From Pigmentiphaga humi (lineage in GTDB: Bacteria; Pseudomonadota; Gammaproteobacteria; Burkholderiales; Burkholderiaceae_B), in assembly GCF_900606115.1 (NCBI RefSeq), contig NZ_UWPJ01000039.1, forward strand, positions 1 through 64,000: a stretch of 64,000 bases of DNA, given 5' to 3'. Position 1 is the first letter of the stretch. Each line of letters starts with the position of its first letter. Shown here piece by piece: positions 1 to 64,000 of the stretch. The position numbers and the translations under genes were made by a program. Below the pieces are notes generated by a model. It was not told the origin of the DNA. It ran no database searches and worked only from the letters and a program-made list of their open reading frames with translations.

Positions 1-99
1 GTACCGCACGTTCACGTACTTCAGGGGAAAACTTGTTGTTCTTGCTCATGGCTCCATTTTCTCAAGAATTGGAGCCTCCTCAAAAACCGGTTCGATTCA
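1..99 (-). mobile_element. End of an IS3-family element with the start of its OrfA transposase
   Basis: Reading the minus strand, an ATG at 49-47 opens a frame that leaves the window after about 16 residues beginning MSKNNKFSPEVRERAV. This is the typical N-terminus of IS3-family OrfA proteins, the helix-turn-helix half of the transposase. Upstream, about 76-99, lies a T-rich stretch (TGAATCGAACCGG reading the minus strand) that is placed and composed like an IS3 terminal inverted repeat. The other end of the element is outside the window, so the inverted repeat cannot be paired and the exact boundary is inferred. Confidence 0.65.
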
Positions 100-123
100 G
101 TGGCGATCAATGCCCGAATCGCG

Positions 124-905
124 TCATCCTTCCTGAGTCAGAGCAAGATAGGGATTGTTGGGCGGTATTTCGGCGAGTGCCAAGGACCCATCTTCGAGGA
201 GGTAGCCATGCAGTCGGCGGGACTTCCTCGGGCCCGTGACTTCACAGGTCCAAATGTTCAGGCCATTGGGCTGCTTTCGATGTAGCTGCAGCTTCTCGAA
301 GCGCTTCTGCACCCACTGCCAATCCTGTTGATTCTCCTGCTTGGCGAGTGCGGCCACTTCGGGATGCTCCTGCGCATAGCGTTGGAACACACCCGGGCTG
401 ACCAGGTAGGCCGTGTCATTCACCGTATGCACGAGTGCCTTCGCGTCGTTGATGATGAGCCGTCGTGAGGCGATTCCCTGCTTCAGCCAAACGATGAACT
501 GTTTCCCGGATGGCTTCGTTGCCGATGGCCCAGGCGTAGGCGCGGGTGCAGGTGCAGGTGCAGGTGCAGGCGATGGAATGGACGTCGCGGCTGTTGCTGG
601 CGCGGGGGTGTGGAGGAACTCCTCGGCATCCTGGCCAACGCCGGCCGACTCACCCAAGCCCACCATCGCGAGCAAATCCTCCATGACGTCGGGCACGGGC
701 TGGGCTGCGGGCGGTGAAACGATGGTGGTGCTGTCGCCCTCCCAAATCGGAGGCTCTTGACCTCCCTGCGCTGGGTTCACCGAGACGGTAGGCGCGGGAG
801 CCGACATGCTGGCGTCGTTTTCCGCGGGCGTCGCGTCGATCTCTACCGTGCCCGCGAAAGGTGCTGGTCGCTCGCCAGACTCCCAGATCAGCGCGGGAGC
901 GAGAC
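124..905 (-). pseudogene. C-terminal fragment of a MobH-type (TraI_2) ICE relaxase
   Basis: The minus-strand frame ending at 124 carries an Ala/Pro-rich linker followed by a domain starting around KQFIVWLKQGIAS and ending near LALAEIPPNNPYLALTQEG. This matches the C-terminal domain of the relaxases of ICEclc/PFL_4751-type integrative conjugative elements, which nick the transfer origin. The catalytic HD-type N-terminal part is missing. The open frame runs on to 1494, but above about position 905 it no longer reads as relaxase and crosses other gene fragments. A GGTGCA hexamer repeated about four times (545-568) encodes the Pro-Ala linker. Non-functional remnant. Confidence 0.7.
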
Positions 906-911
906 GCGCCT

Positions 912-1310
912 TCGTTCCTGATCGATGCCGGTGAACTGCTCCAGCATGTGAGCCGCGTCGTCTATCGGGGCAGCCCGCTGTACTATGGTCGCAGCAGCAC
1001 GAATCGCTACGATGACCCGGCGGGGGCCTACGGCGTGCTCTACCTGGGCGCGACCTGCCCACGGCGCTGATGGAGTCGGTGTTCACAAGCACCAGTGGCT
1101 TGAAGACACGAAACGCTCCATCGCCCTGAAGGAGGTCCACGCCCGGATGGTCCGCGCTGTGGGCGTGCTGGACGACGTTCTCCTGGCCGACCTCACGGCG
1201 CCGGGCGTGATGGCGGGCTACTTCGGCCTGAATCTGGAGCAGTTGGCGAGCCGCGACTACACGCACACGCAGCAGGTGTCGGCCCGGGTGTATGCGATGG
1301 TTGGCGACGA
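912..1310 (+). pseudogene. Frameshifted RES-domain gene (NAD+-degrading toxin type)
   Basis: Joining frames gives a RES-domain protein. The first piece has RVVYRGSPLYYGRSSTNRYDDPAGAYGVLYLG up to a stop at 1068-1070. A second frame continues LPTALMESVF, and a third gives HKHQWLEDTKRSIALKEVHARMVRAVGVLDDVLLADLTAPG up to about 1300. Two small indels (around 1050-1060 and 1082-1090) are needed to restore one frame. RES proteins are toxins that degrade NAD+, usually paired with a Xre-type antitoxin; none is seen here. Both ends abut ICE gene fragments of the opposite strand, so the piece is a relic caught in rearranged DNA. Confidence 0.6.
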
Positions 1311-1431
1311 CGGCCATGCTGCGCAGCCGTGCCAGCATTTCCGATTCGGCCTCGCCGTTGAGCAGGTAAGTCACGTCCAGCGTGAGGCGAGCACTGACGA
1401 CTTTGGTCGTTGCTTGGGTATTGGTGTTCAT
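1310..1431 (-). pseudogene. N-terminal fragment of a small ICE accessory gene
   Basis: An ATG at 1431-1429, preceded on the minus strand by GGAGATTTCC, starts the peptide MNTNTQATTKVVSARLTLD, continuing as VTYLLNGEAESEMLARLRSMA. The frame loses sense near 1310, where it meets the 3' end of the RES fragment of the plus strand. The position just after the helicase fragment is consistent with the usual spacing of accessory genes in ICEclc-type elements. Function unknown; this is a truncated remnant. Confidence 0.5.
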
Positions 1432-1544
1432 GGAAATCTCCTTGGGATCGAAAAAGCGCAGCCACGCCCACGGAGACCGTGGACGTGGCTGCAAGGTGGG
1501 AACAGCGGAAAGCCGGCGGCGTTAGGCCAGCGTTGGCGTGGGGA

Positions 1545-2198
1545 TCAGGCGGCGACCAGTTGCCGGGCCAGTGCGACCTCGACCGAATCACCATCCTGGT
1601 TCAGGACGTCCAACCCTGATTCGGGCACGTCGCCCGAGGTGGACTGCGAGACCACGATCTTCTTGGCCATCAGTTCGAGGCAGGTCATCTGCGAGGAGCC
1701 GGCGTAGCCAAGGTAGATCACGCGCACGGGTTGCTTCTGCCCGATGCGCCAGGAGCGGCGTGCCGCCTGCTGGAGCGAATAAACGTTGTATCCGGATTGC
1801 ATGAACACAATCGTGGGAAAGTCCAGCAAGTCCAACCCCGTCTTGACAAGCTCGGGATTGGTGATGAGCACGTCGATGCCCCGGTCCAACTGCTCGGCGA
1901 TCCAGTCTTCGCGACGGCTGGCATCCACGCTTGCGCGCAGCACTGCCACCCGAAAACCTTCCTGCTCCAGCAGCACCTTCAGGCGCGACGTGGTATCGCG
2001 CGTGCCGGTATAGACTGTGTAGGCCAGCACCTTGCGGCCCTGCGCCTTCTCCTCTTTGCAGATGTCGATCAGCTCACGCTCCTTGGGGCTGATCTCGAAC
2101 TCGTTGAACTGAGCCGGGACGAACGCCAAGGTGTTGCGCGTGCGCGGATGCACCACGGTCTCCGACCGGAAGCAGCAATCTGGCCAGGCCAGTAGCAC
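1545..2198 (-). pseudogene. C-terminal fragment of an ICE-encoded SNF2-type helicase
   Basis: About 210 residues resemble the second RecA-like lobe of SNF2/DEAD-box helicases carried by integrative conjugative elements. A helicase C-terminal core is readable: GRKVLAYTVYTGTR, then VLRASVDASRREDWI, VLITNPELVKTGLDLLDF, and a motif VI-like QQAARRSWRIGQKQPVRV containing the Q..R..R arginine-finger pattern. The N-terminal lobe with Walker A/B is missing; upstream of about 2200 the sequence changes to the toxin-antitoxin promoter region. The stop at 1545 looks like the native end. Remnant with no ATPase site. Confidence 0.7.
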
Positions 2199-2308
2199 GT
2201 TGCGGGGCCCGCGCTCGAAGGCAAGGGACGAATCAAGCCATTCGAGCCTATTGAACGAATCGAACGATTTAGGTAAGATGGCTCGTAGACTTGCACGAGG
2301 AGTCCGAG

Positions 2309-2560
2309 ATGCAAACCTTTACTGCCAATGAGGCAAAAACTCGATTCGGTGAACTGATCGACCGGGTGCAACGCGAGCCGATTCAGGTCACGCGGCGCAA
2401 CCGGGTTGTCGGCGTTATGGTGTCGGCGGAGGACTACCACGCAATGCGTGAGTTCTATGCAGATCGGCTGCGACGCAGCTTGAAGCAAAGTGCCGAAGAA
2501 GCCGCCAGCAAGGGCTTGACCGACGAGAAGCTGGAACAGCTCCTGGCCGATGAGGATTGA
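2309..2560 (+). CDS. Phd/YefM-type antitoxin
   Basis: A protein of 83 residues starting MQTFTANEAKTRFGELIDRVQREPIQVTRRNRVVGVMVSAEDY, the classical Phd/YefM fold: an N-terminal DNA-binding half that dimerises and represses its own promoter, and an acidic flexible C-terminus (ending LLADED) that wraps the toxin. The ATG at 2309 is chosen over a TTG at 2291 because AGGAG lies at 2298-2302, a proper distance ahead. The gene overlaps the toxin gene by 11 bases, so the two are translated together. The family normally autoregulates; an AT-richer stretch at 2240-2290 is the likely promoter. Confidence 0.85.
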   Translation: MQTFTANEAKTRFGELIDRVQREPIQVTRRNRVVGVMVSAEDYHAMREFYADRLRRSLKQSAEEAASKGLTDEKLEQLLADED

Positions 2561-2978
2561 GCGCGCTGTCGTCGACACCAACGTCCTGATCAGTGCAGCG
2601 CTATCGCCACGATCTGCCCCGGCGCAGATCGTGGATTGTCTTCTGCAACACGCGACGTTAGTGTTTTCACGAGAAACCTTCGAGGAACTTGAAACCAGGC
2701 TCTGGCGTCCAAAATTTGACCGCTATCTGGACATGGAGCGTCGGCGCCTGCTGTTGCATGACTTCGCTGCCGCGGCTCAGTGGATCGATTTGCCTGCGCC
2801 GCCCAGACTAGCGTACAGCCGCGATCCTGATGACGATGTGTTTCTCCATACGGCCCTACAAGGCAAGGCGGAATGGCTGATCAGCGGCGACAAGGATTTG
2901 CTGGAGCTTCCACCGGCTGACTGGGGATTCGAAATCCTGTCGCCGGCTCAGGCTCTAGAGAAATGGCATCAAAAATGA
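2550..2978 (+). CDS. PIN-domain toxin (COG1569 type)
   Basis: A 142-residue PIN-domain ribonuclease, partner of the antitoxin upstream. The acidic residues expected to bind Mg2+ are visible: VVDTNVLISA near residue 8, an ETFEELETRL segment in the middle, DPDDDVFLHTAL near residue 90 and SGDKDLLELP near residue 113. COG1569 PIN toxins cleave RNA and arrest growth unless bound by a Phd/YefM antitoxin. The start lies inside the antitoxin gene, giving coupled translation. The pair sits next to ICE debris, a usual place for such modules, and is intact, unlike its left-hand neighbours. Confidence 0.85.
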   Translation: MRIERAVVDTNVLISAALSPRSAPAQIVDCLLQHATLVFSRETFEELETRLWRPKFDRYLDMERRRLLLHDFAAAAQWIDLPAPPRLAYSRDPDDDVFLHTALQGKAEWLISGDKDLLELPPADWGFEILSPAQALEKWHQK

Positions 2979-3298
2979 GCTTCTTGGAAAATGGCCAATC
3001 GAACAATTATTGAGCACTCGCACACGCTTCCTCAGGCATTCCTCACTTTGCTAGATCGGGATATCGACACTGGCGCCAATGTCCGGCCACTTCCGGAGGA
3101 TTCGGCTTCCACTGACAGCCACTCGCTTTAGTCCATTTTTTTGTCCCTTCGCCAGCCTCTGATGCGGGAGGACTAGTGTGGTGAAAGCTGCAGCCACTCC
3201 GTTCGATCCTGGCACCGAACGAGGAGTCATGTCTCCAGGGCGCAGATCCCGGTATAAGCTGTGGCGGCCAGCGCCCGCGCTTCCGAGGAGTGCCCCGA
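2979..3298 (+). other. Intergenic stretch without recognisable gene
   Basis: About 320 bases between the toxin and the deaminase gene. Neither strand has a frame with family resemblance. The last part (3230-3298) must contain the deaminase promoter and leader, including GAGGAG at 3285-3290, which serves as ribosome binding site for the ATG at 3299. No clear hairpin terminator follows the toxin gene. Confidence 0.4.
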
Positions 3299-4591
3299 AT
3301 GCTTGACGCCATTCTGAAAGACTGCAGCCTGCCGGACGGCCGTACCGGTATCGATATCGGTATCGCGGATGGCCGCATCGCGGCGGTGCAGCCGCAATTG
3401 CAGGCTCAAGCCGCGCGCGTGGTGGACGCCGCCGGCCAGTTGGTCAGCCCACCGTTCGTCGATGCGCACTTCCATATGGACTCGACGCTGTCGTACGGCC
3501 TGCCGCGCGTGAACGGCTCCGGCACGCTGCTGGAAGGCATCTCCTTGTGGGGTGAACTAAAACCCCTGCTTAGCCAGGAGGCACTGGTGGAAAGGGCGTT
3601 GACCTACTGCGACTGGGCCGTGGCCAAGGGCCTGCTGGCCATACGCAGCCACGTCGACGTTTGCGATCCACGCTTGCTAGCGGTGGAGGCGTTATTGCAC
3701 GTACGCGAACGGGTGCGGCCCTACCTTGACCTACAACTGGTGGCATTTCCGCAGGACGGCGTGCTGCGGACTCCGGACGCTCTGGCAAACTTGAAGCGAG
3801 CGCTGGATATGGGCGTCGACGTGGTGGGTGGCATCCCGCATTTCGAACGCACCATGCAGGATGGCGCGGAATCGGTGCGGATACTGTGCGAACTCGCGGC
3901 GCAGCGGGGGTTGCGCGTGGACATGCATTGCGACGAAAGCGACGATCCGCTATCGCGTCATATCGAAACGCTGGCTTTCCATACACAGCGCCTGGGCCTG
4001 CAGGGTCGTGTGGCAGGGTCGCACCTGACGTCCATGCATTCGATGGATAACTACTATGTCTCGAAGCTGCTACCTCTAATACATGAGGCAGGCGTTGCGG
4101 CCATTGCCAACCCGCTCATCAACATTACGCTGCAGGGCCGCCACGACACCTATCCTAAGCGCCGCGGCATGACGCGCGTGCCTGAATTGCTCGAAGCCGG
4201 AGTGCCGGTGGCCTTCGGCCACGATTGCGTCATGGATCCATGGTACAGCCTGGGCAGCGCCGACATGCTGGAAGTGGCCCACATGGGCTTGCATGTGGCG
4301 CAGATGACGGGACAAACGGCCATGCGCGCGTGTTTCACCGCAGTCACGGACACACCGGCGCGCATCCTGGGCCTGGTCGATCTAGGCATCGCGCCCGGCA
4401 AGCGGGCCGATCTGGTACTGCTGCAGGCGCGCGACCCGGTGGAAGCCATACGCCTGCGCGCCACGCGACTGCTGGTGATGCGGGCGGGCAAAGTCATTGC
4501 GACAAAACCGCCGGCGACCACGTCGCTGTTCGTACAGGGTCGCCCAGGAGTCGTGACTTTCCAGTTGCCGCCGCTCGCAACGGCGTCCTGA
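3299..4591 (+). CDS. Cytosine-deaminase-like amidohydrolase (CodA family)
   Basis: A 430-residue metal-dependent amidohydrolase closely following E. coli CodA along its length (FPQ, IPHFE, NPLINITLQGR, YPKRRG and FGHD blocks). Metal and catalytic residues are in place: H57 and H59 (AHFHMD), H210 (DMHCDE), E213, H242 (GSHLTSMHS) and D309. CodA hydrolyses cytosine to uracil and ammonia in the cytosol. Where E. coli has Asp314 next to the metal Asp, this protein has Cys310, a position known to affect substrate choice, so another aminopyrimidine or related ring is possible. Start at 3299 has GAGGAG 8 bases ahead. It stands alone with no codB-type permease beside it. Confidence 0.85.
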   Translation: MLDAILKDCSLPDGRTGIDIGIADGRIAAVQPQLQAQAARVVDAAGQLVSPPFVDAHFHMDSTLSYGLPRVNGSGTLLEGISLWGELKPLLSQEALVERALTYCDWAVAKGLLAIRSHVDVCDPRLLAVEALLHVRERVRPYLDLQLVAFPQDGVLRTPDALANLKRALDMGVDVVGGIPHFERTMQDGAESVRILCELAAQRGLRVDMHCDESDDPLSRHIETLAFHTQRLGLQGRVAGSHLTSMHSMDNYYVSKLLPLIHEAGVAAIANPLINITLQGRHDTYPKRRGMTRVPELLEAGVPVAFGHDCVMDPWYSLGSADMLEVAHMGLHVAQMTGQTAMRACFTAVTDTPARILGLVDLGIAPGKRADLVLLQARDPVEAIRLRATRLLVMRAGKVIATKPPATTSLFVQGRPGVVTFQLPPLATAS

Positions 4592-4819
4592 TCGTCGGCC
4601 AAAGGGTGGATAGCCGCGGCTGCGACAGCAGTCCCCAGCCGTGCGCGGTTGAACGTACGCTCCAATGGCAAGCGGACTATGACCCGGTAGCCAAGGCTCT
4701 GTGGTCAACCACCGGCGCCAAGAGACACCCGAAGAACGGCCGGTATTGGCCGATAGTGAACATCCAGGCCACAAACTCCTCAACGCTCTGTGGTGCACTA
4801 GCCAGCCAGGCCGCCATCG

Positions 4820-5869
4820 CTATGCATTCATGGTGGCGATGTCCATGACGAAGCGGTACTTCACGTCGCCCTTGAGCATGCGCTCGTAGGCATCGTTGAT
4901 CTGGTCGGCGCGGATCATCTCGATGTCGGCGACGATGCCGTGCTCGGCGCAGAAGTCCAGCATCTCCTGAGTTTCCGGGATGCCGCCGATCATCGAGCCG
5001 GCCAGGCTGCGGCGCTTCATGATCAGGCCGAATACGTCGGGCGAAGAGTGCGGCGTGGCGGGGGCGCCGACGAGTGTCATCGTGCCGTCGCGCTTGAGCA
5101 GCGCGAAAAAAGGATCCAGATCATGCGCCACGGCGACGGTGTTCAGGATGAAATCGAAGCTCTTGGCGTGAACCGCCATCTCGTCCGCGTTGCGCGAAAC
5201 CACGACCTCGTTCGCGCCCAAAGCCAAGGCGGCCTTGCGCTTGGATTCCGACGTGGTGAACGCCACCACGTGCGCACCCATCGCGTGCGCGAGCTTGATG
5301 CCCATGTGGCCCAGGCCGCCGATGCCCACCACGCCCACCTTGTGGCCAGGCCCGATCTTCCAGTGGCGCAGCGGTGAATACGTGGTGATGCCCGCGCACA
5401 GCAGCGGCGCCACGGCGGCGAGCTGCGCTTCGGCATGGCGGATGCGCAGCACGTAGCGCTCATGCACGACGATCTGCTGCGAGTACCCGCCCAGGGTGTG
5501 GCCGGGCGCGTCCTGGGTGGGGCCGTTGTAGGTGCCGACCATGTGGTCGCAATAGTTTTCCAGCCCGTCATCGCAGTCCGCGCAGTGCTGACAGCTGTCG
5601 ACGATGCAGCCTACGCCGACGAGATCCCCCGCCTTGTGGTTCGACACGTGCGCGCCGACGGCAGCGACACGGCCCACGATCTCATGGCCCGGCACGCAGG
5701 GGAAAAGCGTGCCCGCCCATTCGGCGCGGACCTGGTGGATGTCGGAATGGCATATGCCGCAGTAGACGATCTCGATCTGCACGTCGTGCGCGCCCGGCGC
5801 GCGGCGGGTGATGTCCAGCGGCTGGAGGGGCTGGTCGCCCGCGTGGGCGCCATAGGCTTTGATGGTCAT
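4820..5869 (-). CDS. Zinc-dependent alcohol dehydrogenase / aldehyde reductase (YahK-like)
   Basis: A 349-residue medium-chain dehydrogenase. The catalytic zinc site reads GICHSDIHQ with GHE further on; the structural zinc site has the four-cysteine run CIVDSCQHCADCDDGLENYC; the Rossmann motif is VGIGGLGHMGIKLAHAMG. The pattern CGICHSDIH plus GxGGLGH places it with the YahK/cinnamyl-alcohol-dehydrogenase-like NADPH aldehyde reductases. It would reduce aldehydes to alcohols in the cytosol. It is read in the same direction as the cupin, SDR, aldo-keto reductase and MFS genes upstream and may belong to that redox/stress operon (93-base gap to the cupin gene). Confidence 0.88.
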   Translation of the reverse strand: MTIKAYGAHAGDQPLQPLDITRRAPGAHDVQIEIVYCGICHSDIHQVRAEWAGTLFPCVPGHEIVGRVAAVGAHVSNHKAGDLVGVGCIVDSCQHCADCDDGLENYCDHMVGTYNGPTQDAPGHTLGGYSQQIVVHERYVLRIRHAEAQLAAVAPLLCAGITTYSPLRHWKIGPGHKVGVVGIGGLGHMGIKLAHAMGAHVVAFTTSESKRKAALALGANEVVVSRNADEMAVHAKSFDFILNTVAVAHDLDPFFALLKRDGTMTLVGAPATPHSSPDVFGLIMKRRSLAGSMIGGIPETQEMLDFCAEHGIVADIEMIRADQINDAYERMLKGDVKYRFVMDIATMNA

Positions 5870-5962
5870 GATGAAATTCCTCGGAGGGTGAAGATCGGAT
5901 TGTTGCGCGCGAAGCGCCCACCGGACAGATGAGCCTTCTTGCGGCTTCCATGGTCGCGATGC

Positions 5963-6373
5963 TTACGGTTCGACGGGGGTCTTGTATTGCTCGTCGCTAA
6001 CTTTCTCCATCCAGTCTACGGCCTTGCCATCCAGCGTCTCGGCGATGGCGATGTGGGTCATGGCGGTGGCGGGCGCCGCGCCGTGCCAGTGCTTGACGCC
6101 CGGCGGAATCCAGACCACGTCGCCGGGATTGATCCTGCGAACGGGGCCGTCCCATTCCTGCACGAGGCCCGAGCCCGCGGTCACGCACAGTGTCTGGCCC
6201 AGCGGGTGGGCATGCCAGGCGGTGCGGGCGCCCGGCTCGAACGTGACCGTGGCGCCGCCCACGCGCGCGGGCGCGCTGGCCTGGAACGGCGAATCGATGC
6301 GGACGACGCCGGTGAAGTATTCGGCCGGACCTCGAGCCGAAGGCTGCGAGCCGATGGGGGTAAGGGTGATCAT
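5963..6373 (-). CDS. Small cupin-domain protein
   Basis: A single cupin domain of 136 residues. The two cupin motifs are clear: [20 protein letters not shown] and [18 protein letters not shown], with His residues and a following HIAIAE that form the usual metal site. Similar proteins accompany YahK-type dehydrogenases and aldo-keto reductases in LysR-controlled clusters of proteobacteria; a defined substrate is not known. The ATG at 6373 is preceded on the minus strand by GGAGAAATCACCC. The longer open frame above it, up to 7423, is out of phase with the SDR gene and not real. Confidence 0.8.
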
Positions 6374-6480
6374 GGGTGATTTCTCCTGTGCGAATGCGGT
6401 GGAAACGAGCAACGCCGGGGGACAGGGCGCCAGGTCGCATCCGCGCTGGCGCTGGTCATCGAGGCGCTGCGATACCGCGG

Positions 6481-7245
6481 CTAGGCGGAGAGATTCACGC
6501 CAGTGGCGCGCGCGAGTTCTGCCAGCAACTGGTCCTGGAACCGGATGTCGTTGACGGCGGGGTGAGGCTCCTGGCGTCGCTGGTGGTGCCAGTACCCGCC
6601 GCTGGTCAGCGCTTCGCGGTCGTCGCTGGCGGCGAGCCATTCCTGAGTCAGGTGGCCCAGCCGAAGGTCGTCCGGCGCGCTCGAGCCGCCCATCTTGGTG
6701 GGCACCCAGCCCGGATCGACGGCGTTGCTGTACACGTCGGGCCACAACCGCGCCACGGCAGCGGCCAGCGCGGCGACGAACAGTTTGCTGTCCGAGTAGC
6801 TGCCGGTGGACGTGCCTCCGGACCAGTCCATGTCGTTCAGGTCGGCATGACCGCCCTTGTGCATGCTGCTGCTCAGGTAGATCAGGCGCTCGGGGCGCTG
6901 GATCAGGACCGTGAGCAGGTAGGGCGCGACGACGTTGACCACCAGCAGCGACGCGCCGGAGATGACCCCCGCGTTGTGAATGACGGCGTCCATCCGCCCG
7001 AGCGCGTTGACCTGGCGGCCGAGGTCGCGGATTTGCGCGAGGTCCGAGAGGTCGCCGATCGTGGCGGTGGCGCCCTGGTCCACGAGCTCTTTCACGGCGG
7101 ATAGCCGGGCCTGGGAGCGGACATGCACGACGACGTCGTGGCCCTGGGAAAGCAGCGTCTTGGCTGCAGCATGGCCCAGCCCGTCGGCCGAGCCGGTAAC
7201 GAATACGCGGGCCTTGCGGCCTGCGCCTGGTTGCGCGTTGGACAT
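6481..7245 (-). CDS. Short-chain dehydrogenase/reductase
   Basis: A 254-residue Rossmann-fold oxidoreductase: [15 protein letters not shown] (TGxxxGxG cofactor site), [12 protein letters not shown], the NAG motif in VIHNAGV, and an active-site pair in [11 protein letters not shown] and GSYSDSK (YxxxK). The substrate is unknown. The start at 7245 is chosen because AAAGGAG lies six bases ahead. The frame is open further upstream to 7374 and that part encodes a twin-arginine-like signal ([22 protein letters not shown]), so either the protein is sometimes exported or a decayed secreted-protein gene lies in frame in front. Operon member with the neighbouring reductases. Confidence 0.82.
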
Positions 7246-7513
7246 GGGGAACTCCTTTCGAGGATTCGGCGGTGTTCGCGCCAGGGCGGACATGGCGGAC
7301 GGGAGCGGCCCCGCGACCAGTATCGCGCCCAATCCTGCGCCTGCGGTGAGAAGGTTTCGTCGGTTCATGGGCATGTCCTCCGATCAGGCTGCCAGGTGCT
7401 GCGCGGCCTGTCGTATCGCGCATGGCGTTTCGCCGTCGGGATTGCCGTACTTATCATAGACCCCCTGCATCCGGTCCCGCGTTTCTTGCTCGCTGATTCG
7501 ATACTCTGAGCGT

Positions 7514-8503
7514 TCACCAGGCGTAGGCTTGGGGCGCTTCGCCGCCCGGACCGGGCCAGATTCTGTCCAGCTTTGCCAACGTCTCGTCCGAGAGCCTGAC
7601 CGACAGCGCATCGAGGTTCTGTTGCAACTGCTCGGCAGTGCGCGGTCCGCTGATCACGGAGGTCACGGCCGGGTTGTGCAGCAGCCAGGCTAGCGCCACG
7701 ATGGCAGGCGCTTCGCCCAGTTCGCGGCACAGCGCCTCGTAGGCCTCCAGTTGGGGACGGAGTTGCTGAATACGCTGCTGCAGGCCCGGCGTTGCGCGGC
7801 GCCCTTCGGTGATCTCACCCAGCGCACTGCCCAACAGCCCCATGCCGACCGGACTCCAAGGGATCAGGCCGATGCCGAAGTGGCGCAGCGCAGGAATCAC
7901 TTCCAGTTCGATGGTGCGCTGCGTGAGGTTGTAGAGGCTCTGTTCGGATGCCAACCCCAATAGCTTGCGCGAAGCCGCTGTGCATTGGGCCGTGGCAATG
8001 TCCCAGCCGGCGAAGTTGCTGGAGCCGACGTAGGTAATCTTGCCTTCGCGGATCAACTGTTCGAAGGCCTGCCAGATTTCCTCCCAAGGCGTTGCCCGGT
8101 CGATGTGGTGCATCTGGTACAGGTCGATGTGGTCGGTCTTCAGGCGCCTGAGGCTGGCCTCGCAGGCGCGGCGTATGTGGTAGGCCGACAGGTACTTGTC
8201 GTTGGGGCCGGTTCCCATCGGTTGATAGACCTTGGTGGCGAGCACGATCCTGTCGCGGCGGGATTTTTCTTGGGCCAGCCAGTTGCCGATGAGTTCCTCG
8301 GACGTGCCGAAGCCCTTGGCCATGTCGGGCGATTGCGGGCCGCCATAAACGTCGGCGGTGTCGAAGAAGTTGATTCCGGCATCCAGCGCTGTATCCATGA
8401 TCTTGAAGCTGTTTGCTTCGTCGGTCAGTTCGCCGAAGTTCATGGCGCCCAGCGCGATGCGGCTGACCTTGAGGCCGGTGCGGCCAAGGTGCGTGTAGTT
8501 CAT
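7514..8503 (-). CDS. Aldo/keto reductase
   Basis: A 329-residue NADPH-dependent aldo/keto reductase. The catalytic tetrad residues are visible in order: Asp and Tyr in FFDTADVYGG, Lys in IVLATKVYQ, His in LYQMHHIDR. The family reduces aldehydes and ketones in the cytosol; closest in look to YajO/YccK-type general stress reductases. Its ATG overlaps the TGA of the upstream MFS gene (ATGA, 8500-8503), so translation is coupled to the transporter. The end reads GGEAPQAYAW, like the family. The whole group is divergent from the LysR gene at 10056. Confidence 0.9.
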   Translation of the reverse strand: MNYTHLGRTGLKVSRIALGAMNFGELTDEANSFKIMDTALDAGINFFDTADVYGGPQSPDMAKGFGTSEELIGNWLAQEKSRRDRIVLATKVYQPMGTGPNDKYLSAYHIRRACEASLRRLKTDHIDLYQMHHIDRATPWEEIWQAFEQLIREGKITYVGSSNFAGWDIATAQCTAASRKLLGLASEQSLYNLTQRTIELEVIPALRHFGIGLIPWSPVGMGLLGSALGEITEGRRATPGLQQRIQQLRPQLEAYEALCRELGEAPAIVALAWLLHNPAVTSVISGPRTAEQLQQNLDALSVRLSDETLAKLDRIWPGPGGEAPQAYAW

Positions 8504-9745
8504 TGTTGTGCAACTCCTTCGTGGTTGCTGCGGCGGGCGGTCACGGCCGTGAGCACAGCGCAAATCGCCAGCAGCAGTGCGCTCGCGACGAAGGTGCTGC
8601 GGTAGCCGCTGTGGTCGAACAGCAGGCCGCCAACGGTCGAACCCAGCGCGATGGACAGCTGGACCACGGCGACGAACAGGCCGCCGCCGGCTTCGGCATC
8701 CTTCGGGAACACCTTGGCGATCCAGGCCCACCAGCCCACGGGCGCCGAGGTGCCGGTCAGGCCCCACAGCGCGAGCAGCGCGAGGACGATGGCGACCGAG
8801 CCGCCGAAGGCGATCAGGGCCAGGGCCGTCGCGGCCATCAGCACCGGGATGATGACCAGCGTCTGGTAGAAGCCGTGTTGCAGTACGCGGCCGATGAGCA
8901 CCGTGCCGATGAAGCCGGCAGCGCCCAGTGCGAGCAGGAACAGCGAAATCGTCGTCCCATGCACGTTCGTGACGGTTTCCAGGAAGGGGCGCACATAGGT
9001 GAACAGCCCGAACTGCCCCATGAACAGCAGGCTGCTGGCCAGCATGCCCACGGCGACGCCCGGATGCTTGAAGAGGGTAAACACCTTGAACACGTTGCCG
9101 ATGCCGGGCGCGCGCGCGCCGGCGGGCATCGAGGGCAGCGTCTTCCACTGCCAGGCCAGCGCGATCAGCGACACCGGCACCAGGCACAGGAACGCGCCGC
9201 GCCAGCCGATGACAGCGCCCAGGTAGGCCCCCATCGGCGCGGCTACCACGGTGGCGAGCGCATTGCCGCCGTTGACGATGGCGAGGGCACGCGGCACGCG
9301 GCACGTCGCGCGTGGGCACCAGCCGGATCGCCGTGGCCGCCGACATGGACCAGAAGCCGCCGACGACGACGCCGATCAGCGCGCGGCCCAGCATATAGGT
9401 CACATAGTTCGGCGCCAGCGCGACGATGGCGCCGGATATGCCCATCGCCAAGGTCAGGCCCAGCAGCAGCGTCTTGCGGTTGAGGCTGCCGGCCAGCGCC
9501 GAGATGAACAGGCTCGTGAGCACGGCGAAGGCGCCGGATATGGCGATACCCTGGCCGGTCATGCCTTCGGTGGCATGCAGGTCCCTCGCCATGGGCGTCA
9601 ACAGGCTGACGGGCAGGAACTCGGAGGCGATCAACGCGAAGGCGCAGACGGCCAAGGCAAACACGCCGCTCCAGGAAGTCGGCTCTTCTTGAGGCTCGTG
9701 GAGAGGGTCGTTGCCCTTGGGGGCGTCGACGACGGTGGTGGTCAT
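8500..9745 (-). pseudogene. MFS efflux transporter split by a 7-bp tandem duplication
   Basis: Two frames together give a complete 12-TM major facilitator of the arabinose-efflux/AraJ type, starting MTTTVVDAPKGNDPL and ending RRSNHEGVAQQ. The first frame is readable to VPTRDVPR and then runs into nonsense; the second takes over at RALAIVNGGNALATVVAAP. The cause is visible: the heptamer gcacgcg occurs twice in tandem at 9287-9300, and removing one copy restores VPTRDVPRALAIVNGG. Drug/metabolite export would be the role. Either a true pseudogene, a slippage-driven switch, or a sequencing error. The stop overlaps the ATG of the reductase gene. Confidence 0.85.
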
Positions 9746-9856
9746 GGAGTGTTTTTCTTTTGTCGATCAATAGGAACCGCCGTGCTGTCCTCTGGAACAT
9801 GCGCGGTCGGGATGCGAACACGCGAGGCGCGTTTCGTGCGCCGGTGGCCGGTGGCT

Positions 9857-9946
9857 TTACGCCGGCGCAGCCAGGTTTTTCCAGAAGAACGCGGTCAGCG
9901 CGAGTGCGACGAGTCGCCACCGGGAGCCAGAGATAGGCTTTTTCAT
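9857..9946 (-). CDS. Possible 29-residue membrane peptide or decayed leader
   Basis: An ATG at 9946 with GGGAGGA upstream opens a short frame beginning MKKPISGSRWRLVALALTAF and ending WKNLAAPA before a TAA. The peptide has a basic N-terminus followed by one hydrophobic helix, like a small membrane protein or the signal sequence of a lost gene. It lies between the MFS start (9745) and the LysR gene. No family is recognised; the ribosome site and codon use are the only support. Confidence 0.3.
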   Translation of the reverse strand: MKKPISGSRWRLVALALTAFFWKNLAAPA

Positions 9947-10055
9947 GCCTCGTATCCTCCCTTTTTCGAGACGCGCTGACTAGCTAATGAATTCTTAAAG
10001 ACCTTATAAGCTATGCTAATCATGACTTTCAGAAACACGCGCGAGAGACTCGGCC
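9947..10055. promoter_or_regulatory. Divergent promoter region between LysR gene and reductase/transport operon
   Basis: AT-rich spacer between the two divergent transcription units. It contains CTTATAAG (10003-10010, a perfect palindrome) flanked by further AT-rich sequence. LysR proteins normally bind such spacers, repress their own gene and activate the divergent operon. The binding site itself is inferred from position only. Confidence 0.35.
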
Positions 10056-10970
10056 ATGGCCAGACGTAATCTCAACGACCTTCTGTACTTCATCACCATC
10101 GCGCGCGAAGGCAGCTTCACGCGCGCCGCCGCGCATCTGGGGGTGACGCAATCGGCATTGAGCCAGGCGATCAACGGCCTGGAGGCCCGGCTCCGGATCC
10201 GGCTGCTGACCCGCACCACGCGCAGCGTGTCGCCAACGGCGGCCGGAGAGCGTCTGTTGAACGCCATTGGCCACCGGTTCGACGAGATCGAGTCAGAGCT
10301 GGATGCCTTGACCGAATTGCGCGATAAACCTTCGGGCACGGTGCGCATCACCTGCGGCGACAACGTGCTGCAGACGATTCTGTTGCTCAAGCTCGCGCCG
10401 CTGCTGCGCGAGTACCCGGACGTCAAGCTGGAATTCGATGTGAACTATGGGCTGCGCGACATCGTGGCCGATCGCTTCGATGCAGGCGTGCGCCTGGGCA
10501 GCACGATCGACAAGGACATGATCGCGATTCCCATAGGGCCGCCGTTGCGTATGGCGGTAGTGGCCTCGCCGGCGTATCTAGCGGATCATCCGGCGCCCAA
10601 ACAACCGCACGATCTTATGGCTCACAATTGCATCAACCAGCGCATGGCGACGTCCGGAGGGCTCTATGTGTGGGATTTCGAACGCAAGGGCCGCAAGCTG
10701 AATGTGCGCGTGGACGGGCAATTGATCTTCAACACCGCTCAGCCCCAGGTGGACGCGGCGCTGGCTGGCCTGGGCGTCACGCTGTTGCCCGAAGACGAGG
10801 TGATGGCGCATATCGAGGCAGGGCGCCTGGTGCGCGTGCTGGAAGACTGGTGCCCCCCGTTCGCGGGCTACCATCTCTATTACCCGAGCCGGCGCCAGCC
10901 TTCGCCCGCATTCGCGCTGGTGGTGGATGCATTGCGGTATGCCAAGCCGGGTGGAGCGAAATCCTCCTAA
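10056..10970 (+). CDS. LysR-type transcriptional regulator
   Basis: A 304-residue LysR protein. The winged helix-turn-helix is at residues 5-65 (DLLYFITIAREGSFTRAAAHLG, VTQSALSQAINGLEARL). The effector domain follows from about residue 90 (GTVRITCGDNVLQTILLLKLAP). It resembles the group that controls divergent aldo-keto reductase and dehydrogenase genes in response to reactive aldehydes or redox stress. It is divergent from the MFS/AKR/SDR/cupin/ADH cluster, which is its most probable target. Effector unknown. Confidence 0.9.
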   Translation: MARRNLNDLLYFITIAREGSFTRAAAHLGVTQSALSQAINGLEARLRIRLLTRTTRSVSPTAAGERLLNAIGHRFDEIESELDALTELRDKPSGTVRITCGDNVLQTILLLKLAPLLREYPDVKLEFDVNYGLRDIVADRFDAGVRLGSTIDKDMIAIPIGPPLRMAVVASPAYLADHPAPKQPHDLMAHNCINQRMATSGGLYVWDFERKGRKLNVRVDGQLIFNTAQPQVDAALAGLGVTLLPEDEVMAHIEAGRLVRVLEDWCPPFAGYHLYYPSRRQPSPAFALVVDALRYAKPGGAKSS

Positions 10971-11071
10971 CCGATGTACGAACATGACCGCACTCTGCTC
11001 TCGCTCGCGAAATACGTTACCGGTAACGCTCAAAAAGGGGGGGGTAATCTGGTCGCGTAATGGAGGTGCAT

Positions 11072-11557
11072 ATGAGCAAGAAACAGGATGCTTCGCCTTT
11101 GGATGGAACCCTCAGGAAGCGGCGATACGAGGCGCGCAAGCGGAAGACGCATCAACGCTTGGAGCTTCGCGTACTGCATAGCGACATCGACAGAATTGCG
11201 AAAATCGGCGTCAAGCCCAGCGAACTGATCCCGACGCTGCTTCGATGCTACGACGATTGGAAAAGGCTTGCCGGCTCCAGGCATGCCGGCCCGAAGAATA
11301 CTTACCTTCCTGACTGCCACCATCGCGCATGGCGGCGTTTGGGGCACGACATACTGGACTTCGTTGGATGCGAGCGGTCCGTGGACATCGCATTCCAGCA
11401 CCATCTCAGGGACAGGGTAGAAGATGCCCTGCTGGAAATGCTGCGAGACATGCTGGATGACCAGCCGGTCCAATCCCTTTCACTCGACCTGGTCGGCGCC
11501 ATGCTGGTGGAGGCCGATCCTCAGACGGAATCGGATGAAGACGGGGAGGGAGGTTGA
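11072..11557 (+). CDS. Unrecognised 161-residue protein with basic N-terminus
   Basis: No family recognised. The protein begins MSKKQDASPLDGTLRKRRYEARKRK, a strongly basic stretch, followed by a predicted helical segment (LRVLHSDIDRIAKIGVKPSELIPTLLRCYDDWKRL) that recalls small DNA-binding or plasmid/ICE accessory proteins, and ends with a very acidic tail (ADPQTESDEDGEGG). The second ATG at 11072 is preferred because GGAGG stands five bases ahead. It is monocistronic, between the LysR gene and the convergent thioredoxin gene. Its G+C is visibly lower than its neighbours, which suggests recent acquisition. Confidence 0.6.
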   Translation: MSKKQDASPLDGTLRKRRYEARKRKTHQRLELRVLHSDIDRIAKIGVKPSELIPTLLRCYDDWKRLAGSRHAGPKNTYLPDCHHRAWRRLGHDILDFVGCERSVDIAFQHHLRDRVEDALLEMLRDMLDDQPVQSLSLDLVGAMLVEADPQTESDEDGEGG

Positions 11558-11595
11558 CCCAAGGAAACTGCGGCGCGAGCGCTTCGCGGACATGG

Positions 11596-12414
11596 TTATT
11601 TCTTATCCGTCCTGATCGGTTGGGTTCGAGCAAAACGGCGCGACATCGTGTCCTTGAGGCTGGCCATCGTGAGTTCTCCAAGGTGTGCATCCACCAGGCG
11701 CCCTTGCTCATCGAAGAACAAGGTGGTGGGAAGGCCTCGCGATGCCATCGTCTTCATGGTCAGGGATGAAGGGTCGAGCAGCACGTCCTTGAGCTTTAAG
11801 CCTTGGCTTTCGAGAAAGGCGCGTGCCTGCCGGGCGCTTTCGCCTTGATTCACCATGACGAAAGCGATATCGGGGTGCTGCGCTTGCGCCTGCTCGAACA
11901 CCGGCATCTCGCGACGGCATGGCGGACACCATGAGGCCCAGAGATTGAGCACGACCGGCCGCCCGGCATAGGAATTCAAGACGACCGGCTGCTCGTCGAG
12001 CGTTGCCAACACCAATTCCGGCAATGGCGGCGCCGAGCGCTGCAGCAGATCGAGCACGCCGCCTGCGGCAAACCAGCTCAAGAGCCCGGCGGCAATACCG
12101 ACCAGCACAGGGCGACGCAATGCCCGGCTCGAGCGGGTGCGCCACCAGATGAACGCGAGCGCCGCGAGGGCACCTATCCACCAGGAGAAGCCTTGGTCGC
12201 CGACGGCAATCATGGACATCGGTGACTGCGCATACTCTTCCCACCATTGCGCGATGTAGCCGAGGCGCGCTGCCACGAACCCCCAGAACACGGCGTCGAG
12301 AAGCATCCCACTGGCCGCCTTGGACGCGGTGTCGGGCAAGCGCTTGGCAACCAGGCGGGAGACCGTCCAGGCCAGCAGCACGGCCGCGAAGACGGCGACG
12401 ACTTGTATTGACAT
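11596..12414 (-). CDS. Membrane-anchored TlpA-type thioredoxin with N-terminal multi-TM domain
   Basis: A 272-residue protein in two parts. Residues 1-115 form several membrane helices (VVAVFAAVLLAWTVSRLVAK, AVGDQGFSWWIGALAALAFIWW, PVLVGIAAGLLSWFAAGG) and resemble the membrane part of Lgt-like proteins, without an obvious Lgt active site. Residues 135-265 are a TlpA/ResA-type thioredoxin with the redox site WASWCPPCRREMP and the cis-Pro loop RGLPTTLF. It should act on the periplasmic side as a disulfide reductase in redox homeostasis or cytochrome maturation. It is the only gene in its unit. Confidence 0.82.
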   Translation of the reverse strand: MSIQVVAVFAAVLLAWTVSRLVAKRLPDTASKAASGMLLDAVFWGFVAARLGYIAQWWEEYAQSPMSMIAVGDQGFSWWIGALAALAFIWWRTRSSRALRRPVLVGIAAGLLSWFAAGGVLDLLQRSAPPLPELVLATLDEQPVVLNSYAGRPVVLNLWASWCPPCRREMPVFEQAQAQHPDIAFVMVNQGESARQARAFLESQGLKLKDVLLDPSSLTMKTMASRGLPTTLFFDEQGRLVDAHLGELTMASLKDTMSRRFARTQPIRTDKK

Positions 12415-12475
12415 AGCGGGCCAAGCGAGTGGATTCGTTTCTGAGGGCGAGCAGTGCGTTCGCGGCTATCGGGCC

Positions 12476-13705
12476 TTACCGGGCCGGGGCCACGGTCTTT
12501 CTTTGTAGCGCTATCGCCAGCGACGTTACCGCCAACGCGAGAGGAATGAAAGAAACCCAGAGCACCGTGTTCCAGCCATAGACGCTGAGCAATCCGCCGG
12601 ACGAGAATGAGCCCACGGCCATCAATCCGAAGACGATGAAGTCGTTGAGGGATTGGACCCGCGTCTTTTCCTCGGGCCGGTGGCATTCGAGAACGAGTGC
12701 GGAGGCGCCCAGGAATCCGAAGTTCCATCCCACGCCCAGAAGGATCAGCGTCGCCCAGAAGTGCGCGATGTCGATTCCCGCGAGCCCTACGGCGGCGGAA
12801 AGTCCGGTCAGCAGCAAGCCCGCGGTCGCCACGCGCCCCGCGCCGAAGCGTTTGATCAGGTTTCCGGTAAAGAAGCTCGGCCCGAACATGGCGATGACAT
12901 GCCATTGAATCCCCGTATTGGCCGACTCCTGCGAGTGGCCGCATATGTGCATCGCCAGCGGCGCGGCCGTCATCAGGAAGTTCATCAGCATGTACGAAAC
13001 CGCGCCGCTGATGGCCGCGGCGACGAAGCGCGGCTGTCGCGCAATCGTCGAGAGGGGCCTGCCTCCGGCGATTTCCGCCGCGGTGGGCATCGGCAGTCGA
13101 ACCCCCAGCAGGATGAGCGCCGCTGCCGCCGCGACGACGCCTTGTGCAAGAAAGGTGGCCGCGAACATGTAGGGCTGCCACAAATCCATGGTGTAGGTGA
13201 CGAGCTGCGGCCCGATGACGCCTGCCGCGACCCCGCCTCCCATGACGAGCGATAACGCACGCGCGCGCCGGTCCGGCGCCACGCCATCGGCCGCCGCGAA
13301 GCGGAAGGTCAGCACCACGGCGGCATAGCCGCCACCCAGGAAGGTCGCAAGGCAGAACAGCCAGAACGACCCTATGATGACCGCGAGCATGCCCAGCAGT
13401 CCTGTCAGGACCCCGGCTCCGGTCCCGACCAGAAAGGCCGTGCGTCGTCCATGGCGTCGGGCGACAGCCCCCACGGGCAGGATGCAGGCCGCCATGCCCA
13501 CCACGAAAACCGAAATGGGAAGGGTGGCGAGCATCGGCGTCGGCGCCAGCATGTTGCCGACGATCGCGCCCGTGGCGTAGACCACCACCGAGTTCGCCCC
13601 CGCGAGCGCCTGTGCAACGGAAAGCCGCCAGATATTGCCGCTCTGGATCTTTGCAGGCAGTTCGTCCAAAGCGCTGCTCATGGAGGCTGTGTTGTTGTCC
13701 GTCAT
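12476..13705 (-). CDS. MFS transporter
   Basis: A 409-residue major facilitator with about 12 hydrophobic helices. The loop 2-3 signature is seen as GAVARRHGRRTAFLVGTGAG (the usual G-x3-D-x2-GRR pattern, with R in place of D). The substrate cannot be inferred. The ATG overlaps the stop of the cupin gene upstream (13702-13705, ATGA), so the two are translationally coupled and probably share a function, perhaps export of the cupin protein's ligand. Controlled with the cupin by the divergent LysR gene. Confidence 0.85.
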   Translation of the reverse strand: MTDNNTASMSSALDELPAKIQSGNIWRLSVAQALAGANSVVVYATGAIVGNMLAPTPMLATLPISVFVVGMAACILPVGAVARRHGRRTAFLVGTGAGVLTGLLGMLAVIIGSFWLFCLATFLGGGYAAVVLTFRFAAADGVAPDRRARALSLVMGGGVAAGVIGPQLVTYTMDLWQPYMFAATFLAQGVVAAAAALILLGVRLPMPTAAEIAGGRPLSTIARQPRFVAAAISGAVSYMLMNFLMTAAPLAMHICGHSQESANTGIQWHVIAMFGPSFFTGNLIKRFGAGRVATAGLLLTGLSAAVGLAGIDIAHFWATLILLGVGWNFGFLGASALVLECHRPEEKTRVQSLNDFIVFGLMAVGSFSSGGLLSVYGWNTVLWVSFIPLALAVTSLAIALQRKTVAPAR

Positions 13706-14367
13706 AGTCTTGGATGATCCGCCAGGTGGCCGGTCTTGAGGTACACGGTGGCGCCGTGCGCGCCGGCGATGATCTGCGAGCGCTCGCCCGCCGGCAGGCG
13801 TATCCAGCTCCCGCGCTCGCAGGGCTGGCCATCCGTGATCACTTCGCCGGCCAGAACCAGTAGCTCCGCGCCGTCCTCCGGCTCGGCGAGCAGCGGCTCA
13901 TGCGGAGGCAGGCGCTGCAGACTGACGTGCTCGAAAGCGTTCGAGAACAGTCGGCAGACCTCGCGGCCATCCTGGCGGGACCATGCCGCCGGATCACGTG
14001 TGTCGATGCGCACGCTGCGTCGCTCGTCCGGTTGCATCTGCCGGAGCTTGACGAAGATGAGGGCGCCTTCGCTGCTGGAGGGCTGATGATTGGAACCAGG
14101 CGGGTTGCGCAAGTACCAGCCTGCCGGATAGTGCGCGTCTCCTTCAGAGAAAGTGCCCGACAGCACCAGGATCTCCTCTCCACCGGGATGCGGGTGATGC
14201 GGGAACGAGGAGTCCGGCGCGTAGCGCACGATGCTGGTGGCCCGGGCTTTCTCCGCGCCCACGCGGTCCAGCATTACGCGCTCGACGCCGCCTTGGGGCG
14301 AGGCGACCCATTGGTACTGGCGAGGCGTCACCATGGCGCGGCGCGAGAAATCGGCGTTGATACGCAT
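13702..14367 (-). CDS. Bicupin protein of the ChrR-like cupin type
   Basis: About 221 residues with two cupin repeats: PDSSFPHHPHPGGEEILVLSG with GTFSEGDAHYPAGWYLRNPPGSNHQP, then PEDGAELLVLAGEVITDG. The first repeat keeps the His and Glu metal ligands (HHPHPGGEE); the second lacks them. ChrR-like cupins sense reactive oxygen or bind a small ligand; a catalytic role such as dioxygenase is also possible. The start at 14367 (MRINADFSRRAMV) is preferred because the family tends to begin there; another ATG lies at 14400, and neither has a strong ribosome site. Coupled to the MFS gene. Confidence 0.75.
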   Translation of the reverse strand: MRINADFSRRAMVTPRQYQWVASPQGGVERVMLDRVGAEKARATSIVRYAPDSSFPHHPHPGGEEILVLSGTFSEGDAHYPAGWYLRNPPGSNHQPSSSEGALIFVKLRQMQPDERRSVRIDTRDPAAWSRQDGREVCRLFSNAFEHVSLQRLPPHEPLLAEPEDGAELLVLAGEVITDGQPCERGSWIRLPAGERSQIIAGAHGATVYLKTGHLADHPRL

Positions 14368-14506
14368 TGATATTCGTTGTCGAAAAGAAAAACTGTCCAT
14401 GCCGCGACTGCCGCATTGGCCGTGCTGGCCGCCGCTACCGGATTGGAGGGCATCGGCCCTTGAGAATGTGTAGATTTTTTATCGATTCCCTTGCCCGGGC
14501 AAACGA

Positions 14507-14541
14507 GATAAAGTTCTTCAAATCGAAAGAAAATCTTTATC
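14507..14541. promoter_or_regulatory. Inverted repeat in the LysR/cupin divergent promoter
   Basis: GATAAAG at 14507-14513 is mirrored by CTTTATC at 14535-14541, ending three bases before the LysR start codon. An inverted repeat at this place would suit autorepression by the LysR protein. No biochemical support; position and symmetry only. Confidence 0.35.
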
Positions 14542-14544
14542 GGT

Positions 14545-15462
14545 ATGAAGTCGCCCAGCCATCTGAACGCCCTGCGGGCCTTCGAGTCCAGCGCCCGCCA
14601 CCGGAGCTTTTCCGCGGCAGCGGCGGAACTGAACGTGACGCCGGCGGCTGTCGGCCAGCTCGTGCGCGCGTTGGAGGATTGGCTGGGCTCGCCGCTATTC
14701 GTGCGGGGCGCCAGCGGGAAGGCGCGGCTGGTTCCGACCGAGGCGGCCGAGCGCGCGCTGCCGGACATCCGGGCGGGCTTCGACCGATTGACGCTGGGAA
14801 TGGAACGGCTGCGGGAGGGATCGGCCAGCGGGGTGCTCACCGTGACGGTCAGCCCGGCTTTTGCCGCCAAGTGGCTGCTGCCGCGCATCGACCGATTCCA
14901 GGCCGCTTGCCCGGACACCGATGTGCGCCTGGACACCAACCACAAGTCGCTGGACTTCGTGGCCCAGCGGATCGATATCGGCGTGCGCTATGGCATGGGG
15001 AACTGGCCAGGCCTGAAGGCCGACAAGCTCATGGATGAAGAGGTTTTTCCGGTGTGTTCCCCTGCACTGGCGCGCCGGCGCGGACACCCGCGCAAGCCAA
15101 GCGACCTGGCTCGCGAAACTCTGATCCATGACTTGTCGATGGTCGGCCATGCCGGTTTCCCGACGTGGGAGGCCTGGCTGGAGAAAGCCGGGGTCGCCGA
15201 GGCGGCGACGATCCGGCGCGGCATGCAGATCAACAATTCCGCGGCGGTCCTGCAGGCGGCGATCGAGGGGCACGGCATCGCGCTTGCGCGCAGCGTCATG
15301 GCGCGCGACGACCTGGCGAGCGGGCGCCTGGTGCGGCTTTTCCCGGACATCGGTTTCTCTCTGGATGTCGCCTATTACGTCGTTTACCGGCCTGAATGCG
15401 CGAGCCTGCCGAGACTAGCGGCCTTCCGGGAATGGCTGTTCGCGGAGGTGGCCGAGACGTGA
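14545..15462 (+). CDS. GcvA-type LysR transcriptional regulator
   Basis: A 305-residue LysR protein. The start MKSPSHLNALRAFESSARHRSFSAAAAELNVTPAAVGQLVRALE is typical of the GcvA/AmpR subgroup, as is VSPAFAAKWLLPRIDRFQ at the beginning of the effector domain (residue 97 on). It should bind the spacer it shares with the cupin-MFS operon (13705-14367) and control it. The inducer is unknown. Confidence 0.9.
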   Translation: MKSPSHLNALRAFESSARHRSFSAAAAELNVTPAAVGQLVRALEDWLGSPLFVRGASGKARLVPTEAAERALPDIRAGFDRLTLGMERLREGSASGVLTVTVSPAFAAKWLLPRIDRFQAACPDTDVRLDTNHKSLDFVAQRIDIGVRYGMGNWPGLKADKLMDEEVFPVCSPALARRRGHPRKPSDLARETLIHDLSMVGHAGFPTWEAWLEKAGVAEAATIRRGMQINNSAAVLQAAIEGHGIALARSVMARDDLASGRLVRLFPDIGFSLDVAYYVVYRPECASLPRLAAFREWLFAEVAET

Positions 15463-15503
15463 GGGCACGACGCATCCATAGATGGTTCAATTCCTGACTC
15501 CCT

Positions 15504-16997
15504 TTACAACCTGCCCGTCAACCTCTCATGAAAGGCCTGGCTGCGCGGATCGAGCCCGACGAAGGAAACGTGCTTGCCATGGTCCCGGTACCTGGCCTCG
15601 ACGGCGTCGAGCGCGGCTACGGTGGAGGCGTCCCAGATCTGCGACGCCGAGAAATCCACCAGCACCGAAGCGGGATCCGCCGCGTAGGCGAAGCGGTTCA
15701 CCAGGTCGTTGCTGCTGCCGAAGAACAGGGGGCCGTGAATTTCATAGCGGGCGCTGCGCCCGTCCTCGCTGACGATGCGATCGGCGCGCACGACGTGGGC
15801 CACCCGGCGCGCGAACAGCAGCATGGCGCACAGTACGCCCACGGCCACGCCGAGCGCGAGGTTCTCCGAGCCGACGGTGACGGCCACGGTGGTCGCCATG
15901 ACCGTGGTTTCCGACAGCGGCATGCGCCGCAGCGCCGCCGGCCGCAGGCTGTGCCAATTGATCGTCTTCAGGGCCACGATCATCATGGTGGCGGCTAGGA
16001 CGACCATCGGGATCTTCGCCATCAGCGGGCTCAGGGCGGTCATCAGCAGGAGCAGGATGACCGCGGCGGCGAGCGTGGAGACACGGGTGCGGGCACGTCC
16101 CAGCTGTACGTTCACCATGGTCTGGCCGATCATGGCGCAGCCGGCGATGCCGCCGCAATAGGCCGAGCACAGGTTGGCCACGCCGAGCGCCCACGATTCG
16201 CGCGCCTTGCTCGAGCGGGTGTCGGTCAAGTCGTCCACCAGCTTGGCGGTCAGCAGCGATTCGAGCAATCCGACGAAGGCGATGCTGAGCGCGGTGGGCC
16301 AGACGATGCGCAGGGTGTCGGCGTCCAGGGGCACGAGCCAGGGCGTCAGCCCCGGCAGGCCCCCGGACGTGGCGCCGCCTCCCACGGTGGGGACGTCCAG
16401 GCCGCCGGCGGCGACGACAGCGGTCGCCGCGGCGATGGCGATGAGCGGGGCGGGGATGAGGGTCGTCATGCGCGGAACGAGCAGCACGATTGCGACGGTC
16501 GCCGCGAACAGGAAGTAGACGACGCCTGGTTTGTCCACGACGTGAGGGATCTGCGCCAGGAAGATGAGGATGCCCAGGGCATTGACGAAACCCATCATGA
16601 CCGAGCGGGGCACGAAGCGCATGAGCCGGGAGAGGCCGCCCGCGCCGAAGGCGATCTGGATGAGTCCGGCCAGCAGGACGGCCGGCAGGATGTAGCCGAC
16701 GCCATGGGCGCGCACCATGGGCCCGACTACCAGTGCGACCGAGCCGGCGGCCGCGGTGACCATCGCCGGTCTGCCGCCGAGCACGGACATGACCAGGCCG
16801 AGCACGGCCGAGGCGAAAAGCGCTGACATGGGATCGATGCCGGAGATGACGGAAAAGGAGATCACTTCCGGGATCAGGGCCAGCGAGGTGACGGCGCCGG
16901 CCAGGCATTCGCGGGTCAGCAGGCCGGGGGAGCGGAGCACTTCGCGCACCGTGGGCGCGGCCGCGAGCGGCGCGGAGTCCGTGGCGGGGATGTTCAT
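15504..16997 (-). CDS. SulP-family anion transporter with STAS domain
   Basis: A 497-residue inner-membrane SulP/SLC26 protein. Residues 25-385 form the multi-helix transport domain (LAGAVTSLALIPEVISFSVISGIDP, GPMVRAHGVGYILPAVLLAGLIQI), and residues 400-490 the cytoplasmic STAS domain (YEIHGPLFFGSSNDLVNRF, VLVDFSASQIWDASTVAALDAV). SulP proteins move sulfate, bicarbonate or other anions. It lies 14 bases downstream of the formylglycine-generating enzyme and sulfatase genes on the same strand, so handling of the sulfate freed by the sulfatase is a sensible guess. Start at 16997 has AGGAATCCTTGCTC-like spacing from GGAGGA, which overlaps the ATG (weak). Confidence 0.88.
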   Translation of the reverse strand: MNIPATDSAPLAAAPTVREVLRSPGLLTRECLAGAVTSLALIPEVISFSVISGIDPMSALFASAVLGLVMSVLGGRPAMVTAAAGSVALVVGPMVRAHGVGYILPAVLLAGLIQIAFGAGGLSRLMRFVPRSVMMGFVNALGILIFLAQIPHVVDKPGVVYFLFAATVAIVLLVPRMTTLIPAPLIAIAAATAVVAAGGLDVPTVGGGATSGGLPGLTPWLVPLDADTLRIVWPTALSIAFVGLLESLLTAKLVDDLTDTRSSKARESWALGVANLCSAYCGGIAGCAMIGQTMVNVQLGRARTRVSTLAAAVILLLLMTALSPLMAKIPMVVLAATMMIVALKTINWHSLRPAALRRMPLSETTVMATTVAVTVGSENLALGVAVGVLCAMLLFARRVAHVVRADRIVSEDGRSARYEIHGPLFFGSSNDLVNRFAYAADPASVLVDFSASQIWDASTVAALDAVEARYRDHGKHVSFVGLDPRSQAFHERLTGRL

Positions 16998-17011
16998 GGA
17001 GGAATCCTTGC

Positions 17012-17995
17012 TCAATCGCGCACCACGCAGCGGAACCCGATGTGGCTGGTGGCCGTGTCGAGGGTCTGGCCCTGGCGCGCGGCGGGGCGGTAGCGCAGGC
17101 AATAATTCGGCGCGCACAGGTGGGAGCCGCCCTTGACCACGTGCCGGACCGAGGGATCGTCGCGTTGCGGGATGCAGCATGATTTCGGGGCATCGGCGCC
17201 AGGCGGCGCGCCGAAGGGGGTGGCGGTCCATTCCCAGACGTTGCCGGCCACGTCGTACAAGCCATAGCCGTTGGGCGGATAGCTCTTCACCGGCGAGGTC
17301 CGCTCGTAGCCGTCTTCCAGCGTGTTCTGCCAGGGAAACTGTCCCTGCCAGGTGTTGGCCATGGTCTGTCCGCCGGGCATGAATTCGTCGCCCCAGGGAT
17401 ACACGGCGCCGTCCAGCCCGCCGCACGCGGCGAACTCCCATTCGGGCTCGGTGGGCAGGGCCTTGCCGGCCCATGCCGCGTACGCGCGGGCGTCTTCGTA
17501 CGACACCTGCACCACGGGATGCTCGTCCAGGCCGTCCAGATCGCTGTCCGGCCCCAGCGGGTGGCGCCAGCACGCGCCCAGCACATAGGCCCACCAGTTG
17601 CGAAAGTCGCGCAATCCGACCGGTTTGCCGGGGTTGACGAAAACCAGCGCGCCGGGCGCCAGCAGCGCCGGATCGGCGTCCGGGTAGAGCCGCGGATCGG
17701 GCTGCCGTTCGGCCGTGGTCACATAGCCGGTGGCGGCGACGAAGGCGCGGAACTCGGCATTGGTGACCGGATAGCGGTCGATCCGGAAGCCCAGGACCGA
17801 GACGCGGCGCGCAGGCCGCTCTTCGCGGTAGTGCGCATCGGAACCCATGGTGAAGGTGCCGCCGGGCACGCGGACCAGGCGGGACGGATGGGCGGGGTCG
17901 GGCGCGCTGCCGGCGGGGGCCGCGGGGCGGGGCCCGCGGCCCCCGCAGCAGCAGCCGGCCGAGGAGGCGCGCGCCCCGGCGTCGAGAGGGGCCAT
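17012..17995 (-). CDS. Formylglycine-generating enzyme (SUMF1 family)
   Basis: A 327-residue FGE domain that oxidises the CxPxR cysteine of a sulfatase to formylglycine. The FGE hallmarks are present: VPGGTFTMGSD near residue 43, GYGLYDVAGNVWEWT, and KGGSHLCAPNYCLRYR containing the copper-binding catalytic pair C294 and C299 with the family spacing. The closing SHIGFRCV is typical. A cysteine-rich start (SAGCCCGG, about residues 12-19) is seen in related proteins. The target is surely the sulfatase gene that ends four bases upstream. No signal peptide: it modifies the sulfatase in the cytosol. Confidence 0.93.
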   Translation of the reverse strand: MAPLDAGARASSAGCCCGGRGPRPAAPAGSAPDPAHPSRLVRVPGGTFTMGSDAHYREERPARRVSVLGFRIDRYPVTNAEFRAFVAATGYVTTAERQPDPRLYPDADPALLAPGALVFVNPGKPVGLRDFRNWWAYVLGACWRHPLGPDSDLDGLDEHPVVQVSYEDARAYAAWAGKALPTEPEWEFAACGGLDGAVYPWGDEFMPGGQTMANTWQGQFPWQNTLEDGYERTSPVKSYPPNGYGLYDVAGNVWEWTATPFGAPPGADAPKSCCIPQRDDPSVRHVVKGGSHLCAPNYCLRYRPAARQGQTLDTATSHIGFRCVVRD

Positions 17996-17999
17996 GGCG

Positions 18000-19367
18000 T
18001 CACGCCGCCTTGGACACGCGCGGCACGAAGTCGAGCGGCGAGCCGGGCGGGATGAGCTCTTCGCGCTTGACGCTTTCCTCGAATTCGCGGACTACGCGGT
18101 GGGCATGCTGCATCACCCACCAGCGCACGTAGCGCTGGTTGACGGCCTCGCGCTCTTTCGGGTCTTCCTGCAGATGCGTGATGCGCGCGAAGCCCAGTGG
18201 CAGTTCGGGATCGTGGAAATGCTGCTGGCGTTTGAAATTGATCTTGAAGTCTTTCCACTTGACCGCGTGCAACTCGTCCTTGAGCCAGACCATGCATGCT
18301 TCCCGATTGGACGTGTCCTGGCGGCCGAGGAAGAACTCGCGCTGGTCGAGGCCGTCGATGATGCGGTCCTTGGGCGTTTCGCAGCCGGCGAAGCCGAGCA
18401 GGGTGGTGAACATATCGGTGACGTGCACCATCTCGTTGCTTTCCGCGCCGGCGGGGATGCGGCCGGGCCAGCGCGCCAGCAGCGGCGTGCGGATGCCGCC
18501 TTCGGCCGAGCTGAAATACGAGCCGTCGAAGAATCCGCCCGTGCCGCGGCCGGCCAGGTGGTCTTCGGCGCCGTTGTCGCCGCACAGGACCACGATGGTG
18601 TCGTCGGCGATGCCCAGGCGATCCAGTTCGTCGAGCAGCACGCCGAAGTCGTGGTCCAGCATCAGCAGGCAATCGCCCCAATCGCCATTGGTGCTCTTGC
18701 CGACGAATTCATCGCGCGGCAGCATCGGGAAATGCATCAGCGAATGGTTGAAGTAGAGGAAGAACGGACTGTCTTCGGCCGCGCAGCGGCGCATGAAATC
18801 GATGCCGCGCTTCTGGTATTCCAGGTCGCAGGTCTTCTTGGTCTCCATCGTCAGCTGCTCCTCCGGCAGCGCCCGGGTGCCCTGGCCCTTCCTGCCTTCG
18901 TGCATGTAGGAATAGCCGTCGCGTTCGGCGACGTAGTGGGGGTCCTCCAGCCACATGCATTCGTCATAGGTGCGCAGTGGCCCGTACCATTCGTCGAAGC
19001 CGTGGTCGGTGGGAAAGCGCCCGTCTTCGGCGCCGATGTGCCACTTGCCCAGGCACGACGATTTGTAGCCCGCTTTTTCGAGGATCTCGGCGACGGTGGT
19101 CTCCCACGCGACCAGGCCGCCGCTGTTGCCGCCCAGCGCGATGGTGTGGTTGCCCGATCGGATGGGGTAGCGGCCCGTCATCAGCGCCGACCGGGTCGGC
19201 GTGCATTGGGGTTCCACCACGTAGTGCGTCAGCTTGAGGCCTTGTTTGCAGAAGTCGTCGATACGCTTGGTATCGGCGCCGCGCAGCTTGCCGCCGCCGT
19301 AGCATCCGAGTTCTCCCATGCCGAGGTTGTCGACGTGGAAGAAAAGAATGTTGGGTTGTTTCGCCAT
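18000..19367 (-). CDS. Cytosolic type-I sulfatase with CTPTR formylglycine motif
   Basis: A 455-residue arylsulfatase-type hydrolase of sulfate esters. The modification motif is C55-T-P-T-R followed by SALMTGR, the exact CxPxR-x4-TGR form acted on by FGE. Other active-site pieces: ILFFHVDNLG near residue 8, KWHIG (Lys, His) near residue 109, FNHSLMHFP and LCGDNGAE (metal Asp/Asn). There is no signal peptide, so sulfate esters must first be imported, presumably by the ABC transporter upstream. Translation starts at 19367; the frame stays open above it by chance. Natural substrate unknown. Confidence 0.92.
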   Translation of the reverse strand: MAKQPNILFFHVDNLGMGELGCYGGGKLRGADTKRIDDFCKQGLKLTHYVVEPQCTPTRSALMTGRYPIRSGNHTIALGGNSGGLVAWETTVAEILEKAGYKSSCLGKWHIGAEDGRFPTDHGFDEWYGPLRTYDECMWLEDPHYVAERDGYSYMHEGRKGQGTRALPEEQLTMETKKTCDLEYQKRGIDFMRRCAAEDSPFFLYFNHSLMHFPMLPRDEFVGKSTNGDWGDCLLMLDHDFGVLLDELDRLGIADDTIVVLCGDNGAEDHLAGRGTGGFFDGSYFSSAEGGIRTPLLARWPGRIPAGAESNEMVHVTDMFTTLLGFAGCETPKDRIIDGLDQREFFLGRQDTSNREACMVWLKDELHAVKWKDFKINFKRQQHFHDPELPLGFARITHLQEDPKEREAVNQRYVRWWVMQHAHRVVREFEESVKREELIPPGSPLDFVPRVSKAA

Positions 19368-19447
19368 TTCTTTACTCCAGGGGGTGAGCGGCGAACGGAT
19401 ATCCGCCGTGTCGAAAACAAGAAAGAGCCGGGCGTGCCCGGTTGCCG

Positions 19448-20308
19448 TCACAGCATGCGGCTGACGCCGTCGGGACCGACTTCCATGCCGAACCCGGCCA
19501 TGCCGCCAGGCCCCAGCTCGGCGCCCATGGCCGCCAGCGATTCCTCGCGGATGAGGGCTTTCAAGCGATGGACGAGGTCGGTGAACGCCTTGGTGCCGGT
19601 CATGGCCGCGTTGCGCGGACGCGGCAGGGGGACGTCGATCTCGGCCTTGATCCGGCCGGGCCGGGAGGTCATCACGTAGATGCGGTCGGAAAGGAAGACC
19701 GATTCCTCGATATCGTGCGTGATGAACAGGACCGAAATGCGGAACTGCTGCCACATATTGGTGAGGATCTCCTGCATGACCGCGCGGGTCTGCGTGTCCA
19801 GGGCGCCGAAGGGTTCATCCATGAGCAGGACCTGCGGACTGGTGGCGAGCGCGCGGACGATGCCGATGCGCTGCTTCATCCCGCCCGACAACTGGTCGGG
19901 GTAGTGATTCTCGAAAGCGAGCAGGCCGGCCAGCCCCAGCAGCGTGCGCGCGGAGGCGATGCGCTTGCTGGTGGGGACGCCCGCCATCCTCAGGCCGAAT
20001 TCGACGTTCTTGCGCACCGTCAGCCAGGGGAACAGCGAATACTGCTGGAAGACGACGCCGCGCTCGGCGCCGGGTTTCCTGATTTCTGCGCCGTCGAGCG
20101 TGGCCGTGCCGCGCGTGGGCCGGGCGAATCCGGCCACGATGCTCAGCAGCGTCGATTTGCCGCAGCCGGACGGGCCGATGAGCGAGACGAACTCGTTCGG
20201 GTTGACCGTGATGGAAACGTCCTTCAGCGCTTCGGTGCGCGCTTCCCCGGACCCGAACACCACCTCGATGTCGCGGCACTCGACCAGGCCTTTCCTGGGA
20301 TCGTTCAT
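19448..20308 (-). CDS. ABC transporter ATPase (SsuB/TauB type)
   Basis: A 286-residue nucleotide-binding subunit. Walker A GPSGCGKSTLLS near residue 43, Q-loop VVFQQYSLFPWLTV, signature LSGGMKQRIGIVRAL, Walker B VLLMDEPFGALD and the switch His in FITHDIEES. Members of this group energise uptake of sulfonates, taurine, nitrate or thiamin precursors. The ATG overlaps the permease stop (20305-20308). An extra Gly/Met-rich tail (GAELGPGGMAGFGMEVGPDG) follows the domain. Part of the sulfatase locus. Confidence 0.92.
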   Translation of the reverse strand: MNDPRKGLVECRDIEVVFGSGEARTEALKDVSITVNPNEFVSLIGPSGCGKSTLLSIVAGFARPTRGTATLDGAEIRKPGAERGVVFQQYSLFPWLTVRKNVEFGLRMAGVPTSKRIASARTLLGLAGLLAFENHYPDQLSGGMKQRIGIVRALATSPQVLLMDEPFGALDTQTRAVMQEILTNMWQQFRISVLFITHDIEESVFLSDRIYVMTSRPGRIKAEIDVPLPRPRNAAMTGTKAFTDLVHRLKALIREESLAAMGAELGPGGMAGFGMEVGPDGVSRML

Positions 20309-21210
20309 TTCTTCGCTCCGCTTGCGTAGGCCAGCCACGGCGTGGCCATGCGGCCCGCCAGGCGTATGGCGCCGCTGCAGCCCAGGCCCAGCACGCCGAT
20401 GGTGATCATGCCCAGCACGATGGCGGGGTAGTTCACGAGGGAGTAGGCTTCCCAGGTGTAGTAGCCGATGCCGAACTGGCCGGAGATCATCTCGGCCGCG
20501 ATCAGCGATACCCAGGCCACGCCCATGCCTATCGCCAGGCCCGTGAAAATGTGCGGCAGCACGCCGGGCAGGATCACGTGCCGGAACAGCTGCAGTTCGC
20601 CCGCTCCCAGGCAGCGGCCGGCGCGCAGCAGCACGCCGTCCAGGGAGCGCACGCCGTGCACCGTATCGAGCAGGATGGGAAAGAACGCGCCGAGAAAGGT
20701 GATGAACACGATGGAGGTTTCACTGGTGGGCCACAGCATGATGGACATGGGGACCCACGCGATGGCCGGTATCGGCCGCAGGACCTCCACCGCCGGCATG
20801 ACCAGTTCGCTGACGCGGCGGTAGCGTCCGACCATCAACCCCAGCCCGACACCCAGCGCGACGGCGATGCCGAAGCCGGCGAGTATCCGCCTGAGGCTGG
20901 TGAGAATGTGGGTCGAGAAGTTGCCCGACAGCCCGATGGTCGCGGCCTCCTGGAGCACCGCGTACGGCGTCGGCACGTTCTTGAAGCGGATGTAGAACTC
21001 GACCTGGTAGCGGGTGCCGAGATACCACAACAGGAACAGGCTGCCGATCGATGCCACGGCCAGGGCTGCGGCCACGCCGTGCTCGCGTACGAGGGCCCGG
21101 GCGGCGCCGGCCCATGCCCCGGGCTGGCGCGCTCGGTCGCGCTCGGCCGGCACGGCCAGGCGCTCCATCGCGGGCCGCTCCTGCAACAGGGATGTGGAGA
21201 GGCGGTCCAT
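20305..21210 (-). CDS. ABC transporter permease (SsuC/TauC type)
   Basis: A 301-residue inner-membrane permease with about six helices and the EAA-like loop of the family (RHVILPGVLPHIFTGLAIGMGVAWV). The N-terminal 40 residues are an extra charged cytosolic stretch. It forms the channel of the importer with the adjacent ATPase. Only two bases separate its ATG from the stop of the binding-protein gene, and its stop overlaps the ATPase start, which marks a tight operon. Confidence 0.9.
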   Translation of the reverse strand: MDRLSTSLLQERPAMERLAVPAERDRARQPGAWAGAARALVREHGVAAALAVASIGSLFLLWYLGTRYQVEFYIRFKNVPTPYAVLQEAATIGLSGNFSTHILTSLRRILAGFGIAVALGVGLGLMVGRYRRVSELVMPAVEVLRPIPAIAWVPMSIMLWPTSETSIVFITFLGAFFPILLDTVHGVRSLDGVLLRAGRCLGAGELQLFRHVILPGVLPHIFTGLAIGMGVAWVSLIAAEMISGQFGIGYYTWEAYSLVNYPAIVLGMITIGVLGLGCSGAIRLAGRMATPWLAYASGAKK

Positions 21211-21212
21211 GC

Positions 21213-22646
21213 TCAGCGCTCCGCGCTGCCTGCAGCGGCCAGCGCCTCGGCGTAGCCGGCGAGCTTGCCGCCGTTCTTGCCGGCATCGGCTTCGGCGTCG
21301 CGCTTGAGCAGGTAGGGGGTGATGCGCGGCTTCTTCGGATCGCCGCCCAGGGTATAGAAGGCCGCGTCGGCGAAGACCTTGATGCCGAGCGTGCGGTCGA
21401 CGAGATAGACGGCGTCGAGCTGCTTGCCCTCGGCGGTGAGCTGCTTCACGCCGGCCAGCGTGCAGGCGGCGGAGCTGAAGGGCAGGATGTCGCCGCCGCG
21501 CACCCATATCTGCCCGGATTCCTCCGGCCTGGAGACCGCCGTGCCGCATACCGGGTCCTTGCCCCGGACCACGTAGTTGGAGAAGGAGGCGAGCTGCGCG
21601 CCGTAGTCGAGACCCGACTCCTGGTAGGCGCTGCGCACGTAGCTGTCATTGACCCAGGCCGCGATATCCAGGTCCTTGATCATGTTGAGCTTCTTGAGGA
21701 CGCCGTAGTCGGCCTTGAGCGCTTCCACCCAGCGGGGCTTGATCGTCGGATCCAGCGTATGGATGCCGCCCGGGCCCAGGAATATGTAGGCCACTTCCTT
21801 GTCGATGCGGGTCCATGATGCGATCTTCTCGGCCGCCTCCTTGGGGTTCTTGCGCAGCCATTCATTGGCCTCCATCATGGCCTTGATGTAGGCCACGACG
21901 ATCTCCGGGTACTTTTCGCCGAAGTCCTTGCGGACCACCACGCCGTGGAAGGTGGGCTGCCCGGTTTCCGCGCCGTCGTAGATCTTGCGGGCGATGCCGC
22001 GGAAAGGCAGCAGCTCGGCGAAGGGCACGAAGTCGCCATGCGCGTCGATGCGCTTTTCCTGCAGGTTGGTGCTGCCGACCTCGGGCGATTGCGAGACCAG
22101 ATTCCAGAATGTGGCGGGCAGCCCCCTGCTTTGCAGGGCCTGCAGCATCATGCCGTGGGCGGCCGAGCCGAACGGCACGGACACGGTCTTGCCCTTCAGG
22201 TCGCCCAGTTCGTAGTACGGCGAATCTTTCGGCACGACGATGCCGTTGCCGCCGCCGACGGCGTTGTAGGCGATCACCGCGACCAGCTGCGTTTCATTGC
22301 CGGTGGCCTGGCCGGTCGCGCCGTTCACCAGCAGCGGATAGTCGCCCATCATGCCGATCTGGATGTTGTCGGCCATCATGCCGTTGGTGATGGGCGGACC
22401 GGACGTGGCGTTCTGCCAGCTGATGTTGTATTTGACGCCCGCGTACTTGCCGGTCTTGGGCAAGTGTTTTTCCAGCAGCCCCAGTTCCTTCAGGACGATG
22501 CCGCCGGTCACGGTGTTGGTCGTCGTGTTCTGGGTACCGATACCCAGAGCGATGGTGGTTTGTGCGCGCGGCGAGACCGTGAACGCGAGAGATGCCGACA
22601 GCAGGGCCAGGCCGGCGACCCGGGGCGCGAGAGAAGCGGTACGCAT
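21213..22646 (-). CDS. Periplasmic ABC substrate-binding protein fused to a NosL-like domain
   Basis: A 477-residue secreted protein, about 150 residues longer than usual SsuA/TauA proteins. A signal peptide (MRTASLAPRVAGLALLSASL, then AFTVSPRAQ) is followed by an SsuA-like binding domain (residues 30-345: KDSPYYELGDLKGKTVSVPFGSAAHGMM, RIDAHGDFVPFAELLPF). From about residue 360 the sequence resembles NosL, a copper-binding accessory protein: DPVCG with C367, an AAC with C395, AVYLVDRTLGIKVFADAAFYTLGG, and an ending of the type DAEADAGKNGGKLAGYAEAL. The NosL assignment is by eye and lacks the CGM methionine. The ligand could be a metal-associated or sulfur compound. Confidence 0.8.
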   Translation of the reverse strand: MRTASLAPRVAGLALLSASLAFTVSPRAQTTIALGIGTQNTTTNTVTGGIVLKELGLLEKHLPKTGKYAGVKYNISWQNATSGPPITNGMMADNIQIGMMGDYPLLVNGATGQATGNETQLVAVIAYNAVGGGNGIVVPKDSPYYELGDLKGKTVSVPFGSAAHGMMLQALQSRGLPATFWNLVSQSPEVGSTNLQEKRIDAHGDFVPFAELLPFRGIARKIYDGAETGQPTFHGVVVRKDFGEKYPEIVVAYIKAMMEANEWLRKNPKEAAEKIASWTRIDKEVAYIFLGPGGIHTLDPTIKPRWVEALKADYGVLKKLNMIKDLDIAAWVNDSYVRSAYQESGLDYGAQLASFSNYVVRGKDPVCGTAVSRPEESGQIWVRGGDILPFSSAACTLAGVKQLTAEGKQLDAVYLVDRTLGIKVFADAAFYTLGGDPKKPRITPYLLKRDAEADAGKNGGKLAGYAEALAAAGSAER

Positions 22647-22747
22647 AGAGAACTCTCCGAAAAGAGAATGGACAGAGGCTGTACTTCTTGCTGCTTGCCA
22701 TGGATGGCGCGCCGCGCCGCGAACGATGCGGCCGCTTTCCATGCTGG

Positions 22748-23542
22748 CTATTCAGCCGCCCGCGCGACGCGGACCTTGAACTGAAAGCCGTCTCCTCGGT
22801 AGTAGAGTTCTTCGTATTCGAGCGGATCGCCGCCGCGCGTATGGATGACCCGTTCAATGAACAGGATGGGCGATCCTTCGGCCACGCCCAGCTTGGCGGC
22901 GAGGTCTTCGGACGCCAGCATCGACGTCATCTGCAGGTCGGCATAGCCGAGCGGAATCTGGAAATCGTTTTCCAATATCGAGAACACGTCGCGGTTGGCC
23001 AGGTCGGCCTTGGCCAGCCGCACGCCGATCTGGGTAGGCAGATAGGAAACGTCCACTGAGATGGGCTCGCGGTTCAGGAAGCGCAGGCGGCGCAGTTCCG
23101 TGACCTTCGCGCCCTTGGGCAGGCCCAGCTTGTCCTTGACCTGCTGCGGCGGGCGCACCGCGCGCAGGGAAAGCACTTTGGAATGGGTCTCGTATCCCAT
23201 CTGCCGCATCGCGGTCCCGAAGCCTTGCAGGCTGCCCAGGTCCTGGAACGCGCGCGGCCGCGAAACGAAAGTGCCTTTGCCATGGATGCGGAAGATCAGG
23301 CCTTCGCTCTGCAGATTGCCCAGCGCCTGGCGCACCGTGATGCGGCTGACGTCGAAGGCGGCCATCAGGTCCGCCTCGGACGGCATCTGCTGGTTGGGCT
23401 GGTAAGTGCCTTCGAGAATGCGGCCGCGGAGGATCTCGGTGATCTGCGCATAGAGCGGCGTGTGGCTCTGGAGCCGGATCGGCTGCGCCGGGTCTTGCAA
23501 GGCAATGACGTTCAGGTCGGGACGGGGCAGGACGGTGGCCAT
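22748..23542 (-). CDS. GntR/HutC-type regulator with UTRA domain
   Basis: A 264-residue regulator: winged helix at residues 27-95 (LYAQITEILRGRILEGTYQPNQQMPSEADLM, FDVSRITVRQALGNLQSEGLIFRIHGKGTFV) and a UTRA ligand-binding domain to the end (HSKVLSLRAVRPPQQV, PILFIERVIHTRGGDPLEYEELYYRGDGFQF). It is the first gene of, and presumably regulates, the binding protein-permease-ATPase-sulfatase-FGE-SulP unit. The ATG at 23542 is chosen; the open frame goes to 23587. Ligand unknown, plausibly a sulfate ester. Confidence 0.88.
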   Translation of the reverse strand: MATVLPRPDLNVIALQDPAQPIRLQSHTPLYAQITEILRGRILEGTYQPNQQMPSEADLMAAFDVSRITVRQALGNLQSEGLIFRIHGKGTFVSRPRAFQDLGSLQGFGTAMRQMGYETHSKVLSLRAVRPPQQVKDKLGLPKGAKVTELRRLRFLNREPISVDVSYLPTQIGVRLAKADLANRDVFSILENDFQIPLGYADLQMTSMLASEDLAAKLGVAEGSPILFIERVIHTRGGDPLEYEELYYRGDGFQFKVRVARAAE

Positions 23543-23552
23543 GGCAGCTCGA

Positions 23553-23568
23553 TATGACTCGTTATGAC
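23553..23568. promoter_or_regulatory. Direct TATGAC repeats upstream of the GntR gene
   Basis: TATGAC occurs at 23553-23558 and again at 23563-23568, ten bases apart, one helical turn, just ahead of the GntR start codon. This could be an operator for that regulator or another. GntR/HutC proteins usually prefer inverted repeats, so the call is tentative. Confidence 0.25.
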
Positions 23569-23970
23569 AACGTGTTTCAATAAGCAAACCGCATGCCAGC
23601 GGCCCTTCTCCTGGGAAGAAGGGCTTGCGGGGACTGTGGACTGGCTGCGCGCGCCCCTATCGGGGTGCATCGCGCACTAGGGTGGCGCGGCTTCGGCGCC
23701 GGCCCGGTGCATGGGAGCGGGGATCTCGATCCGCCAACTCATTGAAGCCGGACGTTTCCCGAGCCGTGCGGCCGCAATGGCGCAGGCTGCGGGTGGGGCC
23801 GTTGCAGCCCGCATCGCGCAGGCGGCATAGTCCGGGAAGGATGTCGAGCCGTCGCCGGCATACTGGCGCAGCCCCGGTGGTTGTGAAGCAGCCGGGCAGA
23901 ACGCCCGGCTGCTTTAACGTTGCCGCCCGACTACTACATAGGCGGCAGGTCTAACCGTCAGCTCGCCGGC
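23569..23970. other. Gene-free spacer ending in a hairpin
   Basis: About 400 bases between the GntR gene and the KGG stress gene. No convincing frame on either strand. Apart from the hairpin at 23886-23914 nothing else could be recognised; the promoter of the GntR operon should lie at its left end. Confidence 0.4.
23886..23914 (-). terminator. Stem-loop downstream of the KGG gene
   Basis: AAGCAGCCGGGC at 23886-23897 pairs with GCCCGGCTGCTT at 23903-23914 around a five-base loop. It lies about 55 bases past the stop of the KGG gene (minus strand). The U-run after the stem is short, so termination may be partial or the hairpin may protect the mRNA end. Confidence 0.55.
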
Positions 23971-24297
23971 TTAACGGTTCTTGTGGCTTTGGCTGCCTGC
24001 ACGAGCATGTTGCTCGGAGGAGCCGCCGCGCGTACCGCCGCCTTGCTGCTGGCCGGCATTGTTCTGCTGTTGCTGTTGCTGTTCCTGCTGCTTTTGTTGT
24101 TGCTGTTGTTGCTGTTGCTGCTGCTGTTGTTGTTGCCCGCCATGGCTCTTCGAGCCCGCCTGCTTGGCTTCCTGCGAATTGAATTCATGGGCGGTGCCCG
24201 CGGCGTGTGCCGCGCGTCCGCCTTCCGCAGCGATGTTCCGTTGCTTTTCCGGGTCCATTGCTCCAAACCCGCGGTTCGAATTCTGGCTATTGGCCAT
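23971..24297 (-). CDS. KGG-repeat general stress protein with polyglutamine tract
   Basis: A 108-residue, very hydrophilic protein. Two copies of the KGG/con-10 type motif are at the start: RGFGAMDPEKQRNIAAEGG and RAAHAAGTAHEFNSQEAKQAGSK. The family is induced in stress or stationary phase and is thought to protect proteins or membranes. The rest is low-complexity: 14 consecutive Gln, then KQQE, then six more Gln, then Gly-rich. The Gln codons are a mix of CAG and CAA, so the repeat is not a perfect triplet run. The second of two adjacent ATGs (24297) is chosen because AGGAG is six bases ahead. Confidence 0.85.
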   Translation of the reverse strand: MANSQNSNRGFGAMDPEKQRNIAAEGGRAAHAAGTAHEFNSQEAKQAGSKSHGGQQQQQQQQQQQQQQKQQEQQQQQQNNAGQQQGGGTRGGSSEQHARAGSQSHKNR

Positions 24298-24481
24298 CAT
24301 GCTCTCCTTAAAGGTTCCACAATGCTGCGGCATGCAGCTGGGAGAGGTTTCGCAATTGGCGTGCCTGAGGGGCGCAAGGGCGAACCCGGAGCTCAGCAGG
24401 GGCGCGCGTTTACATTGGACGTGTACACGTTGCTCTGCCATTGCCGCGGAGAGCGGCATTATCGGCTACGATCCCGCCCAA

Positions 24482-24967
24482 ATGCGCATCCTCCCCATCC
24501 TCGTACTGCTCGCGGCAACCGTCCTGCCTACGCTGGCCCAGGCCCAAACCTGCACCGTCGCCAATGTCCACGACGGCGATACGATGCGCTTGCGTTGCCC
24601 TGGCCAACAGAAAACCATTCCGGTCCGCCTCGAGCGCATCGACGCGCCGGAACTGCGGCAAGCGGGCGGTATTGCCTCCCGCGACTTTCTGCGCGCGCTG
24701 TGCCCGATAGGCGGCCCGGTCACCTTGACCGTGTACGGCCGCGACCGTTACCGCCGCACGCTGGGTGATGTGGATTGCGGGAAGGGCAGTGCGCAGGAAG
24801 CGATGCTGCAGTCCGGCAATGCCTGGGTCTACATGCTCAAGTTCACCGCAGACCGCCGGTTGATGGCCATTCAGCGAGCGGCGCAGATCAAAAAAACGGG
24901 GCTATGGGCCCGGCCTGGGCCTCTGCCGCCTTGGGAATGGCGCAGGCGGCACGCAATAGGCGGCTGA
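24482..24967 (+). CDS. Secreted SNase-like nuclease
   Basis: A 161-residue thermonuclease-family (SNase) protein. The signal peptide is MRILPILVLLAATVLPTLAQA. The OB-fold then shows the catalytic set: ANVHDGDTMRL (metal Asp), RLERIDAPEL (Arg and Glu region) and YGRDRYRRTLGDV (second Arg), with SGNAWVYMLKF and AQIKKTGLW near the end. It should cleave nucleic acid in the periplasm or outside. Divergent from the KGG gene; the IS3 fragment lies just downstream. Confidence 0.88.
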   Translation: MRILPILVLLAATVLPTLAQAQTCTVANVHDGDTMRLRCPGQQKTIPVRLERIDAPELRQAGGIASRDFLRALCPIGGPVTLTVYGRDRYRRTLGDVDCGKGSAQEAMLQSGNAWVYMLKFTADRRLMAIQRAAQIKKTGLWARPGPLPPWEWRRRHAIGG

Positions 24968-24997
24968 TGGACAGGAAACCCTTTCCGAACTAACGCG

Positions 24998-25140
24998 ATG
25001 CAGCGGCCATCTGCCAATACATCCACTACTACAACCACGAACGCATCAAGCTCAAACTAAAAGCCCTGAGCCCGGTGCAGTACCGGACTCAGGCCTTGGC
25101 CGCCTAGCTTTTAACTGCCCAACTTCTGGGGGGCAGTTCA
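24998..25140 (+). mobile_element. 3' remnant of an IS3-family element
   Basis: A short piece of OrfB (integrase core) C-terminus reads [17 protein letters not shown] and [14 protein letters not shown] up to a TAG at 25105-25107. It is followed by a terminal-repeat-like end (TGCCCAACTTCTGGGGGGCAGTTCA, about 25116-25140). This is typical of IS150-like IS3 elements. The rest of the element is gone. It lies between the nuclease gene and tRNA-Cys. Confidence 0.75.
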
Positions 25141-25477
25141 CAGTGCGGGCCTTTTTTAGCGACTCGATGGAAATTCTCAACTACCTAGAAAGCGACCTGT
25201 TCCATGGGGCGCGGTTCGATGTCGGGCTTGTGGAGAACGATTGGGCCTTCACCTTGCCGATCTCGAAGGCGACCCAGACCAGTGGCATGCCCGGCGCGCG
25301 ATGGCGCGCGCAGATCGGGTGGGACGACAACGGGCTGAATGACGCAATTGCCCACGCTGGAAGAAGGCCTCTTGGCCCTTATCGCATCGTTTTGCGGAAA
25401 TGGTGGGATTTGCGGAAATCGCTCCGGTGCTGAACCGGACAGAAAATCCCCACACACCATCGCGCCGGACGGCCAAG
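25141..25477. other. Spacer between IS remnant and tRNA-Cys, with short repeats
   Basis: No frame on either strand resembles a known family; a 96-residue frame at 25143-25433 is unsupported. The 11-mer TTTGCGGAAAT occurs at 25391-25401 and 25409-25419. Position beside a tRNA and an IS fragment suggests debris of an earlier insertion, but no attachment repeat of the tRNA end could be found. Confidence 0.35.
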
Positions 25478-25509
25478 CAAAAAGCGCCGGACCTTGCGGA
25501 AACGGCGCT
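25478..25509 (-). terminator. Rho-independent terminator of tRNA-Cys
   Basis: On the minus strand AGCGCCG (25509-25503) pairs with CGGCGCT (25489-25483), closed by a loop of 13 bases, followed by TTTTTGCTT. It stands 18 bases beyond the tRNA 3' end and fits a simple intrinsic terminator. Confidence 0.7.
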
Positions 25510-25526
25510 ATTGCTGGGGAATTCTG

Positions 25527-25600
25527 TGGAGGCGCGTGCCGGAGTCGAACCGACCTACACGGATTTGCAATCCGGTGCATAACCGCTTTGCTAACGCGCC
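25527..25600 (-). tRNA. tRNA-Cys(GCA)
   Basis: A 74-base cloverleaf reading the minus strand from GGCGCGT at 25600 to an encoded CCA at 25529-25527. The acceptor stem GGCGCGT pairs with ACGCGCC, the anticodon loop is TTGCAAA with anticodon GCA, and the T-loop is GGTTCGACTCC. Normal length and structure for bacterial tRNA-Cys; reads UGC and UGU. Confidence 0.95.
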
Positions 25601-25796
25601 GTGGGTAAAGCAGAGAACGATAGATTATGCCTAAAACTGACATGAGTGGCAAATCGCCGCACGCCATTTTCCGCATGCCTGGGGCAGGCTGTCACAACTG
25701 CGTCATGCGGCGGACATAGTATCCCCACGGTTCTGCCGCGCCGTCCCGCTGCTCATCCGAGCCGGGAGCCGCGCGGTCCATCATCCGTGCTCGCCT

Positions 25797-26888
25797 GTGT
25801 CCGATCATTCTCCTTCTTCTCTTGTCTCGTCCGGCGCCGCCATCGACATCGCCGGGCTGGTGCAGCGTTTCGCCGCCCAGACCGTTCTGGACGGCATCGA
25901 TATCCGCCTCGATCCCGGCCGCGTGCTGGCGCTCCTGGGGCCGTCGGGCTGCGGCAAGACGACGCTGCTCAAGCTGTTGGCCGGCCTGAGCCGGCCCACC
26001 GAAGGGCGCATCGCGATCGGCGGGGAAACCGTGGTGGATGCGCGCACTTTCGTGCCGCCGGAGCGGCGCGGGCTGGGCATGGTGTTCCAGGACTACGCGC
26101 TGTGGCCGCACATGAGCGTGGGCGCCAATGTGGCGTTTCCGCTGGAGGTGCGCGGCGTGGCGCGGCGCGAGCGGGCCGCGCGGGTGACCGAGGCGCTGGG
26201 CATGGTCGGGCTGGCGGGTTTCGAAGCGCGCGAGCCGGGCAGTCTGTCCGGCGGGCAGCAGCAGCGCGTCGCCCTGGCGCGGGCCGTGGTGGCCCGCCCG
26301 CGCGTGTTGCTGTTCGATGAGCCGCTTTCCAACCTGGACCGCGATCTGCGCGAGAGCTTGTGCGCCGAGATCGGCCAGTTGCTGCGCGAGCTGGGCACGA
26401 CGGCCGTGTATGTGACGCACGATCACGAGGAGGCGTTCTCGCTGGCCGATACGGTTGCCGTCATGCGCGCGGGCAAGGTCTGCCAGATGGCGCCGCCGGA
26501 GCTGCTGGTCAACGAGCCGGCCAGCCTCGAGGTCGTAGAGTTCCTCAAGCTGGGCGCGCTGCGGCAGGGTGTGCGTACCGAGCGCGGGTGGCGCCTGGCC
26601 GGCGGGCTGGAGCTGGTGAGCCCGGAGCCGCTGGTGGGTGCGGCGGTGGGCCCCGGCCATCTTTTCATTCCCCACGCCGCGCTCCGGCCCGGTCCCAGCC
26701 ACGCTTTGCGCGGCCAGGTGATCGCGCAGCGCTATCGCGGCGGGCACTACGCGACCACCGTGCGGGTGGGCAGCGATCACGAAGCGTTCGATCTGGCCTG
26801 GCTGACCGACCAGCGCATGCCGTTGCGGCATGCCGTCGGGCTGGATCTCGATTGGAGCCGCCTGCGCTGGTTTCCCCAGGCGGCCTGA
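25797..26888 (+). CDS. ABC transporter ATPase with TOBE domain (FbpC/PotA type)
   Basis: A 363-residue nucleotide-binding protein starting with GTG (25797). Walker A GPSGCGKTTLLK near residue 47, Q-loop MVFQDYALWPHM, signature LSGGQQQRVALARAV, Walker B VLLFDEPLSNLD, His switch VYVTHDHEEA. The C-terminal 110 residues form a TOBE-like regulatory domain. It belongs to the iron(III)/spermidine/2-aminoethylphosphonate group. First gene of a three-gene importer with the binding protein (26934) and double permease (27904). Confidence 0.9.
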   Translation: MSDHSPSSLVSSGAAIDIAGLVQRFAAQTVLDGIDIRLDPGRVLALLGPSGCGKTTLLKLLAGLSRPTEGRIAIGGETVVDARTFVPPERRGLGMVFQDYALWPHMSVGANVAFPLEVRGVARRERAARVTEALGMVGLAGFEAREPGSLSGGQQQRVALARAVVARPRVLLFDEPLSNLDRDLRESLCAEIGQLLRELGTTAVYVTHDHEEAFSLADTVAVMRAGKVCQMAPPELLVNEPASLEVVEFLKLGALRQGVRTERGWRLAGGLELVSPEPLVGAAVGPGHLFIPHAALRPGPSHALRGQVIAQRYRGGHYATTVRVGSDHEAFDLAWLTDQRMPLRHAVGLDLDWSRLRWFPQAA

Positions 26889-26933
26889 TTTTTCCCGGCT
26901 TTACCCAGCCATTTTTTCGACTCAGGAATCTCC

Positions 26934-27899
26934 ATGATGACTCTCAAGCCTCTGATGGGCGCGCTGGCGCTCGGCACCCTGCTGGCCGCTGGCCAGGCGC
27001 ACGCCCTGACCGTCTATACCGCCGGCCCGGCCGGGCTGATCAAGCAGCTCGCCGACGATTTCAAGAAGGAAACCGGCGTGGCCGTCGAGGTGTTCCAGGC
27101 CGACACCGGCAAGGTCATGGCGCGCCTGGAAGCGGAAGCCTCGAATCCGAAGGCCGACGTGGTGATCTCCGCTTCGTGGGACAGCGCGCTCGACCTGGAC
27201 AAGCGCGGCTGGCTGCTGCCCTACGCGAGCCCGAACGCGGCCCAGGTGCCGGCGGCCTACAAGGGGCCGAGCTATGTCGCGCAAGGCATGTCGGCGCTGG
27301 CCATCGCATGGAATGCCAAGAGCGGCACGCCGCGCCCGGCCGATTGGAACGACCTGACCAAGCCCGAGTTCAAGGATCTGGTCAACATGCCCGATCCGGC
27401 GCAGTCCGGCACGGCGCTGGAACTGCTGTCGGGCCTGCAGTCCGCGCGCGGCGACCAGGCCTGGCAGCTGTTCCAGGACCTTAAGGGCAACGGCATGGCG
27501 ATCGCGGGCGCCAACGCCCAGGCCATGAATCCGGTGCTGCAGGGCGCCAAGGCGGCGGTGTTCGGCGCGGTGGACTACGTGGCGCTGGACAGCCAGGCCA
27601 AGGGCGAAGCCATCGAGGTGATCTTTCCGGCCAGCGGCACGGTGGTGGCGGGCCGCCCGATGATGATCCTGAAGTCTTCGCAGCACCAGCAGGACGCCAA
27701 GCGCTTCATCGACTTCGTGCTGTCCGACGCCGGCCAGGCACGCGTGGCGGCGACCTACCTGATTCCCGCGCGCCAGGACGTCAAGGCCAAGCGCCCGGTG
27801 ATCAAGGAGATCAAGTCCCTGCCGATGGAGAACGAGGCCCAGCGGGCCGGCCGCCAATCGCTGCTGGCGCGCTTCAGCGCGCTGTTCGGCCGCAAGTAG
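26934..27899 (+). CDS. Periplasmic binding protein, Fe(III)/2-aminoethylphosphonate type
   Basis: A 321-residue secreted solute-binding protein of the FbpA/PhnS-like group. Signal peptide: MMTLKPLMGALALGTLLAAG, then QAHA. Then LTVYTAGPAGLIKQLADDFKKETGVAVEVFQADTGKVMARL, with VTYLIPARQD-like ending. It lacks the YY pair that binds iron in FbpA (near residue 195), so a non-iron ligand such as an aminophosphonate is as likely. Operon partner genes are 45 bases before and 4 bases after. Confidence 0.85.
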   Translation: MMTLKPLMGALALGTLLAAGQAHALTVYTAGPAGLIKQLADDFKKETGVAVEVFQADTGKVMARLEAEASNPKADVVISASWDSALDLDKRGWLLPYASPNAAQVPAAYKGPSYVAQGMSALAIAWNAKSGTPRPADWNDLTKPEFKDLVNMPDPAQSGTALELLSGLQSARGDQAWQLFQDLKGNGMAIAGANAQAMNPVLQGAKAAVFGAVDYVALDSQAKGEAIEVIFPASGTVVAGRPMMILKSSQHQQDAKRFIDFVLSDAGQARVAATYLIPARQDVKAKRPVIKEIKSLPMENEAQRAGRQSLLARFSALFGRK

Positions 27900-27903
27900 A
27901 GCG

Positions 27904-29571
27904 ATGCGCGCGAACGTCGTGCTGATCGGCGCCGCCGTGGCGGCGCTGGCGGTCCTGGTGGCGATGCCGCTGGGCTTTGTCGCGCTGCAGGCGATCTTTC
28001 CGCAGCTGGCGCAGGGCTCGCTGGCCGCGCCCTTGTCGCACCTGGCCGGTACGCTGGGCGACCCCCGCCTGGTGGAACTGACCCTCAATACCCTCAAGCT
28101 GGGGGCGGGCGTGGTGCTGGCGGCGGCCGCCATCGGCATTCCCCTGGGCACGCTGCGCGGCTTGTTCGCCTTGCCGGCGGCGCGCCTGTGGGACGTGCTG
28201 ATGCTGGTGCCGTTCATGATCCCGCCCTACATCAGCGCGCTGGGCTGGATCATGCTGCTGCAGCCGCGCGGCTATCTCCAGCAACTGCTGGGCATTCACG
28301 CTGGCCCCGCGCTGTTCTCGTTCGGCGGCGTGGTGTTCGTGATGACCTTGAACGTGGTGCCCGTGGTCTATTTCGCCGTGTCGCGGACCATGGCCGCCTC
28401 GGGATCTCGCCTGGCGCTGGTCGGCCGGGTGTGCGGCGGCGGCGCGTGGCGGTGCTTCCTGCGCATTACGCTGCCGCTGGCCTTGCCGGGCATCGCCGCC
28501 AGCCTGCTGCTGGTGTTCGCGATGGCGATCGAGGAATACGGCACGCCGGCCGCGCTGGCCGCCAATGCGGGCTTTTTCGTGCTTGTGACGGGCATCGAGC
28601 GGCGTTTTTCGGAATGGCCGATCGACCTGCCTGGGGCGTCGGTGCTCTCGCTGATCCTGGTGGCGCTGGCGATGCTCGCGTTCGCCTGGCAGCGCCGCAT
28701 CGTGCGTGGACATGGCTACGAGACCACCACGGGCAAGCCGATGCGCGGCGAGGCGCTGGCGCTGGGGGCCTGGCGCTGGCCGGTGGTCGCGCTGTTCGCG
28801 CTGGTCGCGGGCATCGCCACGTTCGCGCCGCTGTTCGCCATTGCCGCGACCGCGTTCAGCCGCACGCTGTCCGGCGGACTGGCGCTGGGCAATATGTCGC
28901 TGGTGCACCTGCAGGCGATCGCGGCGAGCGGCAGCGATGCCTTGCGCGCCTTGCTGACCAGCCTGGCGCTGGGACTGGGGGCCGCCGCGGTGACCGGGGT
29001 GGTGGGGGTGCTGGTGGCCTATTGCGTGGTCAAGACGCGCACGCGCGGCCGCGTCGTGCTGGATGCCCTGGCGGTGCTGCCCAACACCATGCCCGGGGTG
29101 GTGGTCGGCGTGGGCCTGATCCTGGCCTGGAACCAGGGATTCTGGCCGGCCACGCCGTACAACACCTGGGGCATCCTGCTGCTGGCCTACTGCTGCCTGC
29201 TGTTGCCGTACCCGGTGCGCTATTCGCAGGCGGCGCTGATGCAGATCGGCGATAGCCTCGAAGCCGCGGCGCGCGTGCATGGCGCAGGCATGCAGACGGC
29301 CTTGATCCGCATTCTGCTGCCCTTGCTGCTGCCCAGCCTGGCGGCGGCCATGCTGCTGGTGTTCGCGGTGGCTTCGCGCGAACTGGTCGCTTCGCTGCTG
29401 CTGGCGCCCACCGGGGTGCAGACGGTGTCGCTGTTCATCTGGCGTCAGTTCGAGCAAGGTTCGATCGGGCAGGGCATGGCCATGAGCCTGGTCACGGTGG
29501 CGGTGACGACCACGGTGATGCTGGGGGCGACGATCTGGCTGGAGCGTCGCCAGGCGGGCAGCGCTGTATAA
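27904..29571 (+). CDS. Double-length ABC permease (FbpB/PhnV type)
   Basis: A 555-residue inner-membrane protein that is two permease domains in one chain, as usual for iron(III)-type importers. The two EAA-like loops read RVCGGGAWRCFLRITLPLALPG (about residue 185) and RVHGAGMQTALIRILLPLLLPS (about residue 460). About 12 helices are present. It completes the importer with the ATPase (25797) and binding protein (26934). Confidence 0.9.
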   Translation: MRANVVLIGAAVAALAVLVAMPLGFVALQAIFPQLAQGSLAAPLSHLAGTLGDPRLVELTLNTLKLGAGVVLAAAAIGIPLGTLRGLFALPAARLWDVLMLVPFMIPPYISALGWIMLLQPRGYLQQLLGIHAGPALFSFGGVVFVMTLNVVPVVYFAVSRTMAASGSRLALVGRVCGGGAWRCFLRITLPLALPGIAASLLLVFAMAIEEYGTPAALAANAGFFVLVTGIERRFSEWPIDLPGASVLSLILVALAMLAFAWQRRIVRGHGYETTTGKPMRGEALALGAWRWPVVALFALVAGIATFAPLFAIAATAFSRTLSGGLALGNMSLVHLQAIAASGSDALRALLTSLALGLGAAAVTGVVGVLVAYCVVKTRTRGRVVLDALAVLPNTMPGVVVGVGLILAWNQGFWPATPYNTWGILLLAYCCLLLPYPVRYSQAALMQIGDSLEAAARVHGAGMQTALIRILLPLLLPSLAAAMLLVFAVASRELVASLLLAPTGVQTVSLFIWRQFEQGSIGQGMAMSLVTVAVTTTVMLGATIWLERRQAGSAV

Positions 29572-29602
29572 GTAGTCTCTGGAATCTGTGTATTTATAAT
29601 TA

Positions 29603-29620
29603 GTTCTTGTATACAAGAAC
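29603..29620. promoter_or_regulatory. MatR-type operator: perfect 18-bp palindrome
   Basis: GTTCTTGTATACAAGAAC is a perfect palindrome 45 bases ahead of the GntR/FCD gene. It contains TCTTGTATAC, the half-site core reported for MatR, the regulator of rhizobial malonate operons (TCTTGTATACACGA). FCD-type GntR proteins commonly bind TTGTATACAA. It most likely controls matR and the malonate operon behind it. Confidence 0.8.
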
Positions 29621-29665
29621 GGATTCGGGCAAGATGGGCTCATCCCATCCGGCCCGGGCCCGTCC

Positions 29666-30328
29666 ATGTCCCTCGAGAAAAAGCGCTCCGAGACGCTGCG
29701 CGAGACCATCGAAGAGCTGATCGCCGTCGGCGAACTGGAGCCGGGCGATCCGCTCGATGAAACCGTGCTTGCGCATCGCTTCGGCGTATCGCGCACGCCG
29801 ATACGCGAGGCATTGATACAGCTGGCCTCGGCGGGGCTGGTGGAGATGCGTCCGCGGCGCGGCGCGCTGGTGGCCCAGATCGGTCCTCAGCGGTTGATCG
29901 AGATGTTCGAAGTGATGGGCGAGCTGGAGGCCATGTGCGCCCGGCTCGCCGCACGCCGCATGGGCGCCGCCGACCACGCGCGGCTGCTGGCTGCGCACCA
30001 GGCGTGCCAGGCCTCGCGCGATGCGGGCGACGCCAATGCCTATTACTACCTCAACGAGACCTTTCACCGGACGGTCTACGAACTGGGGTACAACGCCTTC
30101 CTCACGGAGGAGGCCGTCAAGCTGCACCGCCGGCTGGGTCCCTACCGGCGCCTGCAATTGCGCGTGCGCAACCGCATCGCGGTTTCCTATGACGAACACG
30201 AGGGCATCGTCCAGGCCTTGCTGGCCGGCGATGCCGGCCAGGCCGCCGAGCGCGCACGCGAGCACGTGCTGGTGCAGGGCCAGCGCTTTGCCGATCTGAT
30301 GGCCTCGCTGCCCAGGCCGGCGGAATGA
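29666..30328 (+). CDS. matR: GntR/FCD regulator of malonate genes (MatR-like)
   Basis: A 220-residue FadR-group regulator: winged helix at residues 5-70 (LRETIEELIAVGELEPGDPLDETVLAHRFGVSRTPIREALIQLASAGLVEM) and an FCD effector domain afterwards, with the metal-binding set D/H residues (NAYYYLNETFHRTVYELG, VSYDEHEGIVQALLAGDA). It sits directly before malonyl-CoA decarboxylase and after the MatR-type palindrome at 29603-29620. In Rhizobium MatR represses the operon until malonate is present; the same role is inferred here. Confidence 0.88.
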   Translation: MSLEKKRSETLRETIEELIAVGELEPGDPLDETVLAHRFGVSRTPIREALIQLASAGLVEMRPRRGALVAQIGPQRLIEMFEVMGELEAMCARLAARRMGAADHARLLAAHQACQASRDAGDANAYYYLNETFHRTVYELGYNAFLTEEAVKLHRRLGPYRRLQLRVRNRIAVSYDEHEGIVQALLAGDAGQAAERAREHVLVQGQRFADLMASLPRPAE

Positions 30329-30350
30329 TTCCTGAGGAGATGCATCAGCC

Positions 30351-31733
30351 ATGACCGAAACCCTCAACCGCGACGAACCGGCAGCGGACGAACTGCGCCC
30401 CAGTGTGCCCGACCCGCAATCCGCGCCCTCGCTGCTGGCGCGCTGGAGCAAGTGGCTGGGCCGGCCGGTGGCCGAGCCCGAGCGCGGCGATGAAGCCCGG
30501 CCGCTCAGCGCGCGCGAGGCCAGCCGGCAGCGCAGCCTGCTGCAGCCGTGTTTCCAGGCGCGTCTCACCGACGTGGCAGCCAATCGGGCGGCGCGCAGCT
30601 GGCAGGAGCAATACCTGGCCGCCGATGCGCCGCGCCGGGGCGCGATGCTGGAAGTGCTGGCCGAAGTCGGGGCAAGCGCGGGCCCTGCGGCCGACAAGAC
30701 GGCTGCCGACGGCGCCTCCGATTTGCCGCGTGCGCTCTCGCATGCGCGGGTACGCTTTTTCAAGCGCCTGAATGCGCTGCCGGACGGCCTGCCGTTCCTG
30801 CTTGCGCTGCGCACCGACATGCTCGAATGGCGTTCCCGCATTCCCGCATTGCAGGGCCTGGATGCCGACCTGGAGGGACTGCTGTCGAACTGGTTCGACG
30901 TGGGATTGCTGGAGCTGCGCCGCATCACCTGGGATTCCCCGGCCTCGCTGCTCGAGAAACTGATCGTCTACGAGGCCGTGCACGAGATCGCGTCGTGGGC
31001 GGACCTGCGCAACCGCCTGGACTCGGATCGGCGCTGCTACGCCTTCTTCCATCCGCGCATGCCGAACGAGCCGCTGATCTTCGTGGAAGTCGCGTTCTGC
31101 GCGGAGATGGCGGACAACGTCCAGCTCCTGCTCGACGAGGGCGCGCCGATGGAAAACCTGGACAAGGCGCGCTGGGCGATTTTCTATTCGATCTCGAACA
31201 CGCAGCAGGGCCTGCGCGGAGTGAGCTTCGGCAACTTCCTGCTCAAGCGGGTGATCGAGGAGCTCAATGCCGAATTACCCAAGATCAAGCGTTTCGCGAC
31301 CTTGTCGCCTATCCCCGGTTTCTGCGCCTGGATGGCGCGGCTGGGCAGGGACGAACTGCTTGCCGCCGCCGGCAAGCCGGGCGCAGCGCTGCTCGGCGAC
31401 GACGATGGCGCGGCCCTGGCCGCCCGCTTGCGCGCGGCAGCGGACCCGCCGCAGGACGAGGGCCTGCAGGCCCTCGCGATGCGGCTGGCGGCGCGCTATC
31501 TGGTGGCGCGCAAGGGGCCGCTGCCGCTGGATGCGGTCGCGCGCTTCCACTTGGGCAACGGCGCGCGCATCGAACGGCTGAACTGGGGCGCCGATCTTTC
31601 CCGGAAGGGACGCAGTCAGTCCGCTTCGATGATGGTGAACTATGTCTATGAATTGGACGCGCTGGACGACAACCTTGCCCGATTGAGCGAGGGCCGGCCC
31701 GCCATGAGCCGGGGTGTTTCCCGGTTGCTTTGA
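30351..31733 (+). CDS. matA: Malonyl-CoA decarboxylase
   Basis: A 460-residue cytosolic enzyme that converts malonyl-CoA to acetyl-CoA and CO2. Family landmarks: LLSNWFDVGLLELRRITWDSPASLLEKLI, YEAVHEI, CYAFFHPRMPNEPLIFVEVA, FYSISNTQQGLRGVSFGNFLLKRV and FATLSPIPGFCAW. The Ser of SPIPGF and a downstream His (FHLGNGARIERLNW) are the expected catalytic residues. With the MatB ligase at 33658 it makes acetyl-CoA from malonate. The N-terminal 40 residues are a variable extension. Confidence 0.93.
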   Translation: MTETLNRDEPAADELRPSVPDPQSAPSLLARWSKWLGRPVAEPERGDEARPLSAREASRQRSLLQPCFQARLTDVAANRAARSWQEQYLAADAPRRGAMLEVLAEVGASAGPAADKTAADGASDLPRALSHARVRFFKRLNALPDGLPFLLALRTDMLEWRSRIPALQGLDADLEGLLSNWFDVGLLELRRITWDSPASLLEKLIVYEAVHEIASWADLRNRLDSDRRCYAFFHPRMPNEPLIFVEVAFCAEMADNVQLLLDEGAPMENLDKARWAIFYSISNTQQGLRGVSFGNFLLKRVIEELNAELPKIKRFATLSPIPGFCAWMARLGRDELLAAAGKPGAALLGDDDGAALAARLRAAADPPQDEGLQALAMRLAARYLVARKGPLPLDAVARFHLGNGARIERLNWGADLSRKGRSQSASMMVNYVYELDALDDNLARLSEGRPAMSRGVSRLL

Positions 31734-31779
31734 CCACGCAGCACGCGGTACCTGCACACTACAAAATAGGAGACAGCAG

Positions 31780-32751
31780 ATGAAACGCAGCATTGCCTGG
31801 TTTGCCTGCATCACGGGGTGTGTCGCAGCGGCGGGGCCGGCATGGGCCGCCGAACCCTGGCCGAGCAAGGCCGTCACGGTCATCGTGCCGTTCCCCGCCG
31901 GCGGCGGGACCGATGCGTTCATGCGGCCGCTGGCGCAGCAGTTGTCCGCCCAGCTCGGCCAGAGCGTGGTGGTGGACAACCGCGGCGGGGCGGGGGGCAC
32001 CGTAGGCGCGGCCATCGCGGCGCGCGCGGTGCCGGACGGCTACACCTTTTTCGTCGGCGGCGCGCATCATGCTATCGCGCCGTCGTTCTACAAGGGCTTG
32101 ACCTACGACATCGAGAAGGATTTCGTTCCGGTCACGCTGATCGCCCAGCCGCCGCAGATCATCGTCGCGGCGCCCGCCGCGCCGTTCAGCGATCTCAAGG
32201 GACTGGTCGCGGCCGCGCGCAGCCAGCCGGGCAAGTTCAATTTCGGCTCGGCCGGCAACGGCACGTCGCACCACCTCGCCGGCGAGCTGTTCAAGCTGCA
32301 GGCGGGCGTGGACCTGACCCATGTTCCCTATACCGGCGCGGGACCGATGCTGCTCGCCCTGATGGGCAGCCAGGTGGACCTGGCCTTCGACGGCCTGGGG
32401 TCCTCGGCCCAGCACATACGCGGCGGCAAGGTCAAACCCATCGCGGTGGCCGCGCCGGCCCGCTCGTCGGCCTTCCCGGACGTACCCACGGCGGCCGAGG
32501 CGGGGCTGCCCGGCTACGAGGTCTCGACCTGGTACGCGATGTGGGCGCCCAAGGGAACTCCTGCGCCCGTCGTCGAGCGCATGTACGCCGAGGTGCGCAA
32601 AGCGCTGGAGAAACCGGAGATCAAGAAGGTCTGGCTGAGCAACGGCTCCGAGGTGCCGAGCTATACCTCGGCCGAGTTCGGCACTTACCTGCACAACGAA
32701 GTCGAGCGCTGGGCCAAGGTCGCGAAAGACGCTGGGATCAAGGCCGACTGA
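31780..32751 (+). CDS. Bug-type tripartite tricarboxylate receptor
   Basis: A 323-residue periplasmic solute-binding protein of the TctC/Bug family, hugely expanded in Alcaligenaceae. Signal peptide MKRSIAWFACITGCVAAAGP, then AWA; then the family blocks WPSKAVTVIVPFPAGGGTD, DNRGGAGGTVGA, FNFGSAGNGTSHHLAGELFK, DVPTAAEAGLPGYEVSTWY. The place in the malonate operon makes malonate the probable ligand. The TctA/TctB membrane parts are not in this operon and must be elsewhere. GGAG at about 31769 precedes the ATG. Confidence 0.9.
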   Translation: MKRSIAWFACITGCVAAAGPAWAAEPWPSKAVTVIVPFPAGGGTDAFMRPLAQQLSAQLGQSVVVDNRGGAGGTVGAAIAARAVPDGYTFFVGGAHHAIAPSFYKGLTYDIEKDFVPVTLIAQPPQIIVAAPAAPFSDLKGLVAAARSQPGKFNFGSAGNGTSHHLAGELFKLQAGVDLTHVPYTGAGPMLLALMGSQVDLAFDGLGSSAQHIRGGKVKPIAVAAPARSSAFPDVPTAAEAGLPGYEVSTWYAMWAPKGTPAPVVERMYAEVRKALEKPEIKKVWLSNGSEVPSYTSAEFGTYLHNEVERWAKVAKDAGIKAD

Positions 32752-32752
32752 T

Positions 32753-32790
32753 GGCGGACCGGCAAAGCCGGATCCGCGGCGCCCTGGGTC
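32753..32790 (-). repeat. Partial inverted copy of the dispersed intergenic repeat
   Basis: TGGCGGACCGGCAAAGCCGG and GATCCGCGGCGCCCTGGGT is the reverse complement of the left half of the element at 43937 and 35220. It lies directly after the receptor gene, with an internal CCGGC/GCCGG hairpin. The GC-rich right half is missing. Probably an intergenic palindromic repeat family of this genome. Confidence 0.65.
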
Positions 32791-32806
32791 AGGCGAGACA
32801 CTAGAG

Positions 32807-33661
32807 ATGAGTGATATAGCAGAAGAACGGACTGCCGAGGGACAGGGCCGCATCCTGGTCGCGGACGAGGGCAGCGTCCGCTTCGTGACGCTGGCGCATC
32901 CCGGCAAGCTCAATGCGCTCGGCGCCGCCATGTGGCGCGGGCTGGCGGGTGCCATACAGGAGGCGGCCGGCCAGCCGGGATTGCGCTGCGTGGTGATCCG
33001 GGGGGAGGGGAAGGACTTCGCGGCCGGCGCGGACATCGCCGAATTCCCGGCGCTGCGCGGCACGCGCGAGGCCGTGCGGCATTATCACGAGTCCACCATC
33101 GCTCCCGCCTTGCGGGCCATCGCGGAATGCCCGCTGCCCACGGTCGCCATGATCCGCGGTATTTGCGTGGGCGGCGGCCTGGAGATCGCCTGCAGTTGCG
33201 ACCTGCGCGTGGCGGCGCGCAGCGCCCGGCTGGGCGCGCCCATCGGCCGGCTGGGTTTTCCCATGGCGCCCGCCGAATTGTCCGGGCTGCTGGCCGTGGC
33301 CGGCCGCGCGACGACTCTGGAACTGCTGCTCGAAGGCCGCCTGCTCGATGCAGCCGAAGCCTATGCGAAAGGGCTGCTGACCCGCGTCGTGGACGAGGGC
33401 GAACTGGAGCAGGAAGTGTCCCGCACCGTCGCGCGCATCGCCGCCGGCGCGCCGCTGGCCGCCACGCTCAACAAATCCATGGTCCGGCGCCTGGCCGCGG
33501 CGCAGCCCCTGACGGAGGAAGAACTGGCCGCGTTCTTCGACTACAGCGATACTCCCGATCACCACAAAGGCGTGGCGGCATTTCTCGAAGGCCGCCAACC
33601 GGCGTTCGGCAGGCCCGGCCGCCGGGACGAAACGACATCAACGACCGAAGACGAACAATGA
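32807..33661 (+). CDS. Enoyl-CoA hydratase/isomerase-family protein
   Basis: A 284-residue crotonase-fold protein. The oxyanion-hole segments are GKDFAAGADIAEF (about residue 66) and GGGLEIACSCDLRVAA (about residue 124). The first catalytic Glu of hydratases is in GAPIGRLGFPMAPAE, but the second Glu pattern is not obvious, so its reaction is not certain. It sits between the receptor and matB in the malonate operon and may be a decarboxylase- or thioesterase-like accessory. The stop overlaps the matB start (33658-33661). Confidence 0.85.
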   Translation: MSDIAEERTAEGQGRILVADEGSVRFVTLAHPGKLNALGAAMWRGLAGAIQEAAGQPGLRCVVIRGEGKDFAAGADIAEFPALRGTREAVRHYHESTIAPALRAIAECPLPTVAMIRGICVGGGLEIACSCDLRVAARSARLGAPIGRLGFPMAPAELSGLLAVAGRATTLELLLEGRLLDAAEAYAKGLLTRVVDEGELEQEVSRTVARIAAGAPLAATLNKSMVRRLAAAQPLTEEELAAFFDYSDTPDHHKGVAAFLEGRQPAFGRPGRRDETTSTTEDEQ

Positions 33662-35196
33662 ACGACGAGAACCTGTATTCCCTGCTGGCCAGTGGCTTTC
33701 CGGCGGATCGCGATACCGTGTGCATCGAGGCGCCCGGCGCGGGCGACTACAGCTGGCGCGAGGTCGAGGCGCTGTCTGCGCGCATGGCCAACCTGCTCAA
33801 GTCGCTGGACCTGCCCGACGGGGCGCGGGTGGCCGCGCACGTGGAAAAGTCTCCGGAAGCGCTGCTGCTCTATCTGGCGACCTTGCGTGCCGGATATGTC
33901 TACCTGCCGCTGAACACTGCCTACCAGGAGGCCGAGATCGACTATTTCCTGGGGGACGCGGAGCCGTCCGTGGTGGTGTGCGCCGGCAAGAACCTGGAGT
34001 GGGTGAGCCGCTGCGCGCAGCGCGCCGGCACCGCCCACGTCTATACGCTCGACGACGACCAGACCGGCACCTTGCTCGACGCGGCGCGGCAGGCCGCGCC
34101 GGAGCACGCCGTGGTGCCGCGCGCCGCCGGCGATCTCGCCGCGATCCTGTACACCTCGGGCACCACCGGACGCAGCAAGGGCGCGATGCTCACGCACGGC
34201 AACCTGGCTTCCAATGCCCGGGTGCTGCACGAATATTGGGGCTGGCGCAGCGACGACGTGCTGCTGCACATGCTGCCGATCTTCCACGTCCACGGCCTGT
34301 TCGTGGCCGCCCATGGCGCGCTGCTGGCCGGCGCCAGGATGATCTGGCTGCCCAAGCTGGACGTGAACGCGGCGCTTAGGCTGCTACCGCGCAGCACCGT
34401 GATGATGGGCGTGCCGACGTATTACGTCCGCCTGCTGGCCGAGCCGGGTTTCGGCCGCGAGACCTGCCGCAACATGCGGCTGTTCGTCTCGGGCTCGGCG
34501 CCGCTGCTGATGGAAACCTTCGACGATTTCCGCGAGCGCACCGGCCACACCATCCTGGAGCGCTATGGCATGAGCGAGACCGTCATGCTGGTTTCCAACC
34601 CGTACGACCCGGCGCAGGGCGAGCGCCGCGGCAGCACCGTGGGCATGCCGCTGCCCGGCGTCTCGGTGCGCGTGGTGGACGACGCGGGCCAGCCTTGCCC
34701 GCCGGGGACGATCGGCAACATCGAAGTGCGCGGCCCCAACGTCTTCCAGGGCTACTGGCGCATGCCCGAGAAGACCCGGCAGGAGTTCACGGCGGACGGC
34801 TGGTTCAAGACCGGCGACGTCGGCCGCTGGGGCGGGGAATCCGGCGGTGCGGCCGTGCCGGACGGCTACCTGACCATCGTGGGACGCAGCAAGGACTTGA
34901 TCATCTCGGGCGGCTTCAACGTCTACCCCAAGGAGATCGAGAGTTTCATCGACGACATGCCGGGCGTGGCCGAAAGCGCGGTCATCGGCGTGCCGCACCC
35001 GGACTTCGGCGAAGCCGTCGTCGCCGTCGTCGTCCCCAAGCCCGGCGCCACCCTGGACGAAGCGGCCATGATCGCCACCCTCAAAGCCCGCATCGCCAAC
35101 TTCAAAGTCCCCAAGCGCCTGCACATCGTCCAGGAACTGCCCCGCAACACCATGGGCAAAGTCCAAAAGAACGTCCTGCGCGAGACCTACGCTTGA
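33658..35196 (+). CDS. matB: Malonyl-CoA synthetase (acyl-CoA ligase)
   Basis: A 512-residue adenylate-forming ligase that makes malonyl-CoA from malonate, ATP and CoA. The AMP-binding P-loop is YTSGTTGRSKGAMLTHGN (near residue 163); later blocks are ERYGMSETVMLVSNPY, DGWFKTGDVG, GRSKDLIISGGFNVYPKEIES and the adenylation Lys in PRNTMGKVQKNVLRE. Length and motifs fit MatB, as does the operon with matA. Substrate assignment rests mostly on that context. Confidence 0.9.
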   Translation: MNDENLYSLLASGFPADRDTVCIEAPGAGDYSWREVEALSARMANLLKSLDLPDGARVAAHVEKSPEALLLYLATLRAGYVYLPLNTAYQEAEIDYFLGDAEPSVVVCAGKNLEWVSRCAQRAGTAHVYTLDDDQTGTLLDAARQAAPEHAVVPRAAGDLAAILYTSGTTGRSKGAMLTHGNLASNARVLHEYWGWRSDDVLLHMLPIFHVHGLFVAAHGALLAGARMIWLPKLDVNAALRLLPRSTVMMGVPTYYVRLLAEPGFGRETCRNMRLFVSGSAPLLMETFDDFRERTGHTILERYGMSETVMLVSNPYDPAQGERRGSTVGMPLPGVSVRVVDDAGQPCPPGTIGNIEVRGPNVFQGYWRMPEKTRQEFTADGWFKTGDVGRWGGESGGAAVPDGYLTIVGRSKDLIISGGFNVYPKEIESFIDDMPGVAESAVIGVPHPDFGEAVVAVVVPKPGATLDEAAMIATLKARIANFKVPKRLHIVQELPRNTMGKVQKNVLRETYA

Positions 35197-35219
35197 AACT
35201 TGCGCTGAAGCTTTTCTCA

Positions 35220-35302
35220 GACCCAGGGCACAGCGGATCAGGCTCCGCCAGTCCGCCAGCGCCGCCCCCCCTTGGGGGGCCCGCGTAAGCGGGTAGGGGG
35301 GT
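35220..35302 (+). repeat. Dispersed intergenic repeat, copy 2
   Basis: About 83 bases beginning GACCCAGGGC and including GTCCGCCAGCGCCGCCCCCC, TTGGGGGGCCCGCGTAAGCG and GGTAGGGGGGTG. It is nearly identical to the copy at 43937-44020 except in the first third. Two hairpins can form: CCCCCC/GGGGGG and CCGC/GCGG. It separates matB from the tRNA-Leu gene and may act in mRNA end formation. Confidence 0.75.
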
Positions 35303-35318
35303 GTACAATCCCTCTCGT

Positions 35319-35647
35319 GCGCCCGTGACGAAATTGGTAGACGTAGCGGACTTCCGTAAAAGTGGAGTGCCCTGGACGAAAGTCCGGGAGTAGAACCCGT
35401 CAAATTCGGCGAACCCCTGGCACGGGAACGCCGAGCCAAGCAGGCGGCCCATGCGGGCCGCCGGGCGTGTGTAGAGACTCGACGGCGGGGGCCTAAGGCC
35501 GGCGCATCACGATGCGCCGGCGACGGTCAAGGCAGAGTCCAGACCCCAAACGGCATTGCCCTGGCGCAATCCGGCTGCGCGAGCAGTAGCAGGTAAGAAA
35601 ATCCGCCGCCGCAAGGCGTACCGGTTCGATTCCGGTCGGGCGCACCA
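35319..35647 (+). tRNA. tRNA-Leu(UAA), interrupted by a group I intron
   Basis: Exon 1 is 35319-35353 and exon 2 is 35598-35647; spliced they give an 85-base tRNA with encoded CCA. Acceptor GCGCCCG (35319-35325) pairs with CGGGCGC before ACCA. The D arm has ACG/CGT with AAATTGGTAGA; the anticodon stem GCGGA/TCCGC holds loop CTTAAAA with anticodon TAA; the long variable arm is CGCCGCAAGGCG; the T arm is ACCGGTTCGATTCCGGT. The break falls between T34 and A35, the same site used by cyanobacterial tRNA-Leu(UAA) introns. The only gene for UUA codons visible here. Confidence 0.95.
35354..35597 (+). ncRNA. Group I self-splicing intron (244 nt, no ORF)
   Basis: The insert starts after U34 and ends with G (35597), the terminal guanosine of group I introns. 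The core matches the Azoarcus-type tRNA introns: P2 hairpin CCTGGAC-GAAA-GTCCGGG (35371-35388); the P3/P4 block TCAAATTCGGCGAA; ACGCCGAGCCAAGC; a P6 hairpin GGCGGCCC/GGGCCGCC; the conserved P7/P3 strand GTGTAGAGACTCGACGG; a perfect P8-like hairpin with GCCGGCGCATC; and CAGAGTCCAGAC. A guide sequence GAGT at 35365-35368 can pair with exon ACTT, putting a U-G wobble at the 5' splice site. No homing-endonuclease gene. Confidence 0.93.
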
Positions 35648-35696
35648 TAGTGTTTCCTCGACAAGTGGGTACTCAAAAATGATTCAGAAGGCGAAT

Positions 35697-35855
35697 ATGA
35701 CCCAGCAGATCCAGCCTTCCCCGCACTTGTCCACCGAGGCTGACGAGGACGGCCGTGCGCCTTATCTGAAGCCGGAGCTCCTGGACAGAGGCTCGGTGGC
35801 AGAGCAGACCCGCTTCGGGGCTGCAGGCGCCCAGGACGGCGACACCTATTCTTGA
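35697..35855 (+). CDS. Lasso-peptide-type RiPP precursor
   Basis: A 52-residue peptide. The leader contains YLKPELLDRGSVAEQTR, an exact fit to the lasso leader pattern Y-x2-P-x-L-x3-G-x5-T-x. In that family Thr is the penultimate leader residue, so the core would be the last 13 residues, FGAAGAQDGDTYS. Asp at core position 8 could close an eight-residue ring onto the N-terminus; starting at the next Gly gives Asp at 7 or 9. The peptide ends in Ser, the residue phosphorylated in paeninodin-type lasso peptides by an HPr-like kinase, and such a kinase is two genes downstream. The ATG at 35697 has AGAAGG just upstream; an earlier in-frame ATG is at 35679. Confidence 0.85.
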   Translation: MTQQIQPSPHLSTEADEDGRAPYLKPELLDRGSVAEQTRFGAAGAQDGDTYS

Positions 35856-35881
35856 ACCGGTTGGATCCCCGCGCAGGCGCT

Positions 35882-36193
35882 ATGGGTCATCAGGCAGCCA
35901 TGATGCTTAGCAGACGCCCGGATGCCCTGTGGGCCGATTTCGACGGCCAGGTGATGGTCATGAGTATTGCCTTCGGGCGGTATTTCGAGATCAGGGGCGT
36001 GGGCACGGAAGTATGGAAGTTGCTCGACACCCCGCGTGAACCGGCCGATATCGTCCGGCACATCCTGGCCAAGTACCGGGTGGATATCGCGGATTGCGAG
36101 CGGGACGTCAACGCGTTTCTTCAACGCGCGCTCGAGGCAGGCCTGCTCGTCGATGAAGCCTGCCGGGCGGCCAACGAAGGGCCCGCGTGCTGA
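35882..36193 (+). CDS. PqqD-like leader-binding protein (lasso B1 type)
   Basis: A 103-residue protein of the PqqD/RRE fold that binds RiPP leader peptides: SRRPDALWADFDGQVMVMSIAFGRYFEIRGVGTEVWKLLDTPREPADIVRHILAKY and DVNAFLQRALEAGLLV. In lasso systems a free B1 protein of this form delivers the YxxPxL leader to the B2 protease and the cyclase. An ATG at 35882 is chosen; the frame is open to a TTG inside the precursor stop. The ribosome site is weak, so translation is probably coupled to the precursor gene. Confidence 0.85.
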   Translation: MGHQAAMMLSRRPDALWADFDGQVMVMSIAFGRYFEIRGVGTEVWKLLDTPREPADIVRHILAKYRVDIADCERDVNAFLQRALEAGLLVDEACRAANEGPAC

Positions 36194-36224
36194 CCCCGAT
36201 CGGCACGCGGCGAGGCAGACGACG

Positions 36225-37154
36225 TTGACGCGGTTGAAGTACAGGCTGTATGGGGTGACGCTCGAGACACCCTACATGCTGCCGGGCGTTCCCCCGGCCG
36301 CCGCAGGCAGCACCGCCGACGTGACGGTGCTGTGGGAAGGACGGGACGGTTGCCGTTCCGGCTGGAAAACCCTCGAGCCGTCCACGCAGCCCCACGCCCC
36401 CGAGGTCGGAACCACCGCGGACGGAGAGACCTGTCTGGCCTGGCGCGAAGGTTCGGAAGGCATGCTGTGGATCGTGGCCGCCGATGGATCCTGTGTCCGT
36501 CTGTATTGCGCCGAGCATCATTTCGTCCATGCCGCTGCGATGACCGTCGGCCTGATACTCGGCGTGGTGCTGCAGCGGCGCGGCGTATTGTGCCTGCACG
36601 GCGCGGCCGTTTCCTGGAAGGGGCGGTCCCTGGCCGTGCTGGGGGCCAGCGGCTCGGGCAAGTCCACGCTGTCGGCGGCCCTGGTTGCCCGCGGCGCAAC
36701 TCTGTTGGCCGATGATCTCGTGGCGGTCACCCAGGCCGCCGGCGCGCCTGCCGTCGAACGAGGCTGCCTCGGGATCCGCCTGCTGCCGGCGTCGCTCGAG
36801 CAGGGGATCGTGCCGGCCGGCCGGAATGTGGGCAAGGCCATCCACCATGGCAAGCATCTTTGGGACCTGTCCGCGGAAGCTGAGCTGGGCGAGCGCGCAT
36901 GTCCTCTGGAGGGGATATGGGTTCTGCGCCCGGCGCCGCAGGATAGCGGCGCATTTGCCATGGCCGCTTTGGCGCCGATGGACGCCATGCGCCAGTTGGT
37001 CTCGAACTGGTATCCCCCTTCGTTGTTCCGGTTGATGGAGCCTGCGGCGTTTTCCAGGATGCGGGAGCTTGCCTGCGACGTGCCGGTGCGGGCAGTGACG
37101 TATGGACACCGCTGGTCTCATCTCTCGGCATTGGCGGAGACGCTGCTCGCATGA
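36225..37154 (+). CDS. HPr-kinase-like protein (putative RiPP serine kinase)
   Basis: About 309 residues resembling the C-terminal kinase half of HPr kinase: CLHGAAVSWKGRSLAVLG, the P-loop GASGSGKST at residues 140-148, and LLADDLVAV (the DD acts as Walker B). The HPr kinase N-terminal domain is replaced by a different 110-residue region. Kinases of this type in lasso clusters phosphorylate the C-terminal Ser of the precursor, and this precursor does end in Ser. The start is set at a TTG (36225) nine bases after GAGG; no ATG is available. The stop overlaps the next gene (37151-37154). Confidence 0.8.
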   Translation: MTRLKYRLYGVTLETPYMLPGVPPAAAGSTADVTVLWEGRDGCRSGWKTLEPSTQPHAPEVGTTADGETCLAWREGSEGMLWIVAADGSCVRLYCAEHHFVHAAAMTVGLILGVVLQRRGVLCLHGAAVSWKGRSLAVLGASGSGKSTLSAALVARGATLLADDLVAVTQAAGAPAVERGCLGIRLLPASLEQGIVPAGRNVGKAIHHGKHLWDLSAEAELGERACPLEGIWVLRPAPQDSGAFAMAALAPMDAMRQLVSNWYPPSLFRLMEPAAFSRMRELACDVPVRAVTYGHRWSHLSALAETLLA

Positions 37155-39172
37155 TGCCTGCCTCGTTGACGCCCATCCTCGCGTTTTCGCTCGCGCACCA
37201 GGGTTGGGAGATGTCGTCCGGCCTGTCCTGGCTGTCGAGCCTGTTGCCGGCCGTGGCCTGTGCCGGCGTCGAGTTCAGGATGGACGGCAAGGCTGAAGGC
37301 GTGATCGATCTGCAGCAGCGCATCAAGAGCGCTGCGGACGTCGAGCGTCTCCGTCTGCGCGTCGGCGGCCTGCTGCAGCGCGATGGGGGCGAGGTCCCGG
37401 CGTGCTGGAGGATGCTGGAGCATGCCATCGGGCTCGGCGTGTTCGAATTGCCATTCGATGAGTGTTGGCTGGAACTCGACCACGTGGCGCAGGGGCAATT
37501 GCCGGCGCTGTCCTGTTTCATCAAGTTCGACGATCGCGTGGACGCGCCGGATCTGGCGGTCCGCGCGGAACGATGGCTGGCATGTTTCGGCCAGGCCTTG
37601 GGCGACGGCGCGCGCAGTGTGCTGCAGCGATGCCAGGCCGCGTGCCGGCCCGGCCAGCGCGTGTCGTATCTCGGCTTCATGCTCGGACGTCCGGGCGCGC
37701 CGCTGCGCTTGATCGTGGAAGGCGTCGCGTGGGATGGCTTCCAGCCGTTGCTGGGCGGGATCGGCTGGCAAGGCGACGGCGAGGCGCTGCAACGCGAACT
37801 CGACTTCCTGTTCGGCCATTTCGACCGCATACGCCTCGCGCTGACAGTGGGCGATGCCGTCGAAGCGGCGTTCGGGCTCGAATGCTTCGTCGGCCGGTCC
37901 GGCGAGCGGGACATGCGGTGGTCCGGCGCGCTCGGCGCGCTGGCTGGGCGCGGGTTGTGCACCGAGGCGCACCGGCGGCGGATCGCGGCCTGGCCGGACA
38001 CCGCAACGCCGGCAACCGCCAGCGCGCCGTGGCCGGACGCCATGCTGATCGATGCCCTCGCCAAGGGGGCGAATTGGCTGGGCCGGCTCGACTTTCGCAT
38101 CAGCCATGTCAAGCTCGGGTTCGACGGCAAGGCGCTAGCGGGGGCCAAGGCCTACCTCGGTTTCGTGGAAACCTGGGAGGATCTGGCCGCGCCGGCTTCT
38201 GTCGCCGATCCCGCGCGCCGTGGGACAGGCCCCAGGTCCGCGGGCGAGGCATGCGGCGCTGCCCTGGACTTTCTGCTGGACAGCCGCATGCCCGGGGGAT
38301 GGTGGCTGGATTATCCGGGATTGCAGAACGCCAGCGATGAATGGGTGAGCGCGTACGCCGCCAATGCGATCCTGGACCATGCCGGCGATGCGGCGGCGTT
38401 GGCCGCGGCCGCGCGGGCCTGGTCGCTGCTGAGTACGAGCACGCGTGACGGATGGGGCTGGAATCGCGTCAAACCGGCTGACGCCGACAGCTCCATCTGG
38501 GCGTTGCGCCTGGCCGCGCGGCTGGGCGCGGCGGGAGCGAGGCAGGCGCATGCGGGGCTGGATTTCCTGCGCGCCCACATGAGCCAGAGCGGCGGCCTGC
38601 GCACTTATGCGCGCGAGTGTGTGAAGCAGGGCCCGCACAGCCAGCCCATGCTGCCCGCGTGGTTCGACGTGCAGGATTGCGTGACCGCCGCGGCAGCAGG
38701 GCTGGAGGCTTTCAAGGAAGGCGCGCTGGGCCATCTGCGTCGATCGCAAGGCCCGGAGGGAGCATGGACGTCCTATTGGTGGGTGGACGCGGCGTATCCT
38801 ACCGCGTTGGCGGTGGAGGCCCTGGCCGCCTCGCCGCAGCCTGGCGACCGGGCAATCATCGGCCGCGCGGTCGATTGGGCGGCCCGCCGCTGCGTCCCTG
38901 CAGCCGGGGAAGACGGCGCGCGGTGCGGGGGGCCGTTTTCCCGCGCACTCCTGGCGCGCATCCTGGGCCATGCCGCGTATCCGGATAAAGCGTTGCTGAC
39001 GCGTCTCCGGGACGGCCTGTTGCAGGACCAGCTCGCCGACGGTTCCTGGACGGCGTCGGCCTGGATGGCGATTCCCCTGGAAGGACGCAGCCTGATCGTG
39101 GTCGACGGAGCGCGGATCATCACCTCCTCCACGGTCCTGGCCAGTCTCGCCAGGCTGAGGCATGTGGTGTAA
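37151..39172 (+). CDS. Two-domain protein with squalene-cyclase-like C-terminal half
   Basis: A 673-residue protein not recognised over its first 340 residues. The second half has the features of the terpenoid-cyclase/prenyltransferase barrel: QW-like repeats (MPGGWWLDYPG, STSTRDGWGWN, GPEGAWTSYWW, LADGSWTASAW) and a DADSS motif with D444 and D446, which recalls DxDD of class II cyclases with the final Asp lost. It starts inside the kinase gene stop (ATGA), so it belongs to the RiPP operon. Its job is unknown: a modifying enzyme adding an isoprenoid, a scaffold, or a replacement for the missing leader protease are guesses. No Cys-His-Asp protease triad of the B2 type was found. Confidence 0.75.
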   Translation: MMPASLTPILAFSLAHQGWEMSSGLSWLSSLLPAVACAGVEFRMDGKAEGVIDLQQRIKSAADVERLRLRVGGLLQRDGGEVPACWRMLEHAIGLGVFELPFDECWLELDHVAQGQLPALSCFIKFDDRVDAPDLAVRAERWLACFGQALGDGARSVLQRCQAACRPGQRVSYLGFMLGRPGAPLRLIVEGVAWDGFQPLLGGIGWQGDGEALQRELDFLFGHFDRIRLALTVGDAVEAAFGLECFVGRSGERDMRWSGALGALAGRGLCTEAHRRRIAAWPDTATPATASAPWPDAMLIDALAKGANWLGRLDFRISHVKLGFDGKALAGAKAYLGFVETWEDLAAPASVADPARRGTGPRSAGEACGAALDFLLDSRMPGGWWLDYPGLQNASDEWVSAYAANAILDHAGDAAALAAAARAWSLLSTSTRDGWGWNRVKPADADSSIWALRLAARLGAAGARQAHAGLDFLRAHMSQSGGLRTYARECVKQGPHSQPMLPAWFDVQDCVTAAAAGLEAFKEGALGHLRRSQGPEGAWTSYWWVDAAYPTALAVEALAASPQPGDRAIIGRAVDWAARRCVPAAGEDGARCGGPFSRALLARILGHAAYPDKALLTRLRDGLLQDQLADGSWTASAWMAIPLEGRSLIVVDGARIITSSTVLASLARLRHVV

Positions 39173-39186
39173 GGAAGGGAGCGAAT

Positions 39187-39423
39187 ATGCAAAACTGTCA
39201 TGCCGGGCATGAAAGCGCCATCCAGTCCGCGCTGCATTTCATCCGGCACCTGCGCGGCGCCCCCGGGTTGGCGGCGCAATTGGGCGTCGGATCCGGCCTG
39301 GCCGCCCTCGGGGATCTGGTCGAATCGGGCGCGCGCCTAGGCTGGGTGTTCGACGAAGACGCATTGCGTGCCGCATTCCGCATCGAGTGGACGATGCGTG
39401 CGGCATTGGTCCGCCGCCCGTGA
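39187..39423 (+). CDS. Nif11-like small protein in the RiPP operon
   Basis: A 78-residue protein with a Nif11-like pattern: AIQSALHFIRHLRGAPGLAAQLG, then ALGDLVESGARLGWVFDEDALRAAFRIEWTM. This follows the usual helix, DPxL, GF-x-F-x-xEEL order. Nif11 domains serve as leaders of many RiPP precursors, but here no core peptide follows the domain, and no GG cleavage site is present. It could instead act as an accessory adaptor, or be a precursor with an unusual short tail (ALVRRP). GGAAGGGAG stands before the ATG; 14 bases after the cyclase-like gene. Confidence 0.65.
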   Translation: MQNCHAGHESAIQSALHFIRHLRGAPGLAAQLGVGSGLAALGDLVESGARLGWVFDEDALRAAFRIEWTMRAALVRRP

Positions 39424-39460
39424 ACGTATGGTGCCGGGTTTTTCTTCTTGAGGATTCGAT

Positions 39461-41398
39461 GTGACCGCGATTGCCGGCCTGGTTCGATTGGATGGGCAGC
39501 CCGCGTCTCGCGCGGCGCTGGAGCGCGTGCAAGGCGTCCTGGCTCCTTATGGTCCCGACGCCAGCCAGTCCTGGCTGCGCGAGAGCGCGGGTTTCGTGCG
39601 CACACTGCTGCGGATCACACCGGAAGACAGCCTGGATTTCCAGTTGCCCTATGACGCGGCCAGCGGCACGTTGGTGCTCTTCGACGGCAGGCTGGACAAT
39701 CGCGAGGAACTGGCGGACGACCTGGGAATCGGCGGCGCCGAACTGGCCACCCTGGCCGACGGCATGCTGACGCTGCGCGCGTGCCTGCGCTGGGACGACG
39801 GCACGCCATCCCGCCTGCTGGGCGATTTCGCGCTGGCCTGCTGGCAGCCTTCGCGCAGGCGGCTGTGGCTGGCGCGGGATCCCATGGGAGCGCGTCCGCT
39901 GTTCTGGCACCGCCACTCGGATTTCTTTGCCTTTTCGACCATGCCCAAGGGCTTGTTCGCGCTGCCCCAGGTGCCGCGCGAACTGGACGAGGAGGCCTTG
40001 CACGACGGAATGTGCCTGTTGCCCATGACGGGTCCGCGATCGCTCTTCAAGGACGTCTGGCGCATCGAGCCCGGCCAGGTGCTGACGCTGGAGCAGGGCC
40101 GCATCGCGGCGCGCCGCTATCACGATTTCGATACGACGCGGGAGCTGCGCCTGTCGAGCGACGACGACTATCTGGAGGGCTTTCGGCACGAGCTGGAGCG
40201 TGCCGTGGCGCGGCGCTTGCGCAGCCGCGGCGCGGTGGCCTCGCACCTGAGTTCCGGTTTCGACAGCGCCACGGTCACGGCGATAGCGGCGCGTCAGCTG
40301 GCAGAGCGGGGGGGCCGGCTGCTGGCCTACACGGCGGTGCCGCGGGAGGGCTATGCGCTGCCGTCGCCCAGGGGGCGGTATGGCGATGAAGGACCGGGTG
40401 CGCGCGCGGTCGCAGCGCGGTTTCCGAACATCGAGCACGTGCTGATCCGCAGCGGCGCCGTTTCCCCGCTCAAGGGCCTGATGCGCGCGATGGAACGCCT
40501 GGACCGCGGACCGGCCAATCCGTGCAACCAGGTCTGGATCGACGCGATCGAAGCGGATGCCGTGCAGCGCGGCGCGCGCGTGCTGCTGACCGGCCAGATG
40601 GGCAACATGACCATCTCGTACTCCGGCGAACCTTACCTTTCCGAGTTGCTCGCGCATGGAGCCTGGGGCGAATGGTGGCGGGAACTCAGGGCCTTGAAAC
40701 GGCACGGCAGCCGGCGCTGGCGTGGGCTGCTGGGCGCCTCGCTGGGGCCGTACCTGCCGTCCTGGCTGTGGCGGGCCACCTTGCCCCTGCGCGAGAACGG
40801 CGTGAGCGCAGTGACGAGCTATATGGCCATCAACGAAGCTTTCATGGCGCGCATGGACAGCCCGCGGCGGATACGTGCCGCAGGCTGGGATACCACCTGT
40901 CAGCCCTGGGGCGACGGGCGGAAAATGCGCATTGCCGTGCTGCGCCGCATGGATTGGGGCGATAGCTCGGCGGCGGCCAACGCAGCGGGGTTGGAAATGC
41001 GCGATCCCACCGCCGACCTGCGGCTGATCGAATATTGTCTTTCATTGCCCGGGCACCAGTACCTGCGCGGCGGCCAGACCCGCTGGCTGCTGCGCCGCCT
41101 GATGGGCGGCGTATTGCCGCCGGAGATACTGGGCGCCAAAGAGAGAGGCCTGCAGGCCGCCGACTGGCATGAAGGCGTGTCGGCCGACCTGGCGGGCCTG
41201 AAGGCCGAGTGGCAGCGCCTGAGCGAGCATCCGACGGTCGGCCGCTACCTCGACCTGCCCGCGCTGCGCAAGATCCTCGACGATTGGCCCGAAGAGGGCT
41301 GGCACGACCACCGGGTCATCGGCACCTTCCGGATGAAGCTTTTGCGTGGATTGGCCGTGGGAGCGTTCGTCCGCTATGTGGACGACCGAAATTCCTGA
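39461..41398 (+). CDS. Asparagine-synthase-like lasso macrolactam cyclase (C protein type)
   Basis: A 645-residue asparagine synthase B-like protein starting with GTG (GAGGA ahead). The N-terminal glutaminase-like half lacks the catalytic Cys2 (the start is MTAIAGL), as in lasso cyclases. The synthetase half has the pyrophosphatase loop SSGFDSAT at residues 264-271 (SGG-x-DSS form), GDEGP, and TGQMGNMTISYSG. Lasso C proteins adenylate the Asp or Glu side chain of the core and join it to the N-terminal amine. Last gene of the RiPP operon. No ABC exporter follows. Confidence 0.87.
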   Translation: MTAIAGLVRLDGQPASRAALERVQGVLAPYGPDASQSWLRESAGFVRTLLRITPEDSLDFQLPYDAASGTLVLFDGRLDNREELADDLGIGGAELATLADGMLTLRACLRWDDGTPSRLLGDFALACWQPSRRRLWLARDPMGARPLFWHRHSDFFAFSTMPKGLFALPQVPRELDEEALHDGMCLLPMTGPRSLFKDVWRIEPGQVLTLEQGRIAARRYHDFDTTRELRLSSDDDYLEGFRHELERAVARRLRSRGAVASHLSSGFDSATVTAIAARQLAERGGRLLAYTAVPREGYALPSPRGRYGDEGPGARAVAARFPNIEHVLIRSGAVSPLKGLMRAMERLDRGPANPCNQVWIDAIEADAVQRGARVLLTGQMGNMTISYSGEPYLSELLAHGAWGEWWRELRALKRHGSRRWRGLLGASLGPYLPSWLWRATLPLRENGVSAVTSYMAINEAFMARMDSPRRIRAAGWDTTCQPWGDGRKMRIAVLRRMDWGDSSAAANAAGLEMRDPTADLRLIEYCLSLPGHQYLRGGQTRWLLRRLMGGVLPPEILGAKERGLQAADWHEGVSADLAGLKAEWQRLSEHPTVGRYLDLPALRKILDDWPEEGWHDHRVIGTFRMKLLRGLAVGAFVRYVDDRNS

Positions 41399-41498
41399 GA
41401 CTTGCGGGGCGAAAAAACGCCAAGTTGGCATGAAGAGGTATCATCGTCGGCAATTGGATGTATAGTCCAGGCAACTTTTTGTAACTGATGATCGGTTC

Positions 41499-43355
41499 AT
41501 GCGCTGGCTTACGTTATGGACCACCTTGGTTGTCGCGTGTTTTGGCCTGACGTGTGCCGCCGCGCTGTACGACACCCGCCAGGATGCCACGCGAGCGGCG
41601 CGAGATGCCACGGTCAATCTCAGCCGGGTGGTGGCCGACGGTATCGGTCGCGACATCGAGCTGGTCGACCTATCCCTGCAATCCATGCTGAACGGCCTGC
41701 GGATCGCCGACGTCGAGAACCTCGACGCCGAGAGCCGCCATCGGCTGCTGTTCGATGGCGTGCCGGAGATCCGCGGCGTGGGCACGCTGGTCGTGCTCGA
41801 CGCGGAAGGCTCGATGGTGACCGATTCCAAGCTCGTTGCGGGCCGCGGCCTGAATTTCGCCTACCGGGACTACTTCCGCGTCCATCGCGATGCCGCCGAC
41901 GTGGGCATGTTCATCAGTCGTCCTTTCTTTTCGGAGATGGCCAAGCTGTGGTCGATCGCCGTGAGCCGGCGCGTCACGCAGCCGGACGGCAGCTTCGGCG
42001 GCGTGGTGGTGGGGACGCTGCGGGTCGCTTATCTCGAGAACATGTTCCGCCAGCTGGATCTGGGCGCGAATGGCGCAATCATCCTGCTGCGCAGAGACGG
42101 CACCGTGATGGCGCGCTATCCGAGCATCCAGGGAGCACTGGGTTCGCGGCTGGCGGATACCGAACTGTTCAGCCAATATCCGGCGGCCGAGCTTGGCAGT
42201 TATCATGCGGCGTCATCCGCCGATGGGATCGCGCGCTTGCATGCCTATACGGCGGTGGACGAGCATCCGCTGGTGGTGGTGGTCGGGCTGGCCGATCTGG
42301 ACATCTACCAATCGTGGCGCAGCAAAGCCTGGGCCATCGGCTTGCTGACGGTGCTGCTGTGCACGGCGACCTGGGTGCTGGTGCGCCAGCTGCGCCGCGA
42401 GTTCTCGCGGCGCCTGGCGGCCGAGCGCAGCGCCCTGCGCAACGAGGCGCGCTATCGCGTGCTGGCGGAGAACTCCGCCGACATCATCGCCATCAGCCGG
42501 GTCGACGGCGTGGTCACGTATATTTCGCCGGCCATCAAGGATGTGTTGGGGTGGGCGCCGCAGGAGATCGAAGGACACAGCCTGCATGATTTCGTCCGTG
42601 CCGATTATCTGCCGCTGGTGCCGGGCAAAACCCAGGCCTGGCCGCGGGTCCTGACTTTCCCCGCCTGCCACGCCGATGCCTCCTGGATATGGCTGGAAGC
42701 CAGCGTGCGGCAGTTGCCGGCCGAGATGGGGGACGAGCGCTACATCCTGAATATCCGTGACGTCTCGCGCCGCAAGAAAGTGGAGGAGGCGCTGGAGGCC
42801 GAGAATGCGCAGCTGCTGGCGATGGCCGCCACCGACGGCCTGACCAATCTGGCGAATCGGCGCAGTTTCGACGAAGTGCTGGAGCGCGAGTGGCGGCGTG
42901 CCGCGCGCGACGACGAGCCGTTGGCACTGCTGCTGATCGACGTGGATCATTTCAAGGCGCTCAACGATCACTACGGCCACCAGCAGGGGGACCAGTACCT
43001 GCGCGCCATCGCGCAGTTGATCAAGAGCTGCATCCGCCGGCCTGGCGATACCGCGGCCCGCTATGGCGGCGAGGAGTTCGCGGTGCTGTTGCCCAATACC
43101 GACATCGACGGGGCCTTCCTGCTTGCCGAAAAGATACGCAACGCAACGCAGGCGGCCCGGATTCCGCACCTGCAGAGCGAGCTCGGCGTCATGACCCTCA
43201 GCATCGGGGTGGAAGCCATGGTGCCCCACGGCAGCCTGGTGGCGGCCGCGCTGGTGCGCAGGGCCGACACGGCGCTCTATACGGCCAAGCGCCAGGGGCG
43301 CAACCGGACCTGCCCCTACGATCCCGGGCAGCAGGCCATGCCTCGCAGAGCCTGA
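41499..43355 (+). CDS. Membrane diguanylate cyclase with CACHE and PAS domains
   Basis: A 618-residue signalling protein. An N-terminal membrane helix, then a periplasmic dCACHE-like sensor (residues 30-275) and a second helix at about 280-300. A PAS domain follows (residues 315-425: YRVLAENSADIIAISRVDGVVTYISPAIKDVLGW), then GGDEF (445-605). The active site is ARYGGEEF, an accepted GGDEF variant, with the product-binding I-site RPGD five residues before it. It should make c-di-GMP from GTP and be subject to feedback inhibition. Confidence 0.93.
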   Translation: MRWLTLWTTLVVACFGLTCAAALYDTRQDATRAARDATVNLSRVVADGIGRDIELVDLSLQSMLNGLRIADVENLDAESRHRLLFDGVPEIRGVGTLVVLDAEGSMVTDSKLVAGRGLNFAYRDYFRVHRDAADVGMFISRPFFSEMAKLWSIAVSRRVTQPDGSFGGVVVGTLRVAYLENMFRQLDLGANGAIILLRRDGTVMARYPSIQGALGSRLADTELFSQYPAAELGSYHAASSADGIARLHAYTAVDEHPLVVVVGLADLDIYQSWRSKAWAIGLLTVLLCTATWVLVRQLRREFSRRLAAERSALRNEARYRVLAENSADIIAISRVDGVVTYISPAIKDVLGWAPQEIEGHSLHDFVRADYLPLVPGKTQAWPRVLTFPACHADASWIWLEASVRQLPAEMGDERYILNIRDVSRRKKVEEALEAENAQLLAMAATDGLTNLANRRSFDEVLEREWRRAARDDEPLALLLIDVDHFKALNDHYGHQQGDQYLRAIAQLIKSCIRRPGDTAARYGGEEFAVLLPNTDIDGAFLLAEKIRNATQAARIPHLQSELGVMTLSIGVEAMVPHGSLVAAALVRRADTALYTAKRQGRNRTCPYDPGQQAMPRRA

Positions 43356-43447
43356 TCCAGCAGGCCAGGAGCGGGATTGCGGTACCATTGTTCCATCACT
43401 TATACGCAGGACGCGCCCGCTCGCCAGCGGGTGCAAGGCGCAACTCC

Positions 43448-43900
43448 ATGGCATTCAAGGTTTTCGATCTGCAATGCGGTCACGGCCACGTTTTCGAAGG
43501 CTGGTTCAACTCGCATGATGATTTCGACGCGCAGCGCGAGCGCGGGCTGATCTGCTGTCCGCTGTGCGACAGCAAGTCCATAGACAAAAAGCTGTCTGCG
43601 CCGATGCTGAACGTCTCGGGCAGCAAGGCGCCGGCCGAGCCTGCGGCTCGCGCCGTCCCGGGCAGCCTGCCGCCCGCCCATGCGCAAGCGGCCGCATTGC
43701 AGCACTTGCGGGAGGTCTTGCGCAAGACCGAGAACGTAGGCGAACGCTTCGCCGCCGAGGCGCGCCGCATCCATCATGGCGATGCCCCGGAGCGTCCGAT
43801 CCGGGGAGTGGCGACGCATCAGGAACAGCAGTCGCTGGCCGAGGAGGGCATCGCGGTGGCCGCGATTCCCGCGATGCTGGACGACGACCGGCTGCAATAG
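43448..43900 (+). CDS. DUF1178 family protein
   Basis: A 150-residue cytosolic protein found across proteobacteria, of unknown function. The signature start is MAFKVFDLQCGHGHVFEGWF with CCPLCDSKSIDKKLSAP, four Cys/His positions that look like a zinc ribbon. A Pro/Ala-rich linker separates it from a conserved C-terminus (ALQHLREVLRKTENVGERFAAEARRIHHGDAPERPIRG). Confidence 0.9.
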   Translation: MAFKVFDLQCGHGHVFEGWFNSHDDFDAQRERGLICCPLCDSKSIDKKLSAPMLNVSGSKAPAEPAARAVPGSLPPAHAQAAALQHLREVLRKTENVGERFAAEARRIHHGDAPERPIRGVATHQEQQSLAEEGIAVAAIPAMLDDDRLQ

Positions 43901-43936
43901 CGCAAGCCAGGAACCGGCACTGGTGGGCTGATTTGA

Positions 43937-44020
43937 ACCCAGGGCGCCGCGGATCCGGCTTCGCCGGTCCGCCAGCGCCGCCCCCTCGAGGGGGCCCGCG
44001 TAAGCGGGTAGGGGGGTGGG
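43937..44020 (+). repeat. Dispersed intergenic repeat, copy 3
   Basis: About 84 bases: ACCCAGGGCGCCGCGGATCC, GGCTTCGCCGGTCCGCCAGC, GCCGCCCCCTCGAGGGGGCC, CGCGTAAGCGGGTAGGGGGG. Several internal hairpins (CCGGC/GCCGG; CCCCCTCGAGGGGG). Closely shared with 35220-35302, and in part with 32753-32790 in the opposite sense. It lies between convergent DUF1178 and efp genes. Confidence 0.8.
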
Positions 44021-44045
44021 CTTTGTTAGCGGTAGGGGTGGGGCT

Positions 44046-44603
44046 TTACTTCACGCGGCTGCGGTATTCGCCGGTGCGGGTATCGATTTCGATCTTGTCG
44101 CCGATTTCGCAGAACAGCGGCACGGGCAGCTCGTAGCCGGTATTGACCTTGGCGGGCTTCATCACCTTGCCGGACGTATCGCCGCGGACGGCGGGCTCGG
44201 TGTAGACGATCTCGCGCACGACGATGGTGGGCATCTCGACCGAGATGGCGCGGCCTTCGTAGAAAACGACCTCGACGGGCATGCCTTCCTCGAGGTAGTG
44301 CAGCGCATCGCCCATGCTTTCGGCTTCGACTTCGTACTGGTTGTACTCGGTGTCCATGAAGACGTACATGGGATCGGCGAAGTACGAGTAGGTGCACTCG
44401 CGGCGCTCGAGCACCAGGATTTCGAATTTTTCGTCGGCCTTGTAGACGGATTCGGTGCCCGAACCGGTCAACAGGTTCTTGAGCTTCATCTTGACGACGG
44501 CGGCGTTGCGGCCCGACTTGTTGTATTCGGTCTTCTGGACGACCAGGGGATCCTTGCCGACCATGATTACGTTGCCGACACGCAGTTCCTGAGCGATTTT
44601 CAT
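44046..44603 (-). CDS. efp: Translation elongation factor P
   Basis: A 185-residue EF-P with the three beta-barrel domains in order; it relieves ribosome stalling at polyproline stretches. At the tip of domain I it has [12 protein letters not shown], so Arg32 stands where E. coli has Lys34. EF-Ps with Arg32 are activated by EarP rhamnosylation, and the earP gene is immediately upstream on the same strand. A likely -10 element is at 44789-44794, giving a leader of about 180 bases. Confidence 0.97.
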
Positions 44604-44788
44604 TGGGAAACCAACCTTAGGGGAGACGACTCCGGTAGCACGCGGCAAATCCGCGCATGCCAGCCAGGGTCCTGATAGGGTCTTACGGGCGCTCCTGTGA
44701 GCTTCCCGAAAACCAGGCAAGCATCTCTTCTTCTTGCCGATTGCTTCGAGGGTTTCCCAAAGGAGCCTGGAAAACTGTGCAGCCTACT

Positions 44789-44794
44789 AGTATA
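44789..44794 (-). promoter_or_regulatory. efp: Possible -10 box of the efp promoter
   Basis: Read on the minus strand this is TATACT inside CGCTATACTAGTAGG, an AT-rich island in the GC-rich space between earP and efp. No clear -35 box at the right distance; a sigma-70 promoter is inferred. Confidence 0.35.
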
Positions 44795-44865
44795 GCGCGC
44801 CCTGTGCGGTGGCCGCTAGTCGCCGGGCCTGCGCCGCGGACCATGGCGCGGGCGGCTGGCCAGGC

Positions 44866-45966
44866 TCAACGGTGGTTTTCCTGCAACGCCAGGCAGAATG
44901 CCGCGAGATTGGCCGCCAGATCGGGCTGCCTGCCCAGGCTGTCGCTCCAGGCCAGCGCCTGTGCCTTCCATTCGGCGAGCGTGCCCGCCTCGAAAGCCTG
45001 GGCGAGCAGTTCCGGCAGGCGGGCCGCTTCGGCATCGCCGTTCCAGGCCGTCTGCAGGGCGCCCGCGCAGGGCGGGCAGGGGTAGCGGTCCAGCCAGGCT
45101 TGCAGCTTGTCCACGTGCGCGGCCCCGGCCTGCGGATAAATGTGCCAGACCATGGGCCGCCCCGCCCATTGCGCCCGGACGAAGGAGTCCTCGCCTCGCA
45201 CGAAGTTGAGGTCGGCGCACCACAGCAGCCGGTCGTAGTCGGGCTGGGCGAGGAAGGGGATGCGGACGATGCGCAGCGCCCCGCGGGCGCCGTCGCTCAG
45301 GTAGGGCGCGACGCCGGGCGGGATGGCGAGCAGCGTGGGGACAGGTTGCGCGGCCAGCACGTCGGCCAGCAGCGAAGCCTGGGCGTCGGGATAACAGAAC
45401 AGCGTAGCCAGCCGTTCGCCGGGCCGCAGCTCGCGCACGCCGGCATGAAGGAGAAATGCCGCCCTGCCCACGGGGTCGGCCTGCAGCGCGTCGCGTTCTG
45501 CCAGCAGCGTGCGTTCGCGCAGCAGTCCGCCGGTGGCCGGCGTGAAGCCCGGGAAAAAGAAATATTTGCGCAGGCCGCCTGGCTGCGGCGAGGGGAGCGC
45601 GTGACAGTTCTCCACCCAGGCTTCGGCGCTGAGGTATTCGAGATTGATCCATACCGGCGGCCGTACGCGGTCGCCCATTTGCTGGACGAATTCGGCCGGC
45701 GGATCGCAGGCGAAAGCCTCGATCGCCACGTCGCCCGGAGACAGGGGCGGCGCGGGGCGGGTCCAGTGCACGATCTCCACGCCGTCGGCCTGCTGCCGCG
45801 CCAGTCGTTCGTCTACGCCGGGGACCAGCCGCGCGGCGGCGCGCAGGTCGTCCACCCACAGGCGCACCTGCCAGCCGTGCTCCCGGCGCAACTGCCGCGC
45901 CAGCCGCCAGCACACGCCGATATCGCCGTAGTTGTCGATGACCCGGCAGAACACGTCGGCTAGCAT
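44866..45966 (-). CDS. earP: EF-P arginine rhamnosyltransferase EarP
   Basis: A 366-residue glycosyltransferase (former DUF2331) that moves rhamnose from dTDP-rhamnose onto Arg32 of EF-P. The start MLADVFCRVIDNYGDIGVCWRLARQL contains the substrate-binding NYGDIGVCWRLA segment with the catalytic Asp; later blocks are FFFPGFTPATGGLLRE and NFVRGEDSFVRAQWAGRPMVWHIYPQ, which binds the nucleotide sugar. It is paired with efp, as in other proteobacteria with Arg32-type EF-P. Confidence 0.96.
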   Translation of the reverse strand: MLADVFCRVIDNYGDIGVCWRLARQLRREHGWQVRLWVDDLRAAARLVPGVDERLARQQADGVEIVHWTRPAPPLSPGDVAIEAFACDPPAEFVQQMGDRVRPPVWINLEYLSAEAWVENCHALPSPQPGGLRKYFFFPGFTPATGGLLRERTLLAERDALQADPVGRAAFLLHAGVRELRPGERLATLFCYPDAQASLLADVLAAQPVPTLLAIPPGVAPYLSDGARGALRIVRIPFLAQPDYDRLLWCADLNFVRGEDSFVRAQWAGRPMVWHIYPQAGAAHVDKLQAWLDRYPCPPCAGALQTAWNGDAEAARLPELLAQAFEAGTLAEWKAQALAWSDSLGRQPDLAANLAAFCLALQENHR

Positions 45967-46015
45967 CGGGAACAGTCCTTGGCCTAGAGTGGCCGGAAAA
46001 ATTGACGGAGGCGCA

Positions 46016-46909
46016 TTATCGCCTGGCGTCGTCCGGCAGGGTGCGGCGCGCCAGCTCCAGCCAGGCGCGTGCCGCGAACGAGAGGTAGCGGCCCCGCCGC
46101 CAGGCGAACGCCATGTGCCACCAGAGCGGCGGATCGGCAAGCGGCACCACTGCATGGCGCGTCCGGTCCAACTGGCGGCCGAACAGCTCGGGCAGCAGCG
46201 CCACGCCCACGCCCGCGGCCACCATGGACGCCATGAAATCCCATTGGCTGCTGCGGCCCGCGATCCGCGGCGTGAAGCCGGCCTGGATACAGGCCGCATG
46301 GACGATTTCGTTGAGCACGAAACCCTCGCCGTAGAAGATGAAGGGCTCGGCGGCCAGCTCCGCCAGGCGCAGGCTGGCGAGCCCGTTCCACTTCGAGAAG
46401 GCCGGAGCGATCAACTGGAGCGGCGAGTTGCAGATCGGCAGGGTGTCGTACTCGGCCTCGTCGGCGGGCAGCAGCATGGCGCCGATCTCCAGCGTGCCGG
46501 CGCGCAATTCGTCTTCCACTGTGCGCGATCCCCGCTCGAAGAGCTTGAGCTCGACCTGGGGATAGTCGCGGTGGAACTGGCCGAGCAGCGGCGTCAGCAA
46601 GTGGCTCGCCAGCGGCGGGATCCCGATCACGAGTTCACCTTGCGCCAGACTGCGCACGTCGGCCAGTTCGGCCAGCAACTGGGCATGCAGCGCCAGCAGC
46701 TGGCCGCCGCGCTGCAGCACGATCCGCCCGGTATCGGTCGGCTCCAGGCGTCTCCCGGATTTGCGCAGCACCGGCGTGCCCAGCTCGTCCTCCAACTGCC
46801 TGATCATCTTGCTGACGGTCGGCTGGGTGACGCAGAGCGCCCGCGCCGCGGCCGTATAGCTTTGGCGATGCATGACTTCGACGAAATAGCGCAGGGCTCG
46901 AAGGTCCAT
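46016..46909 (-). CDS. LysR regulator divergent from cidA-lrgB
   Basis: A 297-residue LysR protein: winged helix at the start (MDLRALRYFVEVMHRQSYTAAARALCVTQPTVSKMIRQLE), effector domain from about residue 90 (GELVIGIPPLASHLLTPLLGQF). It is read away from the cidA/lrgB pair, like the CidR regulators that induce these genes in response to acetate or overflow metabolism. By position it should play that role. Confidence 0.88.
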   Translation of the reverse strand: MDLRALRYFVEVMHRQSYTAAARALCVTQPTVSKMIRQLEDELGTPVLRKSGRRLEPTDTGRIVLQRGGQLLALHAQLLAELADVRSLAQGELVIGIPPLASHLLTPLLGQFHRDYPQVELKLFERGSRTVEDELRAGTLEIGAMLLPADEAEYDTLPICNSPLQLIAPAFSKWNGLASLRLAELAAEPFIFYGEGFVLNEIVHAACIQAGFTPRIAGRSSQWDFMASMVAAGVGVALLPELFGRQLDRTRHAVVPLADPPLWWHMAFAWRRGRYLSFAARAWLELARRTLPDDARR

Positions 46910-46945
46910 TTCATTCCAATGTGGAATTCTTGATATCGATTTTAT

Positions 46946-46960
46946 TCATTTTATAAATGA
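46946..46960. promoter_or_regulatory. Inverted repeat in the LysR/cidA divergent promoter
   Basis: TCATTT and AAATGA flank TAT in an AT-rich island between the LysR gene (start 46909) and cidA (start 47006). An interrupted dyad starting with T and ending in A fits a LysR-type binding site. Position and symmetry are the only support. Confidence 0.45.
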
Positions 46961-47005
46961 TCTATTTTTTTCTAGAATCAGAGGGTATTCCCTAGGTCGT
47001 GAGCC

Positions 47006-47401
47006 ATGAAACGTTTAACCCCTCTTGCCACCCGGATCCTGCAAGTGCTGGCCCTGATCGCCGTATGGTGGGCGGGCGATGCGCTGGTCCAGCGGACGGG
47101 ATTGCCGGTTCCGGGCGGCGTGGTCGGGCTGTTTGCCGTCCTCGCGCTGCTGCTGAGCGGCTGGCTCCCGCTGGCGCGCATCGACCGGGGGGCGAAGTGG
47201 CTGTTGGCCGACATGCTGGTGTTTTTCATCCCGGCGGTCGTCGCCATCGTTCGCTACCAGGACCTCCTCAAGACCGAGGGTGTCAAGCTGATGGTGGTGA
47301 TCGTGCTGGGCAATGCCTGCGTGATGCTGGTCACGGCGCTGACCGTGGAATGGGTGGCCGGGCGGCGCCGCGGCATGGGCGGGGAGGGCAGCGCATCATG
47401 A
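47006..47401 (+). CDS. cidA: CidA/LrgA holin-like protein
   Basis: A 131-residue inner-membrane protein with four helices. The family pattern is clear: LIAVWWAGDALVQRTGLPVPGGVVGLFAVLALLLSG, then KWLLADMLVFFIPAVVAI. CidA/LrgA proteins are holin-like and act with a CidB/LrgB partner, here the next gene, in cell lysis control or pyruvate/metabolite transport. The stop overlaps the lrgB start (47398-47401). Confidence 0.92.
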   Translation: MKRLTPLATRILQVLALIAVWWAGDALVQRTGLPVPGGVVGLFAVLALLLSGWLPLARIDRGAKWLLADMLVFFIPAVVAIVRYQDLLKTEGVKLMVVIVLGNACVMLVTALTVEWVAGRRRGMGGEGSAS

Positions 47402-48075
47402 TGCTGGCCTTCTGCCTGGCGGCGACCGTCGTTCTCTATTGTCTGAACAAGGTCCTGTACGCCCGCCACGCACGCATCTGGACCCATCCCATTCTGCTGA
47501 CGCCGGCGATGCTGGCTGCGCTGCTGCTCGCGACCGGCATATCCCTGGACGAATACACTGCCGACACCCGCCTGCTGCTGTGGTTCCTGGGGCCGGCAAC
47601 GGTGGCCTTCGCGGTGCCCATCTACGAATACCGCCGCCTGATCCGCGAGCAGTGGCTTGCATTGGCCATCGGCACTCTGGCTGGCGTCGCGGCCGCGGTG
47701 GGAACGTCCTGGGGCCTGGCCCACCTGCTGCACTTGTCGCCAGAGGTCACGAACAGTTTGCTGGTGCGCTCGGTTTCCACGCCGTTCGCGCTGGCCACGG
47801 CCGATACCGTTGGCGGCAATGCCGATCTGGCGGTGATGTTCGTGGTGTTTACCGGCCTGGCCGGCATGCTGATGGGGGAAATCGTCCTGGCCGTGATGCC
47901 GCGCCGTTCGCGCATGGCCAGCGGCGCCTCGTACGGCGCTGCGGCCCACGCGCTGGGTACGGTCCGGGCACGCGAACTCAGCGAGGAAGCGGGCGTGATG
48001 GCCAGCCTGCTGATGATCTTCAGCGGACTGGTCATGGTGCTGGTGGCGCCGGCCCTCGGCCATTGGCTGGCCTAG
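47398..48075 (+). CDS. lrgB: LrgB/CidB family membrane protein
   Basis: A 225-residue inner-membrane protein of the LrgB family. Landmarks are HPILLTPAMLAALLLATGISLDEY, FLGPATVAFAVPIYEYRRLI, and LLVRSVSTPFALATADTVGGNADLAVMFVVFTGLAGMLMGE, ending GAAAHALGTVRARELSEEAGVMASLLMIFSGL. Partner of CidA, translationally coupled to it. Confidence 0.92.
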   Translation: MMLAFCLAATVVLYCLNKVLYARHARIWTHPILLTPAMLAALLLATGISLDEYTADTRLLLWFLGPATVAFAVPIYEYRRLIREQWLALAIGTLAGVAAAVGTSWGLAHLLHLSPEVTNSLLVRSVSTPFALATADTVGGNADLAVMFVVFTGLAGMLMGEIVLAVMPRRSRMASGASYGAAAHALGTVRARELSEEAGVMASLLMIFSGLVMVLVAPALGHWLA

Positions 48076-48108
48076 GGACGCAGCGCTGCGACTGCGCGGG
48101 CCGTACGG

Positions 48109-48831
48109 CTAGCGCTTCATGTACTGGGTCGCGCCGAACAGGTTCTCCTTGGCCGTGGCGTCTTGCGGCTTGCGCTGGTCTGCCAGCACCTGGATGCCGC
48201 GCTGCACGGCCGGGCGCGCCTGGATTTCGTCGAACCAGCGCTTGACGTTGGGGTAATCGCCCAGGTCCACGCCCTGGTTGGCGTGCGAGCGGGTCCAGGG
48301 CCAGGTGGCGATGTCAGCGATGGTGTAGGCGCGGCCCGCCAGGAAGGCGTGCCGGGAGAGCTGCCTGTCCATCACGCTGTACAGGCGCCGGGCCTCGTTG
48401 GTGTAGCGGTTGGTGGCGTACTCGATGCGCTCCGGCGCGTATAGCCGGAAATGGTGCGCCTGGCCGAGCATGGGGCCGACCCCGCCCATCTGGAACATCA
48501 GCCATTGCAGCGTGTTGTAGCGCTCGCGATCGGTCTTGCCCAGGAATTTGCCGACCTTGCCTGCCAGGTAGACCAGGATGGCGCCGGACTCGAACAGCGG
48601 CATGGGGCGGCCGTCCGGCCCGTCGGGATCGAGAATGGCGGGAATTTTGTTGTTCGGGCTGAGGGCGAGGAATTCTTCCTTGAACTGGTCGCCCGCGCCG
48701 ATGTTCACGGCGTGCACTTCGTACGGCAGCTTGCACTCTTCGAGCATGATGTGCACTTTGTGGCCGTTGGGAGTGGGCCAGGAGTAGACCTGTATGGGCT
48801 GCTGGGCTGGCTTGGCGATCTTGTCGGTCAT
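48109..48831 (-). CDS. Glutathione S-transferase (YfcG/Ure2-like)
   Basis: A 240-residue cytosolic GST. N-terminal thioredoxin-like domain with VYSWPTPNGHKVHIMLEECKLPYEVHAVNI and PNNKIPAILDPDG...FESGAILVYLAGK (the cis-Pro and the E-S pair that bind glutathione). The helical C-terminal domain has FLAGRAYTIADIATWPW. The NGHK pattern places it with the Nu-class YfcG proteins that reduce disulfides and peroxides. It is read toward lrgB. Confidence 0.9.
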   Translation of the reverse strand: MTDKIAKPAQQPIQVYSWPTPNGHKVHIMLEECKLPYEVHAVNIGAGDQFKEEFLALSPNNKIPAILDPDGPDGRPMPLFESGAILVYLAGKVGKFLGKTDRERYNTLQWLMFQMGGVGPMLGQAHHFRLYAPERIEYATNRYTNEARRLYSVMDRQLSRHAFLAGRAYTIADIATWPWTRSHANQGVDLGDYPNVKRWFDEIQARPAVQRGIQVLADQRKPQDATAKENLFGATQYMKR

Positions 48832-49009
48832 GCGTGGCTCCGGAAAGAATGCGGGTTCGCTGCGATTATGCGGCAAAGCGTTTGGCTCGTGGCCATCTTT
48901 GACTGGCGTGCACAACTGCTATTCGCCGTCTGCATGGGCAGCGCGAGCGTCTACGGGGGATAATCGGTGTTTACCCTTCCGAGGTTCCCGACAGCGGGAG
49001 CCCCTCGCC

Positions 49010-50011
49010 ATGACCCGTCCGCGTTTCCTTCCCGACAATTTCACGCTCAATCTGATCCTGGTCGTCGTCATCGCCAGCGTACTGCCCTGTTCCGGCCAGA
49101 CCGCCGTGGCGTTCGACTGGATCACCAACATCGCCATCGCCGTGCTGTTCTTCCTGCACGGCGCCAAGCTGTCGCGCGAGGCCATCGTCGCGGGCGCGAC
49201 GCACTGGCGCCTGCACGTGCTGATCTTCGCCTTCACTTTCGTGATGTTCCCGCTGCTCGGGCTGGCCTTCAAGCCGGTGCTGGCGCCGCTGGTCACCCCG
49301 GACCTCTACCTGGGCATCCTGTTCCTGTGCGCGCTGCCCGCCACGGTCCAGTCGGCCATCGCGCTGACCTCGATCGCGCGCGGCAACATCCCGGCGGCGA
49401 TTTGCAGCGCCTCGGGGTCCAGCCTGCTGGGAATTTTCATTACCCCGGTCCTGGTCAAGCTGATGATGAGCACGTCCGGCGAAGGCTCGCTGTCTTTCGA
49501 CGCCATCGGCAAGATCCTGCTGCAGCTGCTGCTGCCTTTCGTAGTGGGGCAGATCGCGCGCCGCTGGATAGGCGGCTGGGTGGCCAGGCGGCGGGCGATG
49601 CTCAAGTTCGTGGACCAGGGCTCCATCCTGCTGGTGGTCTATACCGCCTTCAGCGAGGCGGTGGTGGGCGGCCTCTGGCAGCAGACCTCGACCGCCACGC
49701 TGGCGGGCATCCTGGTCTGCTGCGCGGTCATCCTGGGCGTGGTGCTGCTGATCACGACCTATGTCAGCCGGGCGCTGGGGTTTTCCAAGGAGGACGAGAT
49801 CACCATCGTATTCTGCGGATCCAAGAAAAGCCTGGCGACCGGCATTCCCATGGCCAAGGTGCTGCTGTCCAGCAGCGCCGCCGGCGCCATCGTGCTGCCG
49901 TTGATGATCTTCCACCAGATGCAGCTCATGGTGTGCGCCGTCCTGGCGAACCGCTATGCCGCCCGTCCCGATGCGAAGTCCGAGGGCGGCGCCCCGGTCA
50001 AGGCGGCCTGA
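49010..50011 (+). CDS. Sodium/bile-acid-symporter-like transporter (SBF-like, YfeH type)
   Basis: A 333-residue inner-membrane protein with about ten helices. Typical blocks are FDWITNIAIAVLFFLHGAKLSREAI, CALPATVQSAIALTSIARGNIPAAICSASGSSLLGIFITP and FCGSKKSLATGIPMAKVLL, as in the SBF-like family (YfeH, P7 group). It probably exports or imports an organic anion by sodium symport; substrate unknown. Start at 49010; the frame is open further upstream. Confidence 0.88.
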   Translation: MTRPRFLPDNFTLNLILVVVIASVLPCSGQTAVAFDWITNIAIAVLFFLHGAKLSREAIVAGATHWRLHVLIFAFTFVMFPLLGLAFKPVLAPLVTPDLYLGILFLCALPATVQSAIALTSIARGNIPAAICSASGSSLLGIFITPVLVKLMMSTSGEGSLSFDAIGKILLQLLLPFVVGQIARRWIGGWVARRRAMLKFVDQGSILLVVYTAFSEAVVGGLWQQTSTATLAGILVCCAVILGVVLLITTYVSRALGFSKEDEITIVFCGSKKSLATGIPMAKVLLSSSAAGAIVLPLMIFHQMQLMVCAVLANRYAARPDAKSEGGAPVKAA

Positions 50012-50020
50012 GCGGCGTCG

Positions 50021-51208
50021 TCAGTGGAAGTGCGTCGGGCTGGCGTCCGCGTCTTCGGGTGGTTCGGCGTGCACCATTTCGCCCAGCGGATTGGGGAAGT
50101 AGGGCGCGCCGCAGTCGTCGCAGAAATCCGGGGGCAGCAGGCCGGACAGCTTGCGCAGGTCGGTCACGCCGAGTTCGCGCAACTGGTCTGCGATCAACTC
50201 CATGGCCGGCTGCTCGGGCGTGTCGTCCTCACGGCCGAACAGCGGCCAGGCGCAGCCGTAGATGACATCGTTGCTCTGCCGCTGGGTGAAGCCGATGCGG
50301 TATTCCTCGACGTCGGTCTCGCCGCAGGCCGCGATGACCGCGCGCAATTGCTCGGGAGCCAGGCTCAGCGCCGCCTCCAGCCAGGCGACCGAGGCGCGCA
50401 GCGACAACGGCCGCACGCGGCGGTCGGCTTCGCGGTTGCTGACGTAATAGGCGTCCGGCAGCAGGCATTCGAATCCGCAGCCGGGCAGCAGTTCGCCGAA
50501 CAGCGGTGACGCCTGCGCCACCCATTGAGCCAGGCAGCTTTCACGGGTGTCTTCGGGTTTGCCGGGGTGCTCCTGCCAGCGGAACAGCGGCGCGCCCTGG
50601 GGCACTGCCACCGCACCGACGAGGTAGCGGGTGTCGGCCAGCAAGTTGGCGATTTCCGTCTGGCCGGGCTGCTGCTTCGGAGGCGGCAGGTCCAGCGCCT
50701 GCGCGCCCAGGCGGGCGAGCCACAGCCGGGTGGCGGCGAACGAGCGGGGCATCTGGTCCACGCTGTAGAGCTCGGGAGCCAGTGCGAGCAGGGTCCCGTG
50801 CGCCAGGATATGTCCGTGCAGATGGGCCTTGAGCGCGGCGAGCGACTCGGCGCGGATCGGACCGTAGGGAATGCTGAAACGAGTCCATGCCACGACCGGG
50901 GCGACGATCAGCAGCACGTCGTAGGCGTCGCCGTCTTTCTGCAGGATCATCGATTCGGAGAGCGTTTCGGCCTGTTCGACCAGGATCTCGTAGGCGCCTG
51001 CATTGTTCTGGTAGAGCTCCTCGAGCGCTGCGTCGATGCTGGCGTCCTGGTTGCTCTGCATCAGCTTTTCCAGCAGGGCGCCCAGCTCTTTTTCCCAATA
51101 CCGGTCTTCGACGCGGCTGCCCGAGCCGTCGAGCGACAGGGACAAGGCGGTCAGCTTTTCGGCGTCGCGGTTGAGGCGGGAAGAGGGTTTGCTGCGGGAA
51201 CGGGCCAT
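50021..51208 (-). CDS. DUF2863 family protein
   Basis: A 395-residue protein of a family seen mainly in Burkholderiales, function unknown. Recognisable pieces: YDVLLIVAPVVAWTRFSIPYGPI (residue 95 on), LAPELYSVDQMPRSFAATRLWLARLGAQAL, and a C-terminal CDDCGAPYFPNPLGEMVHAEPPED with two Cys. It starts MARSRSKPSSRLNRDAEKL, a basic segment. No membrane segment or signal. It lies convergent with the SBF-like gene and ten bases from its stop. Confidence 0.88.
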   Translation of the reverse strand: MARSRSKPSSRLNRDAEKLTALSLSLDGSGSRVEDRYWEKELGALLEKLMQSNQDASIDAALEELYQNNAGAYEILVEQAETLSESMILQKDGDAYDVLLIVAPVVAWTRFSIPYGPIRAESLAALKAHLHGHILAHGTLLALAPELYSVDQMPRSFAATRLWLARLGAQALDLPPPKQQPGQTEIANLLADTRYLVGAVAVPQGAPLFRWQEHPGKPEDTRESCLAQWVAQASPLFGELLPGCGFECLLPDAYYVSNREADRRVRPLSLRASVAWLEAALSLAPEQLRAVIAACGETDVEEYRIGFTQRQSNDVIYGCAWPLFGREDDTPEQPAMELIADQLRELGVTDLRKLSGLLPPDFCDDCGAPYFPNPLGEMVHAEPPEDADASPTHFH

Positions 51209-51283
51209 GGATGAAGATAGGCGCTCAGAGTTGTCGAATCCGCTAGTGTATCGTCCTGGCGCGCCGGCGGCCGGATCGCCTGC

Positions 51284-52480
51284 TCATGCGATGACCCCCC
51301 TGGCACGCAGCGCCTGTCGCGCATCGGCTTCCAGGCCGGCCTGCTCGAGGACGGCGTCGGTGTGTTCGCCTAGCGTGGGCGCGCGGTGCCGGATCGCGCC
51401 GGGCTGGCCGGACAGCTTGGGCACGATGCCGGGCATCTCGACTTCCAGCCCGCTCGCCGCCGTGACTGTCTCGATCATGTCGCGCGACCGGTAGTGCGGA
51501 TCCTCGGCAATGTCGCGCGCCGTGTAGATGCGCCCGGCAGGGACGCCGGCCTCGTGCATGGCGTCGAGGACCGCGCCGCTGTCCAGCCTGCCCGTCCAGG
51601 CGCCGATGGCCTCGTCTAGTTCCGCGGCGCGGCGGGCGCGGCCGTCATTGCGGGCCAATTCGGGATCAGCGGCCAGATCGCCCCGGCCGATGCGATGCAT
51701 CAGCCGGTTGAAGATGCCGTCGCCATTGCCGGAGATCAGGACGTACTGGCCGTCGCCGCACGGATAGACATTGGAGGGAGCGATGCCGGGCAAGGCGCCG
51801 CCGGCCGGCTCGCGCACCGCGCCGAACACCGAGTATTCCGGCAGCAGGCTTTCGCTCAGGTTGAATACGCTCTCGTACAGCGCGGTATCGATCATCTGTC
51901 CCTGGCCGCCGCGCGCATCGCGCTCGTACAGCGCCAGCAGCACGCCCATCGCGCCGTGCAGCCCGGCTAAGGTGTCCCCCAGCGACAGCCCGGCGCGCAC
52001 CGGCGGGCGGCCGGGCTCGCCGGTCAGGTAGCGCAGCCCGGCCATGGCTTCACCGATGGCGGCGAAGCCCGGTTCGTCGCGCCGCAGCCCGGTCTGGCCG
52101 TAGCCCGAGACGCGCAGCATGATCAGGCGCGGATTCAGCGCATGCAGCGTTTCCCACGACAAGCCCCATTTCTCCATCGAGCCCGGCCGGAAGTTCTCGA
52201 TCAGCACGTCGGCCTGGGTGGCCAGCATGCGCACCAGCTCCTGGCCTTCGGGCTGGCGCAGATCCACGCACACCGACTGCTTGTTGCGCGATTGCGCTTC
52301 CCACCAGACCGAGGTGCCTTCGTGCAGCATGCGCCACTTGCGCAGCGGATCGCCCTGGCCGGGCGGCTCGATCTTGATGACCTGGGCGCCGAAATCGGCC
52401 AGGGTCTTGGCGGCGAAGGGGCCGGCGATGAGCTGGCCCAGTTCCAGGACGCGTATGCCTTCCAGGATCTGGCGTGGCAT
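51284..52480 (-). CDS. CaiB/BaiF family CoA-transferase
   Basis: A 398-residue family III CoA-transferase. The start RVLELGQLIAGPFAAKTLADFGAQVIKIEPP and ...DLRQPEGQELV...ADVLIENFRPG...RLIMLRVSGYGQTG is typical, and the nucleophile is D169 in SLGDTLAGLHGA. It moves CoA between carboxylic acids. It starts one base after the acnA stop, so it is probably co-transcribed with aconitase and may handle a C5 dicarboxylate or succinyl-CoA as donor; that is inference from position. Confidence 0.9.
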   Translation of the reverse strand: MPRQILEGIRVLELGQLIAGPFAAKTLADFGAQVIKIEPPGQGDPLRKWRMLHEGTSVWWEAQSRNKQSVCVDLRQPEGQELVRMLATQADVLIENFRPGSMEKWGLSWETLHALNPRLIMLRVSGYGQTGLRRDEPGFAAIGEAMAGLRYLTGEPGRPPVRAGLSLGDTLAGLHGAMGVLLALYERDARGGQGQMIDTALYESVFNLSESLLPEYSVFGAVREPAGGALPGIAPSNVYPCGDGQYVLISGNGDGIFNRLMHRIGRGDLAADPELARNDGRARRAAELDEAIGAWTGRLDSGAVLDAMHEAGVPAGRIYTARDIAEDPHYRSRDMIETVTAASGLEVEMPGIVPKLSGQPGAIRHRAPTLGEHTDAVLEQAGLEADARQALRARGVIA

Positions 52481-52481
52481 G

Positions 52482-55184
<2,703 letters not shown>

Positions 55185-55275
55185 GATCAGCTCCGAAGGG
55201 AAACCGGTTAAATCTACCACTTATGCTGCATCCTTGCGATGTAGGGCGCAGGCAGCCTCGGATAAGTGTAGATCC

Positions 55276-55302
55276 TATGTCTTATATAAGATATAAGACA
55301 TA
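55276..55302. promoter_or_regulatory. 27-bp perfect inverted repeat upstream of acnA
   Basis: TATGTCTTATAT (55276-55287) and ATATAAGACATA (55291-55302) are perfect complements around AAG. Inside is the 12-bp palindrome TCTTATATAAGA (55280-55291). This looks like an operator of a dimeric regulator, most likely of the GntR class, controlling acnA (start 55184). The regulator is not encoded nearby. Confidence 0.7.
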
Positions 55303-55419
55303 AAAAGGCAAAAAAGTTCCGGGCGCGGGCGGATCGGTGTTTACGCCTATGGACGCTCCGGCCGCCCAATCGCCCGCTATGCTTGAGCTCCATTGCAATG
55401 GAACGGGGCGGGGAATCTC

Positions 55420-55902
55420 ATGAAACGAGCAGGCATAGCCATTCTGGCAGCCGCGGTGGCGGGTTGTGTCGCGAATCCGGGGGCGCCCGGCGGCGCGTCG
55501 GCGCCGCATACGGAAAGCTGCCAGGCCGTCTCCGAGCAGGAGGTCGCGGGGCTGTTCGACCGCTGGAACCGTTCGCTGCAGACCGGCGACCCGCGCCAGG
55601 TGGTCGCCAACTATGCGGAACGGTCCATCCTCCTGCCCACGGTGTCCAATCAGCCGCGCTACACGGTGGCCGAGAAAGAGGACTATTTCCACCATTTCCT
55701 GGAGGACCGTCCACAGGGCCGCATCGATGCGCGCCGCATCGAACTTGGGTGCAACAGCGCCGTGGATTCGGGGCTGTACACCTTCACCTTCGCCCGTACC
55801 GGGGCGGTGGTCCGGGCCCGCTACACCTATACCTATCGATGGGACGGCCGAAAGTGGCTGATCACCAGCCATCATTCCTCGGCGATGCCGGAAAAGCAGT
55901 AG
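55420..55902 (+). CDS. SnoaL-like (SgcJ/EcaC-type) lipoprotein
   Basis: A 160-residue secreted protein. The signal ends in a lipobox: MKRAGIAILAAAVAGCVANP, with Cys16 as lipid site. The mature part is a SnoaL/NTF2-like fold of the SgcJ/EcaC or CaMKII-association type: CQAVSEQEVAGLFDRWNRSLQTGDPRQVVANYAERSILLPTVS, and a final YTYTYRWDGRKWLITSHHSSAMP. No catalytic role known for bacterial members. Divergent from acnA; it converges on the serine hydrolase gene. Confidence 0.85.
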   Translation: MKRAGIAILAAAVAGCVANPGAPGGASAPHTESCQAVSEQEVAGLFDRWNRSLQTGDPRQVVANYAERSILLPTVSNQPRYTVAEKEDYFHHFLEDRPQGRIDARRIELGCNSAVDSGLYTFTFARTGAVVRARYTYTYRWDGRKWLITSHHSSAMPEKQ

Positions 55903-55914
55903 GGAGAGCCAAGC

Positions 55915-57246
55915 TCAGCGTTCTCCCATCAGATGCCGCGCGAGCGCGTGATAGGCCGGCAGCGACGTCGGATCGTTGGCGGCGTTGCCCGCCACCGGAT
56001 GCGAGGCAAAACGCGCGATCACCATTTCCGCCTTCGGATCGATGTACAGCGCCTGGCCGTGCACGCCGCGCGCGGCGAAAGCGCCGTGCGCATTGTGCGT
56101 CACCCACCACATGTCGCGATACGTCCAGCCCGCCAACAGGGTATAGCCCGCCTGGGTGAAGGCCGCCGGATCCCCGCCGCGGCGGATGTCGGCCACAGCG
56201 GCCGCGGGAAGAACCTGCCGGCCGTTGAAGAAGCCATTGTTCCGGATCATCTCGCCGAAACGCGCCAGATCGCGCAAACCCGTATTCAAACCGCCTCCCG
56301 CGAAAGGCGTGCCCGTCGAATCGACCGTCATGTAGGCATCCTGCTCGGCGCCCAGCCGGCTCCAGACGCGTTCCGACAGCAACTGCGCCACCGAGCGGCC
56401 GCTGACCCGGGCGAGAACCCAGCCCAGCGCATCGGTGTTGGCCGTCCGGTAGTGAAAGGCCTCCCCGTGCCGGCCTTCGGGCTTCACCGTTTGGAGGAAC
56501 TCGTAATAACTGCGCGGCCCGGTGTAGTCCTGCGCCTTGGGCAAGGGATTGCCGGCGGCCGCATGTGCCCAGACCTCGGCATCCGGATCGGCATAGTCCT
56601 CGCTGAAACGGATGCCGGTCGTCATGTCCATTAGCTGACGGACCGTCGCATTGCCAAAGGCCGACGACCCCAGCTCCGGCACATACCCGGCCACCCGGCG
56701 CGACGGATCCAGCTCGCCTTCGGCCACGAGCATCGCCGCCAGCGTACCGACGAAAGACTTCGTCACCGACATCGCGCCGTGCTGGCCCTGGGGATTCAAC
56801 ACCCCGAAATAGCGCTCGTAGACGATCCGTCCCTTGTGCAACACCACGATGCCGTCGGTGTAGTTGGCTTTCAAGGATTCCTTCCAGCTCATGGGCCGAT
56901 TGGCTCCCATCGGCTGGAAAACCACATCGTCGATGTCGTCGCGCAAGGCGCGCGGCAGCGGCGCGGGGGCGCTCAGCCCGCGCGAAACGTTCACCGTAGG
57001 CATGAGCTGGCGGAAGTTGGAGACGCTCCAGCGCAGTGCGGGAAAGCGGAAATAAGAGCCGTCGTCGAACCGCAGGAGGCGGTCGGGCGGCGGAGGCGAG
57101 CCGGCCATCCAGCGGAGTCTGGCTGGGTCGCTGGCGTCGGCGTCGGGGTAGGCGGGCGAAGGGGCGGCCGCCAGGGCGGTGCCGGTCGCGAGGATGGACA
57201 GCAGGGCGGCCAGGGCGGGCGATGGCTGCCGGGTCGGCGTGTCCAT
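55915..57246 (-). CDS. Serine beta-lactamase-family hydrolase
   Basis: A 443-residue protein of the class C beta-lactamase/NylB group. The N-terminus (SPALAALLSILATGTALAAA) is an export signal. The catalytic Ser-Lys motif is SVTK (in GQHGAMSVTKSFVGTL), the tyrosine motif is YRTAN (in FHYRTANTDALGW), and the third box reads HGQA where beta-lactamases have KTG. Members hydrolyse amides or esters; resistance to beta-lactams is not implied. It begins downstream of the lysS terminator. Confidence 0.85.
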   Translation of the reverse strand: MDTPTRQPSPALAALLSILATGTALAAAPSPAYPDADASDPARLRWMAGSPPPPDRLLRFDDGSYFRFPALRWSVSNFRQLMPTVNVSRGLSAPAPLPRALRDDIDDVVFQPMGANRPMSWKESLKANYTDGIVVLHKGRIVYERYFGVLNPQGQHGAMSVTKSFVGTLAAMLVAEGELDPSRRVAGYVPELGSSAFGNATVRQLMDMTTGIRFSEDYADPDAEVWAHAAAGNPLPKAQDYTGPRSYYEFLQTVKPEGRHGEAFHYRTANTDALGWVLARVSGRSVAQLLSERVWSRLGAEQDAYMTVDSTGTPFAGGGLNTGLRDLARFGEMIRNNGFFNGRQVLPAAAVADIRRGGDPAAFTQAGYTLLAGWTYRDMWWVTHNAHGAFAARGVHGQALYIDPKAEMVIARFASHPVAGNAANDPTSLPAYHALARHLMGER

Positions 57247-57355
57247 GGAGGTTCCTTGTGATGCAGGGCGACGATATAGAGTACGAGGATTTTCGGCGGT
57301 GCAGGTTCTTTCGGGCGAAGGGCGTGGGCAAGACCCCGCAGCTAGGGTTGCAGCT

Positions 57356-57390
57356 CTGAAAAAAAAGCGCTCCACGAAGGAGCGCTTTTC
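57356..57390 (-). terminator. Intrinsic terminator of the recJ-prfB-lysS unit
   Basis: On the minus strand GAAAAGCGCTCC and GGAGCGCTTTT pair (57363-57373 with 57379-57389) around a five-base loop and are followed by a run of eight T. It is 28 bases past the lysS stop. A strong rho-independent terminator. Confidence 0.9.
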
Positions 57391-57417
57391 AGATCGGCAG
57401 CGGGACGGCGGGCCCGG

Positions 57418-58947
57418 TCAGTCCTCGCGACGCAGATGGGGGAACAGGATCACATCCCGAATACTGGCGCTATCCGTCAGCAGCATCACCAGTCTGTCGA
57501 TCCCGATGCCGCACCCCGCGGTCGGCGGCATTCCGTACTCCAGCGCGCGGATGTAGTCGGCGTCGTAGTACATCGCTTCCTCATCTCCCGCATCCTTCGC
57601 CTCGACCTGCTTGCGGAACCGCTCCGCCTGGTCTTCGGCATCGTTCAGTTCCGAGAATCCGTTGGCGATCTCGCGTCCGACCATGAACAGTTCGAAGCGC
57701 TCGGTAACGCCTGGCCGACTATCGGATTCCCGCGCCAGCGGCGACACTTCCACGGGGTAGTCGATGATGTAGGTCGGCTGCCACAGCTTGGCTTCGGCGG
57801 TTTCCTCGAACAGCGCCAGCTGCAGCGCGCCCAGGCCTGCGCGGGCCAGTTGGGGGCCTTCGACGTGGGCGCCCAGTTTCTTGAGTTCGGCGCGCAGGAA
57901 GGTTTCGTCGTTCAACTGCTCATCGGTGTAGCCGGGCTCGGCGTACTTGTGGATGGCCTCGGCAATGGTCAGGCGGTCGAAGGGCCGGGACAGGTCGACT
58001 TCGCGGCCCTGGTAGGTCACCTTGGCGCTGCCGGTGGCGTCGACGGCGGCCTGGCGAACGATTTGTTCGGTGAAGTCCATCAGCCAGCGGTAGTCGCCGT
58101 AGGCTGCATAGAACTCCATCATGGTGAATTCCGGGTTGTGGCGGGGGCTGACGCCTTCATTGCGGAAGTTGCGGTTCAGTTCGAACACGCGCTCGAAGCC
58201 GCCCACGATCAGGCGCTTGAGATAGAGCTCGGGCGCGATGCGCAGGTACATGGACATGTCCAGCGCGTTGTGGTGGGTGGTGAAGGGCTTGGCCGCGGCG
58301 CCGCCGGGGATGGCGTGCAGCATGGGCGTTTCCACTTCGAGGAAGCCGGCCTCGGTCATCAGGCGCCGGATGGAGGCGATGGCGCGGCTGCGGGCGACGA
58401 AGGTGTTGCGCGTCGATTCGGTCATGACCAGGTCGACGTAGCGCTGCCGGTAGCGCATTTCCTGGTCGGCGATGCCGTGGAATTTGTCGGGCAGGGGGCG
58501 CAGGGATTTGGTCAGCAGGCGCAGTTCGGTGGCCTGGATCGATAGCTCGCCCTTGTTGGTCTTGAAGACCGTGCCGCGTACGCCCAGGATGTCGCCGATG
58601 TCCCAATGCTTGAAGGCGTCGTAGACTTCCGCGCCCAGGAGCTCTTTGCTCAGGTAGATCTGGATGCGGCCGGTGGCGTCCTGCAGGGTGGCGAAGCTGG
58701 CCTTGCCCATCACGCGCTTGAGCATCATGCGGCCGGCCACGCTTGCCGGGATGCCGGCGGCTTCCAGCGCTTCCTTTTCTTTTTCGTCGTACTGTTCGTG
58801 CAGCCGGGCCGCGCGGTCGGCGGGCACGAAATCGTTGGGGAAAGCCGGCCCGGCCTCGCGCAGGCGGGCGAGCTTGGCGCGCCGTTCGGCGATGATCTGG
58901 TTTTCGTCTTGCGCGGGTTCGGGCGTGGTGGGCCGGTTGTCGGTCAT
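57418..58947 (-). CDS. lysS: Lysyl-tRNA synthetase, class II
   Basis: A 509-residue class II synthetase that charges tRNA-Lys. N-terminal OB fold for the anticodon ([28 protein letters not shown]), then the catalytic domain with motif 1 ([12 protein letters not shown]), motif 2 ([20 protein letters not shown]) and motif 3 ([15 protein letters not shown]). Downstream of prfB as in many proteobacteria and ended by a clear terminator. Confidence 0.97.
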
Positions 58948-58987
58948 GATGGGTGTCGGGTCAATAATGTCGGATGTCGTCCGGTGC

Positions 58988-60092
58988 TCAGACGCCGTGC
59001 TTCAGGCTGGCCTCGATGAAGGGGTCGAGATCGCCGTCCAGCACCTTCTGGGTGTTGGAGATTTCGACGTTGGTGCGCAGGTCCTTGATGCGGCTCTGGT
59101 CCAGCACGTACGAGCGGATCTGGTGGCCCCAGCCCACGTCGGTCTTGGAGTCTTCCATCTTCTGCTGCTCGGCCATGCGCTTGCGCATTTCCAGTTCGAA
59201 CAGCTTGGACTTGAGCATCTGCATCGCCTCGGCGCGGTTGCGGTGCTGCGAGCGGTCGTTCTGGCACTGGACGACGATGCCGGTCGGAACGTGCGTCATG
59301 CGCACCGCCGAGTCGGTCTTGTTGATGTGCTGGCCGCCGGCGCCCGAGGCGCGGAAGGTATCGACGCGAATGTCCGCGGGATTGACCTCCACCTCGAAGG
59401 AATCATCGACCTCGGGATAGACGAATACGCTGGCGAACGAGGTGTGGCGGCCGCCCGACGAGTCGAAAGGGCTCTTGCGCACCAGGCGGTGCACGCCCGT
59501 TTCGGTACGCAGGTAGCCGAACGCGTATTCGCCCTCGAGCTTGATGGTGGCGGACTTGAGGCCGGCCACTTCGCCTTCGGATTCTTCCATGATCTCGGCC
59601 TTGAAGCCCTTGCGCTCGGCATACTTCAGGTACTGGCGGAGCAGCATGGAAGCCCAGTCCTGCGCCTCGGTGCCGCCGGCGCCGGCCTGGATGTCCAGGA
59701 AGCAGTTGAGCGGGTCGGCCGGGTTGGAGAACATCCGGCGGAATTCCAGGCCGCCGACCTTTTCCTCGATGCCGTCGGCATCGGCGGCGATGGATTCGAG
59801 CGTGGCGTCATCGTCGTCGGCGGCGGCCATCTCGAACAGCTCGGAGGCGTCGGCCAGGCCCGAGTCGATCTCATTGATGGTCTGGACGACGGTTTCCAGC
59901 GCTTTTTTCTCGCGGCCCAGGTCCTGGGCGTGCTTGGGATCGTTCCAGACGTCCGGGCTTTCTAGTTCCGCGTTGACGACTTGCAGGCGCTCGTCTTTGG
60001 CATCGTAGTCAAAGATACCTCCGAAGGTCCTGGGTGCGGGCAGCCAGGTCCTGGAGTTGCGCTTGGAGTTGGTTGAGGCGTTCTGCTTCCAT
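58988..60092 (-). CDS. prfB: Peptide chain release factor 2 with programmed +1 frameshift
   Basis: RF2 recognises UAA and UGA stops. The gene needs a +1 frameshift: after 27 codons starting [16 protein letters not shown] and ending RRYL, the zero frame meets TGA at 60011-60009 in the context CTT TGA C, with the Shine-Dalgarno-like CGGAGG just before. Shifting gives [10 protein letters not shown] and the rest of RF2, which includes the SPF anticodon-like motif ([10 protein letters not shown]) and [15 protein letters not shown], whose GGQ triggers release. The site is the classic autoregulation device of RF2. Confidence 0.97.
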
Positions 60093-60144
60093 GTCGTGGA
60101 TTCCGGATATTTTTCAGGTCAACCTATTATTTTAGCGTACAGGT

Positions 60145-61860
60145 TTACCCTTGCGCCGACGCCTGCCCGTGTTCGATGACCAACTGCACCGAGACCATGC
60201 CGTTCCAATTGTTCAGGGTCAGCCGGTAGGCCAGCTCCACGGCGGGGGGCAGGGTTTCGGCGCGGCCGAACCAGATGGCGTCGAAGCGCTGGTGTCCGCG
60301 TTCGAGCGCCAGTTTGAGGTGTTTCTCGCCCACCAGCCGCTGGTTGCGGATGACGAAGGTGTCGATGAAGACAGGCGCCGGGAATCCGGCGCCCCAGACC
60401 TGCTGGTCGAGCAGGGCGGCGACCTCGGCGTTGGCGTAATCGGCTTCGAGCGGGCCGTCGGTTTCCAGCGCCGGCTCGAAGCGGCTGCGCCCGGTCAGTT
60501 CGCGTACGGCGGCATCGAAGGCCGGCGTGAAGGCGGGGAAGTCGTCCTGGTGCAGTGTCAGGCCGGCTGCCATGGCATGGCCGCCGAATTTGCGTATCAG
60601 TTGCGGATGGCGCTTGGACACCAGGTCCAGTACGTCGCGCAGGTGCACGTCGGGCACCGAGCGCCCGGAGCCGCGCAGCTCGCCGTCGCCGGCTGGCGCG
60701 AAGGCGAGTGTGGGGCACCAAAAGCGTTCTTTCAGGCGCGAGGCCACCAGCCCCACCACGCCCTGGTGCCAGGAGGGGTCGTAGACGCAGAGGCTGGCCG
60801 TGGACGCCGCCGGCACCGCATCGAGCGAGGCCAGGGCCTGGTCGCGCATGCCGGCTTCGATTTCCCGGCGTTCGCGGTTCATTGCGTCCAGTTCGCGCGC
60901 CAGTGCGAGCGCCTCGTCCTCATCGTCGGTGACCAGGCAGCGTATGCCCAGGCTCATGTCGGCGAGGCGGCCGGCGGCGTTGATGCGCGGGCCGAGCGCG
61001 AAGCCCAGGTCGAAGGTAGCGGCCTCGCGCGGCTGGCGGCCGCTGACGGCGAACAGCGCGCGCACGCCGGGTTGCATGCGGCCCGCGCGGATGCGCTTGA
61101 GGCCTTGCGCCACCAGCAAGCGGTTGTTGGCATCCAGTTTGACGACGTCCGCCACGGTGCCCAGCGCCACCAGGTCGGTGAGCGCGTCCAGGCGCGGGCC
61201 GCTGTCGGGGCCGAAGGCGCCGCGCGCACGCAGTTCGGCGCGCAGCGCCAGCAGCAGATAGAAAATGACGCCGACGCCGGCCAGGTTCTTGGACGGAAAG
61301 CCGCAGCCGGGCTGGTTGGGATTGACGATGGCCAGCGCCGCCGGCAGCACGTCGCCGGGCAGGTGGTGGTCGGTGATGACGACGTCGATGCCGGCATCGC
61401 CCGCGGCTGCCACGCCGTCCAGGCTGGCGATGCCGTTGTCCACCGTGACCAGGATGTCGGGTTTGCCGGCGGGATGGCGGCAGGCCAGCTCGACTACGGC
61501 CGGCGACAGGCCGTAGCCGGTTTCGAAGCGGTTGGGGACCAGGAAGTCCACGACCGCGCCGAGCATGCGCAGGCCGCGCAGGCCGACCGCGCACGCGGTG
61601 GCGCCGTCGCAATCGTAGTCCGCGACGATCAGCAGGCGCTTGCGCGCGGCAATGGCATCGGCCAGGAGCGAGGCCGCCCGGCCCGCATGGGTCAGCAGGC
61701 CCGGATTGAGCATGGCCGACCAGTCGGGCGCGGTTTCGGCGGCCACGGCGACGCCGCGCGCGGCCCACAGGCGGGCCAGCAGGGGATGGATGCCGGCCCG
61801 TTCCAGGCGGCGCTGGGCCTCCTGGTCGGGGCGGCGGGTCAGGATTCTCGGGGCAGCCAC
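60145..61860 (-). CDS. recJ: Single-strand-specific exonuclease RecJ
   Basis: A 571-residue DHH-family 5'-3' exonuclease for recombination and mismatch repair. DHH motifs: IVADYDCDGATACAVG, LVTVDNGIAS, VVITDHHLPG, LVALGTVADVVKLD, and the C-terminal DHHA1 block GRSVPDVHLRDVLD...KFGGHAMAAGLTL. No ATG fits; the GTG at 61860 gives the family length (about 570) and lies inside the previous gene, with a 22-base overlap. First gene of the recJ-prfB-lysS unit. Confidence 0.94.
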   Translation of the reverse strand: MAAPRILTRRPDQEAQRRLERAGIHPLLARLWAARGVAVAAETAPDWSAMLNPGLLTHAGRAASLLADAIAARKRLLIVADYDCDGATACAVGLRGLRMLGAVVDFLVPNRFETGYGLSPAVVELACRHPAGKPDILVTVDNGIASLDGVAAAGDAGIDVVITDHHLPGDVLPAALAIVNPNQPGCGFPSKNLAGVGVIFYLLLALRAELRARGAFGPDSGPRLDALTDLVALGTVADVVKLDANNRLLVAQGLKRIRAGRMQPGVRALFAVSGRQPREAATFDLGFALGPRINAAGRLADMSLGIRCLVTDDEDEALALARELDAMNRERREIEAGMRDQALASLDAVPAASTASLCVYDPSWHQGVVGLVASRLKERFWCPTLAFAPAGDGELRGSGRSVPDVHLRDVLDLVSKRHPQLIRKFGGHAMAAGLTLHQDDFPAFTPAFDAAVRELTGRSRFEPALETDGPLEADYANAEVAALLDQQVWGAGFPAPVFIDTFVIRNQRLVGEKHLKLALERGHQRFDAIWFGRAETLPPAVELAYRLTLNNWNGMVSVQLVIEHGQASAQG

Positions 61861-62975
61861 CAGCGTTTCCAGTCGTGTCGGGTTTGCGGCAGCCAGCGCA
61901 GCAGGCGCGGCCGCGGTTCGATGTGCAGCGTGACGAGCCGTTCGCGGCCCGGCAACACCAGGGTGAGGGAGGGCAGACGGCCGGATGCGAGCGCCTGGCC
62001 CAGCGCCGCCAGCCACTCCTGTTCCAGGCGGGGCAGGGCGTCGAGCCAGGCGCGCCAGTCGTCGGCGCGCTCCGGCTCGGCCAGGTGGGGCAGTTCCAGC
62101 ACCGCGCCTGCCAGCGTGGCCGGGTCTGCCGCCGGCCCGCTGCTTCGCGCCGGCGCAGGAACGGCCTGCCCGCTTTCCATCGCGCCCGTATCCAGCCAGG
62201 AAAGCCCGCTGCGAACCGCCAGCGCATGCAGCCAAGCTTCCGGACCGCCGATCGAGGCGGGCCGGCCGCCAGGCCACGATGGCGCCCAGGGCAGGGCGCC
62301 GCCGTGCAGCCACAGCGCATTGACGGGCGCCTGGCCGCGGCGTTCGCGTGCCAGGTTGACGGGGTGTTCATGCCAGCTCATCTGGATTTCGTTGAGCAGC
62401 TTGCGCCACGGCCGCGAGGCCTCCGTGCGCGGCCACCAGAAATCCAGCGCGGCGCCCGCCACGGCGTCCGGCGTGCCGGTATGCAGGCCCATGCCCACCG
62501 GCAGCCGCAATTGCCAGCGCCCGGGCTGGACGTCCGCCACCACGATGCCGTGTTCGTCCAGGATGGGGCGCGCGGCGGCAAGCAGCTCGGCGCTTTCCTG
62601 TTCCGAGGCGGCGAGCGTGGCGGTATCCGCGAGCACCGGACCGTGCCGTCCCACCTGGATGTGCGCCAGTTCGGCCAGCCAGACCGGAGCGTCGTCCTGC
62701 TGATTGCCTGCGAGCAAGGGGGCAAGCGCGGAGCCGGGCTTGCCCCCTTCGGCAGGAACATGGCCCGCACGCCGCAGCCACCAGTATTCCCGCGCGGTGC
62801 AGCCGGCTTCAAAGGGCACGAAAACCTCTTCCCGCGGCGTCGCTGCCCCCAGCCACGACAGCAAGGTACGCGCACCCGGCAGCCCCTCCAGTTGCCGCGC
62901 CAGTTCGGGCGCGATGGCGGCATCGGTCAACAGGCCGGGCAGCAAGAGAGTGAGGGAGGCGGACGAAGCGGACAC
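61839..62975 (-). CDS. Uncharacterised protein upstream of recJ (COG4255-like)
   Basis: A 378-residue cytosolic protein often placed before recJ in Burkholderiales and sometimes labelled phosphoglycerate-mutase-like. Recognisable conserved pieces: LTLLLPGLLTDAAIAPELARQLEGLPGARTLLSW, LLAGNQQDDAPVWLAELAHIQVGRHGPVLADT, and VNALWLHGGALPW. No metal-binding residue set of the mutases is obvious, so the enzyme name is not supported. Its stop lies within recJ. Confidence 0.75.
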   Translation of the reverse strand: MSASSASLTLLLPGLLTDAAIAPELARQLEGLPGARTLLSWLGAATPREEVFVPFEAGCTAREYWWLRRAGHVPAEGGKPGSALAPLLAGNQQDDAPVWLAELAHIQVGRHGPVLADTATLAASEQESAELLAAARPILDEHGIVVADVQPGRWQLRLPVGMGLHTGTPDAVAGAALDFWWPRTEASRPWRKLLNEIQMSWHEHPVNLARERRGQAPVNALWLHGGALPWAPSWPGGRPASIGGPEAWLHALAVRSGLSWLDTGAMESGQAVPAPARSSGPAADPATLAGAVLELPHLAEPERADDWRAWLDALPRLEQEWLAALGQALASGRLPSLTLVLPGRERLVTLHIEPRPRLLRWLPQTRHDWKRWWLPRES

Positions 62976-63102
62976 GGGATAGACGAAATCTGACGGCGCC
63001 CGGGCAGTTTGCCAGGCGGTGGCCGTATTGTAGGCTGTCGCACCGCGCGAGTCTCGCCATGCCGGGCGCGCGAAGCGCGTACGGGGCGGCTACAATGCAG
63101 CG

Positions 63103-64000
63103 GTGCTCAAAATACCCTACGAATTCTGGATAGGCTGGCGCTACACGCGATCCGGCCGCGGGCGGCAACGCGATCGCTTCATTTCTTTCATTGCCGCCAC
63201 ATCCATGGCCGGCATCGGGCTGGGCGTCGCCGCGCTGATCATCGTGCTGTCGGTCATGAACGGCTTCCAGAAGGAAGTCCGGGACCGCATGCTTTCCGTG
63301 CTGCCGCACATCGAGATCTATCCCGTCAGCGGGGATCGCGGCGCGGCCTTGGCCGATTGGCAGGAACTGGTCGCGCAGGCCAGGAAACACCCCGAGGTCG
63401 TGGCCGGGGCGCCCTATGTGGCGGCCCAGGCCATGCTGGCGCGCGACCAGGTGCTGCGCGGCGTGCAGGTGCGCGGCGTCGAGCCGCAGCCGGAACGCTC
63501 GGTGTCCGAGGTGGCCGATCACATGGTGGCGGGCTCGCTCGATGCGCTGGCTCCCGGCAGCTACGGCGTCGTGCTGGGCCGCGCATTGGCGCAGGGGCTG
63601 GGCGTGGGGATGGGCGACCCCGTTCTCATGCTGGCGCCGCAGGGCTCGGTCACGCCGGCCGGCTTCACGCCGCGCATGCGGCAGTTCACGGTGGTCGGGA
63701 TCTTCGAGGTGGGGCACTACGAATACGATTCCGGCCTGGCCTTCGTCAACGTGGACGATGCCGCGCGGCTGTTCCGCGACAGCGGCATAGGCGGGGTTCG
63801 GTTGCGCATTGCCGACATGCAGCAGGCGCCGAGGGTGGCGCGCGAGTTGGCGCAGGGGCTGCCGCCGAATCTGATCGCGGCCGACTGGTCGCGCAACAAC
63901 CGCACCTGGTTCGCCGCGGTGCAGACCGAAAAGCGCATGATGTTCCTGATCCTGGCGCTGATCATCGCCGTGGCCGCGTTCAACCTGCTGTCCTCGCTGG
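63103..64000 (+). CDS. lolC: Lipoprotein-releasing system permease LolC/E (partial)
   Basis: The first 299 residues of a LolC/LolE-type ABC permease; the rest is beyond the window. Start GTG at 63103 (VLKIPYEFWIGWRYTRSGRG). One helix at residues 25-47 (FISFIAATSMAGIGLGVAALIIVLSVMNGF), then a large periplasmic domain (about 50-270), then a second helix starting MMFLILALIIAVAAFNLLSSL. It moves lipoproteins from the inner membrane to LolA. Divergent from the recJ unit. Confidence 0.93.
   Translation, partial: MLKIPYEFWIGWRYTRSGRGRQRDRFISFIAATSMAGIGLGVAALIIVLSVMNGFQKEVRDRMLSVLPHIEIYPVSGDRGAALADWQELVAQARKHPEVVAGAPYVAAQAMLARDQVLRGVQVRGVEPQPERSVSEVADHMVAGSLDALAPGSYGVVLGRALAQGLGVGMGDPVLMLAPQGSVTPAGFTPRMRQFTVVGIFEVGHYEYDSGLAFVNVDDAARLFRDSGIGGVRLRIADMQQAPRVARELAQGLPPNLIAADWSRNNRTWFAAVQTEKRMMFLILALIIAVAAFNLLSSL

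Follow-up and report, generated by a model that had tools for sequence, protein, structure and literature searches.

The window, as the 64-kb stretch of Pigmentiphaga humi DNA analysed here is called, contains a tRNA-Leu(UAA) gene with a group I intron inserted in its anticodon. In intron mode, ARAGORN places an 85-nt tRNA-Leu(taa) at exactly 35319-35647 with a 244-nt intron (gactt-Intron-aaaat), and the insertion point, gactt|aaaat, is U34/A35, between the first and second bases of the anticodon. The original prediction of a tRNA-Leu(UAA) split after U34 by 244 nt at 35319..35647 proved exact to the base; as it had also claimed, the intron is preceded by T (U in the RNA), ends in G and carries a P2 capped by GAAA, and the exons join to a complete tRNA. 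An endonuclease gene is absent, again as predicted: at 244 nt the intron is too short for one, and its longest stop-free stretch, read from the sequence only, is 78 codons. The features are the following.

35319..35353, + strand: 5' exon of tRNA-Leu(UAA), ending C32 U33 U34 (ARAGORN intron mode)
35350..35368, + strand: P1, exon ACUU and C35354 against the guide GGAGU (35364-35368), with a U-G wobble at the 5' splice site (covariation)
35354..35597, + strand: group I intron, IC3-like, 244 nt, its last base being the conserved 3' terminal G (ARAGORN; covariation; 11/11 genomes of the genus)
35370..35388, + strand: P2 hairpin with GAAA loop (sequence; covariation)
35396..35401, + strand: P3 5' strand CCCGUC, partner 35484-35489 (covariation)
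35407..35433, + strand: P4 (35407-35411 with 35429-35433) and short P5 (35414-35416 with 35424-35426) (covariation)
35441..35465, + strand: P6 and P6a hairpin (covariation in the genus)
35476..35480, + strand: P7 5' strand, partner 35535-35539, in pseudoknot with P3; expected guanosine site (covariation)
35484..35489, + strand: P3 3' strand GGCGGG (covariation)
35490..35528, + strand: P8 (35490-35493 with 35525-35528) and P8a hairpin (35498-35521) (covariation)
35535..35539, + strand: P7 3' strand (covariation)
35543..35594, + strand: P9.0 (35543-35545 with 35592-35594), P9/P9a (35551-35573) and P9b with GCGA loop (35575-35586) (covariation)
35598..35647, + strand: 3' exon of tRNA-Leu(UAA), from A35 to the encoded CCA (ARAGORN intron mode)

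The structure model was drawn from the sequence and the known group I architecture, and pair counts were then made on two alignments. In the alignment of the genus (11 sequences), 95.5% of 715 cells pair and 12 pairs show double changes; 23 double-change cells were counted against a shuffle mean of 6.5, and sliding the 3' strands was observed to always lower the pairing, to 28-41%. The number of further pair types shows no excess over shuffles in this alignment (203 of 500 reach it). The wide alignment draws its 43 sequences from a broad range of bacteria and more than one kind of tRNA; here 1846 cells were counted, of which 93.4% are paired, and double changes occur at 30 of 43 pairs (288 cells against a shuffle mean of 83), a count that omits P6a, P8a, P9 and P9a, whose loops do not align. 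The energy z-score of a single-sequence fold of gene plus intron is −3.1.

Helix by helix, the five P1 pairs are all kept in 11/11 congeners, including the U-G at the splice site; among the 43 sequences this splice-site pair is U-G in 42 and C-G in one, and the outermost P1 pair fails in 20. In the genus P2 is paired in 94.8% of cells, one of its pairs being broken in four of the 11 sequences. In the 43 sequences it reaches 79.3%, and P4 and P5 together 91.6%, with the outermost P5 pair failing in 27. P6/P6a is 95.5% paired in the genus, with compensatory changes at three pairs. The P3/P7 pseudoknot, the core of the predicted fold, is supported by compensatory changes in both the 11 congeneric and the 43 wider sequences: P3 is 100% paired in the latter with compensatory changes at four of six pairs, and P7 is 99.5% paired, with one position found in four forms (C-G, U-A, A-U and G-C). 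P8 is paired in 98.8%, P9.0 in 96.1% and P9b in 100% of cells of the wide set, the last with compensatory changes at all four pairs. Two distal elements align poorly among congeners, namely P8a (75.8% of cells paired) and P9a (84.1% in the genus). The group I identity of the insert is therefore confirmed and is settled by covariation. By its sequence the intron appears to belong to the IC3 subgroup (the Azoarcus or tRNA type), being small, with a plain P5 lacking P5abc and an Azoarcus-like conserved core, the features that we take to define that subgroup. A run of U beside the guide, which would allow P10-type pairing with the AAA of the 3' exon, is absent in 11/11 congeners; at least two U stand there in 99 of 111 other parsed Leu introns (seven more could not be parsed). 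Thus, the second splicing step may need help.

Standard searches miss the gene. ARAGORN in default mode yields tRNA-Cys alone in the window. The general group I model of Rfam (RF00028), suggested as a check by the original prediction, does match part of the core (E of 0.011 for a 561-base stretch), but at 19.7 bits, below the gathering score of 50; what this check was meant to establish is borne out by the P3/P7 covariation. Over the P. humi genome the sole match of the model is another intron, at 29.1 bits. The gathering score is a detection threshold and not a defining feature of group I chemistry, and RF00028 alone was set aside as a test of group I identity, being too insensitive.

Conservation of the split gene in the genus

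The intron-split gene is present in P. humi and, at 74-93% identity, in 10/10 sister genomes, and hence in 11/11 genomes of the genus; the 5' exon is 91-100% identical across the 10 congeneric genomes. Both splice-site bases are constant in the genus while loops and stems vary, as expected if splicing is required. An intact tRNA-Leu(UAA), which would have made the split copy dispensable, was not found in the P. humi genome by a pattern search allowing up to two mismatches, nor in any of the 11 genomes by BLAST with the spliced 85-nt tRNA. Among the other BLAST matches, all those spanning most of the query that were read with ARAGORN are tRNA-Leu(CAA); outside the readings lie a 70% match in one genome (G010), some weak partial hits and several fragments of the 3' end. 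The 5' end of the tRNA also gave a 25-nt match, which is tRNA-Leu(UAG) in both genomes read. With 56 contigs and a completeness of 98.85%, the P. humi assembly leaves room for a second copy in a gap, but hardly so in all 11 genomes.

The gene upstream encodes an AMP-binding enzyme (AMP-ligase), with matches in 9/10 sister loci over the 1.5 kb compared. Vertical inheritance of the split gene within the genus is supported, as is its reading as an essential tRNA gene kept in split form. On the downstream side, the window holds PqqD-like, HPr-kinase-like (below cut-off), weakly squalene-hopene-cyclase-like and asparagine-synthase genes at 35852-41398, a set that, as far as the sequence goes, resembles a lasso peptide cluster. 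In 5/10 sister loci, no more than 0.9 kb separates the tRNA from the counterpart of the window's sequence from about 41.45 kb onward, and the block 35852-41398 thus looks inserted.

Occurrence of introns at the same site

Further introns were gathered by a genome scan with a pattern of the core plus AAAATC, which returned at least 119 stretches; this pattern is biased to tRNA-Leu by design and yields no frequency. Among the matches listed, 103 scan loci were parsed, of which 95 are Leu(UAA) (one, L105, from a congener), six Leu(CAA) and two unread. With loci from other sources included, 119 were parsed and 16 were unparsed. The joined exons of the parsed loci give Leu(UAA) in 109, Leu(CAA) in eight and neither in two, and two of the unparsed loci are tRNA-Arg(CCU) introns. 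Three parsed introns without the terminal G were removed before tree building. The listed record titles name alpha-, beta- and gamma-proteobacteria, Bacteroidota, Acidobacteriota, Chloroflexota and Planctomycetota, with many metagenome bins, and the Leu-site introns among the matches listed are mostly proteobacterial.

In the family to which the window belongs, the core pattern was found in 93 of 268 genomes, and in one of its genera (g4) in 43/43, where 30 loci were read (L148-L177), all tRNA-Leu(UAA); these counts are lower bounds, at least one congener (G010) having been missed. Other intron hosts in the family are tRNA-Ser(UGA), tRNA-Leu(CAA), a CAU tRNA and a tRNA read as Thr(UGU). The last (L204, genome G172) is on a long branch and has a 72% identical tRNA 3' half about 100 bp downstream. 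Where tRNA-Ser(UGA) and tRNA-Leu(UAA) adjoin, the intron lies in Ser with Leu intact or the reverse, depending on the genus (L199-L202 versus L208 and L213).

Site and core match those of the window intron at 130 of 154 other intron loci, a set in which a few loci are duplicated and 30 come from one genus. The 'Azoarcus-like' forms of the core strings recur in Leu introns, partly by construction, the scan pattern having included part of them. Judged by these sequences, tRNA-Leu(UAA) introns at U34/A35 are widespread, and the window intron belongs to a known kind. The original prediction had seen here an Azoarcus-like core at a cyanobacterial-like site, in a setting of proteobacterial tRNA-Ile and tRNA-Arg introns. 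The Azoarcus-like core in a proteobacterial tRNA-Leu(UAA) stands; the setting does not, as at least 95 Leu(UAA) loci, mostly from proteobacteria, were found. The mixture of core and site as a hint of transfer between tRNA genes is likewise unsupported, the Leu(UAA) site being common in proteobacteria. Vepritskiy et al. in 2002 reportedly described a tRNA-Leu(UAA) intron in a subsurface gamma-proteobacterium. A passage of PMC8450103 places group I introns in tRNA-Ile2 of Acidovorax and Burkholderia, and one of PMC4033280 describes tRNA introns as 'found mostly in cyanobacteria and in few alpha- and beta-proteobacteria'.

Integrative elements near intron-split tRNA genes

P. humi has a second group I intron, of 251 nt, on contig C44, within locus L001 (~94775-96671). 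Read by eye, it follows U33 of a CAU tRNA (ARAGORN intron mode gives Leu(taa) with a shifted boundary). The split tRNA sits between two halves of the native CAU tRNA, cut in the anticodon loop, and the 1.8-kb insert has glyoxalase-family and MarR-family genes. A larger case was found in a sister genome (G005), where the native 5' half of tRNA-Leu(CAA) is followed, after 186 bp, by a complete intron-split tRNA, and 13.8 kb separate the 5' half from its native 3' counterpart. These two halves are complementary in the acceptor stem, and their common core, ACTCAAAA, is the anticodon loop. The intervening DNA (L236; contig C12 of G005, 49.2-63.1 kb) is a 13.8-kb integrative element with TrbI and CagX/TrbG-like genes. 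Besides the split replacement tRNA-Leu(CAA), it bears a phage-defence-like SIR2/STAND protein.

Such tRNA remnants were sought around 164 intron loci, namely 10 of the genus and 154 others, of which 150 have at least 300 bp of upstream sequence. A tRNA 5' half on the same strand, within 2 kb upstream and ending in the anticodon loop, was found at 27 of these 150 and downstream at none; 3' halves were found upstream at two and downstream at three of the other loci. Among intronless controls an upstream half was found at 0/35 tRNA-Leu genes and 1/64 others, the single case having a full-length tandem copy next to it. The difference gives a Fisher value of 0.003 against the tRNA-Leu controls and 7e-6 against both controls together, with the reservation that the intron loci are not independent (a few duplicated, 30 from one genus) and that many of the 35 controls are tRNA-Leu(CAA) of one genus.

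Mobility genes accompany these halves. In 8 of 9 loci with the half at a distance of 1.1-1.5 kb (one being the query itself), the space between half and intron-split tRNA contains an integrase-like gene, and an integrase remnant was also found in one locus with a closer half. The L112 protein, from an environmental Caulobacterales bacterium, matches the Pfam integrase model weakly, its 24.9 bits falling short of the 27.1-bit cut-off, and L121 gives no match, so the name integrase also draws on motifs resembling those of tyrosine recombinases, recognised by eye. Where the half is at 62-194 bp, trbI is downstream in 5 of 17 (one being the query's own locus). Among the 137 loci without a half, many of them short, an integrase was found in one and trbI in none. 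Behind the element-borne split tRNA-Leu of Variovorax sp. WDL1 (L108, 3074-7808) lies a Gabija-like pair, an OLD-type ATPase and a UvrD helicase, with the ATPase gene broken by a transposase gene.

The 3' exon pairs better with the intron-split tRNA's own 5' end than with the acceptor strand of the stub in 19 of 26 cases, several by one G-U only, and equally well in six; one locus (L055) has a trimmed tRNA and is not judgeable. Thus, the whole tRNA seems to be element-borne at those 19 loci. An element that ends with the intron and uses the native 3' exon was dropped as a candidate, since the stub pairs worse in 19/26 and the native 3' half in G005 is 13.8 kb off. The integrase family was also found in another order, in 20 of 347 genomes at 22 loci (two overlapping): 17 are beside intact tRNAs of other isotypes, two beside a tRNA-Leu half with an intron-split tRNA-Leu, and three beside no tRNA. 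The 17 indicate that the integrase family needs no intron in general. A search with one element-borne intron gave no match in E. coli genomes and one partial match in phages.

According to a passage of PMC4383910, it is known that attachment sites can lie in the anticodon loop and that a fragment carried by the island can restore the tRNA. In the open-access literature searched, a complete intron-split replacement tRNA was not found described, and titles and abstracts gave no link of tRNA group I introns to integrative elements. From the sequences above, integrative elements seem to carry intron-split replacement tRNAs. It can be put forward, tentatively, that many endonuclease-less bacterial tRNA introns are working parts of such elements: an element would enter a tRNA gene at the anticodon loop and break it, bringing along a complete replacement tRNA that is split by the intron at the attachment core, its own anticodon loop; splicing would restore the essential tRNA in the RNA, and the window intron would be a domesticated descendant. 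We infer that, in the DNA, the intron would thereby hide the attachment site from the element's own integrase. If true, this would explain the spread of introns between species. The gathered loci suggest a travel route for endonuclease-less tRNA introns, on elements with a replacement tRNA split at its attachment core, and the old question of tRNA intron spread thereby becomes testable with laboratory integrases.

For the window gene, arrival on an element is a guess; no element machinery is near it. The split gene may possibly have been brought to the ancestor of the genus by a tRNA-Leu-targeting integrative element that has since decayed, but this is rather doubtful. The cut 5' halves at 27/150 other loci, some adjoined by integrase or conjugation genes, are consistent with such an origin, as are the element that splits tRNA-Leu(CAA) in the same genus and the tRNA-Leu(UAA) genes that adjoin tRNA-Ser(UGA) in some other genera of the family. 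However, this adjacency was not found at the 11 loci of the genus (the tRNA-Ser probe found 10 Ser(UGA) and one Ser(GGA)), neither a cut 5' half nor another tRNA remnant was found in the 64-kb window or in the flanks of the 10 sister loci (up to 1.5 kb), and upstream synteny is kept within the genus. In addition, none of 161 other tRNAs compared exceeds 86% identity to the exons, and no donor is therefore visible. The exons are 83.5% identical to Leu(CAA) and 83.5-86% to some Leu(UAA), hence no nearer to the former, and these values speak neither for nor against a remoulding of tRNA-Leu(CAA) into tRNA-Leu(UAA).

Origin of the intron, proposed splicing and known systems

The place of the genus among tRNA introns varies between trees, the genus itself being long-branched, and bootstraps are unsettled in all three. 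In the first tree (142 rows) the branch of the genus measures 1.7 changes per column and stands in the half with most alphaproteobacterial rows. In the second (130 rows, the longest removed), joining it to the Ser, Ile, AGC-type Leu or alpha-type Leu introns is in every case unrejected (p-AU 0.24-0.36). In the third (144 rows, with new relatives) it lies near the base of the beta/gamma half, beside introns of Mycetohabitans megaplasmids, without starred support. These megaplasmid introns are the nearest full-length relatives found, at about 70% identity. Outside the genus only partial matches were found in the samples of the order (11 of 399 genomes) and of the phylum (11 of 398), P. humi being counted in each.

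A move of the intron into tRNA-Leu(UAA) from another tRNA gene, either tRNA-Ile2 as in Azoarcus or tRNA-Ser(UGA), is unlikely. The P7 of the window intron, GACU/AGUC, is that of Azoarcus-type, Arg and Ser introns, whereas many beta/gamma tRNA-Leu introns have AGC/GCU; yet GACU is also found in alphaproteobacterial and some beta/gamma tRNA-Leu introns. Ser(UGA) introns of the same family of bacteria occupy the same loop position (CUU|GAAA), and trees joining the genus to Ser or Ile are unrejected (p-AU 0.36 and 0.33), but in unconstrained trees the genus groups with neither, and the two Mycetohabitans introns that were read are both in tRNA-Leu(UAA). No jump from tRNA-Ile is needed to explain the window intron. 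Before the genus arose, it would most likely have been a tRNA-Leu(UAA) intron already rather than a jumper from tRNA-Ile, and it may have arrived with a foreign tRNA gene.

That the gene is a dead copy, with UUA leucine codons read by another tRNA, is highly improbable: P10-type pairing is missing, but cloverleaf, splice sites and core are kept in 11/11 genomes, the loops diverge with compensatory changes, and no other tRNA-Leu(UAA) was found. The intron is instead almost certainly a working, immobile, self-splicing group I intron of IC3 type, located in the only tRNA-Leu(UAA) gene found and fixed in the sampled genus; its anatomy, its conservation and the failure to find an intact copy are observed, and its splicing chemistry is assigned by analogy. 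By the known mechanism of the group I family, the transcribed intron would fold into a P3-P7-P8 core with P4-P6, guanosine would be bound in P7, the RNA would be cut after U34 within the P1 helix, and U34 would be joined to A35, restoring the UAA anticodon. With no intact tRNA-Leu(UAA) found, the whole genus appears to rely on a ribozyme for an essential tRNA.

Among known systems, the group I introns in the T-loop of tmRNA are similar in occupying a tRNA-like gene at a spot that is also used by genomic islands, and few have endonuclease genes (23 of 844), as given in parts of PMC11915505. They differ in gene and loop, and the same parts of that source do not link the introns to islands. Like the window intron, the tRNA-Leu(UAA) introns of cyanobacteria and plastids are small, interrupt the same gene and lack an endonuclease gene. 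They are inserted after U34, which is the site in the window. The Anabaena intron shares the P7 C-G pair with the window intron but is very distant from it in sequence; its row has an end branch of 2.6 changes per column, and its place in the tree cannot be relied on. The Azoarcus tRNA-Ile(CAU) IC3 intron shares the core strings TCAAATTCGGCGAA and GTGTAGAGACTNGACGG and is of similar size, but the window intron differs from it in its plain short P5 loop. Azoarcus-type introns also occupy another tRNA and site (ctcat|aatcc, after the anticodon, in L205) and form a separate branch in the trees; the nearest neighbour of the Azoarcus row is L205, from the family of the window. Compared with proteobacterial Leu introns, the genus stands apart in the missing U-run by the guide, in a P7 of GACUC/GAGUC in 9/11 congeners and in the lack of close relatives among the genomes sampled from its order and phylum. 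The tRNA-Leu(UAA) introns of Achromobacter, Variovorax, Pseudomonas jinjuensis, Caulobacter and Bradyrhizobium nevertheless have the same gene, site and fold as the intron in the window.
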